Origin: Candidatus Pacearchaeota archaeon
GTDB lineage: Archaea > Nanobdellota > Nanobdellia > Pacearchaeales > GW2011-AR1
Direction of reading: 5' to 3'
Assembly (NCBI GenBank): GCA_018304165.1
Contig: JAGVWS010000032.1
Location: forward strand, 1-44,586
Length of the DNA stretch: 44,586 nucleotides
The position numbers were made by a program, and so were the translations under genes. Under the pieces are notes generated by a model, which was given only the letters and a program-made list of their open reading frames with translations, was not told the origin of the DNA and searched no databases. Of this stretch, positions 1 through 44,586 are shown piece after piece (within the stretch, counting starts at the first letter, position 1; every line of letters starts with the position of its first letter).

Positions 1-15
1 GAGGTTCAAGTCGAA

Positions 16-110
16 CGTCCTTGGGAGGATTTGAACCTCCGACTTCACGGTATCTGGGCATGATTAATGCCTAACAGCCGTGCGCTCTAACCGGGCTGAG
101 CTACAAGGAC
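16..110 (-). tRNA. tRNA-Asn(GUU) with intron
   Basis: Minus-strand cloverleaf: acceptor GTCCTTG pairs with CAAGGAC, with discriminator G at position 16. The D arm contains TAGCTCAGCCCGG and the T arm GGAGG-TTCAAAT-CCTCC. Anticodon stem is CACGG/CCGTG and the loop reads CTGTTA-A once a 20-nt insert is removed, giving anticodon GTT at 73-75. The insert lies between positions 37 and 38, the canonical archaeal intron site. Positions 1-9 form a 9-bp inverted match with the T arm (31-39). Confidence 0.95.
52..71 (-). other. tRNA-Asn intron (20 nt, position 37/38)
   Basis: Twenty bases interrupt the anticodon loop immediately 3' of A37. On the minus strand the insert folds on itself (GGCAT, loop TAATC, ATGCC) and then runs through CAGAT to A38. 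Archaeal tRNA introns at this site are removed by the splicing endonuclease at a bulge-helix-bulge. Removing these bases restores a normal 7-nt loop, which is the main support for the boundaries. Confidence 0.85.
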
Positions 111-146
111 ATAATATTATGAGGAAGGAATTGTGTATTTAAAGGT

Positions 147-410
147 TTATTTTAGTATGCCTCTCAAATGTGGCATTTGATTCTCAATGAAATTAATTAT
201 CTCTGATTTAAATTGAGTATTAAGAGAGAGTCCTGTAAATTGTGGCTTTTTATAGATTAAAATCCATCTAATTTTAGCAAGATCCTTCACTATATCCTTC
301 AGATTTTGAAATCTCTTAAAATGTTCTGTCCTGTCATATTTTTCTCCCCAGTTTCCTTTACTTCTTGCTAAGACGGACATTAGTTGAGCTTTTTCTAGAT
401 CTGTCGCCAT
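147..410 (-). CDS. Hypothetical protein, 87 aa
   Basis: I do not recognise this family. It is a small, basic, mostly helical soluble protein with no membrane segment; the C-terminal half (around residues 60-87) is predicted helical with a conserved-looking FIENQMPHLRGIL. The start ATG is at 408-410, and a TATA-like tttaaatg lies about 30 bp upstream. It is divergent from the winged-helix gene at 554, and the two share a control region that holds a perfect 15-bp inverted repeat. That arrangement suggests that the neighbour regulates both genes, but nothing shows what this protein does. Confidence 0.6.
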   Translation of the reverse strand: MATDLEKAQLMSVLARSKGNWGEKYDRTEHFKRFQNLKDIVKDLAKIRWILIYKKPQFTGLSLNTQFKSEIINFIENQMPHLRGILK

Positions 411-437
411 TATTATAAAGCATAAAAATATGTAATA

Positions 438-489
438 TTTAAATGTTTCTATTTCTGATATTTTCTTTTTATTAATAGAAACATTTAAA
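438..489. promoter_or_regulatory. 15-bp perfect inverted repeat between divergent genes
   Basis: Left arm 438-452 (tttaaatgtttctat) is the exact reverse complement of 475-489 (atagaaacatttaaa), separated by 22 bp. Each arm contains a TATA-like tttaaa, placed to serve the gene on its own side. It is a natural candidate for a shared operator bound by the adjacent winged-helix protein; that is inference. Confidence 0.6.
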
Positions 490-504
490 AACTCATAGAA
501 CTAT

Positions 505-536
505 AGAAAGGTGGAAAAGTAGAAAGGTGGAAAAGT
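505..536 (+). repeat. 16-bp perfect tandem duplication in 5' leader
   Basis: The unit agaaaggtggaaaagt occurs at 505-520 and 521-536, ending 17 bp before the start codon of the winged-helix gene. Each unit contains ggtgg, which resembles a Shine-Dalgarno core, so the duplication may affect translation or spacing. Confidence 0.85.
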
Positions 537-553
537 AGAGAAATAGAATAAAA

Positions 554-883
554 ATGAAAACTAAAGAAAACAAAAGTTTTTTCCTTATGCAGTTTGGGGA
601 TACCCCGCAATTAAGGGTTCTTGACTTCTTAATAGGGTTTCACTTTTTTGATTACCCTCTGACAGAGATAGCCCGGGGAGCCAATGTCAGCTATAACTCT
701 TTGAAGGTATTTTTTCCTAGTTGGATTAAATCGGATGTTGTAGTAAAAACGAGGCGGGTGGGGAAATCTGACTACTTTAAGCTTAATCTGAATAATGTTT
801 TCATAAAAAACCTGATTAAGCTGGACTGGGCTCTGACTAAAGGATATGTTTTATCACGGCCGGAAAAAGAGATTGAAGCCTGA
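554..883 (+). CDS. Winged-helix DNA-binding protein, 109 aa
   Basis: Predicted transcriptional regulator. Residues about 18-70 read as a winged helix-turn-helix: a helix after TPQLRVLDFLI, then LTEIARGANVSYNSLKVFF as the helix-turn-helix, then the wing VVVKTRRVGKSDYFKLN. The last third (about 80-109) is a helix that could dimerise. The motif layout resembles small archaeal ArsR/MarR-like regulators that occur in DPANN genomes. It sits divergently from the gene at 147-410 across a perfect inverted repeat, consistent with autoregulation. No ligand-binding domain is visible. A 16-bp tandem duplication lies directly upstream of its start. Confidence 0.75.
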   Translation: MKTKENKSFFLMQFGDTPQLRVLDFLIGFHFFDYPLTEIARGANVSYNSLKVFFPSWIKSDVVVKTRRVGKSDYFKLNLNNVFIKNLIKLDWALTKGYVLSRPEKEIEA

Positions 884-1142
884 GTAGAGGCCATAATTTA
901 TCTTGGTGAGCAGTGTAAATCCGGACTGAATTTTGAGTAGAGCATCAATAATAGCCCTTATAAATACTGCCAGATAAATACACTCAACTTAAACTGCTTT
1001 ATTAAGCATCATTAATGGGTGTATCTACTTAGCCTTATACAATAATTATTGTCTATAAAAACAAAAATTAGTAAAAAATAATTATTTTTTAGCGTCGGAG
1101 CTTTACAAAGATAAGCTATTACAGATGGGTTTAAGCTAACTT
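884..1142. other. Intergenic region with two perfect palindromes
   Basis: No gene seen. It holds two perfect AT palindromes: 14 bp at 1039-1052 (acaataattattgt) and 18 bp at 1073-1090. Both lie between the convergent ends of the winged-helix gene (plus) and the KH gene (minus), so they may act as bidirectional terminators or a protein-binding site. ATACAC/GTGTAT inverted matches flank the stretch around 977-1025. Confidence 0.5.
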
Positions 1143-1252
1143 TTATGAATTATATTGGTCCTTTATTGCTATAATCTCCTTATCTCTTTCTTCCTTATCA
1201 TTAACTTTTATGTTTCTGTCTCTTTTGTGGCTGGTTCTTGAACGCTCAAGAA

Positions 1253-1334
1253 AACCATAAACCTTGCCTTGGGCGCTGCCGCGAATGAGCCTCAACCATA
1301 AACCTTGCCTTGGGCGCTGCCGCGAATGAGCCTC
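1253..1334. repeat. 41-bp perfect tandem duplication at the 3' end of the KH gene
   Basis: Bases 1253-1293 are repeated exactly as 1294-1334. The unit encodes the end of the KH protein (RLIRGSAQGKVYG). Because 41 is not a multiple of three, the second copy is out of frame and creates a TGA at 1292-1294. Reading past the duplication in the original frame (from 1251-1253 down to a TAA at 1143-1145) gives a further lysine/arginine-rich tail starting FLERSRTS. Confidence 0.95.
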
Positions 1335-1741
1335 TCAACAGCCGTCATAGTATCTCTCATGTCTTCTGCAGGTCCTATTATGTAAACAGTGTTTCCTCTT
1401 AGCTTAATGAAGCAGTCGGAAAGCCTCTCCATGAGCTTCTTGGTTTTGCCTTTCGTGCCGACAAGCCTGGCTCTGACATCTTCAAGATTACTTCGGCGGG
1501 TAAAATTCTTAATATTCACAACCTCAAAAAGATATTCTGGATCTATCAGGAGAAGAGCGTTATCAATAGAAAAGTCGGCATTGAGTGCGTCAAGAACTCT
1601 TTCTGCGTCATAAATATTCTCCTCTTTTCCTGTTATTGATATCTGATGGTCAATTATCTTAAGCCCGACTTTCAGCTTCTTTTGAAGAAGGGGGATGTTC
1701 TTCTGAATTTCATGGACGTTTTTAATGTGGATAGTTTTCAT
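1292..1741 (-). CDS. KH-domain rRNA-processing protein (Dim2/Pno1-like), C-terminally truncated
   Basis: Two KH-like modules are visible: an N-terminal one (about 1-70) and a second one (about 75-145) with the GxxG-type loop in RLVGTKGKTKKLMERLS, followed by IKLRGNTVYIIGP. Archaeal proteins of this type bind 16S rRNA and assist small-subunit maturation, usually encoded close to aIF-1A, as here (aIF-1A at 2624). The 149-residue product stops at KVYG because a 41-bp tandem duplication shifts the frame. Family members usually continue with a FLE-type basic tail, and the lost frame (1143-1253) still encodes exactly that kind of tail. The toxin-antitoxin pair at 1788-2566 lies between this gene and aIF-1A. 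It may be a working shortened protein, a recent mutation, or an assembly artefact. Confidence 0.8.
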   Translation of the reverse strand: MKTIHIKNVHEIQKNIPLLQKKLKVGLKIIDHQISITGKEENIYDAERVLDALNADFSIDNALLLIDPEYLFEVVNIKNFTRRSNLEDVRARLVGTKGKTKKLMERLSDCFIKLRGNTVYIIGPAEDMRDTMTAVERLIRGSAQGKVYG

Positions 1742-1787
1742 GAAAAATTTAATAAAAAAGACCTTATTAATCTTGCTATTATGACTC

Positions 1788-2270
1788 TTAAAACTCTTCT
1801 ATCTCTTTTAATATCTCCGCATATAGAAGCGGAGAAATATAGTACCCTTTTCTTATCCACTCATTTAATAACCTTATAAACTCTTTTTTACTTATCTTTT
1901 TATCTCTTAAATTAATTAATATTATACCTAAAATGCCTATTGATCTTAAGCCTAATGATCTTGCATAAACTCTAGCTTTTTTGTCATCTGATAAAAACAT
2001 CTTTATTTCTCTTTCCAAACACAGCGAGATTGCAGCTCTTTCTCCCCCTCCTAATGGCAAATCTTTAATCTTTTCGACTTTCTTTTCTATCAGAAAATTA
2101 TTTAGTTCTCTCTTAATCCTCTCATTTTCAGGAGAGTTTTTTTTGAATAGTTCATCCGCAACTTCTGTTGGAATAATTATTTTGGAAAAAATATTTTTTG
2201 CTAAATTGAAAATGTCTAATTTTGCCAGAAAAATGACTGAACTGGTATTCGACACTACTTCTTTTTCCAT
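1788..2270 (-). CDS. PIN-like toxin (DUF3368-type)
   Basis: Predicted ribonuclease toxin of the PIN-like DUF3368 type. Visible features: N-terminal VVSNTSSVIFLAKLD (the usual first PIN Asp is replaced by the N-T/S pattern typical of this family), GGGERAAISLCLE with a conserved Glu near residue 77, FLSDDKKARVYA with paired Asp near 95, and a C-terminal LLNEWIRKGYYIS. Its start overlaps the upstream antitoxin gene by 16 bp, implying translational coupling. Families of this kind pair with UPF0175-like antitoxins. Together they form a complete module lying between aIF-1A and the KH gene, which are commonly neighbours in archaea. Confidence 0.75.
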   Translation of the reverse strand: MEKEVVSNTSSVIFLAKLDIFNLAKNIFSKIIIPTEVADELFKKNSPENERIKRELNNFLIEKKVEKIKDLPLGGGERAAISLCLEREIKMFLSDDKKARVYARSLGLRSIGILGIILINLRDKKISKKEFIRLLNEWIRKGYYISPLLYAEILKEIEEF

Positions 2271-2566
2271 TTTATAGCCTCTAATTCAGAGTTCAGTTCT
2301 TCTGCATCTAAATTTAGATGGGCTTTCTTTTTAGCTAATAGGCTTGGAAAATCCCATGGGCTTATTTCAGCGAATTCAACTGCCTGACCCAAAGAAAATT
2401 CACCATCTTTATATCTGTCTATAGCGTAATCTTTTTTCCACTCTTCTATAGCTTTAGCTAAGAGTTTTCTAATTACTCCTGAAGTATCTAAATTTTCTAT
2501 TCTTGCTATTCTTCCCAATCCTTTAACATATTCATCTGGTAAGCGAGTTGTTACTGTTTTAGCCAT
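2255..2566 (-). CDS. Antitoxin, ribbon-helix-helix/UPF0175-like
   Basis: The first 40 residues look like a ribbon-helix-helix DNA-binding domain (TVTTRLPDEYVKGLGRIA, then NLDTSGVIRKLLAKAIEEW). The middle part, YKDGEFSLGQAVEFAEISPW, matches the helix-turn-helix pattern of UPF0175 antitoxins, and the lysine-rich C terminus probably wraps the toxin. The downstream overlapping gene is the matching PIN-like toxin. A palindrome next to the TATA box (2578-2592) is the probable operator for autorepression. Start ATG at 2564-2566. Confidence 0.75.
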   Translation of the reverse strand: MAKTVTTRLPDEYVKGLGRIARIENLDTSGVIRKLLAKAIEEWKKDYAIDRYKDGEFSLGQAVEFAEISPWDFPSLLAKKKAHLNLDAEELNSELEAIKWKKK

Positions 2567-2577
2567 TGCATTAATTG

Positions 2578-2592
2578 TAATACAACGTATTA
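2578..2592. promoter_or_regulatory. Candidate antitoxin operator, taatac-N3-gtatta
   Basis: A perfect 6+6 inverted repeat with a 3-bp spacer lies 12 bp upstream of the antitoxin start and overlaps the edge of its TATA box (tattatttaaac, 2589-2600). Ribbon-helix-helix antitoxins normally bind such short palindromes. Confidence 0.55.
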
Positions 2593-2623
2593 TTTAAACC
2601 TTTTGGTATTTTTAAAGAACCAA

Positions 2624-3043
2624 TTACATTCCCAAAACTTCCCCCTTCAAAAATCCATTTCTTCTCAACCACTCAATCTCGGCAGGAGTGTATTTGAAGA
2701 TAATGTCTCCGCGCTCTTTGTCGAACTGCCATGGCTCAATGAGGACTGTGTTTCCTTCGCGGAGCCACAGCTTTCTTCTCATTCTTCCGGGAACTCTGCA
2801 GTTTCTGCTCTTTCCGTCACTGCATTTAACCAGCATCTTTGCTCCTCCGTATCTCTGAAGAACAACACCGAGAACCTGCTCTCCTCTTGGAATGCGGGCG
2901 CGTGAAACAAAAGTAGGCTGGCCAGGAGGAGCATCTCTGTTATAAAATTCCCTCTTCTTGAATTTTACTTCCTTATTCACATTGGCATTTTCAATATTTT
3001 CGTAGCTTTCCTGCTCTTCGTTGGAATTATCGTCAGTAACCAT
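2624..3043 (-). CDS. Translation initiation factor aIF-1A
   Basis: Archaeal homologue of eIF1A, which binds the ribosomal A site and supports start-codon selection. An OB-fold (S1-like) is visible from about residue 50: GEQVLGVVLQRYGGAKMLVKC, then RNCRVPGRMRRKLWLREGNTVLIEPW, then GDIIFKYTPAEIEWL. The N terminus is a longer, acidic and Asn-rich extension than usual. I chose the ATG at 3041-3043 rather than an upstream TTG: a TATA box (tttataaa, 3067-3075) lies about 27 bp away, as for a leaderless transcript. That TATA box overlaps the stop codon of the upstream membrane gene. A Dim2-like gene follows after an intervening toxin-antitoxin pair. Confidence 0.93.
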   Translation of the reverse strand: MVTDDNSNEEQESYENIENANVNKEVKFKKREFYNRDAPPGQPTFVSRARIPRGEQVLGVVLQRYGGAKMLVKCSDGKSRNCRVPGRMRRKLWLREGNTVLIEPWQFDKERGDIIFKYTPAEIEWLRRNGFLKGEVLGM

Positions 3044-3067
3044 TAAAAGCAAATAATAAAAGAACGT

Positions 3068-3256
3068 TTATAAATGTAATTGGGAAGATTCGACTCCAGA
3101 TATTCTTTCAATTGCTAAAATTATCCCTCCAATTAGTATAAACATCAAAGCAATTATTGTTAGTAAATTAAATGATGCAGAACCAATCATTATAATTTCT
3201 CCAATTAATATAAATACTCCGATAATTATTAGAATTATTCCAATAATTTTAATCAT
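3068..3256 (-). CDS. Small membrane protein, 62 aa
   Basis: Two hydrophobic segments (about residues 3-27 and 33-50) separated by a short polar GSASFN turn, with a charged C-terminal tail ending ESSQLHL. It is probably a two-pass inner-membrane protein. The family is not recognised. It sits between rpoA and aIF-1A in the same direction, 30 bp after rpoA, and its stop overlaps the aIF-1A promoter. AT-rich DNA can make spurious hydrophobic frames, so the call is moderate. Confidence 0.5.
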   Translation of the reverse strand: MIKIIGIILIIIGVFILIGEIIMIGSASFNLLTIIALMFILIGGIILAIERISGVESSQLHL

Positions 3257-3286
3257 TTGTCTCTATTAAAAATTATTAATTACTAA

Positions 3287-6200
3287 TCACTCTTCCTTCT
3301 TCCCTTCTTTTTTTCCCGCCTTTTTATCATCGGCGCTGCCAGCTCCGCCCAGCGAGCCGGTCACTTTCACGAGAAGGCCTGGAAGGCCGGTTCCGATAGG
3401 AACGGGCTGGTTCAGAATTATATTTTCAACGACGCTGGATAATTTGTCCTTGGCTCCGGAGATGGTGGCATTTACGAAGTGCTTTATCGGAGTTTCGAAC
3501 GAAGCTTTGGCAAGGATTGATGATTTGTCGGCAATCAGCCCCATTCTGGTTACTCCCTTTACTTTTCCGGAAGCGCACATTGTGTCTGCAATCAGCTCAA
3601 TGTGCCTTATATCTACATCAATGCCCTGATTTTCAAGTATGCTCTTTACTTCTCTTATTACTACATTTCTGGCAACTTCAATTCCGAGGACTTCTGCTAC
3701 TTCGTTTGCATTGTTGCTTGTCGTTTTGCTCTTGCTCACTCCGTCTATTTTCAGAACTTCTTTTAAGTTTGAGCCCGAAGTCAGAATAACATAATTAGCT
3801 TCTCTCTTTACAACCAGAACCTGATTAACCCCTTCAACTCCGGCAATGATAATTCCCTTCAGCTTCTCTTTTAGCTTGTACAGCCCCTTAAAGTCCACGT
3901 CTCCTGCCTTGATTATTATTTTACTTTCCTTCTGCCTTGCTTTGTAGCCTTTTTCTTCAAGTCTTTTCACAACAGTGGCAAGAGTCATGTGGGCATCTCT
4001 TAAGCTTTGTGATGAAGATTCTATGTCTATAACCCTGTCAGTAAAGTTTATTTCTATCGCCAAAATTATTTCTTTGAGCATGGTTTCTTTTATTTTTTCT
4101 GCTATTGTCTTGGCGTCTTTTTCGTTGTTTTTCTCCTTGTCAAGATGAATTTCCATCGTTGGGGTAGATGGAATCTTTCTTGCGTTGAATATTTCAATCA
4201 GGCGGGGCAGACCCTGAGTTACCTGCATTTCCTGGACGCCGGCGAGGTGGAAAGCGTTGAGAGTATTATGGGTGATAATACCTTCAGATGTTGTAAAAGT
4301 TTCCAGTCCCGGAACGCTTAAATCATAGACTGGCTTGTCATTGTCAACATATTCAATTTTTGCAATCTCGTCCCAGATTACATCAGAGTAAAACATTCTT
4401 TGCATAATAGCTATCTCTTCATTGATATCAATGCCTTTGTCCTTGGCCAGCTGCTCAAAGAGCTTCATATATCTGAATAGTGCAGTCCTTCCTATTCTTT
4501 GCCTGTTTGTAAAGTTGTTGACATAGCGTGAGGGATATCCCACTTTCTTTGCAGTATCTCTAAAAAGTTCCCCAAATCCGGAAATCATGTCTGTGTAATC
4601 CCTGCTTTGCTCATTCCAGAAGCGCTTTGCTCTTTCTGCCAGTTGTTTCAATGCTGCAAGCTTATAGTCAATATCGCTTCCTATATTCTGCAGGTAGAGC
4701 GGCGCGTACTTGTATGGAATTAAGAGCCAGTGCTGCCCCTTCTTATCAGTTGTTTTGAAGGAAAATATTTTGAAGCGCGAGAGCAATAAAGCGATGTTAT
4801 CTCTTAATTCTCTGGAGTTTGAAGAGCAGCGAATCATATTTCTGTCTACATGGAAATTACCATCGCCGTCAAAGTATCCGCGGAGTAATCCTGAAACGAA
4901 TGAGTCTGGCGCACTATAAGCAAAATCAGGCACCATCTTGAAGTCGGCTCCCTGCCCGCAGCAGGAAGTAATAAATTTTCCAAGAAGCGTAGAATTGATT
5001 TTGAGATCCCTGCTCTCTGCAAATCCCCTATGATGGAAGTTTTCTACATAGTTTAATCCGACAGAGCCCGCAAATGCTTTTGCCTGGGAAATATAAGAAT
5101 CATCAAGGTTGGATATACTTACATGGTTTATGTTTCCAGAGCCTTCTGCTAAGTAAGCTCCGATAAACCACCCTGTCTGAGCATTAAGCTCAATGGTATT
5201 ACGCATGGGTTTTAGCACTGTGCCCGGTTTAGTGAGCATAGTATCATCTAAGACAACATTCTCGTCCTGAATATAACTTTGCACAGAAATACTTTGCAGG
5301 GGTACAGTATTGAAGAAATTATTCATCACCGGAATTCTATCTCCGACATGTAACTCATTTCCTTTAACAGGGTTTATTTTATTCTCTTTTCGTGTTACAA
5401 ATGAATGGTTATCAGTGCAGATAATCTCTCTTCCGGATGCCGTTGTTAATTTCATTAATTTTTTATCAGTAGCATGCCTGCTGCACTCAGTAACACGCTT
5501 CCATTCTATTTTTTCCTCATGATTAAGGCTCGGCACGAATACTTCAAGGTCATGCAAAGGCAGTACATCTGAATTATTGTTCAACTTATGGTAACCTCTC
5601 TTCAGCATCAGCATATCAATGAATTCCCCTATCTTTGCTGTACGGATTTTGTTTCCTATTTTGACAATAATCTTCTCTTCCGCGCGGCAGCTCATCTGCG
5701 TGCTTGGCTCACCGAAGCTCTGTGCAGTTACTATTCCAATTCCCTCTCCCGGAGATATCTTGCTGTTCTTTAAGTGAAGCTTGGAAACATCGCTTCCATC
5801 AGTTCCATAAGTAAACTGCACGATGTTTTCTGAGGCATCTCTTATAGTGCCGTCATATTCAACTTTCAGGTCCTGAAGAGCATTAGCGAGGCGCCTGTAC
5901 AGATAACCCGATTTTGGAGTTCTCAATGCTAAATCCATTAAAGAGTCCCTGCCCGTAATAGCTCCGAAGAAGAATTCGTGGGGCTTCAGGCCCTTTGAAT
6001 AAGATGAGTAAATAAATCCTCTTGAGAGAGGAGACAAGTCATGCTTCTTGAAGAAGGGGAGAGTCCTGTGAGTGTATCCTATTTCAATTCTTTTATTCCA
6101 CAGGGATTGCTGGCCGAGAGAGCATGAAGTTTGCGTGATGTTGAGAAGGTTCCCCCCGGCTCCCGAGTTTATCATATGGCTTACTGGGCTGTCTTCCGGA

Positions 6201-8170
6201 AATTCATCCTTGACAACTTTTCCTATTTTTGTTCTTACAGAGTTCAAAATTTGCAGTATCTTAATTTCCCTGCTTTCTTCTTTTGTCTTTCCAGGTATCT
6301 GCTCAATCTTTCCGTTATTGTAAAGCTCAATTATCTCATTAGTCTCTTTCTCAGAATCTTCAAAAACCTGCCTGACACTCTCCCTTACTTTTTCATTTAC
6401 GCTTAAGTCTTTTAGAGAAATAGTTATTCCATTTCTTGACAGGTAGCTGACGCCCAGGGCAAATATGCTTCTCAAGACGTTAATTGTTCTGTCTCTTCCA
6501 GTTACCCTGTCAAGTTCTTTTATTAAAGCACCCTCTTCAACCCCAAAGAGCTTGTTGTCAAGTTTCTTGAATTCCCTTCCGGAAAATTCTTTTGGCATCA
6601 GGCACTTGAATATTTCTATTCCGGAGACGGTCTTTTTGCTGAATTCCTGCTTTATGCCTGCCCTGTATAAATGCTGCATGGCATCTTCTTTAAGGAGAGT
6701 TTCATTGCCCATCATATAATTTCCTGTAACGGCGTCAGAGATGCATCCCAGAAGGTTTGAGCTGTTCTTAGGAGAAATTAAATTTCTCTTTACATCCAGA
6801 AGGACTATTGCCTCTGCTCTAGCTTCTTCTGTCTGCGGAGAGTGTATGTTCATCTCGTCTCCGTCAAAGTCTGCGTTGTATGGGAATGCTGCTGCAGGAT
6901 GGAACCTGAATGTCTTGTATGGAAGGACTTTAACATAGTGGGACATAATGCTTGCCCTGTGAAGGGAAGGGTGCCTGTTGAACAAAACAACATCCCCGTC
7001 CATCAGGTGCCTTTCTACTTTGTATCCCGGCTGGAGCTCGTTTATTATCTCCTGCCTTAAGTCGGAGGTAATTCTTTTCTTCTTTCCGTCGGGCCTTACT
7101 ATATAATTAGCCCCCGGATATTTCTCGCTTGCAACGAGTTTCTTCATCATTTCTATGTTTAATGAGGTTACAGACTCCTCTACTGTTATTATTTTTGCTA
7201 CATCAAGAGGAATTCCTATCTCATTTATATTCAGGGAGGGGTCGGGGCTTATGACCGTACGGCTGCTGAAATTTACCCTCTTTCCGGCCAGATTCTTTCT
7301 TATTCTTCCCTGTTTTCCTTTTATTCTTTCAGTTATTGTTTTTAGGGGCTGGCCTGAACGATGACGGGCTGGGGGAATTCGCGCCACGTCATTGTCAAAG
7401 AAAGTAGTTATGTGGTATTGAAGCAGGTCCCATAAATCTTCAATAATTACTTCAGGAGCTCCTGCGTTTAGGTTTTCCCACAGCCTTTGGTTGGCACGGA
7501 CTATGTCTGAAAGCTTGTGAGTCAGATCATCCTCGCTTCTTTCTCCTGTTTCAAGAGTTATTGAAGGCCTTACTGTAACCGGAGGCACCAATAGGATTGA
7601 CATTACCGCCCACTCCGGCCTGAAGTTTCTTGGATCTACTCCGAGAAGCTTAATATCTTCATTTGATATTTTTGCAAGAGCTTCTCTTATCTCTGTCGGA
7701 AACAGCCTCTTTTTTCCTATTATGAAGTTGTATGGCTTTTCTAATCTTATCTTTTCCTGGGAGGCATTGCAGTGGGGGCATTTCTTTGTGTCTCTGGCTT
7801 TCTTTATTCTGTTCTTGCTTGAGTATTTCTTTATCTGCTCTTCTGAAATAAGAGCCTTGCCGCAGTTCTGGCATATGCTTCTTAAAAATCTTTCTATTAC
7901 CTGGATGTATTTTATGTGGATGATTGGCCTTGCCAGCTCGATGCTTCCGGGATGCCCTAAACACTCTTTTAATCCGCCTCCGCAGGTTCTGCACTTTACT
8001 CCGGGGTCAATAGCTCCCAATCTCAAATCCATCAATCCTCCGTCTACAGGATAGCCGTCTACATCGTAGAGTTCAGGAGAGACAACCTTGGCTGAAGAGA
8101 TTTTCTTGATGAGCTCCGGATTGAGCAGTCCAAACCTCAGACCCTTTATTTTCTTTCGTATGATTTCCAT
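3287..8170 (-). CDS. rpoA: DNA-directed RNA polymerase subunit A (A' and A'' fused), intein-containing
   Basis: Largest RNA polymerase subunit. Seen: zinc-binding C60/C63/C70/H73 near the N terminus and a second set C100/C103/C131/C134; the catalytic magnesium motif NADFDGDEMN at residues 432-441 (Asp434, 436, 438); trigger-loop/bridge region; and the A'' C-terminal half (GLPRLIEIFNARKIPSTP, VKGVTRMGLIA) ending in a lysine-rich tail. Most archaea encode A' and A'' as separate genes; here they form one 1,627-residue frame, and about 1,152 residues remain after removing a 475-residue intein (828-1302) inserted in the conserved GEPSTQM-x-TLNAFH block. It follows rpoH and rpoB in one minus-strand operon, with a possible 54-codon gene between rpoB and rpoA. 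Confidence 0.96.
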   Translation of the reverse strand: MEIIRKKIKGLRFGLLNPELIKKISSAKVVSPELYDVDGYPVDGGLMDLRLGAIDPGVKCRTCGGGLKECLGHPGSIELARPIIHIKYIQVIERFLRSICQNCGKALISEEQIKKYSSKNRIKKARDTKKCPHCNASQEKIRLEKPYNFIIGKKRLFPTEIREALAKISNEDIKLLGVDPRNFRPEWAVMSILLVPPVTVRPSITLETGERSEDDLTHKLSDIVRANQRLWENLNAGAPEVIIEDLWDLLQYHITTFFDNDVARIPPARHRSGQPLKTITERIKGKQGRIRKNLAGKRVNFSSRTVISPDPSLNINEIGIPLDVAKIITVEESVTSLNIEMMKKLVASEKYPGANYIVRPDGKKKRITSDLRQEIINELQPGYKVERHLMDGDVVLFNRHPSLHRASIMSHYVKVLPYKTFRFHPAAAFPYNADFDGDEMNIHSPQTEEARAEAIVLLDVKRNLISPKNSSNLLGCISDAVTGNYMMGNETLLKEDAMQHLYRAGIKQEFSKKTVSGIEIFKCLMPKEFSGREFKKLDNKLFGVEEGALIKELDRVTGRDRTINVLRSIFALGVSYLSRNGITISLKDLSVNEKVRESVRQVFEDSEKETNEIIELYNNGKIEQIPGKTKEESREIKILQILNSVRTKIGKVVKDEFPEDSPVSHMINSGAGGNLLNITQTSCSLGQQSLWNKRIEIGYTHRTLPFFKKHDLSPLSRGFIYSSYSKGLKPHEFFFGAITGRDSLMDLALRTPKSGYLYRRLANALQDLKVEYDGTIRDASENIVQFTYGTDGSDVSKLHLKNSKISPGEGIGIVTAQSFGEPSTQMSCRAEEKIIVKIGNKIRTAKIGEFIDMLMLKRGYHKLNNNSDVLPLHDLEVFVPSLNHEEKIEWKRVTECSRHATDKKLMKLTTASGREIICTDNHSFVTRKENKINPVKGNELHVGDRIPVMNNFFNTVPLQSISVQSYIQDENVVLDDTMLTKPGTVLKPMRNTIELNAQTGWFIGAYLAEGSGNINHVSISNLDDSYISQAKAFAGSVGLNYVENFHHRGFAESRDLKINSTLLGKFITSCCGQGADFKMVPDFAYSAPDSFVSGLLRGYFDGDGNFHVDRNMIRCSSNSRELRDNIALLLSRFKIFSFKTTDKKGQHWLLIPYKYAPLYLQNIGSDIDYKLAALKQLAERAKRFWNEQSRDYTDMISGFGELFRDTAKKVGYPSRYVNNFTNRQRIGRTALFRYMKLFEQLAKDKGIDINEEIAIMQRMFYSDVIWDEIAKIEYVDNDKPVYDLSVPGLETFTTSEGIITHNTLNAFHLAGVQEMQVTQGLPRLIEIFNARKIPSTPTMEIHLDKEKNNEKDAKTIAEKIKETMLKEIILAIEINFTDRVIDIESSSQSLRDAHMTLATVVKRLEEKGYKARQKESKIIIKAGDVDFKGLYKLKEKLKGIIIAGVEGVNQVLVVKREANYVILTSGSNLKEVLKIDGVSKSKTTSNNANEVAEVLGIEVARNVVIREVKSILENQGIDVDIRHIELIADTMCASGKVKGVTRMGLIADKSSILAKASFETPIKHFVNATISGAKDKLSSVVENIILNQPVPIGTGLPGLLVKVTGSLGGAGSADDKKAGKKEGKKEE
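4265..5689 (-). mobile_element. LAGLIDADG intein in rpoA, 475 aa
   Basis: Runs from Cys828 (codon 5687-5689, after GEPSTQMS) to Asn1302 (codon 4265-4267), in frame, with Thr as the first downstream extein residue. N-terminal splicing block: CRAEEKIIVKIGNK; block B: TDNHSFVT near 'GREIICTDNHSF'; C-terminal blocks: VYDLSVPGLETFTTSEGIITHN, shown here in part, ending His-Asn. Two homing-endonuclease motifs lie between: FIGAYLAEG (near residue 1000) and LLRGYFDGDGN (near 1095), so the intein appears intact and mobile-capable. Removing it restores the conserved A'' motif GEPSTQMS-TLNAFHLAGV. Confidence 0.93.
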
Positions 8171-8179
8171 GATTATAAT

Positions 8180-8344
8180 TTAAATTGATGCCTCAGATAA
8201 TTTACTGTTAATTTTACTATCATTAAATGCATACCCGCCACTATTACTCAACACATGATTACTAACTGACGTAAAACTATTGCTTGTAACAGTTAAGCCA
8301 TTATAATTCAACATCATATTATCAACTATTTTATTATTTTCCAT
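8180..8344 (-). CDS. Possible 54-aa gene between rpoB and rpoA
   Basis: An open frame exactly fills the rpoB-rpoA gap: its ATG (8342-8344) begins 2 bp after the rpoB stop and its TAA (8180-8182) lies 9 bp before the rpoA ATG. The peptide begins MENNKIVDNMMLNYNG and is rich in Asn and Ser, with no membrane segment and no family I recognise. The tight fit favours a real coupled gene, but the composition is unlike its neighbours and chance cannot be excluded. Most archaea have little or no space here. Confidence 0.4.
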   Translation of the reverse strand: MENNKIVDNMMLNYNGLTVTSNSFTSVSNHVLSNSGGYAFNDSKINSKLSEASI

Positions 8345-8346
8345 TT

Positions 8347-11300
8347 TTATTCATATTTATTCCCCAACTCGAATTGTGTTTTAATATGAAGCCCCTGAAG
8401 CTCATCAACAAGGAGCTTGAATGCATATGAAACTTCTATTTTCTCAATTTCATTGCTTCCGCAGGCAGGGCAGAGCACTTTGTTTCTTATCCTGTCTTCA
8501 ACTGCAATATAACCGCACTTTGTGCATATCGGCAGAACAACCCTGTCAGAATCGTAACGCTCTTTGAGCAGAAGAGAAGCTCCGTGGGCTACCAATGCTT
8601 GCTGCTCCATTTCTCCAAGTCTCAAAGCTCCTCCCATTGACCTTCCTTCAATTGGCTGCCTTGTCAGCAGCTGGACTTTTCCGGAAGCTCTTGCATGAAG
8701 CTTGTTGCTTACCATATATTGGAGTCTTAAGTAATACATGTCTCCAATGAATATCTTTGCCTTCATTCTTCTTCCTGTTACAGCGTCGTACATAGTTTCC
8801 TTGCCATCGCACCTGAACCCGAGCTTCTTGAGTTCTTCTTCAAGATCTTCCCTGCTTTCTCCGGAGAATGCAGTTCCGTCGATAACCCTTCCGGAAGTGC
8901 TTCCAACCTTTCCTCCTATGATCTCCATTAAATATCCTACAGTCATTCTGCCCGGAATTCCATGGGGGTTGAAGATAACATCCGGCCTGATTCCTCTTGA
9001 AGTAAAAGGGACATCATTTTCCGGAACTATCATTCCAACTACTCCTTTCTGCCCGTAGGGAGTTGAGAATTTGTCCCCAAGCTCCGGTATTCTCTGGTCG
9101 CGCATTCTTACCTGGATTAATTTGTTTCCCTCTCCGTCAATTGTGATGAATGCAGCGTCGACAATTCCCTGCTCTTCCTGCCTTATTGCAGAGCTTGATT
9201 CTTTTCTTGTCCTTACACTTATTTCCCTGGCTTCAGAAAGGAATTTTGGAGGAGAAGTCTTTCCTATAATGACTTCATCCTCTCTCATCTCTGCTTCTAT
9301 GTGGGCTATTCCATCATCTTCAAGGAGCCTGTAGCTTGCTTCTGTCCTGTAGCCTGAGACATCTTTTTCAGGAATTTCTATTTTGTCTGACAGCCCCCCT
9401 GCATAGTGTATTTCTTCAGCAACGTATGGTCTGAAATAAGTAGCTCTGCCCACCCCTCTCTGGACGCTTCCTTTGTTAAGGATGATGGCATCTTCCATAT
9501 TATATCCTTCATAAGTCATTACTGCTACAACAAGGTTCTGCCCGCTTGGATATATGTTGAGGGTGTCATAGACAAAGCTTCTTACTATTGGCTTTTGAGG
9601 ATAGTGAAGGATGCTTACATTTGTGTCTACTCTTACAGGATAATTTGCAGAATAAATTCCGAGAGCCTGTTTCTGGGTCTTGCTTCCCCTGTTTAGCCTC
9701 GGCGCCTGATTATGGTTTGCGTATGGAACAAGGCTTGTAACCAAGCCAAGAAGGTCAATATGGTCTATTTCCAGGTGAGTGTGTTCTGCGTTTAAGTCTT
9801 CTTTATCAAGGGCAACAAGTGCATTCTCCTCTTCGCGTGCGTCAATATATTCCACTATACCCTGTTTAAGCAGGTCACTCCACGTCATCTCTCCGGAGAG
9901 CAGAGAAGCTTCATGGTCCTCTGTGAAGCGGCACACTCCGCTCTCTGCTATGAGCAGGGGCCTTAGGACTCTTCCGGCTTCGCTTGATATTATTATTATA
10001 TTTAAATCTTCTTCAAATCCTATGCTTAATTCTATTGGAAGCCTGTCAGACCTTCTCATCTCCTTCACTCTGCTTATGAATCCTTTGTAATCATTTACAG
10101 TTCCGGCAAAACGCCCGTTGAAGAATACATCGTAAATATATCCTTCTTCCTGCTTTAAGTTGTGATGCATGCCGATGCTTTCAAGAGTTTCTATGAACAT
10201 TTTTTCATCAAGGCTTGAGCGGGTTGATATCCTGCACATGATAGCAAGGTTCTTTCTCAATCCTATTTCTGTTCCTTCCGGAGTTTCTATAGGGCAGAAT
10301 CTTCCATAATGTGTCGGATGCAAAGTTCTTGCAAGGAAGTTTTCCTGTTCTCCGGGAAGCTGGCTTGAGACTCTCTGAAGCTGGGAGAGAATGGCAAGGT
10401 AATTCGTTTTATCCATGTTTTGGGTTACTCCGGAAGTTTCTCCTATCCAGCTTCCGGTGGCAATTGCCGATTCAATCCTGTGAGAGAATAAAGTGGACTT
10501 GGCTATTGTCTTTACGCTGTAGAATTTTTTTCTCTTTGATATTTTCTGAAGAGAATACTGAATGTCCCTTACAAGTATATTCATGTTTACTCTGAACAAG
10601 TCTGCAAGCAAATCTCCGCTCAGCCTTACTCTCTTGTTTGCATAATGGTCTTTGTTAGTTACTATACTTGAATCTTCTTTGGCAGAATAGAACTGCTTTA
10701 TTAATTTGCAGAGTGTTATTGCTTTTTCCATCCTGCTTTCTTTGTTCAGCCCTATATGGGGCATTAAGTAGGAATCAAGCCTCTGCTTAACCCTGTCGAG
10801 CATTTCTTTCTTAGTGCCCTGAAGGGAAGTTTTTTCTGCTATGTATATCATTGCGTCTTCAGGTGTCTGAATGCCCGAGAATTCGTACAAATTTACTATA
10901 AAGCTGTCATTCTCCTTTCCAATTAATTTGGAGATGTCTGCTTCCTTAGTCATTCCCAGAGACTTGAGGACTACTATCGTGGGAATGTTCTTGAATCTGC
11001 TGAATGAAGTTTCAAGGATTCCCTCTCCCGTTTCTGATATTGATATTGGGATTCTGTAAGAGCCTCTCAGGCTGAACAATCTTAAAGTTAATTTGTTTCT
11101 TGACATTCCTATAAACGGCTGGTTTGGAGCAAGGTCTTCAATCATTACAATTACTCTTTCATTTCCATTGACTATGAAGTATCCGCCCGGGTCTAAAGGA
11201 TCAATGTAATTTTCTTCAAGCTGCTCCCTGCCCATGCCGCAGGTGTTGCAGGTCTTGCTCCTTACTATTATTGGTATCTTTCCTATCTCAAAGTTGTGGT

Positions 11301-11610
11301 TTTCTGTCTGCCCGCCCTGCTTGATGCTTATCTCAAGGAAGACCGGAGCGGAATAAGTGAGGTTTCTCAGGCGGGCTTCTGTCGGAGTAAGGATGCTCGT
11401 GCTGCCGTCTGCTTCAATAACAAGCGGCCTTTCTACAGTAATTCTTCCAAGTTTTATCTCGAAGTCGTCGCTTACAAGGTTCTCTGATATTTCGTCGGTG
11501 ATTTCCTGCATCCTTCTGTCTACAAAGTCGTTGAAAGAAACTATATTTGATTCTACCAAAGAATGCTGGGAGAGGTATTTTTTAAGGATAATATGTTTTT
11601 TATCAGCCAT
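8347..11610 (-). CDS. rpoB: DNA-directed RNA polymerase subunit B (unsplit)
   Basis: Second-largest RNA polymerase subunit, 1,087 residues, not divided into B'' and B'. Recognisable regions: N-terminal protrusion; CNTCGMG near residue 122 followed by YIDPLDPGGYFIVNGNERV; GRFCPIETPEGTEIGLRKNL in the fork; the hybrid-binding region GYNMEDAIILNKGSVQRG; LGDKFSTPYGQKGVVG; RTLE-like EGRSMGGALRLGEMEQQALVAHG; and a C-terminal zinc ribbon CTKCGY...CPACGS. Its start ATG is 6 bp after the rpoH stop region, within a 13-bp tandem duplication. Operon order rpoH-rpoB-rpoA is the standard archaeal one. Confidence 0.97.
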   Translation of the reverse strand: MADKKHIILKKYLSQHSLVESNIVSFNDFVDRRMQEITDEISENLVSDDFEIKLGRITVERPLVIEADGSTSILTPTEARLRNLTYSAPVFLEISIKQGGQTENHNFEIGKIPIIVRSKTCNTCGMGREQLEENYIDPLDPGGYFIVNGNERVIVMIEDLAPNQPFIGMSRNKLTLRLFSLRGSYRIPISISETGEGILETSFSRFKNIPTIVVLKSLGMTKEADISKLIGKENDSFIVNLYEFSGIQTPEDAMIYIAEKTSLQGTKKEMLDRVKQRLDSYLMPHIGLNKESRMEKAITLCKLIKQFYSAKEDSSIVTNKDHYANKRVRLSGDLLADLFRVNMNILVRDIQYSLQKISKRKKFYSVKTIAKSTLFSHRIESAIATGSWIGETSGVTQNMDKTNYLAILSQLQRVSSQLPGEQENFLARTLHPTHYGRFCPIETPEGTEIGLRKNLAIMCRISTRSSLDEKMFIETLESIGMHHNLKQEEGYIYDVFFNGRFAGTVNDYKGFISRVKEMRRSDRLPIELSIGFEEDLNIIIISSEAGRVLRPLLIAESGVCRFTEDHEASLLSGEMTWSDLLKQGIVEYIDAREEENALVALDKEDLNAEHTHLEIDHIDLLGLVTSLVPYANHNQAPRLNRGSKTQKQALGIYSANYPVRVDTNVSILHYPQKPIVRSFVYDTLNIYPSGQNLVVAVMTYEGYNMEDAIILNKGSVQRGVGRATYFRPYVAEEIHYAGGLSDKIEIPEKDVSGYRTEASYRLLEDDGIAHIEAEMREDEVIIGKTSPPKFLSEAREISVRTRKESSSAIRQEEQGIVDAAFITIDGEGNKLIQVRMRDQRIPELGDKFSTPYGQKGVVGMIVPENDVPFTSRGIRPDVIFNPHGIPGRMTVGYLMEIIGGKVGSTSGRVIDGTAFSGESREDLEEELKKLGFRCDGKETMYDAVTGRRMKAKIFIGDMYYLRLQYMVSNKLHARASGKVQLLTRQPIEGRSMGGALRLGEMEQQALVAHGASLLLKERYDSDRVVLPICTKCGYIAVEDRIRNKVLCPACGSNEIEKIEVSYAFKLLVDELQGLHIKTQFELGNKYE

Positions 11611-11623
11611 TTTTATCAGCCAT
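11598..11623. repeat. 13-bp perfect tandem duplication at the rpoH/rpoB junction
   Basis: ttttatcagccat occurs at 11598-11610 and 11611-11623. On the minus strand each copy reads ATGGCTGATAAAA; the second provides the rpoB start, and the first overlaps the last codons and the stop of rpoH. The upstream ATG would give only a six-codon dead-end frame, so rpoB starts at 11610. Confidence 0.9.
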
Positions 11624-11849
11624 TTTTCTTTTCATTCAGCGATCCGACTACCACCCTGTAGTAAGGGTAAATTTTGTCTTCATACTTTCTCTCCATCCTG
11701 ACTACATCGCCTTTCTGGCAGCCTTCCGGAAGAGCAGTATCAGTGATAAATATTTTTGGCAGCTGGGAGACAGAAATGTTTAATCTTTTCAGCAGCTCTT
11801 CAGCCTCTTCCTTTTTGAGCCTTATATGCCTTGGTTGGAGTATGTGCAT
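11616..11849 (-). CDS. rpoH: DNA-directed RNA polymerase subunit H
   Basis: Archaeal counterpart of the C-terminal domain of eukaryotic Rpb5. The 77 residues carry the family pattern: HILQPRHIRLKKEEAEELLKR, LPKIFITDTAL, GCQKGDVVRMERK, and a C-terminal YPYYRVVVG. It is the first gene of the rpoH-rpoB-rpoA operon, 5 bp before rpoB. The start ATG at 11847-11849 fits the normal length of the family (about 75-85 residues). The upstream region has an A/T-rich ataaact about 30 bp away as a weak TATA candidate. Confidence 0.93.
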   Translation of the reverse strand: MHILQPRHIRLKKEEAEELLKRLNISVSQLPKIFITDTALPEGCQKGDVVRMERKYEDKIYPYYRVVVGSLNEKKNG

Positions 11850-12110
11850 TTTTAGAAACTTTTGGAGGGATTTAGTTTATCAAGCAAACAGCGGAATTTG
11901 CTATAACAACTTTGCAATACTAAAAAATAGCGGAAGTGGGTTTTTAAACCTATCGCTTGGTTTAAAAATTTGTAAAAACCCGCTTGCAGCTGACTGGTTT
12001 TTATCAAACGCCGGGTTTTTTGTTATAAAAGTGCATAAAGTGCATAAATAAATCATAGTCTTAAGTTATCATGAACCTTCTCAAATCCTCAATAAATACA
12101 AAATACGCTC
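11850..12110. other. Gene-free upstream region of the RNA polymerase operon
   Basis: No coding frame or RNA gene that I can support. It contains short repeats of taaaaatagcggaag/aaaacccgc type around 11915-12005 (inverted 'gggtttttaaac' / 'gtaaaaaccc' matches) and a tandem gtgcataaa-gtgcataaa near 12030-12048. It probably holds the promoter of the RNA polymerase operon at its left end. Confidence 0.4.
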
Positions 12111-12264
12111 ATGGCCCCGAAGGGTATCGTGAACTTCGTTCCCGTGATGTCAAGATTCTATGAATCTTGAGCACTATTAAGAATTCACATTCTTAAAGCC
12201 TCAAACTGCAAGACATCAGCAGTTTAAGGATTTGAAGTTCAAATCCCTGTATGGCCCCGAGGGG
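12111..12264. repeat. Direct repeat of the tRNA-Lys 3' end, 140 bp downstream of the tRNA
   Basis: atggccccgaaggg at 12111-12124 matches the tRNA 3' end atggccccgagggg at 12251-12264 in 13 of 14 positions; similarity continues weakly into the T loop (gttca and at). In the direction of tRNA transcription the copy lies 140 bp downstream. The spacer is the hairpin array at 12150-12246. It resembles an attachment-site pair or a remnant of an integration, but no integrase is present. Confidence 0.6.
12150..12246. repeat. Array of four consecutive perfect hairpins
   Basis: Stem-loops follow each other with 2-7 bp between them: 12150-12170 (9-bp stem TCAAGATTC, loop tat), 12177-12196 (8-bp stem TTAAGAAT, loop tcac), 12203-12225 (7-bp stem AAACTGC), 12228-12246 (8-9-bp stem GGATTTGA, loop about 3). 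A fifth, imperfect one (cgtgaac/gttcccg) precedes them. The chain could be a structured RNA or a terminator cluster for tRNA-Lys, which is transcribed towards it. Confidence 0.75.
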
Positions 12265-12326
12265 ATTTGAACCCCCGACACCTTGGTTAAAAGCCAAGTA
12301 CTCTATCCGGGCTGAGCTACGGGGCC
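12252..12326 (-). tRNA. tRNA-Lys(UUU)
   Basis: Full cloverleaf on the minus strand: acceptor GGCCCCG/CGGGGCC with discriminator A, D arm TAGCTCAGCCCGGATAGAG, anticodon stem CTTGG/CCAAG with loop CTTTTAA (anticodon TTT at 12289-12291), and T arm GGGGG-TTCAAAT-CCCCT. No intron. An A/T-rich tttttaaacg box is found about 25-30 bp upstream. Confidence 0.96.
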
Positions 12327-12381
12327 GTGGCTCAGATATAAGATAAAAAGCGTTTAAAAATATATGGAAACGAGGTAGAGA

Positions 12382-12894
12382 TTACCAGAAAGCGCCGTCA
12401 GCTGTTTTAGTCCCGCCATTAAATAATAGAGTGCGGACTTCTCTTTCACCAAGAATCTCCTTAGCTAGAACAATTAAATTCTTAGTTCTTTGAGGAAGAA
12501 CTAAAGCAATCATGTTTTCTAAATCTGGAGGTAACTTGGAGCTTCCACGAACTTTAAAAGAGGCTTGTCCACCACCCCCGCGCCAACTTTCCATCTCCAA
12601 AATTTTTGGGCCTTGGGGACCCGGGTAGTATTCTCCATAATGAGCATAGTCAAATAATGCAGAGACAACTAATTTATCACTAATCCAGTCTATCCCGCTA
12701 GACCAATGCCCATCAGAATTTGCATATTCCACCCTACACCGGTGGCTTATACTATACCATCTTTTAGAAATACCATAATGCCTGTCACTTGGCTGAAGTT
12801 CGCGGGGAAAATTATCAGTTCTAAAACCAGAATCATATCCTATCCTCCAGGCACGAGGATCAGCATCCTTTGGAAGAACACCAATAACTTTCAC
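12382..12894 (-). CDS. Hypothetical protein, 170 aa
   Basis: Not recognised. Soluble, Trp- and Tyr-rich first half (RAWRIGYDSGF, YGISKRWYSISH, HWSSGIDWISD), a glycine stretch (WRGGGGQASFKVRG) in the middle, and a helical C-terminal part (LENMIALVLPQRTKNLIVLAKEILGE). No cysteines arranged for metal binding and no signal peptide. The start is GTG at 12892-12894; no in-frame ATG is near. It is isolated between tRNA-Lys and thioredoxin and transcribed in the same direction as both. Confidence 0.6.
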   Translation of the reverse strand: MKVIGVLPKDADPRAWRIGYDSGFRTDNFPRELQPSDRHYGISKRWYSISHRCRVEYANSDGHWSSGIDWISDKLVVSALFDYAHYGEYYPGPQGPKILEMESWRGGGGQASFKVRGSSKLPPDLENMIALVLPQRTKNLIVLAKEILGEREVRTLLFNGGTKTADGAFW

Positions 12895-12995
12895 AATTCT
12901 CTCATAATCTTTATCAACCGTGACTTCAGACGTTATAGGAAATTAATAATTTTCAGCTTAATAAACAAATCGTTAATGGAAAATATATAACATCA

Positions 12996-13313
12996 TCACA
13001 AAAACTTCTTAATCTTTTCCTCAAAAGATTCAGCGCCCGTCGCGCCTATTATTCTTCCGGCTTCCTTTCCTTTTTTGAGAATGATGGTTGTTGGTATGCT
13101 CATGATGTTGAATTTTTCTGCTATTTCAGGATGCTCATCAACATTAACCTTGATGAATTTGACTTTTTTCATTTCCTTCCTGCCGGAAATCTCCTCAAAG
13201 ACGGGAGCCATCATCAGGCACGGCATGCACCAGCTTGCCCATAGGTCCACGACTACAGCGTCGTTCTTGAGAGCTTCGTTGAATTCTTCCGTGCTGTCAA
13301 TATCATCTACCAT
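12996..13313 (-). CDS. Thioredoxin
   Basis: Small disulfide reductase of about 105 residues with a thioredoxin fold: VVDLWASWCMPCLMMAPVFEEI (here given in part), the active site Cys29-Met-Pro-Cys32 instead of the usual CGPC, KVNVDEHPEIAEKFNIMSIPTTI with the cis-Pro loop, and a GATGAESFEEKIKKFL ending. I chose the ATG at 13311-13313 although the frame is open further upstream into nrdJ: a TATA box (tttttaaatc, about 13337-13346) sits 27 bp away and the protein then has normal length. Position directly downstream of class II ribonucleotide reductase suggests that it re-reduces that enzyme; thioredoxin reductase lies at 30975. Confidence 0.92.
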   Translation of the reverse strand: MVDDIDSTEEFNEALKNDAVVVDLWASWCMPCLMMAPVFEEISGRKEMKKVKFIKVNVDEHPEIAEKFNIMSIPTTIILKKGKEAGRIIGATGAESFEEKIKKFL

Positions 13314-13404
13314 GAAAAGAATCTGGAAAAGAGGATTTAAAAATGTTTCAGGTTTGTTAAGCGCAGTTATTGCCTCTTGCCGGCGAGTAATGACCTCATG
13401 AGAA

Positions 13405-16400
13405 CTAACATTTGGCCCAACCACAGCCAAATGCATCAGAGCATTTTTCACATCCTTCTTCTACGATTATCCCTGCTTTTTCACATTGAGGACACTTTAT
13501 TTTTATTCTTGGTTTTTTCACATTAGCACTACTTTGACTGCTGTTTTGATTATTATTGGATGTGCTTAGTGTATTTTGCGGGGAATCTTTACTGCTTTCC
13601 TTCTCACCGGGCATTTTTCCTGTTCTTATCATATCTGCAACATAATTTACGACATCACTAAGTTTTATCTTTCCTGTAACAACATGGCCCAAGAGATTAG
13701 CTTTTTTTATTATTTTGAATTTTCTGATAGTCCTGCCAAATGCATCTGGTAGCGACATTACTCTTCCATCTTTTCTTATAGTATCATGGATTTCATGTGA
13801 CTCATCTCCTAACCCCCCAATTCCTTCATACTGTTCCATTAAATGATCCTCATTTCCACCCAATCTTAGCACTAACGAACTTCCCCTGCCAATGGCTTCT
13901 AAATCTGCCTTTACCATCTCTCCGCTCTTGCCAAGGCTGGCGAAGGTTTCCTTTAACTCAGGAATTCCGCTAGTAGCATCATAGACGGGGAATACTACCA
14001 AAGTTCCGTGAGGAGTTTTTTGCCTTATTCTTAAAGCAGGCATGATTTCCGGAAGATCTTCTACCTCTCCCCTCCTTAATGAGATAACTGGACCTCCGTC
14101 GCTGCCTATTCCGAGTTCTACTGATACCTCAAGGCCGCCACCTTCCCTGGCCTCTGTTCTTTCTCTTTTATCTCCTTTCTTTACTACCTGCAACGGCTGG
14201 CCTTTTCTGGTGCCATCTCTGTAAAATGTTATTCCTTTAATTCCCTGCTCGTAAGCAAATATGAATGCATTATAAACCTCTTCTGGAGTTGCATTGTTTC
14301 TGAAATTTGTTGTCTTGCTTATTGCATCATCAACATGCCTCTGAACTACAGCTTCCATTAGTATGTGGTCTTTTGGAGACACCATATATGTTGTTGAAAA
14401 TATTGCTTTCATTTTATCCAGGTTAGCTTTTCTTTTTGCAAATTCTTCATCAGACTCTCCGTCTGCTCTTGTTAATTGATAATCCTCTATTTTTCCATCC
14501 CCTTTTGTAGGATCTTCTATAAATTCCCACAAACTGTTCCTTATATCCTTGCCTGCGAAGAGGTTATACTTGTCCAGCTTTTCTTCAAGAACGTGGTTTC
14601 TAACCCATATGGGTGTTCCCTGGACCGTCGTTCTTCTGTATGATGACGCATAATCCGGCTCCATTCCTCCGGTTGTTCTTGCTATTGTACTTGTTGTTCC
14701 TGTTGGCGCAATTGTTCTGACTATTGCGTTTCTTCTTGAACCATTTTTTCTGTGAACACTGTACTTTAAGTTTGGGAAGCTCCCAGAATTCATAGCTTTT
14801 TCTCTTGTTGCTTCTTCAGTGTATTCCTCCCATTTAATGAGGAGCTTATCAACAAATTCTCTGGCTTCTTTTGTTCCGTATGGCAATTCCATCTTGAATA
14901 ACATATTTGCGAGCCCCATGAACCCTACTCCTATTTTTCTGTTGCTCTTTTGAGTTTTTTCTATATCAGGATTTGTGAAGTGGTTTTGGTCTATTGCGTT
15001 GTCAAGTATGTTATACATTAATTTAGTATCCTCTTCCAGTTTTTTCCAATCAACTTCATATCCTGATGGAGAGGCGTCGCTTCTTTTGAGCATTAATTCC
15101 AGATTTACATGCCCTAAGACGCATGCTTCGTTTCCTAAGAGAGGTTTTTCTCCGCATGGGTTTGTTGCTCTCATCTCGCCAACACCTATTGGAAGGTTAA
15201 CGGGGCGGCCCATTTCATCCTTTTCATTAATATATTCGTCAACTAATTCCTCAATAGGTTTTGAAAGGTCTCTGCCTCTAATTTGATTCCAAAGAGCTGC
15301 TGCTTCAGTATCGTCTTTTTCAAAAATATAATCTCTGAAATGCCTTGGGTGAGTGGGGTTAGCGTCATTGATAGTTCCTGTCATTATTGCTCCGGGCTCT
15401 CCGTTAGACCACGCCCCATACGCTAGGTGCCTAAGAACTTTCTTTGCATCAAGATGTACTAAGCCCTCCCTAATTTTTCCTATTTCTCTGTCATCTTCAG
15501 GCATTCCTTCAAATATCCAAGGACTCAATACTTTTGTGCCGTCTTCAGAAAGCAATAATGACGCTTTGGCTTTTTTGTTTAATTTGACAGCGTTTAGAGA
15601 ATTCTTTAATTGCTCAAAAGTGTAATGTTTTGGAACATGAGATCTTGATTTTGGATGATGGTGGGGGTTTTTTAATGGATAAAATCTGTCTTCTCCTTCA
15701 GCCATCACAGCTTTCATGAACTCATAGTCTATTGCTGCAGAAATATTTGCTGCAGGAATTTCCCCGTCTTTTGATTTACAGTAAATGAATCTCATTATGT
15801 CTGGATGGTTCCAGTCAAGCATGAACATATTTGCTCCATCTCTCTTTCCTCCCTGGTTCATTGTTTGTCCGAGAGAATTAGAATACATCCTCATGAATGC
15901 TATGGGCCCATCAGTAAGCCCCCCCGTACCATGAATCATCTCGTTAGCAGGCCTTAAATTAGAGAAATTAAATCCTGTTCCGCCTACTGATGCCTGTATT
16001 TCCGCAGCATCTGCCTCTGTCTCGAATATACTCTTCCTGTCATCATAAATATCAAGGACGAAGCAGGCAAACAACTGCTCCTTAACTTTGGCTCTTTGCT
16101 CTACCTCAGTAACCATATCTTCTAATTTTAATTCAGGAATAGCACGTCTTAATTCATCTCCATTCTCTGTTATTCCCTGCCTTAATCTTTCTGAGAGAAG
16201 CTTATTACCTCCATTAGCCATGTAGGGCGTATTCGGATAAATCTCGCGGTTTTTTAGCTTTTCAAACACTCTTTTAGTTGTTTCTTCATAATTGAGGCTT
16301 TGGTCATGAGAGCTTAATCCGTCCGCAATTAAGAGGGCAGCTCTATAGAAGATTACTTCGGGAGTTTCAACATATCTCTTACTAAAAACATCTCTTCTTC

Positions 16401-16638
16401 CCCATTTATCAAGGACTAGTTTATCAAAATTGAGGTCTTCAACGCCTTCTTTGATTCTCTGCTCTGCAGCATCAACGACATAATCCGGCATTAATGCAAG
16501 AGTGACAAGAGCTTTTTCAGGATCATATAATTTTACTTTTTCTCCGGCTTCGTTTTGAATAACAGCTTCTCTGACGTAAGACCCCATTCTTTCAGCTACT
16601 CTCTGGGCTGTTGTGCGTCGAGTTTCAGTGTATGCCAT
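13405..16638 (-). CDS. nrdJ: Adenosylcobalamin-dependent (class II) ribonucleotide reductase
   Basis: Converts ribonucleotides to deoxyribonucleotides with a cobalamin-generated radical. The 1,077-residue protein has the catalytic barrel motifs SVGGTGFNFSNLRP, the glycyl-type finger-loop region NPCGEKPLLGNEAC, and IAPTGTTSTIARTTGGMEP; then GITFYRDGTRKGQPL, a TSCPD-like region (MPALRIRQKTPHG), a linker rich in Ser/Asn, and a C-terminal cysteine cluster (CPQC...CEKC...FGCGWAKC) that can shuttle electrons from thioredoxin. A GGTGG Shine-Dalgarno-like sequence sits 5 bp before the ATG at 16636-16638. Three 32-bp repeats lie upstream, and nrdR is the next gene upstream in the same direction, so NrdR control is likely. 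Confidence 0.95.
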   Translation of the reverse strand: MAYTETRRTTAQRVAERMGSYVREAVIQNEAGEKVKLYDPEKALVTLALMPDYVVDAAEQRIKEGVEDLNFDKLVLDKWGRRDVFSKRYVETPEVIFYRAALLIADGLSSHDQSLNYEETTKRVFEKLKNREIYPNTPYMANGGNKLLSERLRQGITENGDELRRAIPELKLEDMVTEVEQRAKVKEQLFACFVLDIYDDRKSIFETEADAAEIQASVGGTGFNFSNLRPANEMIHGTGGLTDGPIAFMRMYSNSLGQTMNQGGKRDGANMFMLDWNHPDIMRFIYCKSKDGEIPAANISAAIDYEFMKAVMAEGEDRFYPLKNPHHHPKSRSHVPKHYTFEQLKNSLNAVKLNKKAKASLLLSEDGTKVLSPWIFEGMPEDDREIGKIREGLVHLDAKKVLRHLAYGAWSNGEPGAIMTGTINDANPTHPRHFRDYIFEKDDTEAAALWNQIRGRDLSKPIEELVDEYINEKDEMGRPVNLPIGVGEMRATNPCGEKPLLGNEACVLGHVNLELMLKRSDASPSGYEVDWKKLEEDTKLMYNILDNAIDQNHFTNPDIEKTQKSNRKIGVGFMGLANMLFKMELPYGTKEAREFVDKLLIKWEEYTEEATREKAMNSGSFPNLKYSVHRKNGSRRNAIVRTIAPTGTTSTIARTTGGMEPDYASSYRRTTVQGTPIWVRNHVLEEKLDKYNLFAGKDIRNSLWEFIEDPTKGDGKIEDYQLTRADGESDEEFAKRKANLDKMKAIFSTTYMVSPKDHILMEAVVQRHVDDAISKTTNFRNNATPEEVYNAFIFAYEQGIKGITFYRDGTRKGQPLQVVKKGDKRERTEAREGGGLEVSVELGIGSDGGPVISLRRGEVEDLPEIMPALRIRQKTPHGTLVVFPVYDATSGIPELKETFASLGKSGEMVKADLEAIGRGSSLVLRLGGNEDHLMEQYEGIGGLGDESHEIHDTIRKDGRVMSLPDAFGRTIRKFKIIKKANLLGHVVTGKIKLSDVVNYVADMIRTGKMPGEKESSKDSPQNTLSTSNNNQNSSQSSANVKKPRIKIKCPQCEKAGIIVEEGCEKCSDAFGCGWAKC

Positions 16639-16714
16639 TTTCCACCTTTTTTATTTTCCTCTTTTGATTTTTGTTGAATTTTCTTCTTGGTTTTTAGTTT
16701 ATTGTTATACTTTT

Positions 16715-16810
16715 GTTCAGTTAATTTATAATTTGCAGTTAGCTTTGTTCAGTTAATTTATAATTTGCAGTTAGCTTTGTTCAGTTAATTTATAATTTGT
16801 CGCTGTCTTT
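16715..16810. repeat. Three 32-bp tandem repeats upstream of nrdJ
   Basis: Units begin gttcagttaatttataattt and occupy 16715-16746, 16747-16778 and 16779-16810; the first two are identical, the third differs in its last third, and a degenerate fourth begins at 16811. Each unit carries a TATA-like aattataaatt on the minus strand. The 32-bp period is close to three DNA turns and equals the spacing of the two palindromes in front of nrdR. Confidence 0.9.
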
Positions 16811-16928
16811 GTTCAGCTACCTTATGACTTTTTATTAATTTGTTTATAATCTTTGTTGCAGTTGATTGTGTGCTTTTTATTGATTGGTTTGAAATATCCT
16901 CTTTTTAGCGCTGCTCTCTTTCTGCCTT

Positions 16929-17375
16929 TCACCTCGCAACATCTTTAATCTCTTTCCTGAAATCTGAAATGTCTTTGAAATCCTTGTATACTGAAGCGAA
17001 GCGGACATATGCAACCTTGTCAAGCTTCTTCAAAGCGCCCATTACGAGCTCGCCAATATGGGTGCTCTTTGTTTCCTTTCCCTTTCTTGACAGCTTTGTT
17101 TCAATGTCATTCACTATCTGCTCTATTTTTTCGTATGATACTGGCCTTTTCTCGCATGCTTTTGTTATTCCTGCAGTCAGTTTCTCGCGTTTGTAGGATT
17201 CACGGCGGCTGTCTTTCTTTACAACAATTATTACTTTCCGCTCCATCTTTTCGTAAGTCGTGAACCTTTTCCTGCACTTGCCGTTCAGGCATTCGCGTCT
17301 TCTGCGGACAGTGCCGTCGCTGTCTCTTTTGTTAGTTACTCTCGTCTCAAGTTTCCCGCAAAAAGGGCATTTCAT
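16929..17375 (-). CDS. nrdR: Transcriptional regulator NrdR
   Basis: Repressor of ribonucleotide reductase genes that senses ATP/dATP. Seen: N-terminal zinc ribbon (Cys3, Cys6, Cys29, Cys34) followed by KRFTTYEKMER, then an ATP-cone (about residues 47-137; VVKKDSRRESYKREKL, ELVMGALKKLDKVAYVRFASVY). Normal length at 148 residues. The second cysteine pair is C-x4-C (ECLNGKC) rather than the usual C-x2-C, an odd detail. Two palindromes 32 bp apart precede its start, suggesting self-control. NrdR is mainly bacterial and found in a minority of archaea, so transfer is possible. Confidence 0.93.
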   Translation of the reverse strand: MKCPFCGKLETRVTNKRDSDGTVRRRRECLNGKCRKRFTTYEKMERKVIIVVKKDSRRESYKREKLTAGITKACEKRPVSYEKIEQIVNDIETKLSRKGKETKSTHIGELVMGALKKLDKVAYVRFASVYKDFKDISDFRKEIKDVAR

Positions 17376-17399
17376 GCATCATTCACCTATTTTTATAAG

Positions 17400-17447
17400 T
17401 ACAACAGGTTGTATGTAGTTTTTATGTCATATACAGGCTATTGTATA
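17400..17447. promoter_or_regulatory. Paired palindromes upstream of nrdR (NrdR-box-like)
   Basis: tacaacaggttgta at 17400-17413 (6-bp arms) and tatacaggctattgtata at 17430-17447 (6-bp arms) are both perfect. Their centres are 32 bp apart, the same-face spacing typical of the paired NrdR boxes known in bacteria, whose core also has ACA...TGT ends. A TATA-like ttataaaaat lies between the first palindrome and the start codon. Confidence 0.6.
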
Positions 17448-17637
17448 AGTGTTTATTTCTACCATTTTGCAGGTATTTAAATATTTCTGTGATGGAGTGT
17501 GATACAATTTTTCTGCACGGGATTTTTTATTTTCCGCGTGAATTTTTCTTTTGATACTTTAAAGTTACTAATTGTACTGGAGGGCTTCCAAGAAATTTTC
17601 TGCAAAGATTTATAATCTAATTTTGACATTTATGCTC

Positions 17638-17907
17638 ATGGCTCTTGATATTTTGAACAACAGCTTGCTGAATCTGCCGCAATGGCTGTTGGTGGTTGTC
17701 ATTGCATGGACACTTGTATGGAAAGGGTTTGCATTGTGGAGGGCTGCCAAGCTCAGCCACAAAATATGGTTTGTTATAATTCTTGTAATTAATACTCTTG
17801 GAATTCTGGAGATACTTTATTTATTCCTGTTTTCCAAGCTTGATTTGAAGAAGTATGAGGAAAAAGGCGCGGGAAAGAGCGGCAGGAAAAGAAACAGTCG
17901 GCATTAG
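17638..17907 (+). CDS. Small membrane protein, DUF5652-like
   Basis: About 89 residues with two hydrophobic segments: LPQWLLVVVIAWTLVWKG and IWFVIILVINTLGILEILYLFLF, joined by a short charged loop (ALWRAAKLSHK), and a basic C-terminal tail. The WKGxALWRAA...NTLGILEI pattern matches the DUF5652 family of DPANN archaea and CPR bacteria; its function is unknown. I placed the start at ATG 17638 (ATGGCTCTTG) because a TATA box (tttataat, 17609-17616) is about 26 bp upstream; an upstream frame reaching 17572 is probably not translated. Confidence 0.7.
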   Translation: MALDILNNSLLNLPQWLLVVVIAWTLVWKGFALWRAAKLSHKIWFVIILVINTLGILEILYLFLFSKLDLKKYEEKGAGKSGRKRNSRH

Positions 17908-18056
17908 GGACCAGCAGGATGGAGGGAGAAGAAGAGAAAATGATTGTTATTTGAACATCAACTTAATCATCTTAACAGTATTGCTTAATTAACGGGACGA
18001 GTTTCATCGGTGATTTTAGGTAATTACTATCGGCTGGGTCTTCTTATTTCTTCAGG

Positions 18057-18455
18057 CTAGTCTCCAGAGTAGTCTTCATCACTTCCTTTTTCTCTGCTTT
18101 CTTCTTCAGAAATTTCATCTAGCTCGTAGGGGATTACCGTAAGGGTGAGCGTTAGTTTTGTGTCGTCATGTTCACCTCTCACTTCTCTTCCGTCTTGTCC
18201 AAACCCCTTGTAATCTTCTTTATTGTTACATGTTTCACTTAATATAAGTATCCCATCTCCTCTTCCTTCCGCTAATGATTCTAATCTCCTTATAGAGGCG
18301 TTACTAAAATTATTTCCCCCATGTGCTGATTCATATCTAAAAATATCAGTCAATCTTACCGGCTTTCCAAGATATCTTACTTTAAAACCTATGGCCTGCA
18401 TTTCTTCTTCAAAATGGTTTCTGTTGTTCCAAATGGGCTTCCTTTCATCACTCAT
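18057..18455 (-). CDS. Hypothetical protein, 132 aa
   Basis: Not recognised. Soluble and hydrophilic; the first 60 residues mix basic and aromatic residues (HFEEEMQAIGFKVRYLGKPV), the middle has ILILSETCNNKEDYKGFGQDG, a beta-like TKLTLTLTVIPYEL follows, and the last 25 residues are strongly acidic. Start ATG at 18453-18455. It is in line with the HTH gene upstream at 18543 but separated by 88 bp that contain a short direct repeat (attattgcattagagaagag / attattgcattagaaaagag near 18487 and 18520). Confidence 0.5.
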   Translation of the reverse strand: MSDERKPIWNNRNHFEEEMQAIGFKVRYLGKPVRLTDIFRYESAHGGNNFSNASIRRLESLAEGRGDGILILSETCNNKEDYKGFGQDGREVRGEHDDTKLTLTLTVIPYELDEISEEESREKGSDEDYSGD

Positions 18456-18542
18456 AGTTTAATTAAGAAATCAATCATTAAAAACATTATTGCATTAGAG
18501 AAGAGCTATTGAGGGCGGCATTATTGCATTAGAAAAGAGATA

Positions 18543-18926
18543 TCATTTCAAATCAATATCATAATGATGGGGCTTCATCTTGCAGTGGTCTAATACTTCT
18601 TTGTTGAACTTCCTGCAGGATATACATGAAACGCCTTCTGTCTTGCAAATTCTTAGAAGGCGCATTATCTCATGGAAGGCTTCTGTTTTATTTTCACTGA
18701 TGCTATTAGCTGATATCTTAATTTCATTTTTTATTTTCTCTGCTAGTTTTACTGAACCTCCCCTCTTTTTTGAGAGGTATTGCGAGATGGCAGCCTTGCT
18801 TACTCCGAGGGCATTTCCAACCATCTCTAAAGTCATCTTGTGCTTCTTGACAAGCTCTTTTGATAATTCTCTGCGTATGGCAGGAATTATATACCAGACT
18901 TCAATTTCCTGCGGTAAATAATACAT
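18543..18926 (-). CDS. HTH transcriptional regulator with C-terminal cysteine cluster
   Basis: A Cro/C1-type helix-turn-helix spans about residues 20-60 (LVKKHKMTLEMVGNALGVSKAAISQYLSKKR, in part). After a helical linker, four cysteines follow (RICKTEGVSCISCRKF... DHCKM), which could hold a zinc or iron-sulfur site and give redox or metal sensing. The arrangement resembles the archaeal COG2522 predicted regulators. I prefer the ATG at 18924-18926 over a TTG two codons upstream; TATA-like ctttataatg at 18941-18950 sits close. No obvious target is adjacent other than itself. Confidence 0.75.
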   Translation of the reverse strand: MYYLPQEIEVWYIIPAIRRELSKELVKKHKMTLEMVGNALGVSKAAISQYLSKKRGGSVKLAEKIKNEIKISANSISENKTEAFHEIMRLLRICKTEGVSCISCRKFNKEVLDHCKMKPHHYDIDLK

Positions 18927-19055
18927 ATTCAAGATACCTACATTATAAAGTAAAGAGCGTTAACTTATAAAAGTATCTATGACAATTCAGCAGCGATGGA
19001 AAGTTTCTAAGGAAACAGGTGATATCTTTATAAATGGGAATTCACGCTTATAATA

Positions 19056-19610
19056 ATGGTATTCGTATGGATTTTGCTCGCAGTAATAGCATTAATTGTA
19101 ATTATGTTTATCGTTTATTACAATAAATTCGTTGTTCTTGGGAACAGGATTGACAACTCATTGTCGCAGATTGACGTGCAGTTAAGAAAGAGAGGAGAAT
19201 TGGTGCCGAACCTTATTGAGACTGTCAAGGGATATGCCAAGCACGAAAAGAAAATCATTGATTCAGTAAATAATGCAAGGAAAGCATTGGTGAGCGCGGG
19301 AAGCTTTGAAGGAAGGGTAAAGGCGGGAAACCAGCTCCAGCAGGCGCTTAAGAGCATATTCGCAATAGCTGAAAATTATCCAAATTTAAAAGCAAACGAA
19401 AATTTCCTGCACTTGCAGCAGGAATTAGCGGCAATTGAGGACAAAATAGCATACGCGAGGCAGTTCTACAATGACAGCATTCTTGATTATAACAATTCTG
19501 TTGAGAGGTTCCCCGGAGTGATATTCGCAAAGATTTACGGGCAGAAAGAGAAGACATATCTTGAGATACCTGCGGAAACAAGGGCAGTTCCAAAGGTAAG
19601 CTTTGAGTAA
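19056..19610 (+). CDS. lemA: LemA family protein
   Basis: Membrane-anchored helical protein: one N-terminal transmembrane helix (about residues 2-22) followed by the LemA core, YYNKFVVLGNRIDNSLSQIDVQLRKR, RGELVPNLIETVKGYAKHE, and YPNLKANENFLHLQQELAAIE with IAYARQFYNDSILDYNNSVERFPG, each motif typical of the family. Function is not settled; it is often encoded near HtpX-type proteases, and an htpX homologue is present 5.7 kb downstream at 25301. A TATA box (tttataaatg, 19027-19036) about 27 bp before the ATG indicates a leaderless transcript. Confidence 0.93.
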   Translation: MVFVWILLAVIALIVIMFIVYYNKFVVLGNRIDNSLSQIDVQLRKRGELVPNLIETVKGYAKHEKKIIDSVNNARKALVSAGSFEGRVKAGNQLQQALKSIFAIAENYPNLKANENFLHLQQELAAIEDKIAYARQFYNDSILDYNNSVERFPGVIFAKIYGQKEKTYLEIPAETRAVPKVSFE

Positions 19611-19637
19611 ATAAAAATAGTTTATTCTAAATATAAA

Positions 19638-20117
19638 ATGAACAAAAAATCTGAATATCAAAATGCGCTCGCCAGGGCAAGGGAATTAAGAGAGAGATTC
19701 CAGGCAGCAGTATCAGCGCAGGGATATAGCATGCAAAGGAACAATGAGAGAAGCACGAGAGGGCAGGAGATATACTTCATATCACGTGACGGGAGATTAG
19801 GAACAAAGAGGGAATTAATGATTGAGTATGGCGAAAGAGGGCTGATAACAAGAGTTCAATTGGCGGGAAGCAATGATGACTTAGAGGACTATGCAGAATT
19901 AGCATTCCATCTGAAGGAGGTAAACGACCTGCAGAGAAGAGAGGGAAAACCAGTATTTGAAACATCATGGCCGTTCAGCAATGAGGCGTTAGCGAGGAGG
20001 ATGCAGAGAAGGGTGATGCAGATAATTGATGACAGGAAGAGAGGTGGGCTGGTAGCGCGGTTTTATCAAGAGAGGGCCAGAGTGGAAAAGACAGACCATA
20101 CTTATGAGCCGTCGTAG
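19638..20117 (+). CDS. Hypothetical protein, 159 aa
   Basis: Not recognised. Highly charged and mainly helical with abundant Arg and Glu (ALARARELRERFQAAVSAQG; LARRMQRRVMQIIDDRKRGG), with a short beta-like centre (EIYFISRDGRLGTKRELMIEYGERG, in part). No membrane segment. It lies 27 bp after lemA in the same direction, so it may be co-transcribed. There is no visible motif to assign a role. Confidence 0.6.
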   Translation: MNKKSEYQNALARARELRERFQAAVSAQGYSMQRNNERSTRGQEIYFISRDGRLGTKRELMIEYGERGLITRVQLAGSNDDLEDYAELAFHLKEVNDLQRREGKPVFETSWPFSNEALARRMQRRVMQIIDDRKRGGLVARFYQERARVEKTDHTYEPS

Positions 20118-20221
20118 ATTTTTATCAATTATACAGAAATTTCACCAAAGCACATCACAGCCAACTATTTTTTAATAAACATTTTAGGTGATTGATGTAA
20201 ATCCGCGCTAACTTTTTAATT
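20118..20221. other. Start of a 514-bp gene-free region
   Basis: Between the 159-aa gene and the phosphoesterase no gene is supported. The following features (inverted repeat 20222-20266, mosaic repeats 20316-20499, hairpin pair 20596-20643) occupy most of it; 20118-20221 itself shows nothing distinctive. Confidence 0.4.
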
Positions 20222-20266
20222 ATAGATAATTCCCTTGATTATAGCACTTTCTTTGGAATTATCTAT
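20222..20266. repeat. 12-bp perfect inverted repeat
   Basis: atagataattcc at 20222-20233 is the exact reverse complement of ggaattatctat at 20255-20266, with a 21-bp spacer. A further gggaatt at 20270-20276 echoes aattccc at 20229-20235. It could be a hairpin, an operator, or one end of a decayed element. Confidence 0.7.
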
Positions 20267-20315
20267 CACGGGAATTCTGTGCAAATATGTGCTACAATTA
20301 TCAGAATTCACGATA

Positions 20316-20499
20316 ATAATTCATTAGAAATTAACTACTGCCAGACACCCGCATATAATTCATTAGAAATTAACTACTGCCAGACACTTACATGCAGATT
20401 ACGTTGGCGTTTTACAGGTTATCAGTTAAGTTGGCGTTTTAAACTATCTTCAGACACCCGCATGCAGATTACGTTGGCGTTTTACAGGTTATCAGTTAA
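20316..20499. repeat. Mosaic of nested direct repeats
   Basis: A 39-bp unit beginning ataattcattagaaattaac is at 20316-20354 and 20355-20393 (36 of 39 identical). A second 39-bp unit beginning catgcagattacgttggcg is at 20391-20429 and 20461-20499, identical. gttggcgtttta occurs three times (20403, 20430, 20473) and cagacacccgcat twice (20342, 20451). Copies are interleaved, as from repeated slippage or element shuffling. The 39-bp period keeps one frame open, which produces an ORF that I regard as spurious. Confidence 0.9.
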
Positions 20500-20595
20500 T
20501 TATTCTTGGTTCTAAGGCAACTTATTGGTGCAAAACTGTACAAATCACTTATTTTATTAAGTTGCATTACAACTGTTATCACAAATCCCCCAGCT

Positions 20596-20643
20596 TCAAG
20601 ATGCTGAAGTTGCATCTTGAGGCCCAAAAATCTAAAGATTTTT
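20596..20643. terminator. Two hairpins at the 3' end of the phosphoesterase gene
   Basis: TCAAGATGC/GCATCTTGA (20596-20620) and AAAAATCT-aa-AGATTTTT (20626-20643); the second overlaps the stop codon at 20632. On the minus strand the second stem ends in a T-rich side, which may help termination. The CAAGAT...ATCTTGA stem recurs at 12150 and 24331. Confidence 0.55.
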
Positions 20644-21423
20644 GAGTCTTCCAAACTCATAAACTTTGTCTATGCCAACTATGAGGACGGTCAATTTTCT
20701 GAGTTCTTTGAGGGGAATTATGCCGAAATCCTCGCCGTAATCATTATGCTTTAATTTGTCGTTGCTGTTGAGGGCTGTGCCTTCAATTAAAGGGAAGAAG
20801 CTTGGAAGAATAACAACCCCTTTGTGCTTCCATTTTCCGACAAGGAAGCACTTATATCTCTCCCGCTTGACTCCCCCGCTCTCCTGCAGGTAGACGGCAG
20901 GATGAATATGGCCCATTACAATCCTGTTAACAGATTTTAAATTAATGCCTGAAAATAATTTGTGGCCGTGAAGGAATAGTGTTCCTGTTGCCTTGTCGAT
21001 GAAGAAGTCAGCATAATCTCTTCCATCAAGATCAAATTTTTCATGATTGCCGCGGATTAGAATTAAATTATTCCTGCCAACCTTATTCTCGAGAAATTCC
21101 AGCAATTCACGAACCTGGGACTTCTCTTCATAATCGTAGCCGAAATGGTGCTTGATGTCGCCAAGAAGAATTATTCTGCTGATAGTATAATTCTTTGCAT
21201 GAATCTTATTGATAATTTCCTCAATGCCTCTGATGGTCCTCCTGAGCTGGCTCAGAGGAAAGTATAGCCCCTGATTCTTAAGCATCACTTCATATCCTAT
21301 CTGCAAATCACTAAGAGCAAGAATGCCGGACGATGGGAAGAAAACGCTCTTGCCGATGAGGAGAAATTCTCTATTTTTCCTTTCCATAATTATCTTTTGT
21401 AATTTAATTTTGCCAATTACCAT
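20632..21423 (-). CDS. Lhr-associated metallophosphoesterase (COG1407-like)
   Basis: Calcineurin-type phosphoesterase with the metal-binding blocks in order: ALSDLQIGYE (D-x-Q/H), IILLGDIKHHFG (GD), LILIRGNHEKFDLD (GNHE), FLHGHK (GH), and VMGHIHPAV (GHxH). About 263 residues; an alternative start at Met13 (21387) would remove a short lysine-rich leader. This family is a known partner of Lhr-type helicases, in which it acts as a nuclease/phosphatase in nucleic-acid repair. The lhr gene is directly upstream in the same direction, 198 bp away, so the two probably work together. Confidence 0.88.
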   Translation of the reverse strand: MVIGKIKLQKIIMERKNREFLLIGKSVFFPSSGILALSDLQIGYEVMLKNQGLYFPLSQLRRTIRGIEEIINKIHAKNYTISRIILLGDIKHHFGYDYEEKSQVRELLEFLENKVGRNNLILIRGNHEKFDLDGRDYADFFIDKATGTLFLHGHKLFSGINLKSVNRIVMGHIHPAVYLQESGGVKRERYKCFLVGKWKHKGVVILPSFFPLIEGTALNSNDKLKHNDYGEDFGIIPLKELRKLTVLIVGIDKVYEFGRLKNL

Positions 21424-21621
21424 TAATCAATATTGTAGCATCTTATGCCCTCCTTGTCAATTGTGTTAACAGTCTATTATCACCTAACATTATTATTTAT
21501 TAATAACTTCTCCTTGTTAATGATGACTATCGGGTATTTATGGATGAATCATGATGTTTAAGTGATTACTGATAGATGTAATGCGCTCTCTATTTTTTAT
21601 TATATCTGTTATTATTCTTTC

Positions 21622-24318
21622 TCAAATCTTTCTCTCAATCTCATTAATATATAGTTGATGCATCCTCTTCAAGAATGCCTGCTTGTCTTCTATTCGGATG
21701 AGGTCCGTGTGGCCCTGTAGCAGAAGATTCAGGGAAAAGGGGCTTGGAAGGGAAGTATCGTGGAGCTTTATCTTTAGCTTTCCGTCTTCAAGCCATTTAA
21801 GGACTCTTTCAGCATTTTCTATATCCATTAAATCTTCAAGGACTTCTCTCTTTGCTTCCTTCAGTATAGGGAAGTCTTCGCTGATTTTTTTTACAGCATG
21901 GATAAGGAAGTGGGATTTCATCTGTTGCTTTCCTACGCTCTTTCTTCTCCCCTTGTAGCTCCTTAGAATCATTAAAGAACGGGAGGCGCAGTGCCTGAAG
22001 CGTCTTGTGAGGATGTCTGTTCTTTCTATTGCTGCTTCAAGGAGCTTGCGGAGGCTGCCTGATTTTAGCTCTTTAATAGCTTTGTCAATGGGCAATAAGT
22101 CGCCGGCAATGTAAAAACCTCTGTCACTTATTCCGACTTCAATGTCTCTCTTGTGCGCAGCCATTCCGATAAGATAACCGAGGGCACGGGAGAGGGCGTC
22201 ATTAACCCTTCGCCCATACATGCTATTGAACAAAAGATAATTCTTTTGCTGCTGCAAGTCGTGGTAGCGCTCAATTAAAAGGAGCTTTGAGTTTGGAATA
22301 TCTGAAAAGTTAAATTGCTGGTAAAAATAATTGTAAATCTCTTCTGCAATGTTCTTCTCAATGTACAAATGCTCCGTTATGAATTTTATAATTTCATCCT
22401 TGCTCTCATCCCCGCTTTTTTTACTCTTGAATTTTTCATTCATAATTTCCCTGAATTTGTTTATTTCAAGGGCTGTTTCAAAGCTTAATGGCAACATCTC
22501 AGAAAACCATGAAGGAATTGTTGGAGAACGATGCTCTGCAGAATTAACATATAGGTTCATCCCCTTTGTGTAGCGGTAGATATATTTCTTTCCTCCAAGA
22601 ACGAATACGTCGTTTTTCTTCATTCTGCTTAGGAAGTTTTCATCAATAACTCCCAAGTGTTCTCCGGAAGGGGCGAGCTTAACTTCAACATAGGATTCTT
22701 CAGGAATTGTGCCTACATTTGTCATGAATATAACTCTCGCAAGCTTTCCGCTCTTTCCAATAGTTTTCTCTTCGACATCATACCAGATTTTTCTGTAGAC
22801 TCTGTTCTTCTCCAACTCCTCGCCATAATCGCCTGAAAGGTAGCTTATTATTGAGAAAAAATCCTCCCTGCTTAACTCAGAATAGCAATAGCTCTTTCTT
22901 ATTGTTTCAAGAAGATGATTAACTTTCCATATTCTGCTTATAGCCATTCCGTAAATCTGCTGTGCGAGGACATCAAGGGCGTTTTTTGGGAAGGTTACCT
23001 TGTCAATCCTGCCTTCAATCATTTCTTTTTGGATAACACTGCATTCCACTAAATCATCTCTGTCCAGTACAACAAAGCGCCCCTTTGCGGTGTCATGAAG
23101 CTTGTGGCCTGACCTTCCGAGGCGCTGCAAAGCGCGGGATGAAGCTTTTGGCGAGCCGAGCAGAATAACCAAATCAATGTATCCTATGTCAATTCCTAAT
23201 TCCAGACTGGTGCTGCAGACAACAACACGAAGCTTGCCATTCCGCAATTCTTCTTCTATTTTGAATCTGTGATCGCGGCTCAGGGAAGAATGATGAGCAG
23301 CTATGTTGTCATCACCATACTCTGTCGGGAATTTGTCTTTTAGGTAATTAACTATTCTTTCTGTCGCTGAGCGGGTGTTAGTAAAGATAAGAGTAGTATT
23401 ATGCTCTTTGATAAGCTGATGTATCAAGTGGTAGAGCTCTCTTTGAGGATTGTCATGCTCAATTAAATTCTTTACGGGGCTTAACACTTTGATGTCTATC
23501 TCTTTATTGAAAGGGACTTTTGCAACTTCAATCTCACGGTCGTCAGATATGCCCACGAGAAATTTTGCTACTTCATCAAGAGGCTCAATGGTGGCTGACA
23601 AGCCAATTTTGACGGGCCATATCTTAGAAATTTCATTAAGCCTCTCAAGACTCAGGCTTAAGTGGACTCCGCGCTTGTTAGCGAGGGCGTGAATTTCATC
23701 GACGATGCAGAATTCAGTGTACTGCATGAATTCTACGAGCTTCTTGGAAGTAAGGACAATAGCCAAACTTTCAGGGGTTGTTATGAGGATATGCGGGGCT
23801 TTCTTTGACATCTTTGCTCTCTCACTTTGAGAAGTGTCCCCTGTTCTCACGGAAACTTTTATTTCCTGAAGTTTTGTGCTGTGCCTTTCAGCGATGTTGT
23901 TGATTTCTGCGAGAGGCTCTACTAAATTCTTGTAGATGTCATTCGAAAGCGCCTTTAAGGGGCTTATATAAACAGCATAAACTTTGTTCTCAAGCTCGTT
24001 TTTTTCTGCGAGGATGACTAAGTAATTGATTATTGAGAGAAATGCTGTTAGGGTTTTAGTGCTTCCTGTTGGGGCTGAAATTAATATGTTCTTTCTGTCT
24101 CTTATGGCCGGAACGCCGTATCTTTGAGGAAGGGAGAAGTCTTTGAATTTTGAGAAGAACCATTCTTTGACAAGAGGATGAAGCTCCCGCTCAACTTCCT
24201 CCTTGCTGTGCTCTTTTGCGGGTTTTATGAGTGTCATGATTATGAAAACTATGAAAACGACGGGCAGGATACTACCTGCTAAGATATATTTAAGGCCTTC
24301 GGAAATGTGGATTATCAT
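21622..24318 (-). CDS. lhr: Lhr-type superfamily 2 helicase
   Basis: ATP-dependent 3'-5' helicase acting on DNA/RNA repair intermediates. Motifs in order: Q-like LPQRYGVPAI, Walker A ISAPTGSTKT, Ia VYISPLKAL, Ib TTPESLAI, Walker B VDEIHALANKRGVHL, III LSATIEPL, IV TLIFTNTRSATER, V STSLELGIDIGYIDLV, VI QRLGRSGH, then the winged-helix and Lhr-core C-terminal domain. The full frame begins with a hydrophobic stretch (SILPVVFIVFIIM) unusual for Lhr. Homologues normally begin near LHPLVKEWFF, and Met28 (ATG at 24235-24237) would give that start, so the first 27 residues may be untranslated. The phosphoesterase partner gene is next downstream. Confidence 0.93.
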   Translation of the reverse strand: MIIHISEGLKYILAGSILPVVFIVFIIMTLIKPAKEHSKEEVERELHPLVKEWFFSKFKDFSLPQRYGVPAIRDRKNILISAPTGSTKTLTAFLSIINYLVILAEKNELENKVYAVYISPLKALSNDIYKNLVEPLAEINNIAERHSTKLQEIKVSVRTGDTSQSERAKMSKKAPHILITTPESLAIVLTSKKLVEFMQYTEFCIVDEIHALANKRGVHLSLSLERLNEISKIWPVKIGLSATIEPLDEVAKFLVGISDDREIEVAKVPFNKEIDIKVLSPVKNLIEHDNPQRELYHLIHQLIKEHNTTLIFTNTRSATERIVNYLKDKFPTEYGDDNIAAHHSSLSRDHRFKIEEELRNGKLRVVVCSTSLELGIDIGYIDLVILLGSPKASSRALQRLGRSGHKLHDTAKGRFVVLDRDDLVECSVIQKEMIEGRIDKVTFPKNALDVLAQQIYGMAISRIWKVNHLLETIRKSYCYSELSREDFFSIISYLSGDYGEELEKNRVYRKIWYDVEEKTIGKSGKLARVIFMTNVGTIPEESYVEVKLAPSGEHLGVIDENFLSRMKKNDVFVLGGKKYIYRYTKGMNLYVNSAEHRSPTIPSWFSEMLPLSFETALEINKFREIMNEKFKSKKSGDESKDEIIKFITEHLYIEKNIAEEIYNYFYQQFNFSDIPNSKLLLIERYHDLQQQKNYLLFNSMYGRRVNDALSRALGYLIGMAAHKRDIEVGISDRGFYIAGDLLPIDKAIKELKSGSLRKLLEAAIERTDILTRRFRHCASRSLMILRSYKGRRKSVGKQQMKSHFLIHAVKKISEDFPILKEAKREVLEDLMDIENAERVLKWLEDGKLKIKLHDTSLPSPFSLNLLLQGHTDLIRIEDKQAFLKRMHQLYINEIERKI

Positions 24319-24330
24319 TTCCGACAGTGC

Positions 24331-24375
24331 TCAAGATTAAACATCTTGACATTATTAAAGAAGATAAATATCTTT
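24331..24375. repeat. Hairpin pair upstream of lhr
   Basis: TCAAGAT/ATCTTGA (24331-24349) is followed by AAAGA/TCTTT (24357-24375). The 13-mer agtgctcaagatt at 24326-24338 is the reverse complement of 12163-12175 in the tRNA-Lys hairpin array, and both continue with ATTATTAA(A)GAA-like sequence, so the two loci share a related small element. Confidence 0.55.
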
Positions 24376-24422
24376 CCAGGAATTAATCGTAGGGCTTCAC
24401 TTCCTGTTTCGTGTCTGCTGCC

Positions 24423-24944
24423 TTATAGCTTACAAAACGGGCCATATAATGTCATTTTTACAACTTCTTCAGTTGATATATGGATAACTGCACAGGTTAG
24501 GTTACAAGAAGATGCAGTTAGACAGATAGAGAACTGCAAAAAGCATGTCATATAAGCAACGCAGTTGTCTATAACTCTTACTTTGTCTTGGAGCTTTATT
24601 CTTTTGTCATTACTCCATATCGGGCAGCCGAATTTCATGGCAAGAGCAAAGTATTCTGAATCATTCTCATCTGGAGAAGCTACAAGAGCCTCTTTCATGA
24701 AGTTTTTAAAGTTTTCAAAATAAAATAGACTTATTCTAGTTGAAATTATGTTTAAGAAATTGTTAAAATCTTCATCAGATAATCCAGATTTCTCAGATAT
24801 TTCTTTTTTGTGCCTATGAATTTCTTCAAATATATAATTTGGAGCTAATAATTCTAACTTATCATTAAATATTAATTCGCAAGTCTTACCTATAGGCCTA
24901 ATAAGGGCAGACATCAAAATATTAGCATCAATTACTATCTTCAT
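24423..24944 (-). CDS. PIN-domain toxin (VapC-like), C terminus replaced by an inserted element
   Basis: Ribonuclease toxin of the PIN fold: VIDANILMSALI (first Asp near residue 5), a Glu in IFEEIHRHKKEI, the acidic cluster SPDENDSEYFALA (near 90), and WSNDKRIK. The first ~122 residues form a full PIN domain. From VIDNC onwards (plus-strand positions below 24578) the sequence comes from a 108-bp repeat element whose other copy is at 33831. The last ~50 residues are Cys-rich and unlike PIN proteins. The stop therefore lies in or beyond the insert. The start overlaps the antitoxin gene by 17 bp. Catalytic residues precede the insertion, so activity might persist. Confidence 0.8.
   Translation of the reverse strand: MKIVIDANILMSALIRPIGKTCELIFNDKLELLAPNYIFEEIHRHKKEISEKSGLSDEDFNNFLNIISTRISLFYFENFKNFMKEALVASPDENDSEYFALAMKFGCPIWSNDKRIKLQDKVRVIDNCVAYMTCFLQFSICLTASSCNLTCAVIHISTEEVVKMTLYGPFCKL
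24471..24578. mobile_element. 108-bp MITE-like element, copy 1
   Basis: Matches 33831-33938 in inverted orientation with about four differences in 108 positions. The ends are imperfect inverted repeats (TATGGATAACTGC against TATAGACAACTGC, 11 of 13), and inside there are alternating AACTGCA and TGCAGTT motifs (24486, 24513, 24532, 24561) that can pair as hairpins. It lies inside the 3' part of the PIN toxin gene. There is no coding capacity for a transposase, so mobilisation in trans is inferred. Confidence 0.8.
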
Positions 24945-25164
24945 TTTTATAATATCTGTTATGAATTGCTTTGTTGATTTTTCTGCCCATTTCTAGAGCG
25001 TCTTTCTCAGTGAATCTTGATTTGGAAATTATCTTATTCAGAATCTTCATCTGCTCAACTTTGATCTTTATTGCTGCTCTGGCTACTTCAGACCAGTTAA
25101 TATCTCTTATCTGGTCCATATCCTTCTTTAGTTCATCATTTACGGATAGAGTTATTGTAGGCAT
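24928..25164 (-). CDS. VapB-like antitoxin
   Basis: 78 residues. N terminus TITLSVNDELKKDMDQI is the beta-strand and first helix of a ribbon-helix-helix DNA-binding domain, and NWSEVARAAIKIKVEQMKIL is its second helix. The C-terminal part (SRFTEKDALEMGRKINKAI) is the usual toxin-binding helix in archaeal VapB-type antitoxins. It overlaps the PIN toxin downstream by 17 bp. A 9-bp near-perfect inverted repeat (25186-25211) upstream is the likely operator. Confidence 0.8.
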   Translation of the reverse strand: MPTITLSVNDELKKDMDQIRDINWSEVARAAIKIKVEQMKILNKIISKSRFTEKDALEMGRKINKAIHNRYYKNEDSN

Positions 25165-25185
25165 CTTATGTTTTATTTAATATAT

Positions 25186-25211
25186 TTAATACACTTAATA
25201 ATGTGCATTAA
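25186..25211. promoter_or_regulatory. Candidate VapB operator
   Basis: ttaatacac (25186-25194) and gtgcattaa (25203-25211) form 9-bp arms with one mismatch and an 8-bp spacer, 22 bp upstream of the antitoxin start and flanked by A/T-rich TATA-like sequences. Confidence 0.5.
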
Positions 25212-25300
25212 CTATTTAAATCTTTCTCTCTTCATTATATGCTAAAGAACATAGCATTAACTGAATAAATCTTTAAATACGCCTCTTTCCTCGGATAATC

Positions 25301-26227
25301 ATGACTCGGGAAAGAGGTGAGGCGAGGTTGTCTTTCCATGAACAAATCTCTTCTAACAAGAGAAAGTCCTTAGTCTTAGTGGCAAGTATCCTCTTAGTAT
25401 TGATTCTAATAGGGTATGTAATCTCCTTCGCTTTCGATCCCGGGTTCTTTTTTGTGATAATGGTTTTATCAATAATAATTTCAATAAGCTATACTATATT
25501 CGGATATTATAATTCTGACAGGATTGCCATTGCTTCTGCGGGAGCGTGGCTTGCTGATGCTACTCATTACAGAGAGTATCACAATATTATTGAGGGGCTT
25601 TGTCTGGCGAGCGGGCTTCCAAAGCCGAAGCTCTATGTCATGCATGGAAGTCAGATAAATGCTTTCGCCACTGGAAGAGACTGGAATCATGCAGCGGTGT
25701 GTGTTACAGAAGGAGCATTGCAAAAGCTTAGCAAGCATGAGTTAGAGGGAGTTTTAGCACATGAATTATCGCATGTAGCTAATTATGATGTTAGATTCAT
25801 GACTCTGTCAGCAATACTTATAGGGATGATAGCAATAATCTCTGAGATGTTCTTGAGGAGTCTGTGGTTTGGGGGTGGTGGAGGAAGAGGAGGGGGAAGG
25901 GATGACAGCAGGAGCGGAGCGATATTGATGCTCATCGGAATTGTTCTTGCTATTCTTGCGCCAATAGCTGCTAATCTTGTAGGTCTGGCAATTTCAAGAA
26001 AACGCGAGTATACAGCGGACGCGAGCGGGGTGAAGTTTGTACGCTCGCCTACCGGACTTCGCAATGCATTAATAAAAATAAAGAACGAAGGCGAAGGAAA
26101 CAAGCTCAAGGTAAGCAAGGCAATTGCTCCTTTGTTCATGAGCGACCCGTTAAAGAAAAGAGTATCTGGATTATTCCAGACGCATCCGCCTTTGGAAAAA
26201 CGCATTGCAATACTGGAGAGGATGTGA
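25301..26227 (+). CDS. htpX: HtpX-like M48 membrane zinc protease
   Basis: Integral membrane metalloprotease for quality control of membrane proteins. Two N-terminal transmembrane helices (about residues 23-45 and 48-68), then FATGRDWNHAAVCVTEGAL, the zinc motif His154-Glu155-x2-His158 in VLAHELSHVANYD, two further hydrophobic segments around a glycine-rich loop (WFGGGGGRGGGRDDSRSG), and the third ligand Glu236 in KREYTADASG. The length (308) is normal. A TATA box (tttaaatacg) about 27 bp before the ATG suggests a leaderless message. The next gene starts within its last codons. LemA, a frequent partner, is at 19056. Confidence 0.95.
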   Translation: MTRERGEARLSFHEQISSNKRKSLVLVASILLVLILIGYVISFAFDPGFFFVIMVLSIIISISYTIFGYYNSDRIAIASAGAWLADATHYREYHNIIEGLCLASGLPKPKLYVMHGSQINAFATGRDWNHAAVCVTEGALQKLSKHELEGVLAHELSHVANYDVRFMTLSAILIGMIAIISEMFLRSLWFGGGGGRGGGRDDSRSGAILMLIGIVLAILAPIAANLVGLAISRKREYTADASGVKFVRSPTGLRNALIKIKNEGEGNKLKVSKAIAPLFMSDPLKKRVSGLFQTHPPLEKRIAILERM

Positions 26228-26685
26228 AAGTTGAGGGTGTTGAGATGGATCATGTTGCAATAATGAAGAAATCGTGGATGCTTCTTGAAAAGATAATTTC
26301 TGGAGAGAAGAAGATTGAGTCAAGATGGTATTCTAATAAGTCAAGCCCGTGGAATAAAATAAAACCTGATGATAATATCTACTTCAAGAATTCCGGAGAA
26401 CCAATAACTGTAATGGCAAAGGTTGAGAGAGTCATGCAGTTTGATGCTCTTAATCATAACAAAGTCAGGAAGATAATTAGTGAATATGGCGAATGGGATG
26501 GCATCGGAATTAATGATAGAGATAAATTTTTTGAACTATTTAAAGACAAAGAATATTGTATCTTGATATTCCTAAAAAATCCCAAGAGGATTGAGCCTTT
26601 CAGTATTAGCAAAAAAGGATTTGGAAGCATGACGGCGTGGATGACGTTGCCACAAGGAATAGAAGGCGTGAGAAGAGCGGCTTGA
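26224..26685 (+). CDS. ASCH-domain protein
   Basis: PUA-like ASCH fold inferred from HVAIMKKSWMLLEKIISGEKKIESRWYSN (given in part: the [KR]-x-ES/R-W core), a following NIYFKNSGEPITVMAKVERV beta strand, and WDGIGINDRDKFFE. ASCH proteins bind RNA or modified nucleosides; the substrate here is unknown. The frame starts at a GTG at 26224 that overlaps the htpX stop (translational coupling); ATG at 26245 (MDHVAIM) is an alternative that matches the domain start better. It is probably co-transcribed with htpX. Confidence 0.75.
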   Translation: MKVEGVEMDHVAIMKKSWMLLEKIISGEKKIESRWYSNKSSPWNKIKPDDNIYFKNSGEPITVMAKVERVMQFDALNHNKVRKIISEYGEWDGIGINDRDKFFELFKDKEYCILIFLKNPKRIEPFSISKKGFGSMTAWMTLPQGIEGVRRAA

Positions 26686-26720
26686 AAAGGTTTATATAGT
26701 AATTAATTAGTAATAATATT

Positions 26721-27299
26721 ATGGTTAAAGTTAGAGGGTTTTTAGATATTAGAGAAGAATACTTTGAAAGAAAGGAGGAAGGAGAAGCACAGCTAACTTA
26801 TTTTTTATGCGGCTTGGCATCTGAAGACCCAGAATCTTTGTTAAGACTTCACGAGATAGTTACCTCTCATCCAGATTTGCCTCAGAGTTTGGACTTAAGA
26901 CCTGGAATACACTACGTCAATGCAATGAAGGATGATAAGACGTGCAATAACGCTGTTTATTTTGTAGCTCAGGATTTAGCAAGGCTGGGCTTTGACAGGC
27001 CGCTGAATGATTTAGAAAAATTAGGAATAACGCAGCCTGTCGGCAAGGGCATTGAAATAAGAGTCATTGGTGATATTAGGGGGTTGTCGACACAACAATC
27101 AATTCAGATTATAAGTGATTTTGGAAATCAAAGAGAGTTGGCTGGTATTCCTGGGAAGAGAGATTTAAGAAGAGAGGAAAAAGAAAGAAGAGAATCTCTT
27201 GCAGCAATGTTCTTTGCTGATAAACCTTACTGCATTGAAAGATCTTTTTTTAATGGAGAAGAATGGTTAGATCACATAGTGAGCGCATTAGAAAGCTAA
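26721..27299 (+). CDS. Hypothetical protein, 192 aa
   Basis: Not recognised. Soluble, mixed alpha/beta, with acidic and basic clusters (REEYFERKEEGEAQLTYF; GKRDLRREEKERRESLAAMF) and a beta-like IEIRVIGDIRGLST. No signal peptide or metal motif. The ATG at 26721 is about 26 bp from a TATA box (tttatatag, 26691-26700), indicating its own leaderless promoter. It converges with the SIMPL gene at 27333. Confidence 0.6.
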   Translation: MVKVRGFLDIREEYFERKEEGEAQLTYFLCGLASEDPESLLRLHEIVTSHPDLPQSLDLRPGIHYVNAMKDDKTCNNAVYFVAQDLARLGFDRPLNDLEKLGITQPVGKGIEIRVIGDIRGLSTQQSIQIISDFGNQRELAGIPGKRDLRREEKERRESLAAMFFADKPYCIERSFFNGEEWLDHIVSALES

Positions 27300-27332
27300 A
27301 ACAAAAAACTAAAAATAAATAAAAAACAAAAA

Positions 27333-28088
27333 TTATTTTATCTTAAAGGTCACGCTCACCATCGCAGTTACCTCTCTCTCGCTAGGGTTGATGCTTGTGC
27401 TGCCCGCAGCTTCCTTTGCAGCTGCTACATTTTCATCGTAGGCAATTCCTGTGCTGGCTGTATAAATCGGCCATGGGTAGTAATTGAATTCAGATACTGA
27501 CACTGAAACTAACCCTCCGACTTTCTTGCCTAATCCGCGGGCAACCGCCTCTGCTTTGGTTCTCGCGTCTTGGGTTGCCTTTTCAAGCGCCTGCACTTTG
27601 TAAGAGTTTTCAGCGTCCTTACTCAACTCAAAGTTTATGTAACTTATCAAAGCTCCTGCTTCAACTCCTGCGTCAATTGCTTTCCCGACTTCTTCAGCTT
27701 TGTCTGAATTAAGTTCAATCTTTAAATTGTGCTGGACAATGTAGCCCTTTATCTTATTGCTTCCATCGTACCTGTAGTCATATTCAGGGTAGATGTTGAA
27801 GCTCTCCGTCTTCAAGTCACTCCTGTCAAATCCTGCTATTGCAAGCTTTGCTATCAGATTTTCAAAGATTACGGAGTTGTTGCTCTTCGCAGCTTCTGCC
27901 GTCTTTGCTGAAGTCTGAATGCTGAACCCGACGCTTGTTGTGTCAGGAAGGACTTTTAAAACTGAAGAGCCCTGCACGGCCATTGTATTCGAGGGGCTGA
28001 CTACAGAGTCAAAGGCAATGAATCCCAGAATACCGAGAATAAGGACAGTCGCTGCAATAATCAGGGTTATTTTAACTGATTTTTCCAT
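27333..28088 (-). CDS. SIMPL-domain (DUF541) extracytoplasmic protein
   Basis: N-terminal membrane anchor (about residues 5-28: ITLIIAATVLILGILGFIAF), then the SIMPL domain: VQGSSVLKVLPDTTSVGFSI, ESFNIYPEYDYRYDGSNKI, YIVQHNLKIELNSDKAEEVG, IDAGVEAGALISYINFELS, and ARTKAEAVARGLGKKVGGLVSVS, the usual order of family motifs, closing with VTAMVSVTFKIK. The family is periplasmic or surface exposed, with an uncertain role linked to envelope stress. It is the last gene of a minus-strand cluster that begins with the membrane-tethered regulator at 29423. Confidence 0.9.
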   Translation of the reverse strand: MEKSVKITLIIAATVLILGILGFIAFDSVVSPSNTMAVQGSSVLKVLPDTTSVGFSIQTSAKTAEAAKSNNSVIFENLIAKLAIAGFDRSDLKTESFNIYPEYDYRYDGSNKIKGYIVQHNLKIELNSDKAEEVGKAIDAGVEAGALISYINFELSKDAENSYKVQALEKATQDARTKAEAVARGLGKKVGGLVSVSVSEFNYYPWPIYTASTGIAYDENVAAAKEAAGSTSINPSEREVTAMVSVTFKIK

Positions 28089-28103
28089 ATTTGCTTTTTC
28101 TTT

Positions 28104-28883
28104 TTACCTCCATATAATTTTTGATTTATTCTTTGAGAAGAAAATAATAGCTGTGACTAATAACAGGAAAATTAAACCAACAAAGAACACTTTTGAGTTA
28201 TTAGGGGATGAAGTTGTTTGATTATTATCAAGATTGCCGTAAACCACGCAAGCTAATTCCTCGCTGAGCAATTTTTCTCCAGTTTCTAAACTATAAGTTT
28301 CTATCAAACACTTATTATCCTTCTCGCTAATGGTTTTAGGTACATCAAAAACCAGCTTGGCATAAGAAGGCTTGTTTTGCGAGCCTTCAACATAGATCCA
28401 GGTATTATCATTATACCACGGGCTTGTTAATTCCTGATAAGCCAAGCCAAGGTTTTCAGCTTTTTCTTTAGTGATAACACTTTCAATATCAAAAATTGGC
28501 CATATTCTATCCTTCATCATCTGGAGGATTTGTTCATCGTTTGCCTCTAGTGTATCAAAGCTTAGGTGCCCATTATAAACAGCCCAGTCAATTTGATATA
28601 AGTAATGGATTTTCGCCAGTCCTTCACGGCGGTCAATTGCAAAGCCATCAACCATCTTGCCATCAACAACAGCAATAATTTTTAATCTATCATTAAGAGC
28701 ATCGTCGCTAACGTCATATTTCTCCTTTATTGCCTGCTTAAATAAATTAACATAGTGAATGCTCCAATCATAGCTCGGAGCAAAATCTGGCTCTTTATCA
28801 ACTCCGCTAAAAGCCTGAATTTGTACAATTAAAGAACTAATCAATAATGCCGCTAATAAAATTGAGGTTGTTGTTTTATCCAT
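28104..28883 (-). CDS. Secreted, C-terminally anchored membrane protein
   Basis: Not recognised as a family. N-terminal signal peptide (TSILLAALLISSLIVQIQA), an extracytoplasmic domain of about 190 residues with Trp- and Tyr-rich beta-like segments and two cysteines (KCLIETY and LACVVYG), then a transmembrane helix (VFFVGLIFLLLVTAIIFF) and a short basic tail, giving type I topology. It has a Gln/Asn/Thr linker (NLDNNQTTSSPNNS) before the anchor. It is followed by the SIMPL gene 15 bp downstream and preceded 10 bp upstream by another anchored protein, so all are likely in one operon. Confidence 0.75.
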   Translation of the reverse strand: MDKTTTSILLAALLISSLIVQIQAFSGVDKEPDFAPSYDWSIHYVNLFKQAIKEKYDVSDDALNDRLKIIAVVDGKMVDGFAIDRREGLAKIHYLYQIDWAVYNGHLSFDTLEANDEQILQMMKDRIWPIFDIESVITKEKAENLGLAYQELTSPWYNDNTWIYVEGSQNKPSYAKLVFDVPKTISEKDNKCLIETYSLETGEKLLSEELACVVYGNLDNNQTTSSPNNSKVFFVGLIFLLLVTAIIFFSKNKSKIIWR

Positions 28884-28893
28884 CTTACTCCCA

Positions 28894-29421
28894 TTAATTT
28901 ATTGTAATGCTTCCTTCAATAGTTTGATATTTGAGCGAGTTGGCTTCATTTATTTTAATGTAAAATTTATAAGCACCTGGGGTTACATTTGAAGTCTTTG
29001 CTCTGACTCCAAGCCTTACTTGAATAGTTTCTCCAGACCCGAGGAATTTTGTAATAATCTGGCTGGAAACAACAGCTACACGAGGCAGGCCGTCATCTGG
29101 AAAATCATAGTAAAATTCGCCGTTGAGATAGCTGTTATCTTCAAAGTAAATCTTGTATTCATAATTATCTGTTGATTTGCTGTGATAATCAATTATTGTC
29201 AGGTTGTAAATGGCTTCTTCTCCAAGATTAATTGTTGATGAAGGATTTTCCAATTTAGCTGAGAACTTCTGCTCTGGAAGAATTATGTCTATGACTTTCT
29301 TTGAAGGGAAGGGAACTGCATTTAAGGGAATTGAGCTGTAATTAATGTAAATCAGGAAAGAAGTGGCTATCAGAAGCAATACTCCCACGATTATCAATGC
29401 AATTAATATTGGTTTTTTCAT
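28894..29421 (-). CDS. Membrane-anchored beta-domain protein
   Basis: One N-terminal transmembrane helix (ILIALIIVGVLLLIATSFLIYI, in part) followed by an extracytoplasmic domain of about 140 residues. The pattern of INLGEEAIYNLTIIDYHSK, SGETIQVRLGVRAK, and NVTPGAYKFYIKI looks like a CARDB/NEW3-type immunoglobulin-like sandwich, as found in archaeal surface proteins. The product overlaps no cytoplasmic domain. It starts 1 bp after the stop of the upstream regulator gene, so coupling is tight. Substrate or partner is unknown; the neighbouring anchored proteins are candidates. Confidence 0.75.
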   Translation of the reverse strand: MKKPILIALIIVGVLLLIATSFLIYINYSSIPLNAVPFPSKKVIDIILPEQKFSAKLENPSSTINLGEEAIYNLTIIDYHSKSTDNYEYKIYFEDNSYLNGEFYYDFPDDGLPRVAVVSSQIITKFLGSGETIQVRLGVRAKTSNVTPGAYKFYIKINEANSLKYQTIEGSITIN

Positions 29422-29422
29422 T

Positions 29423-30016
29423 TTACATCCTCTTCCAGTTTAATATCAAGATTATTATCAATGCAAACAAGCTTCCTCCGAGGAACCATCCCCATGAAGG
29501 AACAGAAGAGATTAATTCTGCAAGCTTACTTATATTTTGCGAAGAGCTTTCTGCAAGGAATTTCTGGGTTGTGGCAATAGCTGCTTCACCGGTGCTATAA
29601 ATATCTTCCTCAAGAGGCTTTAATTCGCTTCTCAAAGCGAATTTTATGGACAGGCCTATAGCTGCCGAAGACGCCAAAGTTATTAGCGCAGTTAATATCT
29701 TGTTTATCCTGCTCTTTGTCCTTGGCGTTATCAGAATGGACTTGTTTGATATTCTATAAATTCTTATTCTTCTTCCCTTCTCGCTCCACAGGATTTTTTC
29801 AGCTTCTTCAACCAGGTGAGAGGCAAGAAGCTTCTTCATATTGTAATTTACTGTGTTAAGAGGGATGTTCAGGCTCTTTGAGATGTCTGTTTCTGTTACT
29901 TCACTTATTTCAGACATAAACATTAGTATTTTCTTGCATGTCTCATTAGCTAGGACTTCCGACAGGTGCTTGCTCCTTTCATCGTCCAATGAAACCATTA
30001 TATATTTTCCAGCCAT
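29423..30016 (-). CDS. Membrane-tethered winged-helix regulator
   Basis: N-terminal ArsR-like winged helix (about residues 15-95): LANETCKKILMFMSEISEVT, then TDISKSLNIPLNTVNYNMKKL as the recognition helix, then the wing KGRRIRIYRIS. Two hydrophobic segments follow (ILTALITLASSAAIGLSI near 107-125 and WGWFLGGSLFALIIILIL near 174-192), placing the DNA-binding domain in the cytoplasm and about 48 residues outside. It heads the cluster 30016-27333 with two anchored extracytoplasmic proteins and a SIMPL protein, so a membrane-signal-to-DNA role is inferred. The promoter has gtttaaata about 27 bp upstream. Confidence 0.82.
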   Translation of the reverse strand: MAGKYIMVSLDDERSKHLSEVLANETCKKILMFMSEISEVTETDISKSLNIPLNTVNYNMKKLLASHLVEEAEKILWSEKGRRIRIYRISNKSILITPRTKSRINKILTALITLASSAAIGLSIKFALRSELKPLEEDIYSTGEAAIATTQKFLAESSSQNISKLAELISSVPSWGWFLGGSLFALIIILILNWKRM

Positions 30017-30085
30017 AATTAAAGTAAGAAATACCAGTATTTAAACAAAGCGATAGGTTCAAATGAGATGGAAGTTATAAAACAA

Positions 30086-30457
30086 TTACTTCACAAACTC
30101 CACATTCTTCATTCCTTCAAATTCTTTATCGCCAGTAAGAAAAACAAGATTATTTTTTAGAGCGTAGATATAACCAATACAATCAGCGTAAGAAAGATTT
30201 TTCTTTTTATTTTCTTTACGAAATTTCATGGCAGTTTTTAATATTTTTTCTGATATTTTGGAAACATTGTTCTTATACTTTTCATGAATGATATCCGCAA
30301 CGCTTTCTGAAAAGCCATTTAGTATAGAGTAGTAAATCTCCGCCAAGTTAAAAATTGTAATAGTGACATCTTCCTGAACGTATTGAGCATAATTGGAATT
30401 GCCCTTATACATCTCAATAAGTGCGTAGCTATCAAAGAAGTATTTATTTAATCCCAT
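30086..30457 (-). CDS. PIN-domain toxin (VapC-like)
   Basis: Complete PIN fold of 123 residues: YFFDSYALIEMY with Asp9, FNLAEIYYSIL with Glu near 40, LSYADCIGYIYAL with Asp near 92, and FLTGDKEFEG with Asp near 110 are the four conserved acidic positions. Predicted Mg-dependent ribonuclease that inhibits translation. Its start overlaps the AbrB-type antitoxin by 10 bp. Unlike the toxin at 24423 it has no abnormal C-terminal extension. Confidence 0.88.
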   Translation of the reverse strand: MGLNKYFFDSYALIEMYKGNSNYAQYVQEDVTITIFNLAEIYYSILNGFSESVADIIHEKYKNNVSKISEKILKTAMKFRKENKKKNLSYADCIGYIYALKNNLVFLTGDKEFEGMKNVEFVK

Positions 30458-30663
30458 CCTTTTTTCATCTCATCCTTAATTTGCTGAGTAGGCTTCTTCC
30501 AATCTTTTAATATTCCCCATAATTCTCCAGCTTTAGCCCTTTCTTTCTTTATTTCAATTTTAATTTTTTTATTCTCTTGAATATTTTCAGTTTCAACCAC
30601 CTCTTGAGGTATAACTATGCCTATAGAACTTCCCCATTTTCTTGGTATTACTTCAATCTCCAT
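30448..30663 (-). CDS. AbrB/MazE-type antitoxin
   Basis: 71 residues. The swapped-hairpin AbrB domain is visible as VIPRKWGSSIGIVIPQEVVE with NKKIKIEIKK, the normal SpoVT/AbrB pattern; the rest (about 50-71, WGILKDWKKPTQQIKDEM) should bind and cover the PIN toxin. A 23-bp palindrome directly at the start codon and TATA box (30664-30686) is the probable operator. Confidence 0.85.
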   Translation of the reverse strand: MEIEVIPRKWGSSIGIVIPQEVVETENIQENKKIKIEIKKERAKAGELWGILKDWKKPTQQIKDEMKKGWD

Positions 30664-30686
30664 ATAACTAAATATAACTTAGTTAT
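30664..30686. promoter_or_regulatory. Candidate AbrB-antitoxin operator
   Basis: Perfect 8-bp arms ataactaa (30664-30671) and ttagttat (30679-30686) with spacer atataac. It abuts the start codon (30661-30663) and overlaps the TATA-like tatatttaaag (30684-30694), so a bound dimer would block transcription. Confidence 0.65.
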
Positions 30687-30724
30687 ATTTAAAGCTTTCT
30701 GTTTTATCTCAGGTAAAGCGGAAG

Positions 30725-30982
30725 TTATGAACGCTTCGCGATCCGCCAGAGGATATCAAATATTTTCTTTTGATTATCAGCTATTTCAGAATTGTCTATT
30801 AAAACTCCAAAAATCCCATGTTTAAGGGAAAAGATAGCAACTTTATTGCCGTAAATATTAGTAATAGTTGAGAAATCAATATTTTGCGGAAGAAACCTTA
30901 TCTCCCTCAATTCTTTCTTATTATTCTTATTAAACTCCAATGCTTCTTGAGATTTTTCTGTTATTGGCAAATAATTATTTAT
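30725..30982 (-). pseudogene. Fragment of a TrmB-like regulator C-terminal domain
   Basis: About 85 codons reading LPITEKSQEALEF, then IRFLPQNIDFST, IYGNKVAIFSL, GVLIDNSEIADNQKKIFDILW and IAKRS at the end. This is the pattern of the C-terminal domain of archaeal TrmB-family transcriptional regulators, whose N-terminal winged helix and middle are missing. The fragment begins just where trxB ends (30975) and has no start codon of its own; the frame runs on upstream through trxB in another reading frame, giving junk sequence. It is probably a decayed gene remnant. Confidence 0.6.
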
Positions 30983-31898
30983 TCTCTTCCAGCCACTTCT
31001 CTGCTTCCATTGCCGCCATGCATCCAAGGCCAGCAGCAGTAACTGCCTGCTTGTAACGATGATCATGGACATCTCCGCAGACAAAGATGCCGGGCCTGTC
31101 AGTGAAAACATTATTCTTGACAATCAAATAGCCTTTTTCATCTTTGCTTAAATCAGTAAAGAGTTCGCTGTTAGGTAAGTGTCCAATAGCAATGAAGACG
31201 CCATCGCCCTTTAATTCAGAAAATTTATTAGTTTTGACATTGATAATCTTTATACCGCTAACTTTATTCTCACCAAGAATATCCTTAATTTCAGAATCCC
31301 AAACAAATTTAATTTTTTTGTTTCTGAGAGCACGGTCATGCATGATTTTTGAAGCCTTCAGTTTATCACGCCTGTGGATAACAGTCACAGAATTGGCAAA
31401 TTTTGTTAGGAAGAGTGCTTCTTCTAGAGCACTATCGCCTCCGCCAATGACAAAGACATTTTTGTTTTTGAAAAATGCGGCATCGCAGGTCGCACAGCTT
31501 GAAACTCCTCTTCCGATGAGCCTCTTCTCACTATCAAGACCTAACCATCTTGTGCGGGCGCCAGTAGCAATTATTACTGACTTAGCTTTGAACTTATTCT
31601 TGGAAGTTTCAACAGTGTAAGGAGATTTAGAGAAATCAACCTTGACAGCGTCTTCGTTGATAATAGTGGCGCCAAATTTCTTTGCCTGTTCGCGCATGCG
31701 CTTCATTAATTCCGGCCCAAGAATTCCTTCGGGAAAACCAGGATAGTTTTCAACTTCTGTTGTAAGAATTAGCTGCCCGCCCATGTCTTTTGAGCCTTCT
31801 AGTATCAGGGTTTTGAGGTTGGCGCGGGAAGCATAAATAGCTGCTGTCAGGCCGGCCGGACCTCCGCCGATAATAATAAGGTCGTAGAGCTTTTCCAT
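30975..31898 (-). CDS. trxB: Thioredoxin reductase
   Basis: NADPH- (or ferredoxin-) dependent flavoprotein that reduces thioredoxin. FAD-binding GGGPAGLTAAIYASRANL at the N terminus, SCATCDAAFF with the redox pair Cys-x2-Cys (near residue 134), the NAD(P)-binding GGGDSALEEALFLTKF, HRRDKLKASK with two arginines that suggest NADPH, and VCGDVHDHRYKQAVTAAGLG at the C-terminal end. 307 residues is the normal length. It would service the thioredoxin at 12996 and so the ribonucleotide reductase. Confidence 0.95.
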   Translation of the reverse strand: MEKLYDLIIIGGGPAGLTAAIYASRANLKTLILEGSKDMGGQLILTTEVENYPGFPEGILGPELMKRMREQAKKFGATIINEDAVKVDFSKSPYTVETSKNKFKAKSVIIATGARTRWLGLDSEKRLIGRGVSSCATCDAAFFKNKNVFVIGGGDSALEEALFLTKFANSVTVIHRRDKLKASKIMHDRALRNKKIKFVWDSEIKDILGENKVSGIKIINVKTNKFSELKGDGVFIAIGHLPNSELFTDLSKDEKGYLIVKNNVFTDRPGIFVCGDVHDHRYKQAVTAAGLGCMAAMEAEKWLEENK

Positions 31899-32015
31899 TA
31901 TAACTAAAGTTCTCCTGCTCTTTTAAAACTTTAGAATCATCATTATAGGCATGGGTTAAATTATTTTTTGTTTTGTCTTTAAGGAATGCCTATACTAACC
32001 CTATGCAGATGACTA

Positions 32016-32576
32016 TTAGGGCGTGCTGTCTATTAAATAAACAATGGGGCTTTTTTCATGGCCGTAGAACACTTTGTTGCATGGCCTGCCAATACTCTTT
32101 TCATATCCGAATAATTGGTCAATAATCCTCGCACGCTTTTGAGAGATGAAGCAATTTTGTCCTATTTTAACCTCTATAATTGTAGGGTGGATAGGTAGAA
32201 GGAATTCATCACAAACTTTCGGAACTTCACTAATTGCTTCATATACAATTCCTCTGAAACTCAATGGCTTCTTGGGAGCATCACAGTAAATGTCCGGCCG
32301 GCGGGGGTGCCATGCGGATTCAAAGGGAAGAGTGTCAGTTATCACTACTTCATCAAAAACAGACTCTAAGCCAATTTTTAATAATAACACTAAGAGGTCA
32401 TGCCTTACTCCTTCTGGATTTCTGTTGCCCGTACAGAGGTTTTTTGGGAGCATTGGCTCCTGGGAAACTATTAGCTTTAAAATCTCCGCAAGGTTGTTTG
32501 TTGATGGCAGCTGGAGAGGCTTTCTATAAACAGACCTTACAATAACTTCATAATCAGCAAATAATGTTCTGACCAT
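32016..32576 (-). CDS. Hypothetical protein, possible PD-(D/E)xK-type fold
   Basis: Not recognised as a named family. In the middle, HPRRPDIYCD and later PTIIEVKIGQNC fit the spacing of a PD...E-x-K nuclease core (Asp in RPDI, Glu-Val-Lys in IEVK), followed by a helix (SQKRARIIDQLFGYEKSIG) and a beta strand ending KVFYGHEK. That resemblance is only an inference from pattern. No membrane segment. Start ATG at 32574-32576; downstream of it are 116 bp without features until trxB. Confidence 0.5.
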   Translation of the reverse strand: MVRTLFADYEVIVRSVYRKPLQLPSTNNLAEILKLIVSQEPMLPKNLCTGNRNPEGVRHDLLVLLLKIGLESVFDEVVITDTLPFESAWHPRRPDIYCDAPKKPLSFRGIVYEAISEVPKVCDEFLLPIHPTIIEVKIGQNCFISQKRARIIDQLFGYEKSIGRPCNKVFYGHEKSPIVYLIDSTP

Positions 32577-32596
32577 TTTCTTTAATGATACTCTGT

Positions 32597-32875
32597 TTAT
32601 TTTAAGCCTGATCCTGTCTTTAAAGATATCAGAGATATTACCAATAAATACAAGAAAGCCATGGCAGAACTAATGCCTGCCTGCCATGATGCTATTTTTA
32701 AAGCCCATAAGTCCATGCTGATAATAATAAAAAAAATGGATAACATCAGAATAAGCTTAAAGTATCTTCTTCCGTCTTTAAGTTCTTCCTTAGTCCATCT
32801 TGCAAGCAGAATACCCATGACTAATGAAGAAGCAACGACCAATAGTGCCAGCAATACCTGAATCGGCCATATCAT
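32597..32875 (-). CDS. Small membrane protein, 92 aa, three helices
   Basis: Three hydrophobic segments: VLLALLVVASSLVMGILLA (about 7-25), LILMLSIFFIIISMDLWAL (about 41-59) and ISSAMAFLYLLVISLISL (about 68-85), with a charged loop after the first (RWTKEELKDGRRYF). Family not recognised. It lies 20 bp upstream of the 186-aa gene in the same direction and is divergent from dtdA, with which it shares a 33-bp intergenic region. Confidence 0.6.
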   Translation of the reverse strand: MIWPIQVLLALLVVASSLVMGILLARWTKEELKDGRRYFKLILMLSIFFIIISMDLWALKIASWQAGISSAMAFLYLLVISLISLKTGSGLK

Positions 32876-32908
32876 AACTTATTTAAAATAGGCTTTTTTA
32901 AAAGCATT

Positions 32909-33736
32909 ATGTCTTTAGAGTATGCAGTTATAACTTCTAAAAAAGATACAGCAGGGCGCAATATCAAGGAAGCTCTTGAGAAATTTGGGAGCAAAGTTTA
33001 TGAGTTTGACAAAGATATTGTCAATCTGGAGGACATTGATGAAGAGGAGAGCATAAAAGACGCAGAGCTCATTATATTTGCATCGCGCCATTATTCAGGC
33101 GAGGGAAGGAAGAATTTCTGTGTGCATAGCATCGGCAATTGGAAGAAAGCAGATTATGGCGGAAAAGATGGAACACTTGTGAAAACTTCAGCGTTAATGA
33201 TAAAAGAAATGAGCATTATTCTGCAGAGAAATGCTGAAGAAGCAAAAAGCAAAGGAATTATTGATAAGGAATATGAATTTTCCCTTGAGGCTACTCATCA
33301 CGGGCCTTATGTAGAGAAACTATGCATGTTTGTAGAAGTTGGAGGAACAGAAAAGGAATGGAGTGATTTGAAAGCGATTGAAGTGCTGGCAAGATCAATA
33401 AAAGAGTTTATCACTGGTTATGATGAGCATAGGGATAATAATGAGAACAATAATTATAAACCCGCTATAGCTGTTGGAGGGCTGCATTACTGCCAGTCAT
33501 TCAACAGGATACAGCTAAGCTCCAAGTATGCCATCAGCTTCATAGCACCAAAATACGCTCTGCCGCTGAATAAAGAATTAATAGAGCAGGCAATAGAAAA
33601 GACTTCGGAAAAAATCAGCACGGTAATTATTGATTATAAAGGATTGGGAAATGCGGAGATGAGAGATAAAACTATCACTCTATTGAGAGAATGCGGGCTG
33701 GAAATAATAAGGACAAGTGAGATAAATAATAATTAG
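32909..33736 (+). CDS. dtdA: D-aminoacyl-tRNA deacylase, archaeal type
   Basis: Hydrolyses D-aminoacyl-tRNAs to keep D-amino acids out of protein (archaeal/plant GEK1 family). Motifs: SRHYSGEGRKNFCVHSIGN, LEATHHGPYVEKLCMFVEVG with ATHHGP, AVGGLHYCQSFNRIQL with GGxHY, and SFIAPKYALPLN near the C-terminal side. 275 residues is normal for the family. A TATA-like tatttaaaata lies about 28 bp before the ATG at 32909. Confidence 0.93.
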   Translation: MSLEYAVITSKKDTAGRNIKEALEKFGSKVYEFDKDIVNLEDIDEEESIKDAELIIFASRHYSGEGRKNFCVHSIGNWKKADYGGKDGTLVKTSALMIKEMSIILQRNAEEAKSKGIIDKEYEFSLEATHHGPYVEKLCMFVEVGGTEKEWSDLKAIEVLARSIKEFITGYDEHRDNNENNNYKPAIAVGGLHYCQSFNRIQLSSKYAISFIAPKYALPLNKELIEQAIEKTSEKISTVIIDYKGLGNAEMRDKTITLLRECGLEIIRTSEINNN

Positions 33737-33830
33737 CCGATAATCCTATCATTATCCCAACATCAAACTAATTTAACCAAACCTAACCAATAAAGTGGGT
33801 TTCATTAGTATTATCTTATGATGGTTATTT
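33737..33830. other. Left part of a 304-bp gene-free region
   Basis: Between dtdA and the CBS gene there is no gene. The main content is the second MITE-like copy at 33831-33938; the left part is A/T-rich and shows nothing else, and the right part (33939-34040) contains gtcaagataattgg and T-rich stretches. Confidence 0.4.
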
Positions 33831-33938
33831 AGAGTTATAGACAACTGCGTTGCTTATATGACCTGCTTTTTGCAGTTCTCTATCTGTCTAACTGCATCTT
33901 CTTGTAACTTAACCTGTGCAGTTATCCATATTACAACT
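33831..33938. mobile_element. 108-bp MITE-like element, copy 2
   Basis: Inverted copy of 24471-24578, intergenic here. Differences from copy 1 are about four substitutions (for example a at the g of ggttaggtt, g for t in aagcatgtc). The flanking sequences on both sides are unrelated to copy 1, which sets the boundaries at 33831 and 33938 to within a few bases. Confidence 0.8.
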
Positions 33939-34040
33939 AATTGTCAGTTGTCAAGATAATTGGCTCGTTTGTTGATGATTTATATTAAAGTCATCTTAAC
34001 ACATATTTTGTTATGTGATATTAATTGAATTTTATTTATT

Positions 34041-34418
34041 TTAATCAAACAAAAATACCTCTGAAAGCTCTCCTGCGTATGCCAGAAGATCTGTTGCTGT
34101 TATAATCCCAACGAGTTTGTCCTTCTTTGTCACGGGAAGTCTCCTGACTCCCTCGCGGTTCATTACTTCAGCAGCTTCGCTTAACTCCTCCTCATCGTTA
34201 ATAGTTTTAATGTTCTTGGTCATTATGTCGCTTACCTTTCCGCTCATCCTGCCGAGATTATCAAGGATGTCATCTTCTGTTATTATGCCGGCTATTTTGT
34301 CGCTGCTCACTACAATCAAAGAATGTATGTGCTTTTTTGACATTTCAGAAAGAGCATCAGTAATTTTGGCCTTGCTGTCAATTGTTATGGGGGAATGCAT
34401 AATATCGCGCACTTTCAT
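34041..34418 (-). CDS. Two-CBS-domain protein
   Basis: 125 residues made only of a CBS pair. First CBS: VRDIMHSPITIDSKAKITDA, then HIHSLIVVSSDKIAGIITEDDIL; second CBS: VSDIMTKNIKTINDEEEL, then RRLPVTKKDKLVGIITATDLL. CBS pairs bind adenosine nucleotides or S-adenosylmethionine and regulate partners. No fused effector domain is present, so the partner is unknown. The promoter has ttttaaaatt with a start ATG at 34416-34418. Confidence 0.92.
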   Translation of the reverse strand: MKVRDIMHSPITIDSKAKITDALSEMSKKHIHSLIVVSSDKIAGIITEDDILDNLGRMSGKVSDIMTKNIKTINDEEELSEAAEVMNREGVRRLPVTKKDKLVGIITATDLLAYAGELSEVFLFD

Positions 34419-34466
34419 GTTTTATGAAAGTAGGCGGGGGTATTTAAATCTTAATTTTAAAAAGTT

Positions 34467-35198
34467 TTAGAAAGGGACTTCATCAAGTCCCCTAGGTTTT
34501 GCATATTCCCTAGTCTGCCTTCTTAGGTTATGACTGCTCATCCTTCTATTATCGGCGACCATCTCGCTGTGATTTGGAGGCAGGGGAACTCCAAAGTAAT
34601 TTCTAACACGTCTGTCGGGAAGCACCCAATGGCCTTCATAGAGGCAGCCCTGGACGAGTCTTTCATAAATCAATTGCCTGGCTCTCCTGCCAATAGTGTT
34701 ATACCTTTGAATAGTTCTAATTCTTTCCTGAGTTCTAAGGTGGTGGGGTATGGTTGCTCCATTATATTTACGTCTTCCAACATAGAATGTTAGCTCCACT
34801 ACCCTTCCTTTCCTGTGAGATGCTCTGTCTGTTCCATCAATTATTCTTTCTAAAGCGTTTTCAAACCGTCTTCTTTGGATGGCAGAATTCTTTGGGCCTC
34901 TGGCTCGATCATATTTCTTATCCTGGTCAGGATTTCCTTTTCTTCTTAGAGAGTACCTGTATCTAGCCCAAAACTCAACATACCACTTGGGGCTTCTTTC
35001 AGTAACTACTCTGCGGACTACATTACACTCATAATTAACATCTTCCCTTTGGATTCTTACATAGTCAACACGTGATTTTTTGCGCTTTAAATCATCAAGC
35101 ATGAATTGTGCCTCTTCCCGAAATTTTTGCCTAATGGCTGGAGCATAAACTCTTAAAGGCTCATAAGGACCCCACACCATTTTAAAATCATTACCCAT
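34467..35198 (-). CDS. Hypothetical Arg-rich protein, 243 aa
   Basis: Not recognised. Very basic with many Arg and Tyr (for example FEFWARYRYSLRRKGNPD-like stretch near 80, KNSAIQRRRFENALERI, ERIRTIQRYNTIGRRARQL). It may bind nucleic acid, but that is only suggested by composition. No metal motif or membrane segment. The start ATG (35196-35198) lies about 26 bp from a TATA box (ttataaata, near 35220-35230). The upstream neighbour is the PC4-like gene. Confidence 0.6.
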   Translation of the reverse strand: MGNDFKMVWGPYEPLRVYAPAIRQKFREEAQFMLDDLKRKKSRVDYVRIQREDVNYECNVVRRVVTERSPKWYVEFWARYRYSLRRKGNPDQDKKYDRARGPKNSAIQRRRFENALERIIDGTDRASHRKGRVVELTFYVGRRKYNGATIPHHLRTQERIRTIQRYNTIGRRARQLIYERLVQGCLYEGHWVLPDRRVRNYFGVPLPPNHSEMVADNRRMSSHNLRRQTREYAKPRGLDEVPF

Positions 35199-35271
35199 GA
35201 AGATTATACCCTTAAAAGGTTTTATAAATAATGCGCCAGAAAAATATATATTTTCAGATGATACTTATTTA

Positions 35272-35613
35272 TCAGTAGAATTCTTCGCCTTCTTCACTTC
35301 CTTCACTGCTGCTTTTTTCATCTATTTCTTTTTTGGATGGCTTTGATTGTTTTTGAGAAGCAGGCGTTGAAGGCAGCTTGGAATTCTTGGAGGGCTCAAA
35401 ATCAAAATCTTCTACTTTTATGCTGTTGACCATGTCCTTGAAGTTTGGAAGCTCTTCAAGGGGAATCCTTGTTCCTGACTTCGTGAAGCCAGTGTATCTC
35501 TCTCCCCTGACATATTCTCTTATTGTTATGCCCGGCCTTCCGCCAAAATCGTCAACTCTTATAACTATGTCGGTAAAATCATTTTTTTTAATCTTGCCTA
35601 TGTCTTTTTCCAT
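35272..35613 (-). CDS. PC4-like single-stranded DNA-binding protein
   Basis: Residues about 10-60 show the PC4 (transcriptional coactivator p15) pattern: DFTDIVIRVDDFGGRPGITIREYV, then YTGFTKSGTRIPLEELPNFKDMV (each given in part). The rest is a disordered Ser/Lys/Glu-rich tail ending GEEFY. PC4 proteins bind single-stranded DNA and can act in transcription. I chose ATG at 35611-35613 (MEKDIGK) because a TATA box (tatataaag, 35633-35642) lies about 25 bp upstream; a longer start at 35634 would fall in the promoter. Confidence 0.8.
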   Translation of the reverse strand: MEKDIGKIKKNDFTDIVIRVDDFGGRPGITIREYVRGERYTGFTKSGTRIPLEELPNFKDMVNSIKVEDFDFEPSKNSKLPSTPASQKQSKPSKKEIDEKSSSEGSEEGEEFY

Positions 35614-35647
35614 TATTAGGTGAGAAGATAACACTATATAAAGTTAG

Positions 35648-35788
35648 TGCTGGTCTGAAATTTGTTTAATAAGTCGTTGAACAAGAATACTTTTTAAACA
35701 GCTAAGCATTAGTATTTCTAGAGTTTATGTTTAGTTACTAATTACTTATTAAACAGACAATAGTTATTCAACAAAGCTGCTGGTCTGA
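35648..35788. repeat. Direct and inverted repeats upstream of the PC4 gene
   Basis: tgctggtctga occurs at 35648-35658 and 35778-35788 (130 bp apart), enclosing a perfect 12-bp inverted repeat, tgtttaataagt at 35663-35674 and acttattaaaca at 35744-35755. This gap (35614-35955) holds no gene. The pattern of inverted repeats inside direct repeats resembles a small transposed element with target duplication, though the direct repeat is not directly adjacent to the inverted one. Confidence 0.6.
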
Positions 35789-35955
35789 TGATAATCTGGC
35801 TGGGATTAAAGATGTTCGATTTCTGAATGAACGCCTACACTACCCAATCTCTAGAGAAGATGGTGCTGAGCACTAATCGTCATTTATAAGCAAAATATCA
35901 TTGCTTAATTTTACGATTTACCGATGCTGTAAGAGTTTATAAATGTTGTAGAGCT

Positions 35956-36486
35956 TTACTTTATTCCCATCTTGGCTTGAAATTTCTCTCTTAAATCATC
36001 AAGGAGCTTTTCATACTCTTTCTTTATTGATTCATTGCTGAATACTTGATTTTGTCTTTCGTCTGATATTACAATTGAACCACTAAGATAAGATATTTTT
36101 TGCTGGATCTTTTTATTATCCATCTCTATAAGTCTTTCTTTACCTACTCTATAATGCCAGAATTGGTCTAAGATTTTCTTTAAGTCTTCATATTCCTTTT
36201 TATCTAGTATTAATGCATTATCTTGAAGACTTATATGTGCTTCTTCAATATATTTAACAAATTCAGATAACCATCTTTCATTTGCCTCTTGCCATAAATC
36301 TTCACCCTTTCTTTTTAGATTCATTAGAGATCTCCAAAGTTCACTAAAAGCTTTGAATTGGCTTTCATTTACTAAATTATATATCGCTAATCTCTTGTTT
36401 GATTGATGTTGAGATATTATGCCGACAATTGTTCCGCCAATCCCTGCACCAATAATGCCCTGAATAAGTTGTAACCAGTCTATCAT
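35956..36486 (-). CDS. Membrane-anchored helical protein, partner of NYN gene
   Basis: Not recognised. An N-terminal Gly-rich hydrophobic helix (LIQGIIGAGIGGTIVGII, about 7-24) is followed by about 150 residues of helices with many Glu and Lys (ESQFKAFSELWRSLMNLKRK, ILDQFWHYRVGKERLIEMD). A single pass with the long part in the cytoplasm is likely. Its start overlaps the stop of the upstream NYN-nuclease gene by 4 bp, so both are translated together. The combination of a nuclease and a membrane protein suggests a defence or stress module, but that is speculative. Confidence 0.7.
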   Translation of the reverse strand: MIDWLQLIQGIIGAGIGGTIVGIISQHQSNKRLAIYNLVNESQFKAFSELWRSLMNLKRKGEDLWQEANERWLSEFVKYIEEAHISLQDNALILDKKEYEDLKKILDQFWHYRVGKERLIEMDNKKIQQKISYLSGSIVISDERQNQVFSNESIKKEYEKLLDDLREKFQAKMGIK

Positions 36487-37127
36487 TTCTTATCCTTATC
36501 ATAAGGTTTTAAACAGTCCATTATTTTTGCTCTACCTAAGAAAAGATAAGGAAATTCATTTCTAAGTTCAAAAGAATAACCAAATGGAACAAATGTGCTA
36601 AGTACTTCTTTTCCACCTTCTTGGACGACTTTTAGGGCAGGAACAAAATCAGCATCGCCAGATATTAATACACAAACATCACAAGCTTTCTCTATAACTG
36701 ACTTTTTGATCATATCTACTGCAATCCAAACATCAATGCCCTTCTCCTTCTTCTTAAAATCAGCTAAATCAAGAAAAGACTCTTCAACTAGGGGCTTACA
36801 AACATTACAAAGGCCTAAAGAGTTTATTGATTGAGCTTTACTTTCCTTTTCCTCTTGATTAGACAGGCGCTGAAGTTTTCTTGTAACAACCCTGATTCCT
36901 TGCTTTTCTAATTTTGATAAAAAAGACATATGTTGATAATACATTACGTCGCCATCTTTAATACTTGGAACAGAAGCATACCAAATTATATCAACTATGC
37001 TAAGATTTTTCTCTTTGGATATCAACTCAACTACTTTTCTAATGTCTATCCAACCGGGTTTTACTATATTTTTAACATTATGATACCAATTATTAGCATC
37101 AATAAAAAATATTGCCTTCTTTTTCAT
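36483..37127 (-). CDS. NYN-domain (LabA-like) RNase
   Basis: PIN-like nuclease: AIFFIDANNWYHNVKNI at the N terminus holds the first Asp (FIDANN), followed by IWYASVPSI, GLCNVCKPLVEES with a Cys-x2-Cys, KGIDVWIAVDMIKKS (second acidic site) and LISGDADFVPALKVVQEGG (the SGDADF signature), ending FELRNEFPYLFLGRA. NYN/LabA proteins cut RNA and occur in stress and defence contexts. I chose the ATG at 37125-37127 because ctttatattg about 25 bp upstream is a fitting TATA box. The next gene overlaps by 4 bp. The pair lies between copies of the tRNA-Ser 3' end. Confidence 0.85.
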   Translation of the reverse strand: MKKKAIFFIDANNWYHNVKNIVKPGWIDIRKVVELISKEKNLSIVDIIWYASVPSIKDGDVMYYQHMSFLSKLEKQGIRVVTRKLQRLSNQEEKESKAQSINSLGLCNVCKPLVEESFLDLADFKKKEKGIDVWIAVDMIKKSVIEKACDVCVLISGDADFVPALKVVQEGGKEVLSTFVPFGYSFELRNEFPYLFLGRAKIMDCLKPYDKDKK

Positions 37128-37202
37128 ATAAAACTTACCTCCAAAAACAATATAAAGATTTCTAAAACTTTGAGCCCAGCATTCCCTCCGTGAGGAGGTC
37201 AT

Positions 37203-37390
37203 ACTGGGGACTTAAATTAATATTACTATACTACTACTACTTAAAAAGCTTTTCATTAGCTTGAGAAACGAAAACTGTACTCAAAAAATAGAATGTTCTC
37301 TATTCATAATAAACCATACCCCAAATATAATTGCTGCTACTATTATCTGAAGACTTATTTGATAAAACACAATAATTAGAAGTACCCTCT
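37203..37390. other. Gene-free stretch between NYN and WYL genes
   Basis: No credible gene. The region is A/T-rich on its left side (37203-37300); at the right it leads into the tRNA-like module at 37391-37453. An ORF on the minus strand (66 codons, up to 37500) is judged a shadow of that structured DNA. Confidence 0.4.
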
Positions 37391-37453
37391 AGCGGCAGAA
37401 AACTGCCGCTTACAGGAGTTGAACCTGCAGGGAAGCAGCAACATGGCATTGCT
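37391..37453 (-). ncRNA. tRNA-like module, 3' part only
   Basis: On the minus strand a 5-bp/7-nt hairpin (AGCAA-TGCCATG-TTGCT, 37437-37453) is followed by an 8-nt spacer and a T-arm-like hairpin (GCAGG-TTCAACT-CCTGT, 37412-37428), then AAGCGGC as an acceptor-like 3' strand. This is the arrangement of the 3' two thirds of a tRNA. The strand then folds into a perfect hairpin AGCGGCAG-tttt-CTGCCGCT (37391-37410). No matching 5' half (GCCGCTT plus D arm) is found, and position 33 of the supposed anticodon loop is G. It may be a degenerate or split tRNA, or unrelated. Confidence 0.3.
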
Positions 37454-37501
37454 TTTAACCTTTGAAAAGGACACCTTGGTCTTTCCTTCTCGATGCTCAT
37501 T

Positions 37502-37903
37502 TTATTTATTTAAGATTATGCTTTCTGGCTCCCAACCTTTAGGAATTTTATATTTTTCATCCAGTATTGCTGCTTTGTTAATTCTATCAATGCGAAAAAC
37601 TCGCTCGTCGTTTCGCAAATGACAGTAAGCTATAACGCAATCATCATGAAGCTGGTAAACATCAATAATTCTATTAGTAACTTCGTCAGACATATGGCTG
37701 TAATAATTAATCTTAACACTTCGCTTCTCCCTGAAAGCTTTTCTTAACAATCTCTTTATATCATCTTTATCATAAAAGTAGACTGGTGCTTTCTTATGAT
37801 TCTTTATTTTATTAGCTATGACTAAAAGTTTCTTATCATTAGATTCTGAAAGTGCCTTTGCAACTTCCTCAGCATCCTTTTTACTTAAATAAACCATAAC
37901 CAT
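37502..37903 (-). CDS. WYL-domain protein
   Basis: Small stand-alone WYL-type ligand-binding protein: AFREKRSVKINYYSHMSDEV then NRIIDVYQLHDDCVIAYCHL and DERVFRIDRINKAAIL carry the WYL pattern (a conserved YCH/RxxR-type surface). The first 50 residues are a helical, lysine-rich extension with no DNA-binding helix-turn-helix visible. WYL domains bind nucleic acid or nucleotide ligands and often regulate defence genes. It shares the segment with the NYN pair. Start Met at 37901-37903 (a second Met two codons later is possible). Confidence 0.75.
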   Translation of the reverse strand: MVMVYLSKKDAEEVAKALSESNDKKLLVIANKIKNHKKAPVYFYDKDDIKRLLRKAFREKRSVKINYYSHMSDEVTNRIIDVYQLHDDCVIAYCHLRNDERVFRIDRINKAAILDEKYKIPKGWEPESIILNK

Positions 37904-37972
37904 TAAGGATTAAAAGAGTTAATAATAGTTTCTAGAAAAGAAGGATGCCAGTGTAAGCGTTAAACAAATCAC

Positions 37973-38113
37973 AAACGCCTACACCTGCTTGCATTTTCAT
38001 TTTTTATCATTGGTTTTTTAGATGAATGAAAGTGCTTGGAATTGAAGCTCAAGACCGGCGTTGCTCTGGCCGATTCATGGTGTTGAAACTTTCAGCTTCA
38101 AAACGCCTACACC
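37973..38113. repeat. Direct repeat of the tRNA-Ser 3' end
   Basis: aaacgcctacacc at 37973-37985 repeats exactly at 38101-38113, the 3' end of tRNA-Ser; a shorter 11-bp copy (aacgcctacac) is at 35830-35840. In the direction of transcription the first copy is 128 bp downstream of the tRNA. The 115-bp spacer carries hairpins (gcattttcatt against aatgaaagtgc; tgaagct against agcttca). These are plausible attachment-site remnants around the NYN/WYL segment. Confidence 0.6.
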
Positions 38114-38186
38114 AGGAATCGAACCTGGATGCCCCCGGAGGGGCTCGGATTAGCAATCCGATGCGATACCATTACGCGATGTAGGC
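38104..38186 (-). tRNA. tRNA-Ser(GCU)
   Basis: Class II cloverleaf: acceptor GCCTACA/TGTAGGC with discriminator G, short D arm, anticodon stem TCGGA/TCCGA with loop TTGCTAA (anticodon GCT), a long variable arm GCCCCTCCGGGGGC, and T arm CCAGG-TTCGATT-CCTGG. No intron. The 3' end is duplicated at 37973 and, less fully, at 35830. Confidence 0.95.
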
Positions 38187-38228
38187 ATGATAAAATTAAA
38201 GAGGAATCATCTATTTTAAACTTTGAGG

Positions 38229-38510
38229 TTACGAAATTCTATATTCTCTAGATGGAGAATAACCTCTTTTTTTTGCTGTGTCTAATGCAATATCTCTCTC
38301 TAATATCTCTTTCTCCAGCAAAGAAGCTTCATCTTCTTCTAAAGCTCTTATTTTAGGAGTATCACCTCTATGAATGCCTCCAAGGCGCTTATATTTTTTA
38401 AAAACTTCCATAGCATCAGCTCCAAAGAAATATAGCTCTATTTCTATTGCTCTTCCAGCACCCTGATGACCTAATGTAGCTGTTACTCTATGCCATTTCT
38501 GTAATTTCAT
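38229..38510 (-). CDS. Hypothetical protein, 93 aa
   Basis: Not recognised. Soluble; the first half has beta-like segments (WHRVTATLGHQGAGRAIEIELYFF, in part), the second is helical and charged (EDEASLLEKEILERDIALDTAKKRG). The frame extends to a TTG at 38519, but the ATG at 38508-38510 is a better start. There is no neighbour that explains it, and it lies between tRNA-Ser and the initiator tRNA. Confidence 0.5.
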   Translation of the reverse strand: MKLQKWHRVTATLGHQGAGRAIEIELYFFGADAMEVFKKYKRLGGIHRGDTPKIRALEEDEASLLEKEILERDIALDTAKKRGYSPSREYRIS

Positions 38511-38833
38511 CTTTAGCAATAATCATTAATTCTTTTAAAATTTATCGTACTCTATTAAGAGAAAGATCATATAATATACAAAATGTATAAAGTATCTCCG
38601 GTGAATGATAATATAAAAGTAGTATAGTTATCGAAATAGTTCTATTATTAGTTAGATACGACGCTTATAGCAGGTTCAATCGAGGGTAATTGCTAACAAA
38701 CGTTTATTCATGATTACTAATAGAATTAACATTAATAGTTTCTTCCCATAAATCTATGGCTAAATTAGTTTATATCGGAGATACTCAAGCAAACAATAGC
38801 TTTAAAAGGAAAATGACTCTCGTATTTTCATAC
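38511..38833. other. Gene-free stretch before the initiator tRNA
   Basis: I see no gene or convincing RNA here. It is A/T-rich; a TATA-like ctttaaaag near 38800-38809 fits the promoter of the initiator tRNA about 30 bp downstream. Confidence 0.4.
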
Positions 38834-38908
38834 AGCAGGGTAGAGAAGCCAGGAGTTCTCGCAGGGCCCATAACCCTGACATCGGTGGTTCAAATCCACC
38901 CCCTGCTA
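38834..38908 (+). tRNA. Initiator tRNA-Met(CAU) with C33
   Basis: Acceptor AGCAGGG/CCCTGCT with A1:U72, three G:C pairs (CAGGG/CCCTG stem with GGG/CCC next to the loop), and T arm GGTGG-TTCAAAT-CCACC are the marks of an archaeal initiator tRNA. Anticodon CAT is at 38869-38871. The loop reads CCCATAA, so position 33 is C instead of the nearly universal U33; vertebrate cytosolic initiators also have C33, but archaeal ones normally have U. Confidence 0.93.
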
Positions 38909-39107
38909 TAGTTATCTGGACATCAGCTAGCTAGGATAGGCTGGAGTCGCCTGCTTCTATAAGTTTAGCCTAACCATCTTGACAGGTATTAATTAAAAAG
39001 AAATCCCCACAGCTCTGCTGCGGTTGGGCAAATATATAGCCAATTATCCAACCATTAGCTGATAACTCACATAACTTACTCAACAAGCCTGCACCATCGA
39101 CATGTAT
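38909..39107. other. Structured gene-free stretch after the initiator tRNA
   Basis: No gene. It holds short inverted matches: taggct (near 38938) and agccta, and a ccacagc-tct-gctgcgg hairpin near 39008. The atcttgacaggtattaatt segment (near 38973) resembles the flanks of the hairpin pairs at 12160 and 24340. Confidence 0.4.
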
Positions 39108-39189
39108 ACTTATCGTAGAGTGTTACTGATAATTACTCTGAACTACTAACTTATCGTAGAGTGTTACTGATAATTACTCTGAACTACTA
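39108..39189. repeat. 41-bp perfect tandem duplication
   Basis: acttatcgtagagtgttact... occurs at 39108-39148 and is repeated exactly at 39149-39189. Each unit includes an agagt...actct inverted match. The period equals that of the duplication at 1253-1334. It is in a non-coding gap upstream of rnhB. Confidence 0.9.
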
Positions 39190-39206
39190 ACTAATTTATT
39201 TCTTAT

Positions 39207-39304
39207 GAAGTCCCATAGCTTCCTTTCTTGGTTGAACGTCAGGGGTATTCCCTTACGGCTGTGGTTGGGAGCTTCACTTAAAACTCGTGCAAGAGTTTTT
39301 AAGT
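39207..39304. promoter_or_regulatory. Hairpins in front of rnhB
   Basis: gaag-tcccatagc (39207) pairs with gctgtggttgggagcttc (39258-39275) with bulges around an inner aggg-gtatt-ccct. A second hairpin, acttaaaactc/gagtttttaagt (39276-39304, one bulge), overlaps the TATA-like tttttaag located about 26 bp before the rnhB start, so it may affect its expression. Confidence 0.5.
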
Positions 39305-39325
39305 GCCATTTATTAATTATCATTC

Positions 39326-40051
39326 ATGTCAGAGCTAATACTCGGCATTGACGATGCGGGCCGCGGACCAGTCATTGGACCAATAGTTCTTGGGGGATGC
39401 CTGCTGCTAAAGGAAGATGAGCAGAAGCTAAAAGCGCTTGGAGTTAAGGACAGCAAGATGCTGACGGCAGCAAAGAGGGAAGAACTAGCAGAAAAGATAA
39501 AAGAGATAGCGAAAGATTACGAAACAAAAATCTTCACGGCTGAAGAGATAAACGAGATGATGAATTCTAAAATAAATTTGAATACAATTGAAGCTATAGC
39601 GGCAGCGCAGATAATCACGAGAATAAGGAGAAAGAATCCGGGTAAGCCGATAAAAATAGTCTTAGACTGCCCTTCCACAAACAAGAATGCGTGGCTGACA
39701 AAAGTTAGGGAATTCATTGAAGGAAGCGCGAGAGGACTGGCCTTTTTGTGCGAGCATAAAGCAGACGTAAACCACGTCGCGGTATCGGCAGCATCCATAC
39801 TCGCAAAAGTAAAGAGAGATGAAGAAATTGAGAAGCTAAAGAAAGAAATAGGAATGAATTTTGGTTCAGGATACCCCCACGATCCAGTAACTGTAGAATT
39901 CATAAAGAAGCACTATCATGATCACAAGGACAAAAAAATATTCAGGGAGCATTGGATGACTCTTAAAAATATATTGGGAATTGACACGAAGAAGCAGGCA
40001 ATTGACAGGCACAGGAAGAAAGAGAAACAGAAGAAATTGTTTGAGAATTAA
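39326..40051 (+). CDS. rnhB: Ribonuclease HII
   Basis: Degrades RNA in RNA:DNA hybrids and removes ribonucleotides from DNA. Motifs: ILGIDDAGRGPVIGPIVLGG with the first catalytic Asp9, IVLDCPSTN with the third, HKADVNHVAVSAASILAKVKRDEEI with the fourth, and GSGYPHDPVTVEF. The usual second catalytic residue is Glu (GIDEAGRG) but here it is Asp10. The C terminus adds a lysine/arginine-rich tail (HRKKEKQKK). Start ATG at 39326 is about 26 bp after a TATA-like box. Its 3' end overlaps the convergent gene at 40048 by 4 bp. Confidence 0.95.
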   Translation: MSELILGIDDAGRGPVIGPIVLGGCLLLKEDEQKLKALGVKDSKMLTAAKREELAEKIKEIAKDYETKIFTAEEINEMMNSKINLNTIEAIAAAQIITRIRRKNPGKPIKIVLDCPSTNKNAWLTKVREFIEGSARGLAFLCEHKADVNHVAVSAASILAKVKRDEEIEKLKKEIGMNFGSGYPHDPVTVEFIKKHYHDHKDKKIFREHWMTLKNILGIDTKKQAIDRHRKKEKQKKLFEN

Positions 40052-40500
40052 GTTCTGGCTTTTTGGCAGAATCTCTGCAGACTATGAAGTTCCCCCATTA
40101 TTTTGTCAAAAGAAGAAGCTCCGTGGGTATCCAGAAGCTGGCGAAAGAAAACAAGGTTATCTCCGTTCATATCAGAGTCGCAGACATCAAAGCCCCTAAG
40201 CGAGGACGAATTGCAAACAACTTCTAAGGAACTGCAGTCATCTCCTGGAGGAGCAAACCTGGCTATTAATATATCTCTGCCATAACGGACAAAATGGTAA
40301 GAAACTTTGATCCTTAAAAGTCCGGTTGGTCCGGTAATCTTAGAAAAGTTTATGATGTCGCCGGCACCCCAAGGATTATCCGCATCAATGCGTGAACGAG
40401 AAGAGGAAGCCAAATCATCATAATTATTTATACCGTTGTTGTAAATTGCTTGTTCTAAATATCTTGCTGCATTACTCGCTTCCACAAGTTTGACTTTCAT
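40048..40500 (-). CDS. Hypothetical protein, 150 aa
   Basis: Not recognised. Soluble, with an N-terminal helix (EASNAARYLEQAIYNNG), beta-like KVSYHFVRYGRDILIARFAPPG, several cysteines (CSSLEVVC, DVC) and a C-terminal helix (FDKIMGELHSLQRF). Its layout resembles the next gene upstream (40530): a helical start, SY-F-YG strand region, GDNL/GNIL, and a helical end. The two may be diverged tandem paralogues. The stop overlaps rnhB by 4 bp on the opposite strand. Confidence 0.5.
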   Translation of the reverse strand: MKVKLVEASNAARYLEQAIYNNGINNYDDLASSSRSRIDADNPWGAGDIINFSKITGPTGLLRIKVSYHFVRYGRDILIARFAPPGDDCSSLEVVCNSSSLRGFDVCDSDMNGDNLVFFRQLLDTHGASSFDKIMGELHSLQRFCQKART

Positions 40501-40529
40501 GATGATTCTAACAATTAATAGTTAATAAG

Positions 40530-40940
40530 TTATTTTAAAACGGACAATTCTTCAAGAGCCGCCATTAATTCAGCAAAGCCAGAATTACGCATCTCTCTGA
40601 CTTGTAAAATATTACCTTGTTGATCAGAGCCAAAAGAACTATAACCCGGAATAAAGCTCCCGCACTTAACGATCATTAAGGAATAGTTAGGCGTTGGATT
40701 AACAGCGCCCTCAATTGGAGTCCCAATTCCTGGAGCACCATAAGAAAACTTATAAGATGTGGAGCGAACTCCTTGCTCGGAATGATCTTTAGAAACAAAT
40801 TCTAAAACGTCATCTCCTAAAGAGATTGTAACACCTACAGATTTTTCTAAATCTGAAGCAGAAACAATTCCCCTGGCATTGAGAATGTTTTTTATTATCC
40901 TGGCTTTACTGGAAATATAACCTTTTGTAATTTTAGCCAT
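40530..40940 (-). CDS. Hypothetical protein, 136 aa, possible paralogue of its neighbour
   Basis: Not recognised. N-terminal helix (SSKARIIKNILNARGIVSASDLEKSVG), beta-like SYKFSYGAPGIG, a Cys in MIVKCGSFIPG, GSDQQGNILQVREM, and a C-terminal helix (FAELMAALEELSVLK). The same order of elements is seen in the gene at 40048-40500, 30 bp downstream and in the same direction. No membrane segment or metal motif. Start ATG at 40938-40940. Confidence 0.5.
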   Translation of the reverse strand: MAKITKGYISSKARIIKNILNARGIVSASDLEKSVGVTISLGDDVLEFVSKDHSEQGVRSTSYKFSYGAPGIGTPIEGAVNPTPNYSLMIVKCGSFIPGYSSFGSDQQGNILQVREMRNSGFAELMAALEELSVLK

Positions 40941-40956
40941 TAAACAGAGGCCCCCA

Positions 40957-41436
40957 TTACCTCAACAAGCACTTACACTCTTTATAACCATTATTGAGAG
41001 CAGTTTCTTTAGACTTGAAAATGATTTTTTTCTTAGGAAGAATATTCTTGGCGAAGGGGCATGAGGGATGATGGAATTTCTTGCCTCCTCTGGCAGCAAC
41101 GAATTTTGTAGACTTGCTGCTCTTCTTGTAAACAACTTTTGTCTTGACAATTGGCTTTGGCTTGTATTTCTTGATGTCTTCGGCTTCAACCAATGCTTCT
41201 TTAGCTTCTTCCTTGGCAGTTTCCGCTTCTTTAAGAGCAGTGTCTGTTTCGTGCCTGACTTTCTGAATGTTCTTGCTTATGCCGATTAGCTGGTCAGCAA
41301 CTTCAATATCAGTTCCCTTCATCTTTGCAAGGTCCTTCTGGATTTGCTCAAGAATAGAAAAAATACGATTCATGTCTGCTTTGACAAGCCCGAAAGCTCT
41401 GCTTGTTTTGCGGTCAATGGTGTAGGGGGAGATCAT
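40957..41436 (-). CDS. Coiled-coil protein with Ada-like zinc motif
   Basis: Residues about 20-90 form a long heptad-rich coiled coil (IFSILEQIQKDLAKMKG... ALKEAETAKEEAKEALVEAE). A basic linker (KPKPIVKTKVVYKKSSKS) leads to the C-terminal FHHPSCPFAKNIL...KETALNNGYKECKCLLR, which matches the Ada-type zinc-binding pattern (H/C-x-C-x3-A ... GY-x-C-x-C). Such motifs in bacteria bind DNA or metal; the function here is unknown. It is divergent from the SMC-like gene, with a 132-bp shared promoter region. Confidence 0.75.
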   Translation of the reverse strand: MISPYTIDRKTSRAFGLVKADMNRIFSILEQIQKDLAKMKGTDIEVADQLIGISKNIQKVRHETDTALKEAETAKEEAKEALVEAEDIKKYKPKPIVKTKVVYKKSSKSTKFVAARGGKKFHHPSCPFAKNILPKKKIIFKSKETALNNGYKECKCLLR

Positions 41437-41568
41437 AATAAACCCTAGAAAAGCTTGTTTATAAAACTTTCTTTATGTAGTCCTTTTATAGTTAACATGA
41501 TTTGCTTATCATCCAGCTATTTTGTTTATTCTAACAACTTTTAAATATACTCTTTAAGGTAATATCTC

Positions 41569-44439
41569 ATGTCCTATATTGAAAAACTGGTGATGAAGGG
41601 GTTCAAGAGCTTTGCGAGCGAGACGGAAGTACCCTTTGAAAACGGAATGAATACCATCGTTGGCGTAAATGGCGCTGGAAAATCTAACATAACCGACGCC
41701 ATCTGCTTTGTCCTCGGGAGATTGAGCATTAAGAGCATGAGGGCGGCGAAGGCGGCTAATCTTATATTTTCCGGAACTAAGGCACACAAGCCTTCTGCTG
41801 AGGCGATGGTGAAAATAGTTTTTAATAATTCTGACAGGAGATTTTCTCTTGATGCTGAAAGAGTTGAGATACAGAGAATTGTCAGGAGGAACGGGCAGGG
41901 AATTTACAGGATTAACGGAGAGACAAAGACAAGGAACGAAGTCCTTGAGCTGCTGGCACAGGCGGGAATTGATCCTTACGGCTTTAATATAGTTCTTCAG
42001 GGAGAGATAGCAGAGATAATAAGGATTAATCCTGAAGAGCGCCGCAAAATAGTTGAGGAAGTTGCGGGGATATCTGTTTATGAAACCCGCAAAGAAAGGT
42101 CATTGAGGGAACTGGAAAAAACTGAAGAGAGGCTGAGGGAAATTAATGCAATATTGAGGGAGAGAACTGCTTATCTGAAGAACCTTGAGACAGAGAGGCA
42201 GCAGGCCCTTAAGTTCAGGAAGCTGGAGGAAAACCAGAAAAAATACAAGGCAAGCATAATCTCAAAGAATGTTGAGAGCAGGGACAAGGAAGTCAAAAGA
42301 GTCAATGAAGAGATTGAGAAGAATATGAAACTCAGGGAAAAACTAAGAGAGAAAATAGCAAAGCTCCAGGAGTCTATAAGGAAAAAGGAGGAAGAAGTAG
42401 CAGGCATTAATAAGTACACTCAGGAATCATCAGGAGTGGAAATGGAAGGCCTGCATAATAAGATTTCTGATTATAGAGCCGAGATGGCGGGGTCAACCGT
42501 AAGGAAGGACAACAGCGAGATGAAACTTGACGAAGTGAGGAGAAGAAAGGAAAGGACGGAGGAGCATCTTAGAGTTTTTGAGAAGGAAGTGGCTGAGCTG
42601 AAGAAGAAATCTCCAATAGTTGCAGAAAGGCTGAAAGAACTTGAGGAAAAGAAAGCTGAGCTTGCCGAAGTAGAATCTAAGAGGAAGAGGCTCTATGGAG
42701 TAAGGAATGAGCTCCATTTCCTTAAGGAAAGAGTCAAGGACAAGCAAAACCAGAGCCAGAAGCTTAAGAATGATATGGAATTTTCTTTAAGGGAAGCTGA
42801 CAGGATGGCCGGAGGGTTGATGGATAAGGATGCAGAAGCCTGCAGGAGCAGGATTTTAAGGATACAAGGGGAAATTGAAACAAAGCAGAAAGAATTATTT
42901 GATGCTGAAAATTCAAGGCTTGAGCTTGAGAAACAGGTTTCTGTGTGGGAGAGCGAGGTGAGCAGGAGCAGGGAGATAAAGGAAGAGGTAAGCAGGATTG
43001 ATGTATGCCCTTTGTGCAAGACAAAGATGACCCGGCAGCACCGGGAGGAAGTTTATTCTGAATGCGACAGAAGGATGAATAATGCACAAAAGAATATTGA
43101 TAATAAAGTATCATTTGTTAAAGGAAAGGCAGAGTTCGTCGGAAAGATTAAAGCAGAAATAAATAAGCTGAAAGAAAGAATGGAGAATTCCAGAATTGAG
43201 CTTGTTAAGCTGGAGAATGTTAATGAAAAGAAGGAGAGAGTCAAGAAATCTTATTCTGAAGAGAAACTCCTTGAAAGAGAGCTTGAAGAGCTGAACAAAA
43301 AACTTAAGTCTCTTGAAGAAGATTATGTTGATATTGACAGGTTTGATGATATTTACGAAAGACTTCTTCATGAGATAGAGGATATATCTGCGCGGACAGA
43401 GGATAATCTTGATACTGAAATAAGGTACAAGCAGAAGGAGCTTGACAGGCTTAGAGACATAATAAAACAGGCTGCAAGAGATGAGGAGGAGCTTGGAGCA
43501 GAGATACTTGAATTAGAAGAGTCTCTTGAAAATACTTCTTCCGAACTTGAAGACAGCGAGAAGAAAGAGAGAGAGCTGCAGGCAAAATTCAAGAAGCTCT
43601 TTGAAAAGAGGACTTCCCTGCAGATGGCAATACAGGAGGAAGTAAAGGAATCTCTTGAAGTCAAGAATGAGTCAGACAGGAATGATGATAGTACTAATAA
43701 TTTCAAAATAGACAAGGCGAAGCTTGATGCAGAAATTGAGAGCTTAACGATTGAGCTGAAAGAATTTGAAGGGATAGAAATAATTAAAGCATCAATTAAT
43801 GGGCTGCAGGAAAGGCTGCAAAAAACCAACGAGGAATTATCAAGCGTAACTCTCGGAGGGGTTAATTTAAGGGCATTGGAAGTTTATGAAGACATAAAGA
43901 AGCAGTATGAGGAAGTAGCCCAGAAGGCAGAAACTTTGACTAAGGAAAAGGAGGAGATACTTAAAATCATAAGCGAGATAGACAGGAAAAAGAAAAAGAC
44001 ATTCATGAAGACACTTGAGGCAATTAATGAAATATTTACAAGAAATTTCATACAGCTTTCCACTAAGGGAGAAGCGTATCTTGAGTTAGAAAATCAGGAA
44101 GATCCATTTGCTGGAGGGCTGAATATAGTTATCAAAGTAGCAAGGGGAAAGTATTTTGATGTCTCAAGCTTGAGTGGAGGAGAGAAAACTCTGGTAGCTC
44201 TGTCACTGATATTTGCAATTCAGGAATACAAGCCATACTCATTCTATATTTTTGATGAAGTTGACGCTGCCCTTGACAAGCGCAACAGCGAAAAACTCGC
44301 CAGTTTGGTTAAGAAGCACATGAAGAGCGGGCAATATATAATTGTGACGCACAACGACGCCATCATAACAGAATCATCCCTGCTCTATGGTGTCAGCATG
44401 CAGGAAGGAGTGAGCAAGGTACTCTCACTAAAAATTTAA
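41569..44439 (+). CDS. SMC-like ATPase with central zinc hook
   Basis: N-terminal SMC head: KGFKSFASETEVPFENGMNTIVGVNGAGKSN (in part; Walker A residues 32-40) and FNIVLQGEI (Q-loop side). The C-terminal head has signature LSGGEK at 868-873 and Walker B FYIFDEVDAALD (Asp896, Glu897) with ITHND-like ending. The 956 residues are mostly coiled coil, and the middle is not an SMC hinge but a Rad50-type hook Cys480-Pro-Leu-Cys483 flanked by H-R-E-E. Known SMCs are about 1,170 residues with a ~150-residue hinge. It may be a hook-bearing SMC or a Rad50 relative with an SMC-like head. Promoter: TATA tttaaatata, about 26 bp upstream. Confidence 0.85.
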   Translation: MSYIEKLVMKGFKSFASETEVPFENGMNTIVGVNGAGKSNITDAICFVLGRLSIKSMRAAKAANLIFSGTKAHKPSAEAMVKIVFNNSDRRFSLDAERVEIQRIVRRNGQGIYRINGETKTRNEVLELLAQAGIDPYGFNIVLQGEIAEIIRINPEERRKIVEEVAGISVYETRKERSLRELEKTEERLREINAILRERTAYLKNLETERQQALKFRKLEENQKKYKASIISKNVESRDKEVKRVNEEIEKNMKLREKLREKIAKLQESIRKKEEEVAGINKYTQESSGVEMEGLHNKISDYRAEMAGSTVRKDNSEMKLDEVRRRKERTEEHLRVFEKEVAELKKKSPIVAERLKELEEKKAELAEVESKRKRLYGVRNELHFLKERVKDKQNQSQKLKNDMEFSLREADRMAGGLMDKDAEACRSRILRIQGEIETKQKELFDAENSRLELEKQVSVWESEVSRSREIKEEVSRIDVCPLCKTKMTRQHREEVYSECDRRMNNAQKNIDNKVSFVKGKAEFVGKIKAEINKLKERMENSRIELVKLENVNEKKERVKKSYSEEKLLERELEELNKKLKSLEEDYVDIDRFDDIYERLLHEIEDISARTEDNLDTEIRYKQKELDRLRDIIKQAARDEEELGAEILELEESLENTSSELEDSEKKERELQAKFKKLFEKRTSLQMAIQEEVKESLEVKNESDRNDDSTNNFKIDKAKLDAEIESLTIELKEFEGIEIIKASINGLQERLQKTNEELSSVTLGGVNLRALEVYEDIKKQYEEVAQKAETLTKEKEEILKIISEIDRKKKKTFMKTLEAINEIFTRNFIQLSTKGEAYLELENQEDPFAGGLNIVIKVARGKYFDVSSLSGGEKTLVALSLIFAIQEYKPYSFYIFDEVDAALDKRNSEKLASLVKKHMKSGQYIIVTHNDAIITESSLLYGVSMQEGVSKVLSLKI

Positions 44440-44586
44440 AATGATAGGCTACACATTTTCAATAAATAAGGTAAAGATTAGGTTAACTACACCTATTCTT
44501 AATTAATGCCTATTAATTCGTTACAGTCTACAAATGCCTAATTTTTCAATTAATGTAAATCCACCGTCTAGCTTTTCAACATTCAA
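44440..44586. other. Gene-free 3' end of window
   Basis: Only 147 bp remain after the SMC-like stop. I see no partner gene such as scpA, mre11 or herA here, and no structure beyond A/T-rich sequence (ttaattaatgcctattaattc). Confidence 0.4.

Follow-up and report, generated by a model that had tools for sequence, protein, structure and literature searches.

A putative condensin SMC protein with a Rad50-type zinc hook in place of the hinge in archaea of the order Pacearchaeales

The hook-SMC gene and its product

The window, that is, the whole stretch of DNA analysed here, comprises 44,586 nucleotides of a contig from a Candidatus Pacearchaeota archaeon. An intact open reading frame (41569..44439, plus strand), with an ATG start and no internal stop codons, encodes a protein of 956 aa with SMC ATPase heads, antiparallel coiled-coil arms, and a Rad50-type hook at the apex, hereafter called hook-SMC. 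The N-terminal half of the ATPase head (approximately residues 1-165; 41569..42063, plus strand) matches Pfam SMC_N and has 5xei, 5xns, and 4i99 as its best PDB matches. It contains the Walker A motif GVNGAGKS (residues 32-39; 41662..41685, plus strand), which is read from the sequence and conserved among the family members. The N-terminal coiled-coil arm (approximately residues 166-476; 42064..42996, plus strand) is seen as helices in the full-length model, and a match to TIGR02169 reaches residue 473. It leads into the zinc-hook motif D-x-C-P-L-C-x4-T-x2-H (residues 478-491; 43000..43041, plus strand), with Cys480 and Cys483 at 43006-43017. The C-terminal arm, again based on helices of the full-length model, follows at approximately residues 492-815 (43042..44013, plus strand). 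The C-terminal half of the head (approximately residues 816-956; 44014..44436, plus strand) is matched by the SMC C-head structures 1e69, 3kta, and 1xew and harbors the signature LSGGEK (residues 868-873; 44170-44187, plus strand) and the Walker B motif IFDEVDAALD (44248-44277, plus strand), in which DEVDAALD corresponds to residues 896-903.

The gene rnhB (39326..40051, plus strand; Pfam RNase_HII, 160 bits), encoding RNase HII, is a conserved neighbor of hook-SMC genes. An RNase HII-like frame lies no more than a few kb from smc, in the window as in each of the six relatives inspected, but it is probably not part of the function. Elsewhere in the window, RNA polymerase subunit A is encoded by a single frame (3287-8170, minus strand) that includes Rpb1 domains 1-5 and is interrupted, at about residues 846-1302, by an intein containing a LAGLIDADG domain.

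The head motifs (Walker A, LSGGEK, DEVDAALD) had been described as SMC-like in an earlier note on this DNA, and HMM scores, PDB matches, and phylogeny all agree with this assignment. Against the NCBIfam models, hook-SMC scored 547 bits with SMC_prok_A and 517 bits with SMC_prok_B, compared to at most 111 bits with the Rad50 models (cut-offs of 700 bits or more) and 106 bits with ASRP. The SMC_prok_A score is below the equivalog cut-off of 729 bits, and the hinge part of this model is left unmatched by hook-SMC. The top PDB matches are the SMC heads 5xei, 5xns, 4i99, and 3zgx, with the first Rad50 appearing after 45 entries for SMC proteins. The ABC head is bipartite in the manner of SMC proteins, with Walker A in the N-terminal part and the signature and Walker B in the C-terminal part. 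In a tree of the heads, the SMC proteins of the order formed one group (support 100/100) that was joined to the hinge-bearing SMCs of the class. When the organism's own Rad50 was included, it was placed on a very long branch far from hook-SMC, so that the heads fall outside Rad50. Based on their sequence, the heads of hook-SMC are those of a true SMC protein.

The 956 residues contain a single CxxC, Cys480-Pro-Leu-Cys483, at the exact center of the chain; when these residues were shuffled 20,000 times, 0.05% of the shuffled chains had a CxxC within 10 residues of the center. Neither hook cysteine varies among the 88 hook sequences (with a few genomes represented twice under different names), and each of the 40 among them that had been fetched regardless of the hook has exactly one CxxC, which is central. 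When 14 sequences were aligned over their central 127 residues, the only invariant positions were D478, C480, P481, C483, T488, and H491, which form an island amid rapidly diverging coiled coil. With a profile of the central stretch as query, the three best PDB matches, 6zff, 1l8d, and 5gox, were all structures of Rad50 hooks, and CPLCqtklTeeH was aligned against CPVCGRELTDEH. The Pfam model Rad50_zn_hook (PF04423) scored 23.2 bits on the stretch, 1 bit under its cut-off of 24.3. AlphaFold predicted a helix-hook-helix arrangement (pLDDT 94.6), for which the first two PDB matches found by Foldseek were chains of 1l8d, the Rad50 Zn hook; the E-values were modest (3e-3), as expected of a coiled-coil hairpin. 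The full-length model was weak (pLDDT 71, pTM 0.31) and shows helices 422-474 and 489-585 flanking the hook. No hinge fold was predicted between residues 400 and 560 in either the hook-hairpin or the full-length model, and the hinge domain PF06470 was absent from the protein in a Pfam search. Judged by profiles and predicted models, the apex of hook-SMC is homologous to the Rad50 hook. Sequence, profile, AlphaFold, and Foldseek thus bear out the earlier proposal of a CPLC hook at the exact center of the chain, within a coiled coil and without an SMC hinge.

The spacing between heads and apex is tightly held, yet shorter than in hinge-bearing SMCs. Walker A and hook are separated by 448 residues in 34 of 53 cases, and hook and signature by 384 residues in 36 of 53. 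The corresponding medians for hinge-SMCs are 486 residues from Walker A to the start of the hinge and 438 from its end to the signature, and the arms of hook-SMC are ∼40-55 residues shorter per side than those of the hinge-SMCs of the class. Arms of B. subtilis Smc are likewise under strong length constraints (PMC5344682). The hinge-bearing SMCs of the class mostly comprise ∼1140-1170 aa, and the suggestion that the 956-aa protein is ∼200 residues shorter than usual SMCs is right in this comparison.

Distribution of the hook and remodeling of the apex

The hook-SMC trait, which the earlier note had seen in a single protein, spans nearly all of the order. Twelve of 14 named relatives are labeled Candidatus Pacearchaeota, and the other two carry Nanoarchaeota and Aenigmarchaeum labels. 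In the family to which the window belongs, a homologue match was obtained in 108 of 112 genomes, mostly at full length (about 950-960 aa). Across the order, 192 of 200 genomes gave an SMC match, and none of the 200 contained PF06470 above cut-off. In a draw of 281 genomes from the class, all 200 hinge-positive genomes were located outside the order, from which 219 had been sampled. Of the remaining 19 hinge-negative genomes outside the order, 12 were without an SMC match, 3 gave a weak match, and 4 a partial or one-sided one. With 200 of 219 genomes hinge-positive outside the order and 0 of 200 within it, hinge loss follows the boundary of the order.

A few observations from this survey concern individual families and genomes. 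In each of the nine genomes sampled from the class family f10, neither an SMC match nor a hinge was found; these include genomes of 88-95% completeness, and a loss of SMC is possible in this family. One genome of the window's family encodes a second, 775-aa SMC-like protein beside hook-SMC (G048:C22:16352-18604), with 37% identity over the C-head. Three SMC genes contain inteins of ∼520-530 aa within Walker A, between Lys and Ser of GSGK|S. SMC frames of ∼1485-1520 aa in other members of the order and of ∼1650-1690 aa in several hinge-bearing relatives of the class (six genomes with long frames) suggest similar Walker A inteins.

Some families of the order have a different apex, a feature that the earlier note had not seen. 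In f75, f4, and part of f3 (eight sequences from eight genomes), the SMC proteins comprise only ∼780-810 aa and have neither a hinge nor any CxxC. Judging from the sequence, their center is a short helical-looking domain, representing a third, undescribed type of apex. With hhalign, the hookless apices of f3 and f4 proved to be homologous (96%), but no likeness was detected between them and the apex of f75, nor with the hook or hinge. In the tree of the heads, f75 branches first (97/92). A single clade of all hook-bearing heads, as expected for a single origin, was rejected by the AU test (p = 2e-4), which likewise rejected the grouping of all SMCs without a hook in one clade (p = 0.0015). The topology would fit either several losses of the hook or an exchange of apex modules. 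A scan of viral contigs for a viral source gave weak matches to head fragments only. The occurrence of hookless and hingeless SMCs of ∼800 aa in some families indicates that the apex was remodeled repeatedly. Relatives in the families f3, f4, and f75 manage without the hook, which is therefore not indispensable across the order. We consider it likely that the apex of SMC proteins can be exchanged as a module in the Pacearchaeales. The hinge of the ancestor would have been lost, with a Rad50-type hook present in most families and a third, helical apex on much shorter arms in f75, f4, and part of f3. The condensin of the order would then function in the absence of a hinge, whether or not its dimer is bridged by metal.

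Partner proteins and proposed function of hook-SMC

The organism's own genome, which is 79% complete, encodes a ScpA of 327 aa (a weak match of 44 bits), a ScpB (G000:C17:7133-7567), and a Mre11 of 402 aa, the gene of which adjoins a separate rad50 whose product carries a CPIC hook. Hence, the search for ScpA, ScpB, and Mre11 proposed in the earlier note found all three. Among the 200 genomes of the order, ScpA was detected in 179, ScpB in 185, and Mre11 in 187. The tblastn matches to Mre11 across these genomes often span one stop codon, probably near the C-terminal end (frame about 390 aa). The hook-SMC gene is not located beside mre11, which instead adjoins the true rad50. We detected a single SMC locus in the 79% complete genome; neither a second one, which could be missing from the assembly, nor a PF06470 hinge anywhere was found. 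This agrees with the idea that hook-SMC may be the only SMC of the organism. Three other SMC_N matches were rejected as SMCs: the one on contig C26 is the Rad50 beside Mre11, and those on C35 and C34 are ABC transporters. Given the separate Mre11-Rad50 pair and the presence of ScpA and ScpB, hook-SMC appears as the only SMC found, accompanied by a full set of condensin partners, rather than as a Rad50. Archaeal ScpA generally does not bind ScpB (PMC7055376), and ScpA may therefore be the only true partner of hook-SMC.

Taken together, hook-SMC is very likely the SMC subunit of a condensin (SMC-ScpA-ScpB) that has lost its hinge and in which the role of the hinge has passed to a Rad50-type zinc hook. 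A single Zn ion would be coordinated by four cysteines, two from the CPLC hook of each monomer, and the Zn-bridged pair of hooks would hold together a stable V- or rod-shaped homodimer. ATP-dependent engagement of the heads, together with a bridging ScpA, would then complete a ring by which DNA is held or extruded, in the manner of an ordinary prokaryotic condensin. We infer zinc binding, dimerization, and loop extrusion for hook-SMC. Such a hook condensin would work without hinge-specific functions, for example DNA binding by the hinge or a hinge gate. Hook-SMC resembles prokaryotic condensin SMCs in the sequence and motifs of its heads, its long antiparallel arms, and the presence of ScpA and ScpB in the genome, but differs from them by the Rad50-type hook instead of a hinge and by its length (∼956 versus ∼1160 aa). 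The SMC head clade and the loss of the hinge are shared with a hinge-less SMC of marine actinobacteria (PMC12153180), which, however, is without the CXXC that is present and invariant in hook-SMC.

Rad50 hooks have reportedly been proposed to join separate Mre11-Rad50 complexes (Hopfner 2002, cited in PMC5344682). In analogy, the hook could tether different SMC complexes and thereby bridge two DNA segments, each complex being held together by heads and kleisin. The geometry of the hook alone does not separate such an inter-complex mode from one within the dimer. But high-speed atomic force microscopy found Rad50 hooks to be a constitutive joint within the dimer that is interchangeable with the MukB hinge (PMC6969161), and a hook functionally stands in for the hinge in B. 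subtilis Smc (PMC5344682). We therefore regard tethering as unlikely. Even less probable is a Rad50 paralogue acting in DNA repair instead of chromosome organization. Hook-SMC does share with Rad50/SbcC the central CPxC zinc hook at the tip of the coiled coil, including the downstream T..H, but its heads are those of an SMC, and Mre11 lies beside the organism's own Rad50 instead. A separate Mre11-Rad50 pair is found in the genome and in the order, and ScpA and ScpB were kept. A Rad50-like hook-SMC would mean that a whole archaeal order possesses ScpA and ScpB but not a single SMC.

Membership in the ASRPs (coalescin ClsN, Sph1/2), a known family of archaeal SMC-superfamily ATPases that also carry a zinc hook (PMC9389158), is highly improbable. 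Hook-SMC does match the NCBIfam ASRP model, but its 106 bits are far below both the cut-off of 300 and the SMC score of 547, and the heads of the order join the hinge-SMCs. The ASRPs are a distinct family. Finally, the source of the sequence resembles a metagenome-assembled genome (42 contigs, 79% complete), in which an error of assembly or gene model might have fused an SMC to a Rad50 fragment. The chance of such an artefact is practically nil: more than 100 independent genomes encode a one-piece homologue of equal length with its hook at the same position, and this conservation already refutes it.

Implications for the role of the SMC hinge

Our preferred reading, a condensin SMC with a hook for its hinge, has a counterpart in laboratory engineering. 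B. subtilis Smc carrying the hook of P. furiosus Rad50, the Smc(Zh) chimera, likewise combines the heads and arms of an SMC with a Rad50 hook and supports normal growth on rich medium (PMC5344682). Conversely, Rad50 with the MukB hinge works in fission yeast (PMC6969161). The chimera is man-made, whereas hook-SMC occurs naturally, is conserved, and seems to be the sole SMC in most of the order. A search of published, mostly open-access papers did not turn up a natural hook-bearing SMC, and nature appears to have made an exchange known so far from engineering.

Possible roles of the SMC hinge beyond joining the arms, such as DNA binding, entry gate, and signaling to the heads, have so far been probed by engineered swaps. 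An order with a hook on the only SMC found, which has kept ScpA/ScpB and a separate Mre11-Rad50, represents a natural long-term experiment. It implies that the hinge-specific functions would be dispensable in a working condensin. As a practical consequence, search models that require a hinge will miss hook-SMCs. The order also indicates that the apex of an SMC is exchangeable in evolution, and it offers small orthologues for testing.
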